This document shows, one piece after another, positions 1 through 36,252 of a DNA stretch of 36,252 bases. The stretch covers positions 1-36,252 of IMG/VR virus record IMGVR_UViG_3300038548_000110; one strand, 5' to 3'. Position numbers and translations under genes: made by a program. The number at the start of each line of letters is the position of its first letter. The first letter of the stretch is position 1. The notes beneath the pieces were generated by a model, which saw nothing but the letters and a program-made list of their open reading frames with translations, did no database searches and had not been told where the DNA came from. This stretch comes from a virus.

Positions 1-270
1 CTGCAATGCCACCGCTAATCTTTCAGGTATATCTATAATTCGTTCTTTGCCGTTTCTTGTGTAAGCCGCAGGGATAACAAACTTACTATAGACTTCACCT
101 TTTTCATTTATCAGATCGTGTACCTTAAGTAAGTTATGCTCTGTCATGCTCAATGTGAGCTGTGATAATTGCATGATGAGGTACTGATCTTTTAGTTCGT
201 GCTTACCTACGCAAGATACGTTTAAAAGGGCGTTGATATCGTCACGCGTGAACGGTTGCTTTAATGACAT
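1..270 (-). CDS. Tyrosine-recombinase-like (integrase-family) protein, partial
   Basis: Ninety codons read leftward from an ATG at 270 and run off the window edge, so the C-terminal half is missing. The N-terminus (MSLKQPFTRDDINALL) looks like the start of an integrase catalytic domain, usually written LTxEEvxxLL. Later residues show the expected spacing of a strand-turn-strand segment (YTRNGKERIIDIPERL), matching the K-x-G-K-x-R-x-I-P-L pattern of tyrosine recombinases. Where family members normally have the helix with catalytic Arg I (TGLRxSEL), this protein reads TLSMTEHNLL with no arginine. The family assignment is an inference from pattern. With the end missing, the HxxR and tyrosine residues cannot be checked. 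It could be an inactive or regulatory integrase homologue rather than a working integrase. Confidence 0.55.
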   Translation of the reverse strand, partial: MSLKQPFTRDDINALLNVSCVGKHELKDQYLIMQLSQLTLSMTEHNLLKVHDLINEKGEVYSKFVIPAAYTRNGKERIIDIPERLAVALQ

Positions 271-310
271 TTGTATACTGCAATTCCTGTAAATCAAGCT
301 AATGCAATAT

Positions 311-338
311 AGATTACACTGTTTTTATGAAAAAGCAA
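311..338 (-). promoter_or_regulatory. Weak sigma70-like promoter for the integrase-like gene
   Basis: Read leftward, TTGCTT (338-333) and TAATCT (316-311) are separated by 16 bp and lie about 40 bp before the ATG at 270. The match is only fair. The surrounding stretch 271-457 has no convincing gene. Confidence 0.25.
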
Positions 339-457
339 GGCGCTGTGCAATATAAATATAGTCATAGTGGAAGTCATTATTATTCAGGCTCAGCAACCAG
401 TAAGCATTTATCTATCTGGCGAGGCTCCTCACACTCAACAATCATTTGATTATAAAC

Positions 458-547
458 TCATATATGTTCGTGCATTAACATAATTTTAACGATTAATGAC
501 GCTATAACGATAATAAATAGTAGTGCGTATAAAGTTGATTTGTTCAT
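458..547 (-). CDS. 29-residue membrane peptide
   Basis: An ATG at 547 overlaps the TAA stop of the upstream DUF1367 gene as TAATG, an arrangement typical of translational coupling. The 29-residue product has a short polar start (MNKSTLY), an unbroken hydrophobic segment (ALLFIIVIASLIVKIML) and a short charged end (MHEHI). It looks like a single-pass membrane peptide. No family is recognised. Its size would suit a lysis regulator, a membrane toxin or a superinfection factor, but nothing in the sequence decides between these. Confidence 0.4.
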   Translation of the reverse strand: MNKSTLYALLFIIVIASLIVKIMLMHEHI

Positions 548-990
548 TAGAAAAAGTCCATAAGTTGATTTTCTGTATTAACATCGGCATTGTGAAATAT
601 ATGCTTCAATGCCGCCCGTATCAAAGCTAAATAACACTCCTGAAATACTTCCTCTTTCATATTCGCAAATGCCAATGATTTAGCTTCAGTTCGCAACGTG
701 CCATCAAGTCGTTCAGTCTGAACCCAAAACCCTGCCAGTATAGTTAAGTCCTTTCTGAATCGCTCGAGCTGTTCTGTCTCTGAACAAAACTCGTGTACCT
801 TGTCACCGTCCCAATGATCGAAACAGAATCTAAAGAACACCATCACCTTACGTAAAAATGCAGGGTTGCGAGTTAACTTAATATCAACCTCGTAATGCTC
901 ACCTGTTTTAAAGCGTATAGTTTTCTCTTGCTCTATATCATTAGTCGGACGAAATAAACCGCCAGGTTCCTTTACCATTTGAATTTTCAT
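547..990 (-). CDS. DUF1367 family phage protein
   Basis: This 147-residue protein opens with MKIQMVKEPGGLFRP, followed by a segment reading KTGEHYEVDIKLTRNPAFLRKVMVFFRFCFDHW. That is the recognisable core of the DUF1367 family, found in tailed phages of enterobacteria and marine gammaproteobacteria, often near nin-type or late-regulator genes. Its biochemical role is not established. The ATG at 990 overlaps the TGA of the 25-residue upstream peptide (ATGA), with a GGTGG ribosome-binding site. The gene is part of a continuous leftward operon that runs from the control region at about 4 kb. Confidence 0.75.
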   Translation of the reverse strand: MKIQMVKEPGGLFRPTNDIEQEKTIRFKTGEHYEVDIKLTRNPAFLRKVMVFFRFCFDHWDGDKVHEFCSETEQLERFRKDLTILAGFWVQTERLDGTLRTEAKSLAFANMKEEVFQECYLALIRAALKHIFHNADVNTENQLMDFF

Positions 991-1064
991 TCAGTCCACC
1001 ATAAATATAAACAACCGCCGCCCAGCAATATCACAAAGTAGGCAGCTATTAATAACTCAGTCAT
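987..1064 (-). CDS. 25-residue membrane peptide
   Basis: A 26-codon frame starts at an ATG (1064) overlapping the end of the zinc-finger-like gene and ends in an ATGA overlap with the DUF1367 start. The product (MTELLIAAYFVILLGGGCLY, then LWWTE) is almost wholly hydrophobic and would span the membrane once. The exact couplings on both sides support translation, because otherwise the gap between the neighbours would be an unusual 66-base non-coding insert. No family is recognised. Confidence 0.45.
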   Translation of the reverse strand: MTELLIAAYFVILLGGGCLYLWWTE

Positions 1065-1296
1065 TCATCCAGTTCTCGATACTGTTCAATTCTCGCTGAT
1101 ACATTTTATCATCAAGGTCTTGCTTTACTCTTAATGCATGACTGATAACCTTCTTCTTTTTAACCGCCTCGGTTTTGTCGGCAACGTCAGCAGCTAAAAC
1201 TTTATCTTTACAATCTTCACAACAAGGCAAATCTAAACACTTAGACTTAATAGGTTTGTACTTGCTGCATACGTTACAGTGAAATAATTCACTCAT
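1057..1296 (-). CDS. Small zinc-finger-like phage protein
   Basis: The product has 79 residues. Four cysteines in two knuckles, CNVC (residues 8-11) and CCEDC (25-29), suggest one bound zinc ion in the N-terminal 30 residues. The remainder is lysine-rich (KKKK) and probably helical. The start overlaps the previous gene's stop by four bases. This layout is common in small phage DNA- or protein-binding factors, but no named family is recognised. Confidence 0.55.
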   Translation of the reverse strand: MSELFHCNVCSKYKPIKSKCLDLPCCEDCKDKVLAADVADKTEAVKKKKVISHALRVKQDLDDKMYQRELNSIENWMND

Positions 1297-1613
1297 GATT
1301 TAGCCCCTTTAAAATTTAATTCTTGCCATAACTCTTTAACTGTTGCTTTAGACAATGAGAACTCGGCAGCTAACTCTGATATTTTATCCTTGTTAGTTTT
1401 TCCTACTAACCCTACTTTTATTATATGAGTTCGTAATTTTGCACTCCTACTTCTTGGATTTAACACCTCGTTAGCCGTCCGATAAGCTTTAAAATTGAAA
1501 CGTGTAGAACTTAGGTTATTCTGACTATCCAATAAATCAGCCTTTAATTGTGCTATCTCTTTAGCTTGCGCGTTAATAACGTCGTGTAATTCGCCAATTG
1601 TTCTAATATGCAT
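1293..1613 (-). CDS. Coiled-coil plus helix-turn-helix-like protein
   Basis: This 106-residue protein has two parts. Residues 5-36 form a likely coiled coil (ELHDVINAQAKEIAQLKADL). Residues 75-100 read DKISELAAEFSLSKATVKEL, which fits a helix-turn-helix with a recognition helix. A dimeric DNA-binding protein is a reasonable guess and a regulatory role would suit the position, but the family is unknown to me. AGGA lies about 8 bases before the ATG at 1613. Confidence 0.5.
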   Translation of the reverse strand: MHIRTIGELHDVINAQAKEIAQLKADLLDSQNNLSSTRFNFKAYRTANEVLNPRSRSAKLRTHIIKVGLVGKTNKDKISELAAEFSLSKATVKELWQELNFKGAKS

Positions 1614-1660
1614 GTTATAATTCCTATACTAATTTGGATTGTTAGTGTGTTTGGGTTGTA

Positions 1661-1683
1661 GCCGTTAATGTAATGTTAACGGC
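1661..1683 (+). terminator. Perfect 8-bp hairpin followed by T5
   Basis: GCCGTTAA (1661-1668) and TTAACGGC (1676-1683) form a perfect 8-bp stem around a 7-base loop and are followed by TTTTT on the plus strand. In the leftward (gene) direction the hairpin is not followed by a T-run, so the intrinsic terminator faces against the local genes. It overlaps the stop codon of the minus-strand gene ending at 1676. It may limit antisense transcription, or act on leftward RNA only as a structure. Confidence 0.5.
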
Positions 1684-1882
1684 TTTTTAATTTACTCTTT
1701 TTAATCTTCATCTTCTTACCTTTAACAATTGCGCTATCGATTAATTTAGTTACCGTTGTGAACCTGTTTTTTTTGTAATCCTCAAGGCACATCATGGCTT
1801 GTTCGCGGCTCGTTCTATCGTCAACACCTTCGGCTAGTAATCGCTTGTAAACGGTATCAAATACCATATCGTTAGGTTGCAT
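1676..1882 (-). CDS. Hypothetical 68-residue protein
   Basis: The product is a small protein with a helical N-terminal half (residues 8-35) and a very basic tail ending KKMKIKKSKLKSR. The basic tail hints at nucleic-acid binding. The ATG overlaps the stop of the HNH-AP2-like gene as TAATG. No family is recognised. Confidence 0.5.
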   Translation of the reverse strand: MQPNDMVFDTVYKRLLAEGVDDRTSREQAMMCLEDYKKNRFTTVTKLIDSAIVKGKKMKIKKSKLKSR

Positions 1883-2442
1883 TAGTATTCCCCTATTTTA
1901 TAATTTAGTAGTGCAGATCTTAATGGTTCAGTCTGCTCAAGCGCCACTGACTTTATTAATTTATACTTAAATATCTTATAAGCTTTATGTGCAAGAACCT
2001 CGCTATCATAACAACCTATATGCTTTCTTTTTCCGTCAACATTGCAAGCAGATTTAAACCTTTTTATTTGCTTGCAAAATGAAACACCGAGCATAAAGCT
2101 CCCTCTTTTAGCTTTGTTTGTTAATAACAAGTTATTTATTTTGGCACTAACAAAAATGCAGTTTTCTGGGCTGTAAGTGTTGTTTCCTTGGTTTAATATG
2201 TCTTTATCTAAATCTTTACCATGAAAATCTTGCTTTTCCATCCAAAACTTAAAGTTAGAGAAATAAAGCCACTCGTCACAAACAGAACAATTTTTATATG
2301 TTGGATTATTATGGTCATCTGATGCGTAGCAACGAGATATCATGTTCAACCATCTACAGTAAAATATGCACATACCAGAAACAGGTTGAGTGTTATAGTC
2401 AGCATCATTAATCGCTATCCCGTGTATCATCTTAGGTTTCAT
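1882..2442 (-). CDS. HNH-AP2-type homing-endonuclease-like protein
   Basis: This 186-residue protein shows the layout of phage HNH endonucleases carrying an AP2-like DNA-binding domain. The N-terminal part has W-x-N-M-I-S-R-C-Y (about residues 31-39), then CSVCDEW, LDKDIL and YSPENCIFV, the usual framework around an HNH-type active site. The C-terminal part (GVSFCKQIKRFKSACNVDG, then KHIGCYDSEVLAHKAY) matches an AP2 domain, including the G-x-Y/F turn and A-x-x-A-Y helix. Such genes are selfish elements that spread by cutting DNA lacking them. The gene is coupled by overlap to both neighbours, so it has been accepted into the operon. Activity is not certain. Confidence 0.7.
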   Translation of the reverse strand: MKPKMIHGIAINDADYNTQPVSGMCIFYCRWLNMISRCYASDDHNNPTYKNCSVCDEWLYFSNFKFWMEKQDFHGKDLDKDILNQGNNTYSPENCIFVSAKINNLLLTNKAKRGSFMLGVSFCKQIKRFKSACNVDGKRKHIGCYDSEVLAHKAYKIFKYKLIKSVALEQTEPLRSALLNYKIGEY

Positions 2443-2693
2443 ATTCTCGCCTCTATTTTATGATTTAACCATGATTTAAGCCTAGGTTCTCCACGAAGAT
2501 TAGCGTCAAAACCAGCATTAAAAGATTTATTCATTATCGACTCTTTTTGTTCGTAATAGTCCTCTTGTGATAATGAGTCGCTTAATTCAGATGTTAGTTG
2601 CTCAACCTCGTCTTGACGACATATCAATGATTCCTGACTTTCCTCAAGTAATTCTTCTAATTCTTCGATTCTTTCTTGTTGTTCGTCACTCAT
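2439..2693 (-). CDS. Acidic coiled-coil protein
   Basis: The product has 84 residues. Residues 3-45 are a strongly acidic heptad-rich helix (ERIEELEELLEESQESL, then EVEQLTSELSD). The C-terminal segment (NKSFNAGFDANLRGEPRLKSW) resembles an element seen in several small phage proteins of unknown role. The stop overlaps the next gene's start (ATGA). No function can be assigned. Confidence 0.5.
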   Translation of the reverse strand: MSDEQQERIEELEELLEESQESLICRQDEVEQLTSELSDSLSQEDYYEQKESIMNKSFNAGFDANLRGEPRLKSWLNHKIEARI

Positions 2694-2709
2694 ATTCTAC
2701 CCCTGTTAA

Positions 2710-2889
2710 TTAACTGACCAAATCGCTTTCTGTAACGTTAAAATGCTTATCCATCGCTATCACATCATTTTTATCAAAAAACACCCATGAGATTTCCGCT
2801 ATATGTATTACCAATGTTTCACAGTCATAAAGCGGTTCGGCTACTAACTGTGAAATACTATCTGCGAATTCGTGATCTTCAATTATCAT
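2710..2889 (-). CDS. Hypothetical 59-residue acidic protein
   Basis: A 60-codon frame begins at an ATG at 2889 preceded by a good GGAG ribosome-binding site eight bases upstream, and ends at TAA 2710-2712. The translation (MIIEDHEFADSISQLV at the start, then alternating hydrophobic strands such as TLVIHIAEISWVFFD) looks like a folded mixed alpha/beta protein. It fills what would otherwise be a 220-base gap in the leftward operon. No family is recognised. Confidence 0.55.
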   Translation of the reverse strand: MIIEDHEFADSISQLVAEPLYDCETLVIHIAEISWVFFDKNDVIAMDKHFNVTESDLVS

Positions 2890-2914
2890 TTTTATTTCTC
2901 CATTGCGTTGTTAA

Positions 2915-3229
2915 TTATTTATAAGTTACAAGTCCATCTACATCAATGCACACATCAGTAACGCTAACCCCTCGCCTTTGAGCCACCCCTTTAGCTATTC
3001 CCGCTAACTGACGTTCATAGCCGCGTTCCATTTGTTCAACCTTTAACGTGAGCGCTTTAATCTCGTCATTCATAGGGTTTGGTATAAGATGCTGACCTGT
3101 TGCTTCTCCGTGACTTTCATGTGCACCTTTAACCCATTCAGAAACTGATTTTATTTGAGCGTCTGTTGCTAAAACTTCAGCATCACTTAACGCCTCTTCT
3201 ATGCACATCGTCCAGTATTCCATTTTCAT
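2915..3229 (-). CDS. Conserved-looking phage hypothetical protein
   Basis: The product has 104 residues. The N-terminal half (MKMEYWTMCIEEALSDAEVL, then ATDAQIKSVSEWVKGAHE) and a central IPNPMNDEI motif followed by a coiled coil (ALTLKVEQMERGYERQLAGI) follow a layout common in phage early proteins. No enzyme motif is seen. It lies in the leftward operon, with GGAG before the ATG. Confidence 0.5.
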   Translation of the reverse strand: MKMEYWTMCIEEALSDAEVLATDAQIKSVSEWVKGAHESHGEATGQHLIPNPMNDEIKALTLKVEQMERGYERQLAGIAKGVAQRRGVSVTDVCIDVDGLVTYK

Positions 3230-3270
3230 TTCTCCATTTGATACCCATAAAGGGCGGTTAAGTTATTTAA

Positions 3271-3861
3271 TTACGACTGGTAAGCGTGACTTTCTGGCAA
3301 TGTTATCCTTGCAAAAACTCTATGAACGTCCTCGCTCATAGGCAGAGACTCATGTATAAAATGATTATTTCCGTAGTATATTTTATTAGCCTCTAGCATG
3401 AATGGTTTACCTAATTCTATATGCCTGCAATCCCCGCCTCTTTTCGGTAGTCCTTCAAACTCCCCCACCCAACCAAGGCAAGAAGAAAAATTTGAAGCTA
3501 AAATTATACCGCCAAGATCTGATAGGTACTGCCTGTTATGTATATCAGAACCTAGTCTAGGTCCGTTTTCTCCAACCTTGAAGCCTCCACCGCCACCAAA
3601 TGACATGTTGATAGGTTCATAATTCCCGTCAGTGTGAGGAGCGCCCCTTCTCAGTGTTTGACTCTTTTTAAGTTTCTTACCGTGTATTGTAAAGTAGGCA
3701 ATCACGCTAGATGTTTTTATGCTGCTCATCATTTGCTTGGCAACCAATTTAAATTCATTAGGCAAACCTTCTAGCGTAGACATATTAAAAGGAATCATTG
3801 AAAACTCGCCATCAATAATTGGTAAATTTATAGAACCTGCATTTAAACATAAACTTTTCAT
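3271..3861 (-). CDS. Putative 2-oxoglutarate/Fe(II)-dependent dioxygenase-like protein
   Basis: This 196-residue protein has the residue pattern of the double-stranded beta-helix dioxygenases: an iron-binding H-x-D (H76-T-D78 in APHTDGNY), a distal histidine (H170 in HFIHESLP) and an arginine 15 residues later (R185 in RVFARITLP) placed to hold the 2-oxoglutarate carboxylate. Between them are several short hydrophobic strands (GGIILASN, CLGWVGEF) and a glycine run (GGGGG, about 89-93). In phages such enzymes can hydroxylate nucleic-acid bases or proteins, but the substrate here is unknown. It is the first gene of the leftward operon, next to the control region. A metal-binding cupin of another kind is the main alternative. 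Confidence 0.5.
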   Translation of the reverse strand: MKSLCLNAGSINLPIIDGEFSMIPFNMSTLEGLPNEFKLVAKQMMSSIKTSSVIAYFTIHGKKLKKSQTLRRGAPHTDGNYEPINMSFGGGGGFKVGENGPRLGSDIHNRQYLSDLGGIILASNFSSCLGWVGEFEGLPKRGGDCRHIELGKPFMLEANKIYYGNNHFIHESLPMSEDVHRVFARITLPESHAYQS

Positions 3862-3897
3862 TATTCATTCTCACTCGTTGTTGTTTCGATACCCAGA

Positions 3898-3917
3898 AAA
3901 CCGCGATTAAGCGGTTT
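3898..3917 (-). terminator. Leader hairpin ahead of the leftward operon
   Basis: AAACCGC (3898-3904) pairs with GCGGTTT (3911-3917) around a 6-base loop. Read leftward the hairpin is followed by TTCT, a short T-run. It lies inside the leader of the leftward transcript, between the promoter at 3997-4025 and the first gene, so it could act as an attenuator. Confidence 0.35.
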
Positions 3918-3996
3918 ATATGGCAAGTCTTTAGTTTGCGTTATTTCATTTGATATCCCTCGGTTGTTTTAAATGTACATACCCTAGTGAAATTTA

Positions 3997-4025
3997 ATAC
4001 TAATACATAATAATATTAAAATCAA
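3997..4025 (-). promoter_or_regulatory. Leftward promoter of the divergent control region
   Basis: Read leftward, TTGATT (4025-4020) and TAGTAT (4002-3997) are exactly 17 bp apart. It would drive the minus-strand arm beginning with the gene that starts at 3861, leaving a leader of about 130 bases. Each hexamer matches consensus at four of six positions. Confidence 0.4.
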
Positions 4026-4032
4026 TAATTAA

Positions 4033-4052
4033 ATTAACTTTATTTGGTTAAT
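4033..4052. promoter_or_regulatory. Inverted repeat, candidate operator
   Basis: ATTAAC (4033-4038) and GTTAAT (4047-4052) form a perfect 6-bp inverted repeat with an 8-bp spacer. It sits between the leftward promoter and the rightward extended -10, where a Cro-like dimer would be expected to bind. Confidence 0.35.
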
Positions 4053-4058
4053 CAAGTA

Positions 4059-4067
4059 TGCTATAGT
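4059..4067 (+). promoter_or_regulatory. Rightward extended -10 promoter
   Basis: TGC followed by TATAGT gives an extended -10 (TGnTATAnT) about 31 bases before the Cro-like ATG at 4099. The -35 region (TTTATT) is poor, which is normal for extended -10 promoters. An AAAAGGGG ribosome-binding site follows. Confidence 0.5.
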
Positions 4068-4098
4068 CAAATCTATTATTTACTAAAAGGGGTTTACA

Positions 4099-4293
4099 AT
4101 GAATAAGGAAGACATGCTAAAAAAACTAAAAGGTTTTATATACTCGGAGTTTGGTACTGCAAAGAAATATGCAGAACACAAGGGTGTAACGCCTGCTTTC
4201 GTAAGCGCTGTTTTGAATGGAAACAAAAGTGCTACAGAAGATATGCTGAGCGATATAGCGCTAAAGAAATCTGTAACTTACTTTAGCGCATAA
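4099..4293 (+). CDS. Cro-like helix-turn-helix regulator
   Basis: The product has 64 residues. Residues 18-42 (FGTAKKYAEHKGVTPAFVSAV) form a helix-turn-helix of the lambda Cro/CI fold, followed by LNGNKSATEDMLSDIALKK, a continuation typical of small single-domain Cro-like proteins. It is the first rightward gene after a divergent promoter region holding an inverted repeat, so it probably represses early transcription in one or both directions. No partner CI-type repressor with a cleavage domain lies in the window. It ends 54 bases before the replication gene. Confidence 0.7.
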   Translation: MNKEDMLKKLKGFIYSEFGTAKKYAEHKGVTPAFVSAVLNGNKSATEDMLSDIALKKSVTYFSA

Positions 4294-4347
4294 AAAAACC
4301 GCGTCTTGGCGATAGCGGCTTAGTTAATAACAGTAAGGTGATTATAT

Positions 4348-5052
4348 ATGAGTAAGCAGAGGAAGTCATTTATTGTACATTTTGATAGCCTTAATGTACT
4401 GGATGATTTAACGAATGAACAGGCGGGTTTATTGTTCAAAGCTATCAAGGGTTACCAGTTAGGCGACGATTTAGAGCTTGACGCGTTAACCAAGGTTGCA
4501 TTCTCTCCATTCAAAAACCAGTTTGCAAGGGATGCAGAAAAGTATGAAAACTTGTGTGAAAAGAATAGGTTAATAGCCATAAACAGACACTCCACCAAAT
4601 CTACCAGTGGTGCATCAGGTAACCAAGCGTTACCAAAGACTACCAAATCTACCGATAATGATAGTAAGAGTGATAGTAAGAGTAAGAGTAAGAGTAAGAG
4701 TAAGAGTAAGAGTGATAATGATAGTAAGAAAGAAGATATAGATATAGTCGCTAAAGCTCCGAAGTTTAATTTTAAGAAAGAGTTATTAGCATTAAAAGTT
4801 GACAAGAAAGTTTTAGATGATTGGTTGGCAGTTAGAGTGAAGAAAAAAGCCACTAATTCAGAAACAGCTTTTGCAGGATTAATTACTGAGATTAACAAAT
4901 CAGGATTGAGTGTTGCTGACGCAATTAAAGTTTCAGCTGAAAATAGTTGGGCAGGTTTCAAGTCGCAATGGTATGCAAACCTTTCACCAACAGAAAAAGC
5001 TAAATCGACACATTCATTTGAAACACAAAATTATACATCGGGGAAATTTTAA
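4348..5052 (+). CDS. Phage replisome-organiser-like protein
   Basis: This 234-residue protein has three parts. Residues 5-70 (KSFIVHFDSLNVLDDLTNEQ, then AGLLFKAIKGYQLG) resemble the N-terminal domain of DUF6291-type phage replication proteins. Residues 85-128 are a low-complexity Ser-Lys-Asp linker encoded by a hexamer repeat. The C-terminal domain (about 140-215) ends with SWAGFKSQWYANL, a motif like the C-terminus of replication initiators that recruit the helicase loader. The stop codon overlaps the ATG of the DnaC-type gene (TAATG), and this O/P-like pairing supports a role in origin recognition and loader delivery. The family assignment is by similarity of layout. Confidence 0.6.
   Translation: MSKQRKSFIVHFDSLNVLDDLTNEQAGLLFKAIKGYQLGDDLELDALTKVAFSPFKNQFARDAEKYENLCEKNRLIAINRHSTKSTSGASGNQALPKTTKSTDNDSKSDSKSKSKSKSKSKSDNDSKKEDIDIVAKAPKFNFKKELLALKVDKKVLDDWLAVRVKKKATNSETAFAGLITEINKSGLSVADAIKVSAENSWAGFKSQWYANLSPTEKAKSTHSFETQNYTSGKF
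4663..4728 (+). repeat. AGTAAG hexamer microsatellite
   Basis: Eleven consecutive hexamers of the type AGTAAG, with AGTGAT or AATGAT variants, run in register with the codons. Six identical AGTAAG units lie together at 4675-4710. They encode alternating Ser-Lys in the linker of the replication protein. Loss or gain of a unit keeps the reading frame. Confidence 0.9.
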
Positions 5053-5825
5053 TGAAAACTATTTACGAACTACCTGGCAAACCAGAAGTGATCACTTGTG
5101 ATAAGCATGGTGACTACGAAGTTAAATACAGCGCACCATTCGGATCAAAGAAAAAGATATGGGTAAACGAGGCTTGTAATGAGTGCGTGATAGAAAGCGA
5201 CGAGAAGGCAAGAATAGACGCTGAAAACAAAAGGGTTGCCGATGATATAGAAAGCGAAAGAAAACGTCGAGAAAACGCTCGTATTAACGCTGGCATATCA
5301 AAACGAAACCTTTACAAGACGTTTGATGATTATATTTGTACAAACGAAGGGCAAAGCAAAGCTAAAAACGATTGTATGCGATACGTTGAAAACTTCCCTA
5401 GTGACAAAAGTATGATCATGGTCGGCGGAGTTGGTACCGGTAAAACATTATTAGCCTCAGCAATGCTTGATAAGTTGGTTGATAAACATGATTGCACAAT
5501 AATCAAGGTGATTGACTTAGTTAGAAGTTTAAAAGCTACGTGGTCAAAAGAAAGCAATAACACCGAAGAACAGCTGATTGATTATTACTGTAAACGAGAT
5601 TTATTAATTATTGACGAGGTTGGTTCGCAGTTTGGTAGTGATACGGAAAAACTATTTATATTCGATATTATCGACGGGCGTTATCAGGATATGAAGCCAA
5701 CAATACTTATTAGTAACTTAGATATTGAAGGTGTAAAAGAATGCATAGGCGATCGCTGTGTAGATAGATTGCGCGAAGGTGGCGGAAGTATGATTGCTTT
5801 CAATTGGAAAAGTTTAAGAAGCTAA
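5052..5825 (+). CDS. dnaC: DnaC-type helicase loader ATPase
   Basis: This 257-residue protein is an AAA+ ATPase of the DnaC/phage loader type. Walker A is GGVGTGKT (residues 125-132), Walker B is LLIIDE (184-189), the sensor-1 asparagine is in ISNLD (N222), and the arginine finger is expected in DRLRE (R239). The N-terminus carries C16-x2-H19 and C42-x2-C45, a possible zinc finger, followed by a charged helix (50-80). Such proteins load the replicative DnaB-type helicase on the phage origin. No helicase gene is present, so the host helicase is probably captured. The gene is translationally coupled to the replisome-organiser-like gene. Confidence 0.88.
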   Translation: MKTIYELPGKPEVITCDKHGDYEVKYSAPFGSKKKIWVNEACNECVIESDEKARIDAENKRVADDIESERKRRENARINAGISKRNLYKTFDDYICTNEGQSKAKNDCMRYVENFPSDKSMIMVGGVGTGKTLLASAMLDKLVDKHDCTIIKVIDLVRSLKATWSKESNNTEEQLIDYYCKRDLLIIDEVGSQFGSDTEKLFIFDIIDGRYQDMKPTILISNLDIEGVKECIGDRCVDRLREGGGSMIAFNWKSLRS

Positions 5826-5852
5826 ATTTAATTAACAAGGAATAAACACATT

Positions 5853-6038
5853 ATGATTTTTAAATATTACACGGCAGATTTAAAGGTGCTAAATGACGAA
5901 GATCTAGAGATGACATCAATCACAATACAGACATGGTTCTTTGTTAACCCAGTGCAGGTAGTTCGTATGATGAAGAATCAACTTTCAAGTTGGGATCAAG
6001 AAAACCACCGAATATTTAACTTGCGCAGAATTAAATAA
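5853..6038 (+). CDS. Hypothetical 61-residue protein
   Basis: A small protein gene 27 bases after the loader gene, with an AAGGA ribosome-binding site. The product (starting MIFKYYTADLKVLNDEDLEM) has no known motif. A single hydrophobic patch (TWFFVNPVQVVRMM) lies mid-way. Position in the early operon is the main support that it is real. Confidence 0.5.
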   Translation: MIFKYYTADLKVLNDEDLEMTSITIQTWFFVNPVQVVRMMKNQLSSWDQENHRIFNLRRIK

Positions 6039-6091
6039 TTTAATTAATAAGTAAGAGAGAATCAAAATAATTTAGCAATGGAGTAAATAGA

Positions 6092-6388
6092 ATGAGTGAG
6101 TTAACAGATTTAGAAATAAATAAGCGTTTAGCTGAGATTGAAGGCTTAGAATTTTGGGTCCATGAAAATATAGCGATTATGATTGGATCTTGTTGGGATA
6201 GTCAGGAATACAACCCGCTTACCGATGATGGACTGTGTTTAAGATTGATATTTGAATATGGAGTTCAAATAAATAAAGTTGACCCTATTTTAATGTCAGC
6301 ACAATGTGAACACGATGTAGTTATGTATAGCGTACTAGATATGCCAAACAAAGCGGCATGCTTAGCAATAATAGCGAGTAAATCATGA
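6092..6388 (+). CDS. Phage ABA-sandwich-like hypothetical protein
   Basis: This 98-residue protein starts with a helical segment (LTDLEINKRLAEIEGL), then has a YNPLTDDGLCLRLI motif and ends with PNKAACLAIIAS. That order is typical of the small early phage proteins grouped as ABA-sandwich-domain proteins (Y-N-P-x-x-D, then P-x-R/K-A-A-C). Their role is unknown. The stop overlaps a following ATG (ATGA at 6385). Confidence 0.45.
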   Translation: MSELTDLEINKRLAEIEGLEFWVHENIAIMIGSCWDSQEYNPLTDDGLCLRLIFEYGVQINKVDPILMSAQCEHDVVMYSVLDMPNKAACLAIIASKS

Positions 6389-6461
6389 AGCTTAACAATC
6401 TTATAACGTATCACTAGTAGCATTCTTGATAGCGTTGATTGTTTTCCAGGCTAATGAATAA
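6385..6461 (+). pseudogene. Possible frameshifted small membrane peptide
   Basis: An ATG overlapping the previous stop reads MKLNNLITYH and then stops at TAG 6415-6417. The frame one base back continues without stop as VSLVAFLIALIVFQANE to TAA 6459-6461. Joined by a -1 shift this would make a short signal-anchor-type peptide. It may be a broken gene or chance hydrophobic sequence. Confidence 0.2.
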
Positions 6462-6468
6462 GGGGTAG

Positions 6469-6699
6469 ATGATGAAGTTATTCACAAATAAGTATCCTGT
6501 ATTGCAGGGTTGTTTATGTATACAGCCAGACAATACAGTAGATGAAAAAAGTATTAAGGTTGTGTTTGATGAAGGTAAGATATTTAAATTAATAGGCGTT
6601 GATCAAATGGGTGTTTTATTGCAGTGCGAAAAAAAGAGCGTAATAGTTAACGTTGATATTTTTAAACTGGTATTCACTGAGACGGAAATTGATATTTAA
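6469..6699 (+). CDS. Hypothetical 76-residue protein
   Basis: The last rightward gene before the convergent island, with an AAGGGG ribosome-binding site ahead of two in-frame ATGs. The product alternates short beta-like strands (GKIFKLIGVDQMGVLLQCE, then SVIVNVDIFKLVF), suggesting a small all-beta fold. No family is recognised. A strong bidirectional terminator follows its stop. Confidence 0.5.
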   Translation: MMKLFTNKYPVLQGCLCIQPDNTVDEKSIKVVFDEGKIFKLIGVDQMGVLLQCEKKSVIVNVDIFKLVFTETEIDI

Positions 6700-6718
6700 G
6701 TTAAGCGCCACGCATAAA

Positions 6719-6743
6719 AAAAGCCACTACCACAGTGGCTTTT
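6719..6743. terminator. Bidirectional intrinsic terminator
   Basis: AAAAGCCACT (6719-6728) and AGTGGCTTTT (6734-6743) form a 10-bp stem with a 5-base loop, flanked by an A-run on the left and a T-run on the right. It sits exactly between two convergent genes and can end transcription from both sides. Confidence 0.85.
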
Positions 6744-6753
6744 TATATCAGGG

Positions 6754-7326
6754 TTATACGGTTAGCGTTTTAATGTTTGTAGCGTTACTCGGACTACACC
6801 ATCCACCAAGAAAAACCATCATTCCACCACCACAGCTATCATAAAATCCTTTTCGCGGTTTATTTATATAATCAAACTGATAAGCCTCGCCATCTTCTAA
6901 TTCGATTGGTGGGGTTATGGGTTTGAATGAGTAGTTAGCTATTCTACTGCACCCCTGCCTATTATCCGGCAACACAATAACGCAATATAAATCACCGATA
7001 TATTCAATAGTACACCTTTCATGCTTCGGATGCGCGTCACACCTATTTGAATATAAACACTCCATACCTGCACTAGGTAATTCACCTGCATCAGCTTGAG
7101 CTTGTGTATAAATGTCTTTACTCATTACAGCCTCTTTATTGTTAATCAGCCTAGACTCATCCATTGAAAAATAATCTATGGTGTATTCATTTCCTATTAT
7201 GTCGTATTTATCGTTATCAGCACGGCAAAACTGGTAAGACTCTTTATTATAAAATACAGATTCTCCTTCCAATGTCCCCACCTTATCCGCCCAAGACGGG
7301 GCGTTCTTCCATTTATCTTTACTCAT
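6754..7326 (-). CDS. Hypothetical 190-residue protein of a reversed mini-operon
   Basis: The N-terminal segment (MSKDKWKNAPSWADKVGTLE) is followed at residue 68 by a second motif, MSKDIYTQAQADAGELPSAG, like the start of many small phage proteins. Cysteines (CLYSNRC, ERC) and a glycine-rich GGGMMVFLGGW segment lie in the second half. No enzyme motif is recognised. It is read against the early operon, as last gene of a three-gene unit with its own promoter and TAATG couplings, the arrangement of a moron (an accessory gene inserted with its own signals). An internal start at residue 68 is possible but not needed. Confidence 0.55.
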   Translation of the reverse strand: MSKDKWKNAPSWADKVGTLEGESVFYNKESYQFCRADNDKYDIIGNEYTIDYFSMDESRLINNKEAVMSKDIYTQAQADAGELPSAGMECLYSNRCDAHPKHERCTIEYIGDLYCVIVLPDNRQGCSRIANYSFKPITPPIELEDGEAYQFDYINKPRKGFYDSCGGGMMVFLGGWCSPSNATNIKTLTV

Positions 7327-7397
7327 TATTTAACTCCATTACGTTTAGCTGGCTTGTAAAAAATATCCGCTGCACTTGTTTGTGTGGTTATAGTCAT
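7326..7397 (-). CDS. 23-residue coupled peptide
   Basis: The frame is exactly spanned by TAATG overlaps with both the ribbon-helix-helix-like gene upstream and the 190-residue gene downstream. The peptide begins MTITTQTSAADIFYKPAKRN. It may be a true micropeptide or mainly a device that carries ribosomes from one gene to the next. Confidence 0.4.
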   Translation of the reverse strand: MTITTQTSAADIFYKPAKRNGVK

Positions 7398-7570
7398 TAC
7401 TTACACTCCTTTTTATGCGCTTTGATTATTAAGTCAGCAACAATTGATATTTTATTATAAACAAGGTTACCGCTTGAAACTCTTGATGCTACCAATTCAT
7501 CTAACAATACGTTTACATCGTGCCGTATAGCAACTGCATTACCCTTCTTTTTGTTAAGGTCTTTTTTCAT
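7397..7570 (-). CDS. Ribbon-helix-helix-like small regulator
   Basis: This 57-residue protein has a basic start (MKKDLNKKKG), a strand-like segment NAVAIRHDV, then a helix NVLLDELVASRVSSG and a second helix SIVADLIIKAHKK. That is the size and order of a ribbon-helix-helix (Arc/CopG/MetJ fold) DNA-binding protein, in which the strand inserts in the major groove. The gene is first in a leftward operon whose promoter contains a perfect palindrome, so autorepression is likely. The fold assignment is from pattern only. Confidence 0.5.
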   Translation of the reverse strand: MKKDLNKKKGNAVAIRHDVNVLLDELVASRVSSGNLVYNKISIVADLIIKAHKKECK

Positions 7571-7586
7571 TTTATACTCCGTTCAA

Positions 7587-7607
7587 TTAATATGTAATAA
7601 ATATTAA
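7587..7607. promoter_or_regulatory. Palindromic operator candidate
   Basis: TTAATAT (7587-7593) and ATATTAA (7601-7607) form a perfect 7-bp inverted repeat with a 7-bp spacer. One arm covers the -10 hexamer of the leftward promoter, as expected for repression by the adjacent small DNA-binding protein. Confidence 0.45.
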
Positions 7608-7629
7608 ATTAATACTTGCGTAAAGTCAA
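7601..7629 (-). promoter_or_regulatory. Leftward sigma70 promoter of the mini-operon
   Basis: Read leftward, TTGACT (7629-7624) and TAATAT (7606-7601) lie exactly 17 bp apart, close to consensus, about 30 bases before the ATG at 7570. Confidence 0.65.
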
Positions 7630-7746
7630 GTTGTATATTATTATTATCACAAGTCGAGAGATTAGGGAGTTACCGCCCACACGCACCGACTATAAATAAA
7701 CGCAAATGAGGCGGTTCCAAATTCAGCAAAAAAAAGGGTAATCACC

Positions 7747-8004
7747 ATGATCGTATTTGATGACATTGACCAATACATAAAAAAAGTAACTATGATCGCC
7801 CTGCAAAGTAAGGTTATAGAGTTAAACAGCTTAATGGATGAGATTGTACAGCATGACTATAAGACTGTTTCAGAAGTTAAAGGTGCGATTAATAGCAGTA
7901 TAGATATTATTACCGCAATGATTAAAGAAAAGGAATTAGAAAAGGCAGCTGAACAATACGAAGCTGACGCGAAAGCAGATCATTTTACAGGGGGGTTATT
8001 TTAA
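7747..8004 (+). CDS. Hypothetical 85-residue helical protein
   Basis: The first gene of the rightward recombination operon. It is predicted to be mostly helical (QYIKKVTMIALQSKVIELNS, then a charged KEKELEKAAEQYEADAK tail). The TAA is directly followed by the ATG of the ERF gene. A small partner or regulator of the annealing protein is possible, but no family is recognised. Confidence 0.55.
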   Translation: MIVFDDIDQYIKKVTMIALQSKVIELNSLMDEIVQHDYKTVSEVKGAINSSIDIITAMIKEKELEKAAEQYEADAKADHFTGGLF

Positions 8005-8520
8005 ATGGAAAAGTCAGATTCAATTAAATCATTAGCTGTTGCTATGAATAAAGCTCAATCAGAAATGGGGGGAGCTATAAAGGGTGAGGAAAATCCATTT
8101 TTCAAAAAGAAATATGCTGACTTAGGTGCAGTAGTTCAGGCAGTAAAAGAGCCGTTTTCAAACAATGGGTTGAGTTATGTTCAATTTCCTATAGAGGAAG
8201 GGGGCAGAATCGGCATAGAAACGATTTTAATGCATGAGTCTGGCGAATGGTTAAGTAACAGCTTTACCGTCCAATTAAGTAAGCAGGATGCGCAAGGGGC
8301 AGGGTCGGCAATTACATATTGTAGGCGTTACAGTTTGCAAGCTATAGCAGGAATACCAAGCGAGGATGATGATGGTAATGCGGCAAGTAAGCAGGCGCAA
8401 AAAGCAAGAGTGCCAACTCCTAACGAATTATCATGGGTTGACGCTATCAAGTCAAACAAAGCAACTCTGGAAGATATTCAGCCAGATAATAGAGACTATA
8501 TAAAAGGATTGTTACAATGA
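8005..8520 (+). CDS. erf: ERF-family single-strand annealing protein
   Basis: This 171-residue protein carries the ERF family core: NPFFKKKYADLGAVVQAVKE near residues 30-50, then a strand ETILMHESGEWLSN, and the signature GAGSAITYCRRYSLQAIAGI (about 97-116) followed by an acidic EDDDG. ERF proteins form rings on single-stranded DNA and anneal complementary strands, as the phage recombinase in circularisation and recombination repair. The C-terminal 40 residues are divergent. The stop overlaps the exonuclease start (ATGA), supporting a joint recombination role. Confidence 0.88.
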   Translation: MEKSDSIKSLAVAMNKAQSEMGGAIKGEENPFFKKKYADLGAVVQAVKEPFSNNGLSYVQFPIEEGGRIGIETILMHESGEWLSNSFTVQLSKQDAQGAGSAITYCRRYSLQAIAGIPSEDDDGNAASKQAQKARVPTPNELSWVDAIKSNKATLEDIQPDNRDYIKGLLQ

Positions 8521-9035
8521 ATGTAATGCTAGATTTAGAAACGATGGGTAATAACTCGAATTCTGCAATGATCGCAATAGGTGCGGTTGCTTTTGATAAT
8601 GATAATGTGGTTGATGAATTCTATGTTGAAATAAATTTAACAAGTGCCATGCGTCAAGGTGGTTTTATTGATGGTTCTACGGTTATGTGGTGGTTGAAAC
8701 AATCAAAAGAGGCTAGAGGTGCTTTTGATAATAATGATAATGCTCCTCACTTAATGGATGCGCTTAATCAGTTTCAAGAATGGTGTAAAAAGATAGGGGT
8801 TAACGAGGTTTGGGGGAATGGAGCTATGTTTGATAATGCCATTCTTGGTAATGCGTACAAAAATAGTGGGCTAGTTATCCCTTGGAAGTTTTGGAATGAC
8901 ATGTGTTATCGAACAGTTAAAAACATGAATAAACATATCAAGCTTGAGCGTGTTGGTACTCATCACAACGCAGTTGATGACGCAAAAAGCCAAGCATTAC
9001 ATTTAATTAAAATACTAAAGGCGGGTAAGCAATGA
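8517..9035 (+). CDS. RNase-H-fold 3'-5' exonuclease (ExoVIII-C/Rv2179c-like)
   Basis: In this 172-residue protein the first motif is D6-x-E8 in MLDLETMG, followed by IAIGAVAFD. A middle acidic motif lies in WGNGAMFDNAIL, and the final motif is HHNAVDDAKSQA, giving the D-E-D-D type active site with an H-x5-D end. Members trim single-stranded or duplex DNA or RNA. Placed between ERF and Gp157, it probably works in phage recombination, replacing a lambda Exo-type nuclease. It is coupled by 4-base overlaps at both ends. Confidence 0.8.
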   Translation: MNVMLDLETMGNNSNSAMIAIGAVAFDNDNVVDEFYVEINLTSAMRQGGFIDGSTVMWWLKQSKEARGAFDNNDNAPHLMDALNQFQEWCKKIGVNEVWGNGAMFDNAILGNAYKNSGLVIPWKFWNDMCYRTVKNMNKHIKLERVGTHHNAVDDAKSQALHLIKILKAGKQ

Positions 9036-9520
9036 ATTTACGTGAGCTAACAGCAGACCAAGAAGCGATACTGGCACAAGTTGAAAATGGTGATTTTAGT
9101 CTTGATGATGTGAGTGATCATTTAGATATGCTAGAAGAAGATCGCAACAAGAAGATTGAAAGCTATCTACACGTTATTAACCGATTAACTAGCGAAGAGG
9201 TCACAGTAACAGCAGAGATTGACCGCCTACAAACCATAAGGCAACAAAAGGAGAAGGCGACATCTAACGTTAAGGCATGGCTATTAATGAGCATGCAAGA
9301 TGGCGAAAATCATGAGTTTGATTTATTCAAAGTTAGCCGTGTGAAAGGTCGTGAAGTTTTACAGTTAAATGATGGTGATAGAATCCCTGTAAAATACAAG
9401 GAGTGTAAACCTGAATCATGGCACGTAGATAAACGAGCAGTATTAAAAGATTTAAAAGCAGGCATTGAAATAGAAGGTGCTGAAATAACAACGGGCAATC
9501 CGTCACTTAGAATTAAATAA
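9032..9520 (+). CDS. Siphovirus Gp157 family protein
   Basis: The 162-residue product begins MNLRELTADQEAILAQVENG and continues through a long coiled coil (residues 35-85) with EEVTVTAEIDRLQTIRQQKE, then the Gp157-type end (FKVSRVKGREVLQLNDGDRI, then VDKRAVLKDLKAG). Gp157 proteins occur in siphovirus replication/recombination clusters, next to SSB and annealing genes. They were first noted in Streptococcus phages in connection with phage resistance. The exact role is unknown. Confidence 0.8.
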   Translation: MNLRELTADQEAILAQVENGDFSLDDVSDHLDMLEEDRNKKIESYLHVINRLTSEEVTVTAEIDRLQTIRQQKEKATSNVKAWLLMSMQDGENHEFDLFKVSRVKGREVLQLNDGDRIPVKYKECKPESWHVDKRAVLKDLKAGIEIEGAEITTGNPSLRIK

Positions 9521-9546
9521 TTATTAACAATAAAGGAAATATAAAA

Positions 9547-9996
9547 ATGAGCAAGATCGGAATTAGTATTAAATTAGATGTTAAGAAATTAGATAAAGCA
9601 CGCTTTTTCGCAGCACAATCAGGCGCGTTATACGTTGACCTTACTATGTTTTTAGACCCTGATAACGAAGGGCAGTATGGCGACCATGGTTTTTGTACTC
9701 AATCAACGAGTAAAGAAGAACGTGATAATCAGGTGCAAATGCCAATATTAGGAAACGGCAAGATTTTTTACGGGCTACAGGAGTTAAAGGCCGCAAATTC
9801 TAATCAACAAGTACCACAACAAGTACCAGCACAGCAGCAAGGAGGTTTTAGCTCGCAATCACCACAACAACAGCAACAACCTTACCGAGCGACACAACAG
9901 CAACAGGGTGGGTTTCAGCAACAGGCGCCACAGCAACAAGCCAAAGTAAACCCACAGGAACCATCGATTGATTTTGACGATGACATACCGTTTTAA
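9547..9996 (+). CDS. ssb: Single-stranded DNA-binding protein (phage type)
   Basis: In this 149-residue protein the N-terminal 80 residues form a beta-rich OB-fold candidate. Residues 84-138 are a glutamine-rich linker (QQQ runs). The last nine residues are IDFDDDIPF, the acidic tip by which SSB proteins bind replication and repair partners. It follows the ERF, exonuclease and Gp157 genes. The N-terminal domain is not close to classical bacterial SSB, so this is probably a phage-specific family. The start has an AAAGGAAA ribosome-binding site. Confidence 0.75.
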   Translation: MSKIGISIKLDVKKLDKARFFAAQSGALYVDLTMFLDPDNEGQYGDHGFCTQSTSKEERDNQVQMPILGNGKIFYGLQELKAANSNQQVPQQVPAQQQGGFSSQSPQQQQQPYRATQQQQGGFQQQAPQQQAKVNPQEPSIDFDDDIPF

Positions 9997-10008
9997 AAAG
10001 GCTAACTA

Positions 10009-10230
10009 ATGATTACAAGAGTGGTATACAGACTTAAACATAATTCAAAAGCCAATTTAAAAAGCTACGAGTATTATATTGATACAAATACACATAGCGT
10101 TAAAGATGCTGGGATTAAGTTTAAGGCTGACTTATCACTACTTGCTAAGCGGAAGAATACTACTATGGAAGAGTTGCGCAAGTATTATAAAGATAAGCCT
10201 AAACTGAAGGTGATTAAGCTTATCGAATAA
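10009..10230 (+). CDS. Hypothetical 73-residue basic protein
   Basis: A small basic protein with a beta-like N-terminus (ITRVVYRLKHNSKANLKSYE) and a lysine-rich helical end (EELRKYYKDKPKLKVIKL). It follows the SSB gene after 12 bases and belongs to the same operon. No family is recognised. Confidence 0.5.
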   Translation: MITRVVYRLKHNSKANLKSYEYYIDTNTHSVKDAGIKFKADLSLLAKRKNTTMEELRKYYKDKPKLKVIKLIE

Positions 10231-10254
10231 CCTTGAGTAAAGCGGCTAAGTGAA

Positions 10255-10283
10255 AGCTTGGCTTTATAGCGTAGCGGCAAGCT
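10255..10283. other. Stem-loop in a 108-base gene-free gap
   Basis: AGCTTG-GCT (10255-10263) pairs with AGC and CAAGCT (10278-10283) with a two-base bulge. No T-run follows, so it is not a classical terminator. The gap 10231-10338 has no other feature I can support. Confidence 0.3.
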
Positions 10284-10338
10284 GTAACGTGTCCGTTTAT
10301 ACGTTTTGTTATGTTACCGCCACGATAGGAGATTGATA

Positions 10339-10479
10339 ATGTGGGTTAAAAATTGGTATGAAAACTATGATAAATGGAGATTACATTCAAGTCACGTTAG
10401 GTTATGGGGTGATCATAATTATATTTGGTATCACCGCGAGCTTGATGAATTATTACAAACAACAATGCTGGAGTTTTAA
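10339..10479 (+). CDS. Hypothetical 46-residue protein rich in aromatic residues
   Basis: A 47-codon frame with GGAG seven bases before the ATG. The product (MWVKNWYENYDKWRLHSSHV, then WGDHNYIWYHRELDEL) is unusually rich in Trp, Tyr and His. Its stop is two bases before the next ATG. No family is recognised. Confidence 0.5.
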   Translation: MWVKNWYENYDKWRLHSSHVRLWGDHNYIWYHRELDELLQTTMLEF

Positions 10480-10481
10480 CG

Positions 10482-10634
10482 ATGGACGATGACATAAAGG
10501 AAGCTATCGAGTTAATAGCTTATATGTGTAAAGATGTTTCAGATGTGACAACAAAGTACCCAGAAGATAAAAACGAAAGCGAATTAAGAGCTATAAAAAA
10601 GATAGCTAACAAGATACTTGGTTTAGTAACATAA
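10482..10634 (+). CDS. Hypothetical 50-residue helical protein
   Basis: The frame starts two bases after the preceding stop and encodes an amphipathic helical protein (MDDDIKEAIELIAYMCKDVS at the start, LRAIKKIANKILGL at the end). Tight spacing and good codon pattern support it. A short perfect palindrome CGCTTA-AA-TAAGCG (10636-10649) lies just after its stop. Confidence 0.5.
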   Translation: MDDDIKEAIELIAYMCKDVSDVTTKYPEDKNESELRAIKKIANKILGLVT

Positions 10635-10709
10635 CCGCTTAAATAAGCGCGTTGAGGTACGAAATCCGCTTGATTTATTTTGTTAGAAGGCTACTAGAGG
10701 ATACAAAGA

Positions 10710-10904
10710 ATGAACCACGAAACGGAAAACTCATACATTTACCAACCACTACCTGCTGGCGAAAATGACGGTAAGATATTTAGAGTTGTATTCAAAGATA
10801 AAACGAGAACGCCACTACTAACGAAGCAAGATGCAGAGTATGTGTTAATGCAACAAAATAAACGTAGAGTTACCGCGGCGGTTAAAAAAGCGCTAGCCTT
10901 ATAA
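10710..10904 (+). CDS. Hypothetical 64-residue protein
   Basis: Begins MNHETENSYIYQPLPAGEND, followed by a beta-like GKIFRVVFKDKTRT and a basic helical tail (QNKRRVTAAVKKALAL). No motif of known function is seen. A small DNA-associated protein is one possibility. The gap after it (10905-11020) shows only an ATG-less frame. Confidence 0.45.
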   Translation: MNHETENSYIYQPLPAGENDGKIFRVVFKDKTRTPLLTKQDAEYVLMQQNKRRVTAAVKKALAL

Positions 10905-11020
10905 CACTATAACTAAGGAGATTAAAACCTTCTTTCACACATCCGACCAGTATCGTCAAGGTGCTGGTTTAGCTAAATTTAAAATAATTATCAGGAGTTT
11001 TACGCTGAAAGGCGGCAAAA

Positions 11021-11377
11021 ATGAAAATAAACATTATATTGCTTATATTGTTAACAGGTTGTCAGTCAATACCTTCTAATTTAGTTGGTAACTGGTCAGG
11101 TAAAGTTGGGCCATTTAAAGCGAGTTTTGAATTGGGAGAGGATGGCAAAGGGGTATTCTGCTATTCAGGAAGAAAAGAAAATAAGATCGAGTGGATAAAA
11201 TACAGCGATGGTATAATCTACACTGAACGAGATACTAAAATTGTAGTGGTGATTCTAAGGCCTAACGAGCTGATTGTTGATGTTAATAATTTCGGTAATG
11301 AGCGATACACGTTTTATAAAGATGATCACTTGAGAAAAGCGAGTTGGTTTTGCTGGAAGAAGTTGCACGTTAAGTGA
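11021..11377 (+). CDS. Phage-encoded lipoprotein
   Basis: This 118-residue protein has a textbook lipoprotein signal: a basic MK, a hydrophobic run and lipobox LLTGC with the acylated cysteine at residue 14. The next residue is Gln, which favours outer-membrane sorting. The mature part reads as beta strands (NWSGKVGPFKASFEL, KIVVVILRPNELIVDV), like a small lipocalin-type barrel. It is the last early gene before a terminator. Phage lipoproteins of this kind often block superinfection by masking receptors (T5 Llp and Cor are examples), but that role is inferred. The GNWSG opening is also common in bacterial lipoproteins of unknown role. Confidence 0.6.
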   Translation: MKINIILLILLTGCQSIPSNLVGNWSGKVGPFKASFELGEDGKGVFCYSGRKENKIEWIKYSDGIIYTERDTKIVVVILRPNELIVDVNNFGNERYTFYKDDHLRKASWFCWKKLHVK

Positions 11378-11384
11378 TGTGGGT

Positions 11385-11432
11385 AAAAATGGCTAATTGT
11401 GGGGTGATAACTTAACGGTATCGCCATTTTTT
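11385..11432 (+). terminator. Intrinsic terminator after the early region
   Basis: AAAAATGGC (11385-11393) pairs with GCCATTTTT (11423-11431), with a further inner GATA/TATC pairing, and is followed by T-rich sequence. It separates the lipoprotein gene from the next promoter. Confidence 0.6.
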
Positions 11433-11439
11433 GTGCTTG

Positions 11440-11448
11440 TGATATAAT
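11440..11448 (+). promoter_or_regulatory. Extended -10 promoter for the lysis/late region
   Basis: TGA followed by a perfect TATAAT, directly after the terminator and 31 bases before the ATG at 11479. No good -35 is present, in keeping with the extended -10 type. Confidence 0.55.
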
Positions 11449-11478
11449 GGCGAAAACCCTTCATCACAAAGTAGGCGA

Positions 11479-11745
11479 ATGAGCAAAGTAAAAAACAACT
11501 CGCCATACCATGAAGTCTGGTGTTCAAGCTGTCGAAAGAAAAAGAAACCGCGCATAACAGGTGCGGCTTTTTTAATTCCAGCAAGGGAAAGGCCGTATGA
11601 TTTAATATTAGGCAGTTCTGAAATAGATAAAAGGGTTGTTGGTGTTTGCCTTAAATGCTTGGCAGATAAAAACGAATTCCAGCGATACAATAAGCGCCCT
11701 GTAGACCCTAATCATAAGGACTTGATTTACAGTGGCGAACAATAA
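11479..11745 (+). CDS. Zinc-ribbon-like small protein
   Basis: The product has 88 residues. Cysteine pairs C15-x2-C18 and C57-x2-C60 (WCSSC, VCLKC) would hold one zinc ion. A basic loop RKKKKPR follows the first pair. It is the first gene after the 11440 promoter. A late-gene activator or DNA-binding role would suit that position, but it cannot be shown. The main alternative is a structural zinc protein. Confidence 0.5.
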   Translation: MSKVKNNSPYHEVWCSSCRKKKKPRITGAAFLIPARERPYDLILGSSEIDKRVVGVCLKCLADKNEFQRYNKRPVDPNHKDLIYSGEQ

Positions 11746-11816
11746 CCGTACAATTAATAACGATGTTACCGATGTGAATCAGCGGCCTCTATAAATTAAC
11801 ACAAAGGTAATAAATA

Positions 11817-12281
11817 ATGAGTATATTTAATGTAGGCAAATATCTTGCTGAACGTAAAAAGTTTAACTTCAGAACGTATGAAATCGAAGGTGTTGAATTT
11901 GATTTAATACCATTGACGGACGATTTAATTCAGGCGCTTAAGCTTAACCCTACACATAGTGGTTCAATGAATGCAGCTGCTAACTTTGGTATATCAGCCG
12001 GCAGAAATCGTGCGCATGACGACGCTGAAATGGCAGAAGATCTTGATGCTATCTGGGATTTAGAGCAGCTTGATATTGATTGCGAACCTAGCCTGCAACA
12101 TAAAGTTGGCGAAAAGGTTTGTGCAATTAGTGGTCTAACTGAATACATGGAAGATCTGAAGTTAGAAGAAGAAATCAAAGCAGAAGAAGCGCAAAACGTT
12201 ATCGATGGTGATAAACCTATTGATTCAGAAATTACACTTGGTCAACTAGAAGAAGATGCCCTCAATAACGTAGCAGCATAA
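11817..12281 (+). CDS. Acidic hypothetical protein upstream of the lysis genes
   Basis: The product has 154 residues. The N-terminal FRTYEIEGVEFDLIPLTDDLIQ looks like a compact beta-beta-alpha start and is loosely reminiscent of tail assembly chaperone proteins. The rest is very acidic (AEMAEDLDAIWDLEQLDIDC, LEEEIKAEEAQ). The real chaperone candidate lies at 24769, so I do not assign that function here. It is followed after 14 bases by another unknown gene. Confidence 0.5.
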   Translation: MSIFNVGKYLAERKKFNFRTYEIEGVEFDLIPLTDDLIQALKLNPTHSGSMNAAANFGISAGRNRAHDDAEMAEDLDAIWDLEQLDIDCEPSLQHKVGEKVCAISGLTEYMEDLKLEEEIKAEEAQNVIDGDKPIDSEITLGQLEEDALNNVAA

Positions 12282-12295
12282 CGGAGTAAAAGAAA

Positions 12296-12670
12296 ATGAC
12301 TATACCAGTAAAAACCTTTATAGCAAAAGTTAAAGATAGATTAGATTGGCCTTATCCTAATGCTCTTGTTGCAATTCACAATGCTTCTGTATCGTCGCAG
12401 AACACCTATACTTCTAATGACTGTAAAGGTGATTATGAGACAGAAAGTATTGTCGATACCATTGCGTACCATGCGAATTTTTGGGGTACAAAGGAAATGC
12501 AACAGTCAGGGGTACAGTCACGGCCTCTAATTAATATGGATGATAATTCTGACTTGTTCATTGTTGATTTAGAGCATGCACAATCTATACAAGTGTTAAA
12601 CGGAACGCTAAGCCCGATGGAAAAAGATTTTTTATTAATGGAGTTAGATGTTAAAAGGCGTTTTGCATAA
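12296..12670 (+). CDS. Hypothetical 124-residue protein
   Basis: The start has GGAG nine bases upstream and the stop overlaps the endolysin ATG as TAATG. The product has mixed alpha/beta segments (ALVAIHNASV, SDLFIVDLEHAQSIQVL) and no signal peptide or transmembrane segment. No family is recognised. Coupling to the endolysin gene suggests co-production, not necessarily a role in lysis. Confidence 0.5.
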   Translation: MTIPVKTFIAKVKDRLDWPYPNALVAIHNASVSSQNTYTSNDCKGDYETESIVDTIAYHANFWGTKEMQQSGVQSRPLINMDDNSDLFIVDLEHAQSIQVLNGTLSPMEKDFLLMELDVKRRFA

Positions 12671-13026
12671 TGAAGTTGTCGGCGGACTTCTCAAGGGCAG
12701 AATTTAAGTGTAATTGCGGTATTTGCGACTATGACACTGTTGATTCTGAATTGATTGACGTGCTTCAGTTGTTGCGTAGTTACATTGGTTCGCCTATAGA
12801 TATAACCTCTGGCAATCGATGCGCTGAATATAACCAAAGTATAGGCGGTGCTAAATCTTCTTATCATATAAGAGGCCGCGCAGCAGATATACAGGTTGAG
12901 GGTGCAAGCCCTGCCGTTATTCAGAACTACTTGAAAACTGCTTATCCTGATAAATTTGGGATAGGTAGTTATTCTTCGTTTACTCATATAGATACCAGAA
13001 CCAAAAAGGCGCGGTGGAATGGATAG
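12670..13026 (+). CDS. M15-family peptidase endolysin
   Basis: This 118-residue protein is a single-domain zinc peptidase of the M15 (VanY/DUF882-like) type. The metal ligands are H66 (SSYHIRGRAAD), D73 (AADIQ) and H106 (FTHIDTR). The opening DFSRAEFKCNCGIC, ITSGNRCAEYN and GIGSYSSFTHID are typical. It should cut peptide cross-links in peptidoglycan (L-alanoyl-D-glutamate or similar bonds) to lyse the host. It has no signal peptide, so it depends on a holin. The next gene overlaps its stop by eight bases. Confidence 0.88.
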   Translation: MKLSADFSRAEFKCNCGICDYDTVDSELIDVLQLLRSYIGSPIDITSGNRCAEYNQSIGGAKSSYHIRGRAADIQVEGASPAVIQNYLKTAYPDKFGIGSYSSFTHIDTRTKKARWNG

Positions 13027-13345
13027 CGATATTGATGATTTAAAAAAGATGGCGGCACCTAATTCTGAACGAATAGCGCTAGCTACTGAAGAGTTAGTAA
13101 AAGAGCAGATTATAACTAATAATTTATTATGTGCACTTTGTGACTTAAAGGAGTCACAGAACTATCACGACGATGTATTCCTTAAGGCGTGGGTTGTAAA
13201 GACAACGCATAACACATACTTTAATACTGTCGGGTTAACCGTGTCCTTTTCTGCCATATACATAGCAATAACAAGCTTGGGCGTTAACAACTCATTCTTT
13301 AGCGGTGTATCTATTTTATGGAATGCATTTAAGGGGTTGTTCTAA
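13019..13345 (+). CDS. Holin candidate with one membrane span
   Basis: The product has 108 residues. Residues 1-65 are soluble and charged (ALATEELVKEQIITNNLLC), residues 70-90 are hydrophobic (TVGLTVSFSAIYIAITSLGV), and a short C-terminus (ILWNAFKGLF) could be a second membrane contact. The gene overlaps the endolysin gene and precedes the hydrolase gene, so a holin or holin partner is the simplest idea. A single long soluble N-terminus is unusual for a holin, and an i-spanin-like role is an alternative. Confidence 0.45.
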   Translation: MDSDIDDLKKMAAPNSERIALATEELVKEQIITNNLLCALCDLKESQNYHDDVFLKAWVVKTTHNTYFNTVGLTVSFSAIYIAITSLGVNNSFFSGVSILWNAFKGLF

Positions 13346-13346
13346 T

Positions 13347-13907
13347 ATGGATATTTTAGTTCACGGGTTCAATGTTAAAGATCCAAATGATACGATAGGC
13401 AAGCTTCAGCCGTATTTAGATAAACCATTTGTATTTAATTACGGATGGTTTAGCTTGATAAGCGTTTTGCTTTACAACAAACGCGAGGCTAAAAGACTGA
13501 AAATAGTAACCAGTACTTATGATGGTAGTACTGTTTACGCACATAGTAACGGCGCGGCTATTGCGGTTGAATCAGCTAGGCAAGGCGCAAAGATTAAATT
13601 ATTGATTTGCATTAATCCCGCGCTGAAATGCAAAACCGTTTTCCCTGAATCGATTGAGCGTGTAATAGTTATTCATACTAAGCACGATAGACCGACCAAG
13701 GCTGCAAGGTTTTTTGATAAAGTGCCATTTATTCAATTGCTAGTCCCTAATAGTTGGGGCGCAATGGGCGCTAAAGGCGCTAAATTAACCGATGAAAGAG
13801 TATTTAATTGGGATTTATCAGGTAGGCTAGACGGACATAGTGATTTCTTTAAGGAAGATTGCATCGAAGGTTTAATGATAGATTTGAAAAAAATAATTAA
13901 TCAGTAA
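13347..13907 (+). CDS. Alpha/beta-hydrolase-fold protein in the lysis cassette
   Basis: The product has 186 residues from the ATG at 13347, which has AAGGGG before it. This start is chosen over an upstream in-frame start because it gives the canonical opening MDILVHGFN. HGFN (6-9) is an oxyanion-hole motif, S67 in YAHSNGAAIA is the nucleophile elbow (a variant of GHSxG), and D114 (HTKHDRPTK) and H164 (DGHSDFF) fit the acid and histidine of the triad. It is likely a lipase or esterase. Within the lysis cassette it may attack membrane lipid or another ester in the envelope, as LysB does in mycobacteriophages. That role is inferred. No signal peptide is present. Confidence 0.7.
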   Translation: MDILVHGFNVKDPNDTIGKLQPYLDKPFVFNYGWFSLISVLLYNKREAKRLKIVTSTYDGSTVYAHSNGAAIAVESARQGAKIKLLICINPALKCKTVFPESIERVIVIHTKHDRPTKAARFFDKVPFIQLLVPNSWGAMGAKGAKLTDERVFNWDLSGRLDGHSDFFKEDCIEGLMIDLKKIINQ

Positions 13908-13927
13908 ACTTACTCTAAAGGGTGATT

Positions 13928-14086
13928 ATGAACGCAAGCGATAGCGTATTTAAATCGGGTAATTATGAAATATTCCCAGATGCTATGCTGTTTAATATAT
14001 ATTATATACAAGGCATGGAAGCGGAATTTATGGTCGGTGGGTTTTTCTCACTCGCTGAAGCAATAGATTATTTACTTCACCCATAA
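13928..14086 (+). CDS. Hypothetical 52-residue protein
   Basis: A 53-codon frame 20 bases after the hydrolase stop, with AAAGGGTG ahead of the ATG. The product (MNASDSVFKSGNYEIFPDAM, then LFNIYYIQGMEAEFMVGGFF) looks like a small beta-rich protein ending in a helix (SLAEAIDYLLH). The GGFFSLAEAIDYL ending resembles other tiny phage proteins. Function unknown. Confidence 0.55.
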   Translation: MNASDSVFKSGNYEIFPDAMLFNIYYIQGMEAEFMVGGFFSLAEAIDYLLHP

Positions 14087-14169
14087 ATTTAAAAAATCGA
14101 TAAATATAGTAATATATTATTTAAAATAAGTTGGGCGAGGCTCAACACATTAATCTCTACGGGGGATAA

Positions 14170-14577
14170 ATGAAACTAACACCGAAACAGGATGCTTTCG
14201 TTAAGGGGTATTTACTTAACGGAGGAAACGCAACACAGGCCGCTATAGATGCGGGGTACAGTAAAAAGACAGCAAAAGTTACAGGTAGCGAAAACCTGAC
14301 TAAACCTGACATTGCCGCTTCTATAAAGGAACATCAAAGAAAGAATGATTCAAACTTCATCTATAGTAAGGATGAGAAGCTTAAATTGCTACAGAAAGCT
14401 ATGAAGCGATGCAGTATAGACGATGAGGAAAAAGGCATGCTAAATGCTCCCTCATTGATAGCAGCGATCAAAGAACATAATTTAATGCAAGGTGATAACG
14501 CACCTATTGAACAATCAGCACCTAATGAAGATATAACAAAAATAACAATCGAGGTGGTTGGTGCAAGTCAAGATTAA
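14170..14577 (+). CDS. terS: Terminase small subunit
   Basis: This 135-residue protein has the terminase-2 type N-terminal helix-turn-helix: LTPKQDAFVKGYLLNGGNAT, then QAAIDAGYSKKTAKVTGSEN and LTKPDIAASIKEH. It recognises the packaging site (cos or pac) and delivers DNA to the large subunit. The last 17 bases overlap the large-subunit gene. The AT-rich 83 bases before the gene (14087-14169) are non-coding and could include the packaging site, but no cos structure is recognisable. Confidence 0.88.
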   Translation: MKLTPKQDAFVKGYLLNGGNATQAAIDAGYSKKTAKVTGSENLTKPDIAASIKEHQRKNDSNFIYSKDEKLKLLQKAMKRCSIDDEEKGMLNAPSLIAAIKEHNLMQGDNAPIEQSAPNEDITKITIEVVGASQD

Positions 14578-15838
14578 AGCAACTAAACCACAAGCGCAAT
14601 TCTTGGCAATGGATTGCAAATTTCCTGCATTCGTTGCGGGATTCGGTACGGGTAAAAGCGAGGTGATGTGCAATTCCGCCTTGCTTGATTCTATTGAGGG
14701 TGGGAGCGATTCATTAATTGCCATGTATGAACCTACTTATGATTTGGTAAGGTTGATCCTAGCGCCACGCATGGAAGAAAAGCTTATCGATTGGGGTATA
14801 CGTTATAAATACAATAAATCAGAAAATATTATATATACGGCTAATAGTCAGATGGGTGATTTTGTATTACGTACACTTGATAATCCAGCTCGCATAGTTG
14901 GTTATGAGTCGTTCAGGGCAAAGATTGATGAACTAGATACGCTAAAAAAGGAGCACGCCCTTGAAGCATGGACAAAAATTATCGCCCGTAATCGCCAAAA
15001 CCCGAAGACGTATATTAAAACTTCAGGCAAGCCATGTAATACGGTATCAGCATTTACAACGCCGGAGGGATTCAGATTTGTCTATGACCGGTGGAAGCGT
15101 AATCCGAAAGAAGGCTATGAGATGGTACAAGCCTCTACTCTTAGCAATCCTTTTTTGCCTGATGACTATGTCGATTCTTTGCGAGCGAGTTATCCTGAAC
15201 AGTTAATCGAAGCTTACATCAAAGGTCAGTTTGTTAACTTGCAAGGCGGTACTGTTTATCGTGTGTTCGATAGAAGATTAAATCATATAGACGCGACAGA
15301 AGAAGATCACGAAAGCTTACATATTGGAATGGATTTTAACGTTGGTAAAATGTCGGCTATAGTTCATGTTGAACGTAATGGTGATCCAATAGCAGTTAAT
15401 GAGGTATTTGGCTTACTTGATACCGATGAAATGATAGCGGAAATTGATAGGCTTTACCCTGGTAGAACAATCTATGTTTATCCTGATAGTTCAGGTAAAA
15501 ACCGAAAATCAGTTAACGCTAGCGAAACGGATATTAGCAAACTAGATGATGCTGGGTACTTAACGCGCTATGATTCGGTTAATCCGTTTGTTCGTGATAG
15601 AATTAATGCCATGAATGCGATGTTGTGCAACGGTAAAGGTATTAGGCGCTATAAAGTTAATACTAACTTATGCCCTCGATATACTGACGATTTAGAGCAA
15701 CAGGTTTATAATAAACAAGGTGAGCCGGATAAAGCACACGATAACGATCACATGCCGGATGCTGGCGGTTATTATATAGCCTACACATTCCCAATAATTA
15801 AACCGATAACAAGCGTGGATTTCAAATGGCAGAACTAA
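14561..15838 (+). CDS. terL: Terminase large subunit
   Basis: I choose the GTG at 14561 because GAGG lies six bases upstream. A TTG at 14558 is too close to it. The product has 425 residues. The ATPase domain has Walker A GFGTGKS (27-33) and an acidic Walker B region near KIDELDTL. The C-terminal nuclease domain has LHIGMDFNVGKMSAIVHV with the first aspartate, YVYPDSSG, and the late acidic pair in DNDHMPDAGGYY. It powers DNA translocation into the prohead and cuts the concatemer. It overlaps both TerS and the portal gene, giving the usual packaging order. Confidence 0.92.
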   Translation: MQVKIKATKPQAQFLAMDCKFPAFVAGFGTGKSEVMCNSALLDSIEGGSDSLIAMYEPTYDLVRLILAPRMEEKLIDWGIRYKYNKSENIIYTANSQMGDFVLRTLDNPARIVGYESFRAKIDELDTLKKEHALEAWTKIIARNRQNPKTYIKTSGKPCNTVSAFTTPEGFRFVYDRWKRNPKEGYEMVQASTLSNPFLPDDYVDSLRASYPEQLIEAYIKGQFVNLQGGTVYRVFDRRLNHIDATEEDHESLHIGMDFNVGKMSAIVHVERNGDPIAVNEVFGLLDTDEMIAEIDRLYPGRTIYVYPDSSGKNRKSVNASETDISKLDDAGYLTRYDSVNPFVRDRINAMNAMLCNGKGIRRYKVNTNLCPRYTDDLEQQVYNKQGEPDKAHDNDHMPDAGGYYIAYTFPIIKPITSVDFKWQN

Positions 15839-17358
15839 ATATTGAAAACAACAGTGAATATGATGCTTATTCTAAACGATGGGCTACAATTCGCGCTATT
15901 AATGACGGTGAGCCAAAACTGAAGCAGTTAGATTTAGCTAATGTTAACTCATTAAATTCAGCTAGCATTGGTGCTCTAACCTCATCATCTGCTGATGTTA
16001 GGGTGTCGTTTTTGCGACCTATAAACCCTACCAATAGATCTAATTATAACATTCAGCGAAATATCAACATGATTAACGGGGCGCGATTATATAACGCCAC
16101 TGTTAAAACTAGATCGGGTTTGATGGGTATGCTTTATCGCAAACCGCCTGTTGAATCAGACTTACCAGGCAGTATAGATTATATATTCGATAACGTTAAC
16201 GGTTCAGGCTTGTCAATGATTCAGCAATCACGATCAGTTAGTAGTGATATTGTATCAATTGGCCGTGATGGTTTGCTAGTCGATATGCCTCGAAATGATG
16301 AAGGCGCACAGATAACTCAGGCGGATGTAACTAATGGTTTCCGTGCATCAATACAGGAATACAAAGCAGAGTCCATTGTTGATTGGCATGAGTCAATTAT
16401 TAACAATGTTAAAGTTTTAGATTTACTTATACTTTGTGAAGTCGTAGAGGTCCGGGTTGAGGGAAGTATAAACGGTAGACAAGGGCAGAATAGATACAAA
16501 GTTTACCGGTTGAATAACGAAGGTGTAACGGTTCAAATATTCACACAAAAAACAGGTAAAGATAATAAAGGCTTAGAAGAATCTGGTGCAGTTGCTGTAT
16601 TAGGCCCTAACTCTTTAAAGTTAACAGAAATACCTTTTACATTTATAGGCTCAAAGAATAATCAGCCTAGCGTTGATGACTTGCCATTAGAGCCGATAGC
16701 GCTAATCAATATCGGGCATTATCAAGAATCAGCAAACCTTGCATCAAGTAGCTTTCAGTTATCAGCGTGCCAACCGTGGGTGGCTGATAAGAATTATTCT
16801 AAAATAGCACAAGATAAAGCTAAAAACGGTGGCTCAGTTGAATTAGGTGAAGACTCGCTTATTGTTCTTGATACTGGCGGAACGTTTAACTTTGCATCGC
16901 CACCACCTAATCCATTATCAAAATCTATCCAGGATGGTTATAAAGATCAGATGGTAGAATTAGGCGCTCAAATTATAACGCCAAACGGCATGGCAGAAAC
17001 TGCTGAAGCTGCAAAATTAAAGCACGCCTCGAATGTTTCTGATTTAGGCGTAATATCTGACAATGTAAGCGATGGATATACTAATTCAATTAGATTCGTT
17101 TGTTTCTTTATGGGCGTTGAATACAAAGAAGAGTACAACTTTAGATTAAATAGTGAATTCTTTGATATGTCATTAAGTGCTGAGGATGCTGTTAAGTGGG
17201 TTAGTGTGTGGCAAGGTGCGGCAATCAATAAAGATGTGCTAGATACTATATTAGTCAAAGGCAAGGCTATTGCTGCAGATGTTGATTTAGATGCTATGAA
17301 TCAGGCAATACAGGACGAGCAAGGAAGTTCAGTTGATTTTGATGGGAATGAAGAGTAA
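15826..17358 (+). CDS. Portal protein (DUF4055 type)
   Basis: This 510-residue protein lies between TerL and the MuF-like gene, the invariable portal position. The start (YDAYSKRWATIRAINDGE), RLYNATVKTRSGLMGMLYRK and the later ALINIGHYQESANLASSSFQ and PNGMAETAEAAKLKHASNVS segments match the DUF4055 group, which includes portal proteins of many siphoviruses and podoviruses. Twelve copies would form the ring through which DNA passes and to which the connector binds. The stop overlaps the next ATG as TAATG. Confidence 0.85.
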   Translation: MAELNIENNSEYDAYSKRWATIRAINDGEPKLKQLDLANVNSLNSASIGALTSSSADVRVSFLRPINPTNRSNYNIQRNINMINGARLYNATVKTRSGLMGMLYRKPPVESDLPGSIDYIFDNVNGSGLSMIQQSRSVSSDIVSIGRDGLLVDMPRNDEGAQITQADVTNGFRASIQEYKAESIVDWHESIINNVKVLDLLILCEVVEVRVEGSINGRQGQNRYKVYRLNNEGVTVQIFTQKTGKDNKGLEESGAVAVLGPNSLKLTEIPFTFIGSKNNQPSVDDLPLEPIALINIGHYQESANLASSSFQLSACQPWVADKNYSKIAQDKAKNGGSVELGEDSLIVLDTGGTFNFASPPPNPLSKSIQDGYKDQMVELGAQIITPNGMAETAEAAKLKHASNVSDLGVISDNVSDGYTNSIRFVCFFMGVEYKEEYNFRLNSEFFDMSLSAEDAVKWVSVWQGAAINKDVLDTILVKGKAIAADVDLDAMNQAIQDEQGSSVDFDGNEE

Positions 17359-18446
17359 TGGCTGATACTTCACCTACATTAATTAACATCGATGTTCGCA
17401 ATCAGGTTTTACTTGAAAGACTAAAAGAGGGTGAGCATAAAAAGTTTACCCCATTCTTAAAGCGTATTGAGAAAGATGTCAGAAAACGCTTATCTGATGA
17501 AGGTAAAACAATTACCAGTAAGAAAAAGTTAAACACCTTACTTGCTGACGTTACCAGTTTGCAAAAAGCTGTTTACGACGATTACAATAAACAATTAGCA
17601 CTTGATTTGGGCGAAATAGGCTTTCAACAATCAACGTTTGAAGCTAAGAGTTATGAAAAGGTTGTTGCTGGTTACCAGTCAGCCATACCAAGCGCAGAAC
17701 AGGCTTTAGTTGCTATTCGTGTAAACCCTATGCAGATGCAAGACTTCTCTGGAAAACAGTTGTTAGAGCCTTTTATTAAAGACTGGTCTGTCAAAGAGAC
17801 GCAACGAGTTAACAATGCAATTACGCAGGGTTTCTTTCAGGGACAAACTAATGCAGAAATAACTCGTAGGATTCGTGGCACCAAAGCAAATAATTTTAAC
17901 GATGGTGAATTAGCAAAGGTTAATCGCAGCAATAGAACCATTGTGAGAACTGCTGTTCAACACTCATCAACACAAGCAAGGCAATTAACCATGAGGCAAA
18001 ATAGCGACTTGGTTAAGCAGTATCAATGGGTATCAACGCTTGATTCAAAAACAAGTGATCAATGTACCGCTTTAGATGGTCGACGCTTTAATATAGGTGA
18101 AGGACCACTTCCACCTATACACCCTAATTGCCGGTCAACAACTACACCGGTATTATCTGAGGAGTTTGATTTTCTCGATAAAGGCGCAACAAGAGCATCG
18201 AAGGGTGATAAAGGCGGGGCACAAGTTAGCACTAATGAAACGTATTTCTCATGGCTAAAAAAACAACCTGTTGCATTCCAAGCTGATGCTATTGGACCAA
18301 CTAGAGCTAAACTGTTGCGTAATGGTGGTTTAACTTCTGATGAATTCGCTAGATTATCTTTAAATAGAAATTTTGAGGCTATGACTTTAAAGGAAATGCA
18401 AAAGAAAGCGCCTAACGTGTTTGAAACTGCGAATGTTAAAATATAG
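17358..18446 (+). CDS. MuF-like minor head protein
   Basis: In this 362-residue protein the central part (residues 160-265) has the Phage-Mu-F domain: RTAVQHSSTQARQLTMRQNS, QWVSTLDSKTSDQCTALDGR and PPIHPNCRSTTTPVL, with the conserved Cys-Thr-x-Leu-D-G and HPNCR motifs. These proteins are packaged in the prohead near the portal. The C-terminal 90 residues (FSWLKKQPVAFQADAIGPTR, then AKLLRNGGLTSDEFARLSLN) match the usual tail of MuF proteins. It is coupled to the portal gene by TAATG. Confidence 0.87.
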   Translation: MADTSPTLINIDVRNQVLLERLKEGEHKKFTPFLKRIEKDVRKRLSDEGKTITSKKKLNTLLADVTSLQKAVYDDYNKQLALDLGEIGFQQSTFEAKSYEKVVAGYQSAIPSAEQALVAIRVNPMQMQDFSGKQLLEPFIKDWSVKETQRVNNAITQGFFQGQTNAEITRRIRGTKANNFNDGELAKVNRSNRTIVRTAVQHSSTQARQLTMRQNSDLVKQYQWVSTLDSKTSDQCTALDGRRFNIGEGPLPPIHPNCRSTTTPVLSEEFDFLDKGATRASKGDKGGAQVSTNETYFSWLKKQPVAFQADAIGPTRAKLLRNGGLTSDEFARLSLNRNFEAMTLKEMQKKAPNVFETANVKI

Positions 18447-18452
18447 CTAAAT

Positions 18453-18481
18453 TTGACCATTACCACAGATAAGATTACAAT
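18453..18481 (+). promoter_or_regulatory. Internal promoter before the scaffold/capsid genes
   Basis: TTGACC (18453-18458) and TACAAT (18476-18481) are separated by exactly 17 bp and lie 28 bp before the scaffold ATG at 18509, after the MuF stop. It would boost the genes needed in highest copy number. Confidence 0.5.
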
Positions 18482-18508
18482 AACTTAAACAACCAACGGA
18501 CCAATATT

Positions 18509-19138
18509 ATGGATTTTGCAAAGTACGGCTTAGAAGGTGATCAACTCGCACAAGCACAGTCAGATTATACTGCTGATGTTTTAGGCTTAAAGTCTAAAAA
18601 CTCTGATTTAATTCAGCGTGAAAAGGATGTGAAGGGCGAGCTAGAGTCATCAAAAATAGCTGCTGAACAAGCCAAGCATGATCAAGCTAAATCACTTGCT
18701 GAAAAAGACGGTAGTATTGCTGATTATAAAATTGCGCTTGATAACGAAAAAGAACAAATGACATTATTGAAACATGGTTTTCAAGAGTCAGAGAATAAGC
18801 GTTTGCTTGAGTCTTCGGTTAATGACTTCTCAAGTGTTTTAGCTGATGATCCTGCGGGGCGCATGTATATGCAATCTCAGTTTAACAGCATGGTAGAAGT
18901 AAAAGATGGCGTGGTAGTTTCTAAAGATACAACTAAAACCATCGAAGATTTAAAGCAATCGTTAGTCTCGGACAAAGCGAACGCTAATTATATTAAAGCT
19001 AATGTAGGCTCAGGGGCTGGCTCGGCCGGTTCTGTAAGTGATGGTAGCTCGGTTACTAACGCAAACTTAAACGACGTTGATAAGGCGCGTGCTTTACGTG
19101 CTGAAAGACGCAATCAAAAATTTAACAAAACTAACTAG
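18509..19138 (+). CDS. Capsid scaffolding protein (coiled coil)
   Basis: The product has 209 residues. Residues 28-95 are a long coiled coil (KNSDLIQREKDVKGELESSK, EQAKHDQAKSLAEKDGSIAD). The region FSSVLADDPAGRMYMQSQF and the Gly/Ser-rich linker before a basic C-terminus (KARALRAERRNQKF) match scaffold proteins, whose basic tail binds the capsid. It directly precedes the major capsid gene by 12 bases. It should be removed or degraded during maturation. No protease domain is present. Confidence 0.78.
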   Translation: MDFAKYGLEGDQLAQAQSDYTADVLGLKSKNSDLIQREKDVKGELESSKIAAEQAKHDQAKSLAEKDGSIADYKIALDNEKEQMTLLKHGFQESENKRLLESSVNDFSSVLADDPAGRMYMQSQFNSMVEVKDGVVVSKDTTKTIEDLKQSLVSDKANANYIKANVGSGAGSAGSVSDGSSVTNANLNDVDKARALRAERRNQKFNKTN

Positions 19139-19150
19139 AGGTTACACATC

Positions 19151-20119
19151 ATGGCTTTATCAGATATGAAGGTATACGATGACGAGATCTACACAAGTAC
19201 GATTGAGTTATTAGGACAAAAATTAGAAGCTTTTAACGCTGCTTCAGGTGGCGCTATTGTTTTAGATGCTAGAGCTTGGCGCGGCAACTATACAAAAGAG
19301 GCATTTTTTCAACAATTAGCAGGCGCTCAGCGTCGAGTTGACCGAAGTATTGCCAATGCATCACAAGCAGCAACAACATTAGCTCAACTTGAAGTTGTTG
19401 GTGTTAAAGTTGCCGGTGGTTTTGGTCCTGTATTGTTTGAGCCTGCACAATTAACGTGGTTACAAGAATCACCAGATGAAGCTATCGAAGCTATATCAGA
19501 GGGTTTTGCTGATGCATTACTTGCTGATCAGCTTAATACTTCTGTAGGTGCTGCTGTTGCCGCTGTTGGTAATATTGCTGCATTGGTTAACGATGTATCT
19601 GCATCTGCTGGTATTTCACAAACTGCAATCAACGGTTCACATGCTAAGTTTGGTGATATGTCTTCAATGCTACGTGCAGACGTTATGAGTGGTGCTACAT
19701 TCCATGCCATGATTGATAACTCACTTGCTAACGCTGAGCGTTTATTTGAGTCAACAAGCGTAACTGTTATCAGTATTTTAGGTAAAATATTAGTTGTTTC
19801 TGATATTCCTGCCTTATTCCTTGCCGGTACGCCGAACAAGGCTTACGTTTTAACAATCGTTACTAATGGCATTATCGTTGATAATTCAAGCGATATTGTT
19901 ACTAACATGGAAACTTCAAACGGTAACAAGCGCATTGAAACTACATGGCAAGCTGATTACACGTTCGGTATTACGCTTAAAGGTTATGCATGGGATGTTA
20001 CAAACGGTGGTAATTCACCTGCTGATGCCGCATTGTTTACTGGCACTAACTGGGATCAAGCGGTTGCTGAAATTAAGCATACACTTGGTACATTGGCAAT
20101 TGTTGACGCTGACTTATAA
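19151..20119 (+). CDS. Major capsid protein
   Basis: The 322-residue product starts MALSDMKVYDDEIYTSTIEL and has LEAFNAASGGAIVLDARAW, FGPVLFEPAQLTWLQESPDE, SGATFHAMIDNSLANAERLF, VVSDIPALFLAGTPNKAYVL and IETTWQADYTFGITLKGYAW. That order of segments is seen in HK97-fold capsid proteins of the marine siphovirus type. Position after the scaffold, a strong AGAGG ribosome-binding site and a terminator shortly downstream are all as expected for the most abundant virion protein. The fold itself is inferred. Confidence 0.85.
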   Translation: MALSDMKVYDDEIYTSTIELLGQKLEAFNAASGGAIVLDARAWRGNYTKEAFFQQLAGAQRRVDRSIANASQAATTLAQLEVVGVKVAGGFGPVLFEPAQLTWLQESPDEAIEAISEGFADALLADQLNTSVGAAVAAVGNIAALVNDVSASAGISQTAINGSHAKFGDMSSMLRADVMSGATFHAMIDNSLANAERLFESTSVTVISILGKILVVSDIPALFLAGTPNKAYVLTIVTNGIIVDNSSDIVTNMETSNGNKRIETTWQADYTFGITLKGYAWDVTNGGNSPADAALFTGTNWDQAVAEIKHTLGTLAIVDADL

Positions 20120-20130
20120 GGAGTTAGAGC

Positions 20131-20289
20131 ATGGATATTAAATATATTGACCATCCATGTTCTACTGCTGTAAAGCGCGAATGGAATAAAAAAGGCTTTA
20201 GAGTCGTTGATTCTAAATTCGCACCAGTAGAGCAGAAAGCACCAAAGGCTATTTCTAAAATTAAACAGGAAAAACCTAAAGGTGAATAA
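20131..20289 (+). CDS. Small head-accessory protein
   Basis: A 53-codon frame 11 bases after the capsid stop, with AAGGAG before the ATG. The start MDIKYIDHPCSTAVKREWNK is followed by a short GFRVVDSKFAP motif. Small proteins of the form 'V-K-Y-hydrophobic...F-x-V-I-D-x-R-F-x-P' follow capsid genes in many siphoviruses. The lysine-rich end is disordered. The role is unknown. Confidence 0.6.
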   Translation: MDIKYIDHPCSTAVKREWNKKGFRVVDSKFAPVEQKAPKAISKIKQEKPKGE

Positions 20290-20309
20290 CTTTTAAATTG
20301 TGTTAAACT

Positions 20310-20334
20310 AAGGGACTATTACAGTCCCTTTTTA
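20310..20334 (+). terminator. Intrinsic terminator after the capsid genes
   Basis: AAGGGACT (20310-20317) and AGTCCCTT (20323-20330) form an 8-bp stem with a 5-base loop, followed by a T-run. It can lower expression of the connector genes relative to capsid. Confidence 0.85.
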
Positions 20335-20345
20335 TTGGAAATTTT

Positions 20346-20864
20346 ATGGCACTTATCGTGGAAACTGGAACAGGAGCAAGCGATTCAGATTCTTATATCT
20401 CGCTTGCTGACGCTAGAGCTTATGGTGTCAAATACGGGTACACATTACCAGTTGATGACACTCAAGCGGATATATTTTTGCGTAAAGGCGCGTTATATGT
20501 CGATTTATTTGAGGGTTCATTCAGTGGCGAAAGATTAGTCGATACTCAGGCGCTTGCATGGCCTCGCGTCAATGCTTTTAAATGCGCAGGACGTGATCAA
20601 GTAGTTTTACCATCCGATTCAGTGCCTATTGAAATTCAAAACGCACAAGTTATCGCTGCACATTATTACGCTGCCGGTGTAAATGTTCGTGCTAATGATG
20701 ATGGACTTGCTATTGCATCAGAGGAAGTTGTTGGCGCTGTTAAGGTTGCATACTTTGATAATGGTAAAACTGGCGCCACAATAGAAATAACAGAGGCTGA
20801 CGATATGTTAGCTAATTTATTATGTTTTGGTAACGGCTTAACACTAAACACAGTGAGAGTATAA
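20346..20864 (+). CDS. Head-tail connector (DnaT-like/gp6-type adaptor)
   Basis: The 172-residue product opens with ALIVETGTGASDSDSYISLA, then DARAYGVKYGYTLP, ADIFLRKGALYVDLFEGSFS and QALAWPR, the signature of the phage family named after a DnaT-like domain that takes the head-tail connector place. The C-terminal half (VPIEIQNAQVIAAHYYAAGV) is helical. It sits first in the connector block after the capsid genes. It should bind the portal and form the adaptor ring. DnaT-like refers only to the family name. Confidence 0.75.
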   Translation: MALIVETGTGASDSDSYISLADARAYGVKYGYTLPVDDTQADIFLRKGALYVDLFEGSFSGERLVDTQALAWPRVNAFKCAGRDQVVLPSDSVPIEIQNAQVIAAHYYAAGVNVRANDDGLAIASEEVVGAVKVAYFDNGKTGATIEITEADDMLANLLCFGNGLTLNTVRV

Positions 20865-20866
20865 AA

Positions 20867-22213
20867 ATGGCTCAAGATAAGAATGATTTACTTTCGCTTG
20901 TTGCAACTAACTTACCTGACAATACTAACGGGGAGATAACGCCAGCTTTAACGCGTGAACCATTAGAGCAGATGATTTCATCTGCTGCTAATCTTGAAGA
21001 GCCGACGGTACAAGAATTTAAGGGGCCAATTACTTTTTTGAGTGATGTTCTAGGGACTGGACCAGCAAATAGAATCACTATAAATAAATACGAAGATTTC
21101 CCGATTCCATTATTACCTAACATTCAATATTACATCGGTGGGGATGTTATATTTCCTGACATACTACCCGCAACATTTAATGACTTGCCTACTAATATTG
21201 AATTTGCAGGAACCGTTGTGGCAAGTAAGATGACCTATAACGGCACCGGAACATTTTTAAAGGGTATCGATTTGCTATTTTTTGCAGTTAAAAATGTATT
21301 GATAGATGCACCAAATGCTAAAATTTACGATATAACAGACATATCATCATTATCTATAGTTAACTTATTAACTGCTAATGTTGTTGATTGTGCTCAGTTT
21401 GGTACTTTTGATTGTTTTGGTGTCGTAACGGGTATCACGAATATTGAAAACGCTGGTCAAGGCATAGAACTACCAGGGACAAAGGTTAAGGTTTTAAGTA
21501 TAGGGACTACAACTATAAACTCAACTAGCGCCTCATTTGTTGCCGTTGATCTTGGTGATAACGTTTTTCCTACACTTGAAGTTTCAAATCTCAGGTCTAA
21601 CGCACCCGCTGGAGCTAAAGGATTTAAAGGATTGGCAGCTAGCGGAAATATAACAGCAAATCAAAAGGCTAAAATAAGCTCTTGTGAATTTACAGGTGGC
21701 ATAGTTGCACTAGATACCATTGACGAGAATGACTTTAGATATAAATTCGATACTGTAACAGGTGTTAGAGACTCAAACCCTGATGCATTAATTACATTAA
21801 CGGGTAACGCAACTGCAACGGTTATATCTGCATCAAGTGTTGATGGTTCAAATGCTGTGCTTGTCGCTGGTGCATGGGTAACTAAAGACGAATCACAATA
21901 TTCAACGACTGCAGCAGGAAGAATAACAGCGATATTTGAAAGCCCTGTGCCGTCACCGATAAGTGTTACCGCATCAGTTGAGCCAGTATCAGGAACTAAT
22001 GTAACAATAGCATTTTACGTTTGCGTTAATGGCGTTATACAGTTTGAAAGCGGCATGATTGTTCGCGCCGATTCAAATAACCCTGTTACTATTCCAGTGA
22101 TATGGCAGGAGGAAATGAGCAGCACATTAAATGCATACGTTGAGGTTTTTGTTGAAAACAGAACTAACACGACAAATATACTTGTTTCAAATGCTGTATT
22201 AAGGGTGAGATAA
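20867..22213 (+). CDS. Head fibre or virion decoration protein
   Basis: The product has 448 residues. The N-terminal 45 residues (LPDNTNGEITPALTREPLEQ, MISSAANLEE) match an attachment module found at the start of phage head-fibre and tail-fibre proteins. Residues 80-270 look like a parallel beta-helix or solenoid (repeated TNIEFAGTVV, NVLIDAPN, ISSLSIVNLL, ITNIENAGQG, LSIGTTTINS). The last 110 residues look like an immunoglobulin-like domain (GRITAIFESPVPSPISVTAS, VTIAFYVCVNGVIQF). It lies between two connector genes, so it may be fixed at the capsid or neck rather than the tail tip. Receptor or glycan binding is likely but unproven. Confidence 0.6.
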   Translation: MAQDKNDLLSLVATNLPDNTNGEITPALTREPLEQMISSAANLEEPTVQEFKGPITFLSDVLGTGPANRITINKYEDFPIPLLPNIQYYIGGDVIFPDILPATFNDLPTNIEFAGTVVASKMTYNGTGTFLKGIDLLFFAVKNVLIDAPNAKIYDITDISSLSIVNLLTANVVDCAQFGTFDCFGVVTGITNIENAGQGIELPGTKVKVLSIGTTTINSTSASFVAVDLGDNVFPTLEVSNLRSNAPAGAKGFKGLAASGNITANQKAKISSCEFTGGIVALDTIDENDFRYKFDTVTGVRDSNPDALITLTGNATATVISASSVDGSNAVLVAGAWVTKDESQYSTTAAGRITAIFESPVPSPISVTASVEPVSGTNVTIAFYVCVNGVIQFESGMIVRADSNNPVTIPVIWQEEMSSTLNAYVEVFVENRTNTTNILVSNAVLRVR

Positions 22214-22617
22214 TGAGTTTTGCCGAAAAGATGAAAGCCGTTGCTGATAAACTTTTAACTAAGTTTGACGAGCGCACAGGTGACGATAGATTAGCCATAT
22301 TAAAACAGGGTGCTGTTGTATGGGATCCTGTTTTAGCCGAGGATGTTATTGGGCCAGATGTTAAGTATTTTTTAACAGGTGTTCAGATTAACGATTTAGC
22401 CGGGTTAATTGATGGTACAACAATTTTACAGGGTGATATGATGTTAACCGCATCAACTGTAATTGTTGATGAGTCTGAAAACGTTATCGATTACACACCT
22501 AGAAACGCTGACAAAATGTTAATTGATGGAGAAGATTGGTCAATAGTCAACACGCCTCATTCTAATTATACAGGCAATTCGCTAACGGTTGTTTATAAAA
22601 TACAGGTGAGAAAATAA
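22213..22617 (+). CDS. Head closure / stopper-like protein
   Basis: The product has 134 residues. The pattern ILKQGAVVWDPVLAEDVIGP, then IDGTTILQGDMMLTAS and KMLIDGEDWSIVNTPHSNYT fits small all-beta head-closure proteins, in which a DGxxW segment near the end is common. The gene is coupled by TAATG to the fibre gene and followed directly by the gp10-like gene, as in the usual adaptor-stopper-completion-terminator order. The function is assigned from order and this pattern. Confidence 0.65.
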   Translation: MSFAEKMKAVADKLLTKFDERTGDDRLAILKQGAVVWDPVLAEDVIGPDVKYFLTGVQINDLAGLIDGTTILQGDMMLTASTVIVDESENVIDYTPRNADKMLIDGEDWSIVNTPHSNYTGNSLTVVYKIQVRK

Positions 22618-23052
22618 ATGAGCTTCACGCTTGATGTTAAAAAGTTTGCTGATAGCTTTATTGATGGCGCTGAAGAAGCCACGCGCGGAACTACGATCAA
22701 ACTATTTAGCGCAATCATTAACTCAAGTCCTGTTGATGAAGGCCGGTTTCGTGCTAACTGGTTTGCTACTGGCAAACAGCCATCTGAAAAGGTTACATTT
22801 AGCACAGACAAAAACGGCTCAAGTACAATATCTAAACTAACGAGCAAAGTTGAAGGAATAGCAGATTGGTCAACGTTTACATTAACGAATAATTTACCAT
22901 ATTCAGAGGTCATAGAATTCGGGGGTTATAATGACGGACCTAATACCGTCAACGGATTTTCAAAACAAGCGCCTGCTGGTGTCGTTCGTGTCAATATAAT
23001 GCGGTTTAATAGTTTACTTGAAGCTGAAGCAAGGAAAAATCTACCAAAATGA
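22618..23052 (+). CDS. Tail completion protein (HK97 gp10-like)
   Basis: The 144-residue product shows the gp10-like layout: FADSFIDGAEEATRGTTIKL, SPVDEGRFRANWFAT (with the S-P-V-D-x-G-R-x-R-x-N-W motif), LTNNLPYSEVIEFGGY and QAPAGVVRVNIMRF. Such proteins sit between head and tail and finish the tail end. The stop overlaps the tail-terminator start by four bases. Confidence 0.85.
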   Translation: MSFTLDVKKFADSFIDGAEEATRGTTIKLFSAIINSSPVDEGRFRANWFATGKQPSEKVTFSTDKNGSSTISKLTSKVEGIADWSTFTLTNNLPYSEVIEFGGYNDGPNTVNGFSKQAPAGVVRVNIMRFNSLLEAEARKNLPK

Positions 23053-23462
23053 ATATATTTGAAAATATTACAAAGGCTTTTGATAAGCCGTTTAAACAGT
23101 TTGGTATCGATAATAGTATCGAGGCATGTTTAGAGAATATTAACTGCCCTACAGACGTTAAAACTCCTTACCTATCAAGTTTTATGTTAACAGCGCCAAC
23201 TGAAGAGGCTGATTTATCAGTTAACGAATTTAGGCAAGGGTTTTATCAAGTTGATATAAATTACGCTTCACATTTAGGTAGTGCATCAATTAATAAAATG
23301 GCTGATTTACTTAACTCTACATTCAAAACAGGTGCTTGTTTTGACTTTGAAGATATCTGTTTATGCGTAACATCGGTTGATTTATCAGCACTAATTGTAG
23401 AAGGTGGTTGGGCTAAAAGGGTAATGAGTGTAAACTGGGACACGTATACACCAAGAATTTAA
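23049..23462 (+). CDS. Tail terminator (DUF4128-like)
   Basis: The 137-residue product has YLSSFMLTAPTEEADLSVNE, followed by RQGFYQVDINYASHLGSASI and a late WAKRVMSVNWDTYTPRI, the pattern of the DUF4128 tail-terminator group that caps the tail tube. Position between the gp10-like gene and the major tail protein fits. It overlaps the previous gene by four bases. Confidence 0.78.
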   Translation: MNIFENITKAFDKPFKQFGIDNSIEACLENINCPTDVKTPYLSSFMLTAPTEEADLSVNEFRQGFYQVDINYASHLGSASINKMADLLNSTFKTGACFDFEDICLCVTSVDLSALIVEGGWAKRVMSVNWDTYTPRI

Positions 23463-23511
23463 CAAACTTACTACGCCTGTAAAGGTGAAATTTTAAATAG
23501 GAATAAATATT

Positions 23512-24675
23512 ATGAGTGGAAATCCATTTACAGGCTCAAATACGTCACACTACTATGTGATAGAAGCAACTCCAGGCGTAACACCTGCAACGCCATTGTG
23601 GACAAAAATCCGTAATACTGGAGGAGTCCCTACAATTATTAAAGATGCATTGATTTCAGATGAGCTTGACGACTCACGAGAAATTACCGGTGTTCGTGTT
23701 GGTAACGAGCAAGCACAAGGCGAGTTTTCTGTTGAATTGTCTCAGACTTCACAGGATGATTTAATTGCTAACGCTATGAGTTCAACATGGGTCGCAGGCT
23801 TAGCGTTAACGACTGTTGAAGTCACTGTTGACGAAGCTGCAAAAACATATACACGTACTGCAGGCGATTACCTTGCTGATGGTGTTGTCGCTGGCGATTT
23901 AATTCGATATAACGACTTAACAGGTAACAATGCATTGCCATTTATTGCAACAACCGTTACAGCGCTAGTGGTTACAGGCGCAGCAATCACTCACACGCTA
24001 ACACCAGAAGTTGTAACGACTGATATTGACACAGGTGATTCAATCGGTACTGGCTCACTGTGTTCAACCATGTCAGTACTGACATGGTTTCGTGGTAAAT
24101 GTGGCACTGTTGATAAATACATTGTTACTAAAGGCGTAGAATTCACAGGCTTTAGTTTTGAAGTTGCCGTAAATGCTCAAGTAACCGGTTCATTCCCGTT
24201 ACTGGGTCGCTCGCAAGACTTTACCGGCTTACCTGCTGGATCAACTTTTGCTACTGATTTAACAACACGATCATTTGCTGGTGTCGATGGTAAGGTTTTA
24301 GTTGATAATGCTGTTGAGGCGTTTATTACATCTTCAACATTAACCAACGATAACGAAGCAAGCGCACAGTTTGAACTTGGTGATAAAGCAGTTTCATTTA
24401 TTGAACGTGGACGAGCCACTAACACAGTATCAATGTCTGGCTTTATGGCTAACACAGACTTAATACAGCGCTTTGCTGATGAAGTCGAGACAAGTATTAT
24501 CATCATATTAAATGGTAAAGATGGCGCTATGTCGTTTAGCTATCCTAAAACGTTTTTAACTGCTGCTGCTCCTGAAATCGGTGGTCCAACAAGTATCACG
24601 CAAAGCCTAGAAGGTACTGCTATCGGGTCTAAATTGCAAAGTTCAGTAATTATTCAACGATTACCTGCTTTATAA
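23512..24675 (+). CDS. Major tail tube protein
   Basis: The 387-residue product begins NPFTGSNTSHYYVIEATPGV, followed by TPATPLWTKIRNTGGVPTII and DELDDSREITGVRVGNEQAQ, GEFSVELS: the phage tail-tube family typical of marine and Pseudomonas siphoviruses. The end (GGPTSITQSLEGTAIGSKLQ) is also characteristic. Hexameric rings stack to form the tube around the tape measure. Its size suggests an extra domain in the middle (about 95-190), often Ig-like in such proteins. A stable hairpin follows the stop. Confidence 0.85.
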   Translation: MSGNPFTGSNTSHYYVIEATPGVTPATPLWTKIRNTGGVPTIIKDALISDELDDSREITGVRVGNEQAQGEFSVELSQTSQDDLIANAMSSTWVAGLALTTVEVTVDEAAKTYTRTAGDYLADGVVAGDLIRYNDLTGNNALPFIATTVTALVVTGAAITHTLTPEVVTTDIDTGDSIGTGSLCSTMSVLTWFRGKCGTVDKYIVTKGVEFTGFSFEVAVNAQVTGSFPLLGRSQDFTGLPAGSTFATDLTTRSFAGVDGKVLVDNAVEAFITSSTLTNDNEASAQFELGDKAVSFIERGRATNTVSMSGFMANTDLIQRFADEVETSIIIILNGKDGAMSFSYPKTFLTAAAPEIGGPTSITQSLEGTAIGSKLQSSVIIQRLPAL

Positions 24676-24700
24676 CAGTTTGGCACTCGAGAGAGTAAAG

Positions 24701-24728
24701 GAGCGTGATCCCGTCCGTGGTCACGCTC
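24701..24728 (+). promoter_or_regulatory. Stable hairpin after the tail tube gene
   Basis: GAGCGTGA (24701-24708) and TCACGCTC (24721-24728) form an 8-bp GC-rich stem, and the loop can add a CC/GG pair. No T-run follows, so it is more likely an RNA-stabilising or attenuating structure than a full terminator. Confidence 0.5.
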
Positions 24729-24768
24729 TGCCTATCTTATTAACGGACGAATTTTAACGGACATTAAA

Positions 24769-25206
24769 ATGACTAAATCAACTAAAACAAAAACAAAACC
24801 TAAAATCCTAACAGGTTTAACGCTTGAAGATTTTATGACAGATACTAATCTTTCAACGCCATCTAAAATGACTTTGTTTTCCAATAAGGTTAAAACTGAT
24901 CATTACCTTTCGATTGTCGGCGCTCAATCATTACAAGTTACAAGAGCTAGATTAACGTGGGGCCATAAAACTCAAGCATTAACTGAGTTATTAAAATCAA
25001 TAACTGATGATATAGACAGAGCCGTACGAAGAACAACAGAAGAAAGTGCTATTAGCAATGCTTTTGCGCTTGAGTTAATAACAGGCTGGTCTTTTGGTGA
25101 TTACAAGATAACAAAAGTATCTAAACTTTTGTCTGATAATATCGGACTTGCTGACGCTGTTATATCGTTTGCTTTTGCTAAAGAGACTACCCTAGCAAAA
25201 AAATAA
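24769..25206 (+). CDS. Tail assembly chaperone, short form (lambda G-like)
   Basis: This 145-residue protein sits in the position and size of lambda gpG, between tail tube and tape measure genes. It begins with a basic low-complexity KSTKTKTKPK stretch and continues as a helical protein (ALTELLKSITDDIDRAVRRT). The last codons are GCA AAA AAA before TAA, a perfect slippery site for -1 frameshifting into the next gene. Chaperones of this kind coat the tape measure before tube polymerisation. The sequence family is not conserved, so assignment rests on position and the frameshift site. Confidence 0.75.
   Translation: MTKSTKTKTKPKILTGLTLEDFMTDTNLSTPSKMTLFSNKVKTDHYLSIVGAQSLQVTRARLTWGHKTQALTELLKSITDDIDRAVRRTTEESAISNAFALELITGWSFGDYKITKVSKLLSDNIGLADAVISFAFAKETTLAKK
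25197..25203 (+). promoter_or_regulatory. Slippery heptamer A AAA AAA for -1 frameshift
   Basis: Seven adenines in the correct register (X-XXY-YYZ) end at the base before the TAA stop of the short chaperone. A -1 slip leads directly into the open frame that continues to 25547. Confidence 0.8.
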
Positions 25207-25547
25207 ACCAATTGCTTATATATGCCGAGGCTGACTTTTCAGGAGTCACGCCTCATAAGCATGGAGGCTCAGAAGGCGCTCATATTAAAGCACTTCGGGC
25301 GATGGGGGCAGATGTACCAGCACAAGAAGCGGAAATGCCTGAGCAATTAAGGTATTTATTCGACCTATTCAAATCAATAAAATTTAGCAGAATACCTAAT
25401 GAAGATGGTTTTTCTTTAGTTTCTCGCGGCTCAATTAGCTATAATGAGGTTGATTATTACTCAAAAATGACTGGTTTAACTCTCGAAATGTGGGAGGTTG
25501 ACGGGTTATTATCGTTAGATTGTATATTTGAAAGGGCGATTAACTAA
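25203..25547 (+). CDS. Tail assembly chaperone frameshift extension (lambda T-like)
   Basis: This frame lies -1 relative to the short chaperone and joins after the slippery adenines (reading INQLLIYAEADFSG). It has no good independent start, only a TTG at 25212 without a ribosome-binding site. The 114-residue part includes HGGSEGAHIKALRAMGADVP and a helical end. The fused product would be 259 residues. As in lambda gpGT, the extension would bind the tail tube protein while the common part binds the tape measure. The stop overlaps the tape measure start as TAATG. Confidence 0.75.
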   Translation: MNQLLIYAEADFSGVTPHKHGGSEGAHIKALRAMGADVPAQEAEMPEQLRYLFDLFKSIKFSRIPNEDGFSLVSRGSISYNEVDYYSKMTGLTLEMWEVDGLLSLDCIFERAIN

Positions 25548-27709
25548 TGGCAGAAGCACGATTAACGGCAGTCGTCGATACTAGAGGCGCAGTAAAAGCC
25601 GAAAAGGAATTAAACAAAATAGCTAAGACTGCAAAAGTCGTAGATATTAACGTTAAAAAAACAGGGAAGTCGTTTAAAACATTTGGCTCTAATGCAGCAA
25701 AAGCCGTTGCCGCTATAGATGGACCTTTAGGCGGTATATCCTCACGTATTACAGCAATCACTAGTCTCGCTAGTGGTGGTTCTATCGCTTTTGCCGGTCT
25801 AGCCGCTGCAATTACTGTTACAGCATTCGCTTTAATAGGTGGCGTAAAAGAGTTAGACAAATTAAACCTTGGACTAGCTAAATCAGAAGCTTTAATAAAA
25901 GCAACCGGAAGTGCTGCTGGCTTCTCTGCTGTTCAACTACAAGAACAAGCACAAGCATTAGCCTTAGTTACTTTAGCAAGCACAGAGGGCGTACAGAAAG
26001 CTCAAGCCATACTTCAAACATATAACCGAGTAAATGGCGAGGTATTTACGCGTGCTATAACATTAGGGCAGGATTTAGCCGCTGTACTAGGTGGTGATGT
26101 TGCTTCTCAAACAACTTTAATAGGTAAGGCTTTACAAGATCCGATAAAAGGAATCTCTTCATTAAATCGTGTTGGCGTTACATTTACAGCCACTCAAAAA
26201 GAACAAATTGAATTATTTATAAAGGGTGGTGATGTAGCAGAGGCGCAAGGCGTTATATTAGCAAACTTGGCTAGTCAGGTTGCCGGCGCTGGTGGAGCTG
26301 TTGCTAAGGATTCATTGGCTGGGGCTTTTGATACTACCTCACAATTATACTCTGAATTCATAGCCAACCTAGCAGATTCAACAGGCGCTTACACTTCAAC
26401 AATCACTCTAGTTAACAAACTTAACGACGCGCTAAAGGTTAACTCTCAATTATCAGATGAAAACAGCCGTAGAAATTTCGATACTTTATTTAAAAGAAGA
26501 CAAGAGCTTCAATCACAAATTGATAGGTTAGAGGGCGGTTCCGGTAATGCTCAAAGGGCTTTACCGAGTAAGCGTAATGAATTAATTGAAGTTGAAAAAG
26601 AGCTAGCAAGAATACAGGACGTTCAAAAAGAAAAAGGTATCGAGGCAACAAAGGCAGCAATAAAAGGAGATGAAACTCAGGCCGCAAACAGAAAAGAAGA
26701 TATAAAAGCGCAGGAAAAAGAATTGGCTGCTAAGGCTGAAAAACAAAAAACCGCTGACGACGCAAAATTAGCAAGAAGTAAGGCATCGGCACAGCGAGAA
26801 CTAGAAACGTTATTATCTTTGAATAACTCAGAACTTGAAGCAATCAACACTAAAGAACAAAAACGCCTTAGTAATGTTAAATTAAGTCGTGATCAAGAGT
26901 TAGTCACTGAGCAAGAATTTCAAGCCGCAAAAACTCAAATAGAATTAAACGCGTCAGAGTCAAGACAGGCATTGCTTGATGAAGAAGCTGAAAAAAACAA
27001 AGTTAGACGTGATGAAGAATTAATAGGCGTAACAGAGAATATAAAATCTGTAACTGATAGCCTTGTTGATGCAGCTGTTTCAGGTGGTAATCTTGGTGAT
27101 GCTGTTATTGGTGCTGTTCGTGGTATAGCTACACAGATTATAAAGTCTGGTATCGACATACTTGTTCAGGAACAAATTGTTAACAAAGTTGCTTCTGCTG
27201 CGTTTCTTACGTCAAAAGCTGCAGAGGTTGCATCAACTACCGCACAGGCTGGTTTAAACGCTTTCGCGGCTACTGCCGCCATTCCTGTTGTGGGGCCTGG
27301 TCTTGCTCCTGCTGCCGCTGTTCTTGCTACGTCTACCGCTGCAGCTTTGGGTGGACCTGTAATTGCTGCCGCTGCAGCACGTGAGCAAGGGGGTCAATTA
27401 TCAGCCGGACAATCATCAACTGTTGCTGAGCGTGGACAATTAGAAATACTAACACCAACCTCATCAAGCAGAATTAGAACTGCACAGCAAATGAAACAGT
27501 TAATGGGTGACGACTCAGGCTCTAATTCAACTATTAACATAGTCAATATAGACCAAAGCTCAAACGGTGTTAGTATTGAAAGTAGCGTTGATGAAGACGG
27601 GCGTATTATTCAAATGATACGAGATACAACCGCGCTAGATGCTACAAATCCTAATAGCGAATTAAGAAAATCTTTTGCAGCTACAACAACTTTAGAGGCT
27701 AGGCGCTAA
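25547..27709 (+). CDS. Tape measure protein
   Basis: The product has 720 residues. The N-terminus (VDTRGAVKAEKELNKIAKTA) is typical of prophage tail-length proteins. A hydrophobic segment lies at about 73-103 (SGGSIAFAGLAAAITVTAFA). Residues 100-240 match the tape-measure domain (AGFSAVQLQEQAQALALVTL, LGQDLAAVLGGDVASQTTLI, GKALQDPIKGISSLNRVGVT). A long coiled coil follows (300-480), and Ala/Gly-rich hydrophobic helices near 555-615 may insert in the host membrane. At about 0.15 nm per residue, a tail near 100-110 nm would be expected. It sets tail length and is probably ejected ahead of the DNA. Confidence 0.9.
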   Translation: MAEARLTAVVDTRGAVKAEKELNKIAKTAKVVDINVKKTGKSFKTFGSNAAKAVAAIDGPLGGISSRITAITSLASGGSIAFAGLAAAITVTAFALIGGVKELDKLNLGLAKSEALIKATGSAAGFSAVQLQEQAQALALVTLASTEGVQKAQAILQTYNRVNGEVFTRAITLGQDLAAVLGGDVASQTTLIGKALQDPIKGISSLNRVGVTFTATQKEQIELFIKGGDVAEAQGVILANLASQVAGAGGAVAKDSLAGAFDTTSQLYSEFIANLADSTGAYTSTITLVNKLNDALKVNSQLSDENSRRNFDTLFKRRQELQSQIDRLEGGSGNAQRALPSKRNELIEVEKELARIQDVQKEKGIEATKAAIKGDETQAANRKEDIKAQEKELAAKAEKQKTADDAKLARSKASAQRELETLLSLNNSELEAINTKEQKRLSNVKLSRDQELVTEQEFQAAKTQIELNASESRQALLDEEAEKNKVRRDEELIGVTENIKSVTDSLVDAAVSGGNLGDAVIGAVRGIATQIIKSGIDILVQEQIVNKVASAAFLTSKAAEVASTTAQAGLNAFAATAAIPVVGPGLAPAAAVLATSTAAALGGPVIAAAAAREQGGQLSAGQSSTVAERGQLEILTPTSSSRIRTAQQMKQLMGDDSGSNSTINIVNIDQSSNGVSIESSVDEDGRIIQMIRDTTALDATNPNSELRKSFAATTTLEARR

Positions 27710-27740
27710 AGTTTACCGTGCATAGAGTGAAAGTCGTGCT

Positions 27741-27929
27741 TTATATTGGCTGACATTCTAGCCTATGTGCTCGCTGCATCTTCCCGTTAAATAATATCTG
27801 TACGTAACCATGATTAACACCACCAGCAGCACTTCCTTTTAGCATAGGCCCGCTTTGTGATAAGTAGGTAAAAATACCCGTATCTTCATTGTAGTTAAAT
27901 TTAGACTTTAGTTTTTCTTGAATATTCAT
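27741..27929 (-). pseudogene. Truncated HNH endonuclease remnant
   Basis: The frame is read opposite to the tail genes. The ATG at 27929 has GAGG before it. The 62 residues (MNIQEKLKSKFNYNEDTGIF, then TYLSQSGPMLKGSAAGGVNH, GYVQILFNGKMQRAHRL) match the N-terminal DNA-binding part of phage HNH endonucleases (F-x-Y-x-x-x-T-G...G-x-x-x-x-x-G-Y-x-x-I...H-R-L). The stop comes just after HRL, where the catalytic HNH half should begin, so the gene is cut short and probably inactive. The surrounding 27710-28076 holds nothing else but a promoter. Confidence 0.6.
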
Positions 27930-28036
27930 GTAAACCTCACAATTATAGGTTGTCAATCTTGAAGTGTTGCGTCAATAGGTGATTGAAGTCTAATTTCAGC
28001 CGCTAAGCCTAGACGCTTTTATAGGTTACATTATAT

Positions 28037-28045
28037 TGCTATACT
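28037..28045 (+). promoter_or_regulatory. Extended -10 promoter before the tail-tip genes
   Basis: TGC followed by TATACT, 31 bases before the ATG at 28077. It has the same TGCTATAnT form as the promoter at 4059 and no clear -35. Confidence 0.45.
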
Positions 28046-28076
28046 GTCAATATAATTAACGATTCAGGGGTAAATA

Positions 28077-28556
28077 ATGGGCGATAAATTCTTCCCAAGA
28101 TCAATTAAACCACTAACTTCTAAAACTTACTCTATGAGTCGAGGCTCTAATGTATTCCAAACGCCAACACAAGGCGGTATCGCTAGGCAGGCATTAAAAT
28201 TTACGCTTGAGCCTGTGCCGTTCAGTCTTAACTTTATATTAAGTGATAACGCATACGCTGCACTGTTAAACTTTTACGATGTCGCTATCAATCACGGTGC
28301 TAACTCATTTAAAATGAACTTAGACAGCGGTACAGGAATACTCGAGCATCAATGCTTTATTAAGCCTGGAACATTTAAAGCCAATCGCCCAAGTCATAAT
28401 AATTGGTTTGTTAATTTTACCGCTACGGCAGAGGTCACACCTTCACAAAATGAAGTGTGTGACAATCTTTATCAGTTGTTTGATTGCTATGGTGATCAAT
28501 CTAATGATGTATTAAATGCTTTCGAGGATTTTGTTACAGGGAGTTATTTTGCATGA
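28077..28556 (+). CDS. Minor tail protein (lambda M-like position)
   Basis: The 159-residue product begins MGDKFFPRSIKPLTSKTYSM, then has a beta-rich middle (ALKFTLEPVPFSLNFILSDN, AINHGANSFKMNLDSGTGIL) and NWFVNFTATAEVTPSQNEVC. This is the position of the lambda gpM-type distal tail protein, between the tape measure and the L-like gene. The AINHGA-x-x-F-x-M motif is like that of tail proteins attaching the tip complex to the tube. The stop overlaps the next start (ATGA). Confidence 0.7.
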   Translation: MGDKFFPRSIKPLTSKTYSMSRGSNVFQTPTQGGIARQALKFTLEPVPFSLNFILSDNAYAALLNFYDVAINHGANSFKMNLDSGTGILEHQCFIKPGTFKANRPSHNNWFVNFTATAEVTPSQNEVCDNLYQLFDCYGDQSNDVLNAFEDFVTGSYFA

Positions 28557-29050
28557 CCGAGTTTGAACAATATGAACGACTTTTAAATAGCCAGCCTGAA
28601 AACGAAACGTTCTTTGAAACTATTTTTATTAGTCACAGTAAGATGACAGCAACACGTTATTTTGTATTTAACAGCGTACCGTTAACCGCTAAATTAAATA
28701 CTGGTGAAACGGTTACTTTTTTACCTGCTAACATTTCAGCAACTAACGCTCAAAACTCTAATGATTTAGATCAACAAGCCAGCTTTACAATTGGCGATGA
28801 AAATAATGAGCTTGATGATGAGTTAGATCGAATTCCATTAGGTGATACTGAAGATATAATTGTTAGTTATGGTGTTTATGTTTCAACCGGTTTGGATGCT
28901 CCTGCTGAATTCATAGAATATACTGTTAAATCTATCCCTCAAAAACTAGGTGCTTTTACTATGCAGTGTGGAGCACCAAACCTTAACCAAAATGAAACGG
29001 GTGAAGTGTTTAGCTTTTCTAGGTTTCCAATGTTAAGGAGCGCTGTATAG
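28553..29050 (+). CDS. DUF1833 tail protein (lambda L-like)
   Basis: This 165-residue protein belongs to DUF1833: ETIFISHSKMTATRYFVFNS, FLPANISATNAQNSNDLDQQ, ASFTIGDENNELDDELDRIP and the late FSFSRFPMLR, which corresponds to the common end of the family. It occupies the position of gpL between M-like and K-like genes in tip assembly. The usual gpL iron-sulfur cysteine set is not evident here. The stop codon overlaps the GTG start of the next gene. Confidence 0.8.
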   Translation: MTEFEQYERLLNSQPENETFFETIFISHSKMTATRYFVFNSVPLTAKLNTGETVTFLPANISATNAQNSNDLDQQASFTIGDENNELDDELDRIPLGDTEDIIVSYGVYVSTGLDAPAEFIEYTVKSIPQKLGAFTMQCGAPNLNQNETGEVFSFSRFPMLRSAV

Positions 29051-29400
29051 TGGATTTTTTAATTGGCACCCCTTATAATTTTAGAGAATTTAATTGTTGG
29101 GATTATGTCGCAAAAGTGCGTAAAGATAATAATATTAAAACAAAGTTATTTAAGCCGCGTAACGTGACAAACGCTTACAATATGTTTAACGCTCAAATGC
29201 AGAAACTTGATCACGGTTTAACTTTAGTCACTGCTAAACAGGATTTTGATATTGTCATAGTTAAAAAAGGTGCTGTTTATCATTGCGGGATTACTTACGG
29301 CAACGATGTTATGCACTGCTCAAGGCCATTAAAGCAAGTAGTTAAAGAATCATTTATTGAATTTATCAAACCTTACGAGGGTTACACATTGTGGCGATAA
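29050..29400 (+). CDS. NlpC/P60 tail peptidase (lambda K-like)
   Basis: In this 116-residue protein the catalytic Cys is C16 in FNCWDYV, the His is H78 in VYHCGITYGN, and the third residue is probably H89 (VMHC). It starts at a GTG overlapping the L-like stop. The fold cuts peptidoglycan peptide bonds. In the tail tip it opens the cell wall or processes tip assembly. It lacks the extra JAB-type domain present in lambda gpK. The last ten bases overlap the J-like gene. Confidence 0.8.
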   Translation: MDFLIGTPYNFREFNCWDYVAKVRKDNNIKTKLFKPRNVTNAYNMFNAQMQKLDHGLTLVTAKQDFDIVIVKKGAVYHCGITYGNDVMHCSRPLKQVVKESFIEFIKPYEGYTLWR

Positions 29401-31931
29401 TTAATTTTTACACAAAAGACGATGCCACAAGTGAATATGACCTTAAAGTTATTGATCACTGCGATACTCCTATTGACTGGATATTAAAAAACATACCTAA
29501 AGGTCAAAACTTTTCAGTATATAAAGGTCAATTGAGTAAAGAGCATGAAATTAGCCGAGACTTTGCTCAAATAAAATCAGCCGATGAAGTTAGCGTTTTT
29601 CTTTTACCTGGAACCGGCGTTGAAGTTGCTTATGTAGTTGCCGCTGTTTTAGTTGTCGTGGCGTTAACCGTTAAGCCCGTCGCACTTGGAAACCTCAATA
29701 GAACACAGCAAAGCCCAAACAATAGCCTGTCCGATAGAAACAACAAGGCGAGACCTAATCAGCGCATTGTTGATATATGCGGCAAGGTAAAATCAATTCC
29801 TGATGTGTTATCACGTGAATACTCTCGTTTTGTTGATGATATTGAAGTACGGGTTGGGTATTACTGTATTGCTAGAAATAATTTAGTAATAGAGGATATT
29901 AAGGAAGGCGATACTTTAATGGTTGACGTTAAAGGATCAAGTGCTGGCGTTTATGGTGCGGGTAAATCCCCTAATAATTCAGCGCCAGAAATTCAAATAG
30001 GCGATCCAATTAACGAAAATGTTTTTGGTGTTACTCAATCAGCTGATGCAATAGGACAAACATTAACCGCACCTAACGCTAACACGGTAATATTAAAAGG
30101 CGGTTCGTTAGCATTTAAAGATGGACACATTGAAATACCTATTGAAGATGGTGATTTAACAGAAAACTTTGAAGCTGGTGATTCCGTTAACCTTATAGAT
30201 ATAAAAATATTTGTGCCTGGTGCACCTGGTTCACCTGGAATAGGGACATTTGTTATTGGTGGAAATACCCATTCCGTTATAGCTGTAGAGCCTCAGAGTA
30301 TAACGTTTGATATCACTGACGATGATAGTTGGGACGATATCGGTATAACGAGTAGATCGATAGAGCAAAATGACATACCAAAAATAGAAGAAATATCCAG
30401 TGTCTTAATTGGCCCGTTCAAGATGTCATCATTTAAGGTTAATAGATTACTTGTAAATGTAAATGCTTTAAGCGGTATTTACAAAGAAGACAGTAGCGGC
30501 CGCAAAAAAACAACAGTTGATTATATAGTTAGTTATCAAAAGTTAGATGATAACGGCTCAACAGTGGGACCGGTAACACCTGTACCTCAAAGCATATCAG
30601 GCGGCAATTCTAACGAAAAAGGAATGACAACAGATATAGATTTAGGCGCTGCAACTTTTGTGGAGTGGAACGTTGAGCGAGTAACACCTTTAGATTTTGA
30701 TTTTAATGGGACAATCGTTGATGAGATAAAAGTTAACTCAGTATTCGGCTTGTCAAACATAGACGAAACTGATTTTGGTAACGTCACAACAATACAAACA
30801 AAGCGCACGAATCAATTTTTAACTACAGCAACTAAAACACCTGAATTAAACTGTATAGCTACGGAGTTAGTTCAAAAATACGAGGGAGGTGTGTTTGCCA
30901 CTGAATTCACACCTAACACTCAGGCAATGCAATCACTCATACGACTAGCTTTAGATCCGTTTGTGGGGCGCAGGTCAGCTGGTGAGCTTGATTTAGATTT
31001 ATTAGTTGCTATACAGGATGAATGTGAAACGTATTTTGGTACTGATAAGGCAGGACAGTTTAATTACTCGTTTGATTCGACATCATTAAGCGCTCAAGAA
31101 ACATTTTTATCTATTGGTAAATCTGCATTTATAACCTTATGGCGTGAAGGTAGGGTTTTGAAAGGATGGTTTGAAAGCCCTCAATCAGTACCGTCAATGG
31201 TATTTACTCATAGATCAAAACAACCAAACGCTGAAACATGGAGCAGAAAAAGAAACACTTCAGACTCTAAAGATTCAATCGAATTCGTCTACACTGACGA
31301 AGTTAGATACACAAAAGAAACGTTATTTTTCCCAGAAGATAAAAGCGGTTTAAATCCATTACGTGTAGAAATGACAGGAATAAAAGGTGCTCAACAGGCT
31401 TTTTGGCAAATGATGCGAGAATTCAACAAACAGAAATACCAGGAGATAACCGTTGATTTTGGTGCAACGGCAGAGGGTAGGTTTGTTAAACCTAACAATT
31501 TAATATCAGTGGTTAAAGGTTCAAGGGTTTATACTTACGATGGGTATATAGTTGCACAAGATGGCTTACTATTAACATTATCTCAAGATGTCGTATTCAC
31601 ACCAAATGATACGCATTCTATTATATTAAAAAAACGTGATGGCTCAACGGAAAGTATATTAGTTTTTGCTACTGCATTTACAAACGTAGTGCAATTAATT
31701 GAGTTGCCAAGCGAAACAATATACACCGGCAATGATGAATTAAAAACAGAGTTTAGTTTTGGTAATGAGGCAAGATTAACGGGGCAATTAATGCTACCTC
31801 AATCCATTGCACCAAGTGATCGCGCTTATGTGAAAATCAAGGCGATTAACTATTCTGATTTGTACTATCAAGATGATGGAGTTCAGACAGGAAGGGCATT
31901 CAGTATCGGCTTTGATGACGGTTTTTCGTAA
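29391..31931 (+). CDS. Tail tip / host-specificity protein (lambda I-J-like fusion)
   Basis: The 846-residue product starts at a GTG inside the K-like gene. Residues 1-75 look like a ubiquitin-type beta-grasp domain of lambda gpI, followed by a membrane-like segment (about 77-95, VEVAYVVAAVLVVVALTVKP). The rest is J-like: RPNQRIVDICGKVKSIPDVL, YYCIARNNLVIEDIKEGDT, then a long middle and RVEMTGIKGAQQAFWQMMRE, followed by GRFVKPNNLISVVKGSRVYT. J proteins form the hub of the tip and often touch the receptor. It lacks long fibronectin repeats of lambda J, so the separate fibre gene probably carries receptor binding. Confidence 0.82.
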   Translation: MAIINFYTKDDATSEYDLKVIDHCDTPIDWILKNIPKGQNFSVYKGQLSKEHEISRDFAQIKSADEVSVFLLPGTGVEVAYVVAAVLVVVALTVKPVALGNLNRTQQSPNNSLSDRNNKARPNQRIVDICGKVKSIPDVLSREYSRFVDDIEVRVGYYCIARNNLVIEDIKEGDTLMVDVKGSSAGVYGAGKSPNNSAPEIQIGDPINENVFGVTQSADAIGQTLTAPNANTVILKGGSLAFKDGHIEIPIEDGDLTENFEAGDSVNLIDIKIFVPGAPGSPGIGTFVIGGNTHSVIAVEPQSITFDITDDDSWDDIGITSRSIEQNDIPKIEEISSVLIGPFKMSSFKVNRLLVNVNALSGIYKEDSSGRKKTTVDYIVSYQKLDDNGSTVGPVTPVPQSISGGNSNEKGMTTDIDLGAATFVEWNVERVTPLDFDFNGTIVDEIKVNSVFGLSNIDETDFGNVTTIQTKRTNQFLTTATKTPELNCIATELVQKYEGGVFATEFTPNTQAMQSLIRLALDPFVGRRSAGELDLDLLVAIQDECETYFGTDKAGQFNYSFDSTSLSAQETFLSIGKSAFITLWREGRVLKGWFESPQSVPSMVFTHRSKQPNAETWSRKRNTSDSKDSIEFVYTDEVRYTKETLFFPEDKSGLNPLRVEMTGIKGAQQAFWQMMREFNKQKYQEITVDFGATAEGRFVKPNNLISVVKGSRVYTYDGYIVAQDGLLLTLSQDVVFTPNDTHSIILKKRDGSTESILVFATAFTNVVQLIELPSETIYTGNDELKTEFSFGNEARLTGQLMLPQSIAPSDRAYVKIKAINYSDLYYQDDGVQTGRAFSIGFDDGFS

Positions 31932-31952
31932 GAAGAATGTTTTATAATAAAA

Positions 31953-31961
31953 TGGTATAAT
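31953..31961 (+). promoter_or_regulatory. Extended -10 promoter before the fibre gene
   Basis: TGG followed by TATAAT and a T-run (TTTTTT at 31961-31966), 32 bases before the fibre ATG. A separate promoter would allow fibre expression apart from the rest of the tail. Confidence 0.45.
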
Positions 31962-31993
31962 TTTTTAATACAAACAAATTTAAGGTTTACATA

Positions 31994-34039
31994 ATGGCTT
32001 GCTCAGACCAAATAAGCACACAAGATTTAATTAACGCTAAAGATGATGCAGTTACTCTGGGCGAGGTGGCAACATCACGGCTAGGTGCAGAGTCTTCCGG
32101 CACTCCAATAACAACCTCAACAAATAGATTTGGAGAAACCACAGACACCATACAAGGTCGCTTAAATAAACTGGGCGTATTGTTTGATGACCCAATTAAA
32201 GATTGGTCTGCCTCGCTACTTGTTGATGATTTACGCGCCCATAGATACCCAGCGACGACGGGTGATATTTACATCCCCGTTAAGCCGTTGCCGTTTACTA
32301 CTGGCGGTTCATTTAACACTGATGACTGGGTGATATTACAAGGCGTTATCGAAAACGAATTAGAATCAAGATCTTTTGATTTGCTATCGTCAGCAGTAAA
32401 CAGTTCCACTTTAAACCCTGCTGGCGGTCAAGAAATATCAATAAAGGAAAGGGTTTCAGGTGGGGGTAGCTTAATTGGTGATACTGTTTTAGCGTCAGGT
32501 GTCACACCTAACGGTATAGATATAATACAATGTGTTGGCGTTGCATTGCTTGCCATTGTAATAAGAACTGATCTTTCTATGCCTGATGGCTTTAGTACGG
32601 CAGAAATTTCAGCCACTAATTTAGTTGATGCTACAGGGTGGTCACTAGGCACGTACTGGTCTGGCACTTATGCCGGAGGTTTTACGCATACCCCGCCATT
32701 AACAGACGGCGCTGATATACTTCAAAGAACTGTAGCGGTAAATGAAGATTCTTATTACGAAGTATCAATAAGAGTTACATCACCGTTTGCAACAAAAGTT
32801 TCAAATAGTGGTTGGACAGTCTCGCTTGGTGGGTCGCCAGATTTTGAAATGTTCGAGGGTACGTTTACAGATCATATTTATGTTAGAGGAATTAAAGCCG
32901 GTGCAGGTGGTGATATTGTTATCACGCCAGAAAACCTTTTTGATGGCACTTTACTAGAAATATCAGTAAAAGAAATAACAGGCGATACAACATCAACGAC
33001 TAAATATGTCGATGAAAGCGGCGCAACCTCTTTGGAAGTAAGACCATTACAATCAGACCAAGAAAACGTAATGATTGGCAAAGATAACGCCATGAAAAAC
33101 ACTACGGGCCTGCGTAATGTAGCGGTCGGTGTTCGATCCATGCAAACCAACACGACTGGCTTTTGGAATGTTGCAATCGGCCATGAAGCTTTGCAGCTTA
33201 ATAATGTTGGTTCACGCAACGTTGCGCTTGGTACTTTTGCACTGCGAGATAACCAAGTAGGTCATCGTAATATTTCATTAGGATCATTCAGTCAATTAAA
33301 TAACATCAGTGGTCACAATAACATCGCCATAGGTGCAGATGTGCTTCAGCGCAACGAGACAGGGTTTGGTAACATAGGTATTGGCTTAGCTAACCTTTCT
33401 GGTGATGAAGTTGCAGTCAACCTAATTGGTAATGTAGCTATCGGGTATAACTGCATGACCGGTATAGCTACCGATTACAATATAGCAATGGGCTTTGAGG
33501 CTGGGTCAAAACTTAAAGCTGGTAATGAGCAAATAGTTATTGGCAAGCAGTCGCTAAGAGAAAATACCGATGGATCTCGAAATATCGTCATCGGTCATAA
33601 CTCGCTAAATAGTGTTGACATTAACAGCCCTTTAAGAAACGTGGTTGTCGGTACTAATGTCGGCAATAGCTCGATAGACCCACAATTCAACGTACTTTTA
33701 GGAAATAACTGTGCTGCATCTTTAACAACAGCAGATTCAAATATTATTATCGGTTATAATATTGATGTTGTTTCAGCAACCACTAGCTTCCAGTTAAATA
33801 TCGGTAATGTCATACATGGACGAATGGGCGCAAGTGATAGGCGTATAGGTATCGATGTTACAGTACCAACCGCTAAGATGCATCTAGCTGCAGGGGAAAA
33901 TAAAACCTTTGGCGCATCATTAAAACTTGATACTGGTGTCCTAATGGCTACTCCAGAGGGTGGAGCTATAGAATATGATGGAACTAATCTATACTTTACC
34001 GACAGCACAAACACACGCAGAACCATAACATTCACATAA
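31994..34039 (+). CDS. Tail fibre with YadA-like beta-roll repeats
   Basis: The product has 681 residues. Residues 1-140 are an attachment-type region with a pattern common in fibre proteins (RFGETTDTIQGRLNKLGVLF, DDLRAHRYPATTGDIY). Residues 200-330 hold a beta-sandwich-like domain. Residues about 357-585 are more than ten repeats of the form N-[VI]-[AGV]-[IVL]-G-x(10-20), as in the head of trimeric autotransporter adhesins such as YadA. The C-terminal 60 residues (AKMHLAAG, GGAIEYDGTNLYFTDS, RRTITF) are a capping module seen in many fibres. It should be trimeric and form the receptor-binding part. No self-cleaving chaperone domain is seen. Confidence 0.82.
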   Translation: MACSDQISTQDLINAKDDAVTLGEVATSRLGAESSGTPITTSTNRFGETTDTIQGRLNKLGVLFDDPIKDWSASLLVDDLRAHRYPATTGDIYIPVKPLPFTTGGSFNTDDWVILQGVIENELESRSFDLLSSAVNSSTLNPAGGQEISIKERVSGGGSLIGDTVLASGVTPNGIDIIQCVGVALLAIVIRTDLSMPDGFSTAEISATNLVDATGWSLGTYWSGTYAGGFTHTPPLTDGADILQRTVAVNEDSYYEVSIRVTSPFATKVSNSGWTVSLGGSPDFEMFEGTFTDHIYVRGIKAGAGGDIVITPENLFDGTLLEISVKEITGDTTSTTKYVDESGATSLEVRPLQSDQENVMIGKDNAMKNTTGLRNVAVGVRSMQTNTTGFWNVAIGHEALQLNNVGSRNVALGTFALRDNQVGHRNISLGSFSQLNNISGHNNIAIGADVLQRNETGFGNIGIGLANLSGDEVAVNLIGNVAIGYNCMTGIATDYNIAMGFEAGSKLKAGNEQIVIGKQSLRENTDGSRNIVIGHNSLNSVDINSPLRNVVVGTNVGNSSIDPQFNVLLGNNCAASLTTADSNIIIGYNIDVVSATTSFQLNIGNVIHGRMGASDRRIGIDVTVPTAKMHLAAGENKTFGASLKLDTGVLMATPEGGAIEYDGTNLYFTDSTNTRRTITFT

Positions 34040-34048
34040 GGGCATACC

Positions 34049-34291
34049 ATGATAAACCAAGAATTAATTAATAGAATAGAGGCTTTAAGGCTATCCAGTG
34101 TAGCTGTTAAATTTCTACACTCGACTAAGCCTGCAACAATTCCCGAGTCTGATATTCTGATACTTAGGGTTTATATCAATGATACAGAGGAGGATATTGC
34201 TGCAAAAGTTTCTGAAATCGAAAGCAAGTTATCCCAACTAAGCGCGTCAGATGCCTTTAATGAATTAAGTAAAGCTATAAATAAAGGGTAA
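34049..34291 (+). CDS. Hypothetical protein after the fibre gene
   Basis: This 80-residue helical protein (INQELINRIEALRLSSVAVK at the start, EEDIAAKVSEIESKLSQLSA near the end) is nine bases after the fibre gene. Small helical proteins in this place often help fibre trimerisation or attachment, but nothing in the sequence proves it here. The gene is followed after three bases by another small gene. Confidence 0.5.
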   Translation: MINQELINRIEALRLSSVAVKFLHSTKPATIPESDILILRVYINDTEEDIAAKVSEIESKLSQLSASDAFNELSKAINKG

Positions 34292-34294
34292 ACC

Positions 34295-34435
34295 ATGACA
34301 TTAGATTTAACAGAAGAAGATATCATCAAAGTAGGCGCGGCACTAGGTGAATTTCCATTTAAAGAAGTTGCTGAATTGATAGGTAAAATACAAACCCAGT
34401 TTAACGAGCAAAAAGAGGCTAAAGAAGCACCTTAA
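34295..34435 (+). CDS. Hypothetical 46-residue protein
   Basis: A 47-codon frame, MTLDLTEEDIIKVGAALGEF, then PFKEVAELIGKIQTQFNEQK. It looks like a compact two- or three-helix protein. Tight spacing to the preceding gene and position before the terminator support it as the last late gene. Function unknown. Confidence 0.5.
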   Translation: MTLDLTEEDIIKVGAALGEFPFKEVAELIGKIQTQFNEQKEAKEAP

Positions 34436-34475
34436 CTAGTTAGGGTGTGTCGACTATTACCTTTAATTTTATTTG

Positions 34476-34505
34476 ACGGGGTGTTATTAATGCCCCGTTA
34501 TTTTA
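34476..34505. terminator. Terminator between convergent operons
   Basis: ACGGGG (34476-34481) pairs with CCCCGT (34493-34498), followed by TATTTTATT on the plus strand. It stops the late operon. Its second half overlaps the end of the leftward lipoprotein gene, so the same sequence may also act on the other strand. Confidence 0.55.
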
Positions 34506-34987
34506 TTGGCCTCAACAAGTGTATTTTCATGTAAAACATCAAAAATGATACTTTTGTATAAATCGGTATAAGAGTAAATGTAAAGCTCACCTCCTGACCT
34601 GTCATCTTTTGTTATATATTCATCATCATAATTATACGTATATAGGTAAGACTTTGCGAAACCGTTAATTATCGCGCCTTTAGCGGAGAACCATAAATAA
34701 CCCTCTTCATAATGGATCTGCACCTGTTTATTTTCTGACTCAACAGCCTGTACGTTTTTTGTGATTACTATTAATGATTGTGAAATATTATTTCTGTCGA
34801 TGTAATCTTGATTGTATGCAATAAATGAGGCTATAGAGTTGCACGTGTTGACGCTGAACTCATACCCGCTATAGTTTCCGTAATCATAAAATGCAAATTC
34901 AGAATCATCAGAGCAATGGTAGGTATTATCAGAATTACTACCACAACCAACAAACCCAACCATTAAAACCATCATTAATATTTTCAT
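34487..34987 (-). CDS. Second phage lipoprotein candidate
   Basis: This 166-residue protein has a signal-like start (MKILMMVLMVGFVGC) with acylated cysteine at residue 15. The lipobox is FVGC, where Phe at -3 is less usual than Leu. The mature protein is rich in Tyr, Asn and Asp and has short beta strands (GYEFSVNTC, SLIVITKNVQ, GYLWFSAKG, SYLYTYNYD). No family is recognised. It is the distal gene of the right-arm leftward operon, opposite to the late genes, a frequent place for lysogenic-conversion or exclusion genes. That function is an inference. Confidence 0.5.
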   Translation of the reverse strand: MKILMMVLMVGFVGCGSNSDNTYHCSDDSEFAFYDYGNYSGYEFSVNTCNSIASFIAYNQDYIDRNNISQSLIVITKNVQAVESENKQVQIHYEEGYLWFSAKGAIINGFAKSYLYTYNYDDEYITKDDRSGGELYIYSYTDLYKSIIFDVLHENTLVEANKITGH

Positions 34988-34988
34988 T

Positions 34989-35270
34989 CTATTCCCCGTT
35001 ATTTAATTTAATTACCTGATCAACACAATTGATAATCAAGTATTCGCCTTGCCATTGAGATTTAAACTTTAACTCTCCATCCGTTAACTTTTGACCGCTT
35101 GGAGGTTTTTCACCGTCCTTAATTTCCACACAAATAGTGCGGCCGCTTTTACTAACAATTATATCGCAACAGTTTTTTAACTGGCTAACGATTAATACGG
35201 ACCATCCAAAGCTACGGAACGCCTTTACTATTTCAGGTTGGTTGCGGTCCACCCTTGCTGCTCTAATCAT
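34989..35270 (-). CDS. PD-(D/E)XK (VRR-NUC-like) nuclease
   Basis: The product has 93 residues, using the ATG at 35270, which overlaps the HNH gene's TGA (ATGA), in place of an earlier GTG. The catalytic residues of the fold can be placed: D36 in NCCDIIVS and E49-x-K51 in CVEIKDG, followed by PPSGQKLTDGELKFKSQWQG, the extension usual in this small phage nuclease family. Such nucleases cut structured or terminal DNA and often sit beside an HNH gene in phages. The motif assignment is clear; the substrate is unknown. Confidence 0.72.
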   Translation of the reverse strand: MIRAARVDRNQPEIVKAFRSFGWSVLIVSQLKNCCDIIVSKSGRTICVEIKDGEKPPSGQKLTDGELKFKSQWQGEYLIINCVDQVIKLNNGE

Positions 35271-35629
35271 AAATCCACCCACATTAACGTCTGCAACAAC
35301 AATTCTTGTTCGGTCCCAAAGTTAGTTTCCCACTGTACGCGCCCTTGATGAACCGCTACGCCATAACCGCCCGTTCTATGATGAATATGGCACAATGGTA
35401 TTGTTTGATAGTTATCGGCACGTTTACCCATCGCTCCGTTGCCTATGTGATGAATTTCAGCAGGTGATTCGCCTAACTCTAAATTTACGCAAACTATACA
35501 CCCCATACTTGCCACTTTATTCAGATGCTTCTTTTCTTTTGCTGTTGCCGGTTTAGCCATTCGTAACCTCTCCAAATTTCGTATTTCAAGAACTGGTAAT
35601 TTAATCGTTTCGTTAAACTCCTTATTCAT
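35267..35629 (-). CDS. Ref-like HNH endonuclease
   Basis: The 120-residue product has MAKPATAKEKKHLNKVASMG, then CIVCVNLELGESPAEIHHIG, MGKRADNYQTIPLCHIHHRT and GGYGVAVHQGRVQWETNFGT, which is the hallmark of the Ref family (phage P1 Ref, a RecA-dependent nuclease) and related phage HNH proteins. Metal and catalytic histidines are in EIHH and CHIHH. Two starts are possible: ATG 35629 (AGAGG upstream) and ATG 35560 (GGAGAGG seven bases upstream), the latter beginning at MAKPAT as in many relatives. Whether cleavage here needs RecA filaments is not visible in sequence. Confidence 0.78.
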   Translation of the reverse strand: MNKEFNETIKLPVLEIRNLERLRMAKPATAKEKKHLNKVASMGCIVCVNLELGESPAEIHHIGNGAMGKRADNYQTIPLCHIHHRTGGYGVAVHQGRVQWETNFGTEQELLLQTLMWVDL

Positions 35630-35637
35630 GCTTACCT

Positions 35638-35709
35638 CTACTTTGGCACAAGGTCAAAGCCACCCAAATGGTGGCGACTAGTCCATTCATTTTTAAACCC
35701 GTTCTCCAT
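35638..35709 (-). CDS. 23-residue peptide, uncertain
   Basis: A short frame between two genes (MENGFKNEWTSRHHLGGFDL at the start) with GGGG ten bases before the ATG. It fills the gap between the 36-residue gene and the Ref-like gene with only 3- and 8-base gaps. Could be a true micropeptide. Confidence 0.35.
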   Translation of the reverse strand: MENGFKNEWTSRHHLGGFDLVPK

Positions 35710-35712
35710 GTC

Positions 35713-35823
35713 TTAAAACCCCAGTCTTACGCCTCCATCATGAGGGTTTTTAGTGTTCTCACATATAAGCGCTACGTTGTACCTTGCTAGTAATTCAGCT
35801 AGTTCTTTTTTGAATTCTTCCAT
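35713..35823 (-). CDS. 36-residue hypothetical protein
   Basis: A 37-codon frame with AAGGGG before the ATG at 35823. The product (MEEFKKELAELLARYNVALI, then CENTKNPHDGGVRLGF) has one amphipathic helix followed by a strand and looks like a genuine small phage protein. No function can be given. Confidence 0.5.
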   Translation of the reverse strand: MEEFKKELAELLARYNVALICENTKNPHDGGVRLGF

Positions 35824-35836
35824 CACTCACCCCTTA

Positions 35837-36088
35837 TCAGTTTATAATTGCCTTTCTATTGTTTAACACAGAACTTAATCGAGCCACCTCACTCAATAAC
35901 TTTTTATTTTCTTTAAGGGACTCTCTCGATTTACGCTCTACATCTAAACGTTTAGAAATTTCAGTGTGTGCTATAACCTTTAGCTCCCAGACAACTTTTT
36001 CAGTTTCTGCTCTATCGTAAGCCATTACAAAGCCTTCACTTCCATCGTTGTGCTTATATTGCCTAATAGCAGGTGTTAACTCGTCCAT
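35837..36088 (-). CDS. Hypothetical coiled-coil protein
   Basis: The product has 83 residues from the ATG at 36088, chosen because GGGAG lies eight bases upstream; an earlier ATG at 36103 has no ribosome-binding site. The start MDELTPAIRQYKHNDGSEGF is followed by a beta-like VMAYDRAETEK, and residues 45-80 form a coiled coil (ERKSRESLKENKKLLSEVAR). Function unknown. Confidence 0.5.
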   Translation of the reverse strand: MDELTPAIRQYKHNDGSEGFVMAYDRAETEKVVWELKVIAHTEISKRLDVERKSRESLKENKKLLSEVARLSSVLNNRKAIIN

Positions 36089-36146
36089 CTTCAACACTCC
36101 CATTCAATTAATACATGTTTATTAAGCTTCCAATATTAGTTAAGGG

Positions 36147-36252
36147 TTAATCATTTGATTCAAAACAAACTAAATCATCACCTACACCGCCTTCATAATC
36201 ACCATCAAGTTCAGCTACAATAATGTTTGTTTTTTCATCTGAAACTAAGCGA
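36147..36252 (-). CDS. Partial hypothetical protein at the right edge
   Basis: Thirty-four sense codons enter from the window edge and end at TAA 36147-36149. The visible C-terminus (RLVSDEKTNIIVAELDGDYE, then GGVGDDLVCFESND) is strongly acidic with a beta-like core. It belongs to the leftward right-arm operon. The start lies outside, so length and family cannot be stated. Confidence 0.45.
   Translation of the reverse strand, partial: RLVSDEKTNIIVAELDGDYEGGVGDDLVCFESND

Follow-up and report, generated by a model that had tools for sequence, protein, structure and literature searches.

A minimal alpha/beta hydrolase of phage lysis cassettes as a candidate enzyme for attack on the bacterial outer membrane

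Here, we identify a family of small alpha/beta hydrolases as a recurrent component of phage lysis cassettes, starting from the gene at positions 13347 to 13907 (+ strand) of a 36,252-base virus contig that lacks end repeats (hereafter the window, meaning this whole stretch of DNA). The gene almost certainly encodes a minimal alpha/beta hydrolase, an enzyme of the serine-hydrolase type. The gene recurs next to endolysin genes in unrelated phages; the simplest reading is that it acts in lysis, and we regard this as very probable. On balance, we lean toward a model in which an esterase without a signal peptide leaves through the holin lesion alongside the endolysin and attacks an ester of the outer membrane (OM). 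These findings suggest that some viruses breach the last barrier of the cell by an enzyme rather than by the usual membrane-fusing proteins.

Several lines of evidence support the assignment of the 186-residue protein to the serine esterase type of the alpha/beta hydrolase superfamily. First, the original prediction, made from the sequence alone, named an oxyanion motif HGFN, a nucleophile S67 and the partners D114 and H164. HGFN occupies residues 6 to 9 and S67 lies within AHSNG, and in an alignment of the non-redundant relatives S67 is kept in 62/62, D114 in 61/62 and H164 in 61/62. A triad kept in at least 61 of 62 relatives is more than chance. The alignment of the 62 clusters also revealed a nearly invariant motif that marks the family, WGxMGxxG at residues 137 to 144 (W137-G138-x-M140-G141-x-x-G144). 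Second, structure prediction, proposed at the outset as a check, gave a confident AlphaFold2 model (pLDDT 94.6, pTM 0.91). In this model, S67 is positioned between strand 61-66 and helix 68-78, D114 follows strand 103-110, and H164 lies between strand 152-156 and helix 170-185, so that the modeled order of the triad residues is the canonical one for alpha/beta hydrolases. Both the conservation and the order of the triad are, thus, well supported. Third, the solved structures nearest to the model are esterases and lipases, with Z scores of about 15 to known members of the superfamily; the lid-less lipase A of Bacillus subtilis (1i6w) is matched end to end (Z 14.9, 149 residues, rmsd 2.6). Moreover, the family profile aligns GHSNG with the nucleophile elbow GHSQG of solved cinnamoyl esterases. 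Matches to Pfam were weak, i.e., a sub-threshold match to Hydrolase_4 and a match to Abhydrolase_6. The protein does not belong to the GDSL/SGNH esterases, because the elbow is AHSNG, a GDSL motif is absent and the match to the alpha/beta hydrolase fold is confident. Because the fold neighbors also include aryl, feruloyl and cinnamoyl esterases as well as thioesterases, they do not point to a substrate. The hydrolase has no signal peptide, its first strand beginning at residue 2 in the model, and no transmembrane (TM) segment; it has neither the OM lipoprotein signal nor the inner membrane anchor that characterize spanins.

The original prediction placed the gene behind those for an M15 endolysin and a membrane protein with a single span; it does lie there, and the three genes form a tight operon. 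The gene cluster is headed by a conserved gene of unassigned function (11817 to 12281, +), which is 41% identical to the matching gene in the related locus L005, and by a second conserved gene (12296 to 12670, +), which is 30% identical to its L005 counterpart and shares one base with the endolysin gene that directly follows (12670 to 13026, +). The latter encodes an M15-type peptidoglycan peptidase (PF08291, 4.4e-26; phrog_894 endolysin, 3.5e-38) without a signal peptide and with 54% identity to annotated endolysins of Vibrio phages; its assignment as the endolysin is firm. By bit score, its top match in the cultured-phage set, at 54% identity, is from a gokushovirus, one of the small phages with single-stranded DNA, and Vibrio phages come next. 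The following gene (13019 to 13345, +) shares 8 bp with the endolysin gene and encodes a 108-residue protein for which hydropathy indicates one C-terminal TM segment (about residues 71 to 89). This protein has no notable match among Pfam families, PHROG families or cultured phages and is weakly similar to its positional counterpart in L005 (30% over 53 residues, E 6e-6); by its position, it is a holin candidate. The ATG of the hydrolase gene is one base past the stop of this gene and is preceded by AAGGGG. Genes for the small and large terminase subunits follow (14170 to 15838, +; PF03592, PF03237), giving the order M15 endolysin, TM protein, hydrolase and terminase. The terminase is 64 to 70% identical to those of phages of enterobacteria, making a gammaproteobacterial host likely, and, judged from this similarity, the host of the window phage is probably Gram-negative.

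The original prediction also assigned the gene to a lysis cassette, and this assignment holds well beyond the window. We scanned 49 records, i.e., the window and relatives, over their whole length for the five families M15_3, M15_4, GH108, DUF5675 and SLT. A peptidoglycan-hydrolase domain was detected in 21 of the 49 records, and in 19 of these 21 it lies at most 2 kb from the hydrolase gene. By comparison, uniform placement predicts 3.7 records within 2 kb, and the maximum in 20,000 simulations was 11. This linkage identifies the hydrolase gene as a lysis-cassette gene and makes it unlikely that it is stray cargo. In PHROG scans of the neighboring genes, endolysin families were among the most frequent, mostly upstream of the hydrolase, and in 45/62 loci the hydrolase start lies inside the upstream gene or at most 20 bp from its end. 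The neighboring peptidoglycan hydrolases are of mutually unrelated types, i.e., peptidases, glycosidases and lytic transglycosylases. When L005 and the window are compared, the two genes upstream of the endolysin are related and the membrane proteins weakly so, while the endolysins (DUF5675 in L005, M15 in the window) have no similarity; the wall-cutting enzyme was swapped and the esterase retained. The two genes at 11817 to 12670 also remain with the cassette in L005 despite the endolysin exchange. The gene directly after the hydrolase in L005 (2104 to 2949) has the look of an SGNH-type esterase (FIGSGQSNCQG) and perhaps encodes a virion protein.

The constant company of peptidoglycan hydrolases could also mean that the enzyme aids the endolysin, either by stripping ester groups such as O-acetyl from peptidoglycan or by cutting an ester tie between wall and membrane, and small-acyl esterases are indeed among the fold neighbors. 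We consider this unlikely, because the hydrolase accompanies peptidases, glycosidases and lytic transglycosylases alike. O-acetyl groups hinder mainly glycosidases, and, to our knowledge, the described peptidoglycan O-acetylesterases mostly have the SGNH fold, unlike the window hydrolase. Lysis regions often acquire cargo genes, and as such cargo the enzyme might degrade released lipids, capsule or biofilm, modify lipopolysaccharide (LPS) against re-infection, or cut a signal molecule. A lipase of Bacillus phage NIT1 that is released at lysis and degrades slime, as cited in PMC12173070, would be a precedent. However, the hydrolase keeps its position, before or after the endolysin, in phages that differ widely in their neighboring genes, and its gene overlaps the cassette at start and stop codons, which makes a cargo function improbable.

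The hydrolase family is a virus gene family hardly sampled by cultured phages. A search of viral contigs with a single sequence found nothing, while searches with alignments of two and eleven sequences succeeded; the wide search yielded 78 sequences, which group into 62 clusters and come almost entirely from uncultured viruses. Using five members as queries in tblastn, we found one member among 50,697 records of cultured phages, that of Shewanella phage S0112. Among 84,980 genomes of bacteria and archaea, with one genome per species, there were five loci, and a plasmid collection gave no match to the family. At least two of the bacterial loci (L074 and L077, in a gammaproteobacterium and a Rhodocyclaceae bacterium) look like Mu-like prophages, judged by their neighboring genes. 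In L074 and L077, the hydrolase gene is upstream of a gp27-like gene, a position close to that of the lysis genes in Mu. A distant relative on a Parcubacteria contig (L078, 5875 to 6450) has housekeeping neighbors, SMC-like and RNase III-like by eye, and apparently does not lie in a prophage.

In S0112, the homolog S0112_060, annotated as "alpha/beta hydrolase", shares 45% identity across 92% of the protein and is encoded shortly before a "putative endolysin" gene. The paper describing S0112 lists the gene as alpha/beta hydrolase and does not comment on its function (PMC6893657). The heuristic scan detected no spanin pair in S0112. The hydrolase gene is ∼25 kb away from a gene for a lipoprotein and two for membrane proteins, and the true holin cluster of S0112 may therefore be apart from the hydrolase. 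The region that holds these three genes (53145 to 54271 of S0112, corresponding to 22645 to 23771 of L123) comprises unannotated genes for a lipoprotein and a multi-span membrane protein and an annotated hypothetical protein with a C-terminal TM segment.

The original prediction further held that the cassette lacks a clear Rz/Rz1 spanin pair, and it named a spanin pair among the neighboring small genes, or a structure without a formed catalytic triad, as findings that would speak against its reading; neither was encountered. Heuristic scans of the 36,252-base record found no spanin of either type, two-component or one-piece. In the relatives K1H and phiEap-2, which lack the hydrolase, spanin genes lie between the head-morphogenesis and scaffolding genes; in the window, the corresponding site is an empty gap of 62 bp (18447 to 18508, +). 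Because the record has no end repeats, it may be incomplete, and a spanin could sit in a missing piece. Two pairs flagged in the window were rejected. In the first, from the relaxed scan (34487 to 35282, −), the 97-residue "membrane" partner is hydrophilic and nuclease-like as read from its sequence, has no PHROG match and overlaps an HNH gene; in the second (9163 to 9506, −), the pair consists of short reading frames antisense to a longer gene. The window also has two lipoprotein-type genes. One (11021 to 11377), 1.3 kb before the endolysin gene, encodes a 13-residue signal with an LTGC lipobox and belongs to PHROG 4487 of unknown function; it has no C-terminal TM segment and no spanin-type partner. 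The other (34487 to 34987, −), behind a nuclease-like gene and the HNH gene, encodes 166 residues and has neither a PHROG match nor a spanin-type partner.

Relatives that lack the hydrolase were to be checked for spanins, and phiEap-2, K1H, AXL3 and Vibrio phage 242E40-1 all turned out to have a spanin or spanin-like pair; for AXL3, a candidate o-spanin was proposed previously (PMC7504290). The scan is heuristic: at strict settings it missed known pairs in lambda and K1H. Relaxed settings brought in false pairs but recovered the spanins known from annotation or proposed in papers for lambda, K1H, phiEap-2 and AXL3, together with a plausible pair in 242E40-1. We compared 15 hydrolase-carrying records of at least 32 kb, which may be fragments, with seven control phages. 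When all automatic pairs are counted, 6/15 hydrolase records and 6/7 controls have one (p 0.07); after curation by hand, which was not blind, one of the 15 hydrolase records (L011) and five of the seven controls retain a pair (p 0.004). The Rz family PF03245 was detected in 0/49 records; given the diversity of spanins, this counts as weak evidence.

Lipoprotein genes are more frequent close to the hydrolase than at a distance (13/290 near versus 4/455 far; p 0.002), with one within three genes of it in 13/62 loci, and part of the family may, therefore, work with an OM lipoprotein. In L011, L012 and L066, a TM protein and a lipoprotein that could be spanins adjoin the hydrolase, and in L011 they form a plausible pair directly before it. 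Such arrangements would fit an enzyme that works with an OM lipoprotein or spanins as an accessory to normal OM disruption and does not replace it. However, in most loci, including the window, no lipoprotein adjoins the hydrolase, and the excess of curated pairs in the control phages also argues against an accessory role, which we consider rather unlikely. That the hydrolase replaces spanins in the window phage is plausible, although we hold it only tentatively.

We suggest the following sequence of events for an attack of the enzyme on the OM. The hydrolase would be made late and, without a signal peptide, would stay in the cytoplasm until the holin opens the inner membrane, allowing it to exit together with the M15 endolysin. 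Once peptidoglycan is cut, it would attack a lipid ester of the OM, possibly that of a phospholipid or an acyl ester in LPS or in a lipoprotein, with the outcome that the OM would no longer hold the cell together; a spanin pair might then be unnecessary in the window phage. That an OM lipid ester is the target is, in our view, somewhat favored.

According to Kongari et al. (PMC6139136), a spanin could not be found in 91 of 677 phages. Whether such phages rely on disruptins or on different means of OM disruption was described as open in a 2026 paper (PMC12819732). The hydrolase family is a defined candidate answer for such phages, and its one cultured member, S0112, makes a gene-deletion test possible. 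The broad proposal, that a widespread esterase family replaces spanins in Gram-negative phages and destroys the OM by ester hydrolysis after holin and endolysin have acted, is possible but doubtful at present. If true, enzymes unlinked in sequence would have taken up LysB-like chemistry on two unrelated envelopes, and the family would offer a class of enzyme with the potential to open the OM of Gram-negative bacteria.

LysB of mycobacteriophages serves the same step of lysis on a mycolic-acid envelope (PMC6116005). Like the window hydrolase, LysB of phage D29 (gp12) is an alpha/beta serine esterase without a signal peptide encoded in a lysis cassette, and the order endolysin, holin, LysB and terminase in D29 equals that of the window, where the identity of the holin is inferred. 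By contrast, the two enzymes have no sequence relationship (BLASTP E 1.4; hhalign profile comparison, probability 0.2%), and descent from LysB is rejected on sequence; the relatives of D29 LysB in this collection occur only in mycobacteriophages. LysB is absent among the fold matches listed for the window hydrolase, which proves nothing. LysB also cuts mycolyl-arabinogalactan, which is absent in the presumed host of the window phage. In our preferred reading, the window hydrolase is a third lysis enzyme, of the LysB type by function and not by descent; it is no member of the LysB family. Spanins (Rz/Rz1 and the one-piece gp11 of T1) and disruptins would serve the same step, OM disruption; these, however, are not enzymes but membrane-fusing proteins or amphipathic peptides (PMC6139136, PMC12819732). 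Among small solved folds, the closest is lipase A of B. subtilis (1i6w), a lid-less, minimal alpha/beta hydrolase of about 180 residues; it differs in being a secreted bacterial enzyme with 15% identity, and the WGxMGxxG region lies outside the sequence match. The idea that Gram-negative phages encode a lipase among their lysis genes has precedents. Nickievirus phages of Pseudomonas syringae encode a GDSL lipase (part24), active on C2 to C10 esters, beside holin and endolysin, and the authors propose that it perturbs the OM (PMC12173070); this lipase belongs to another esterase class and is a larger protein with a predicted carbohydrate-binding module (PMC12173070). Phage WO, also a phage of a Gram-negative host, has a putative lipolytic lysis cassette of a patatin-like phospholipase and a holin-like protein (PMC9203015); it differs in the enzyme family, in lacking a canonical endolysin and in its Wolbachia host, in which peptidoglycan has not been detected. 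With its other fold, no added domains and a spread over many phage types, the hydrolase family described here is a distinct variant beside these GDSL and patatin precedents.
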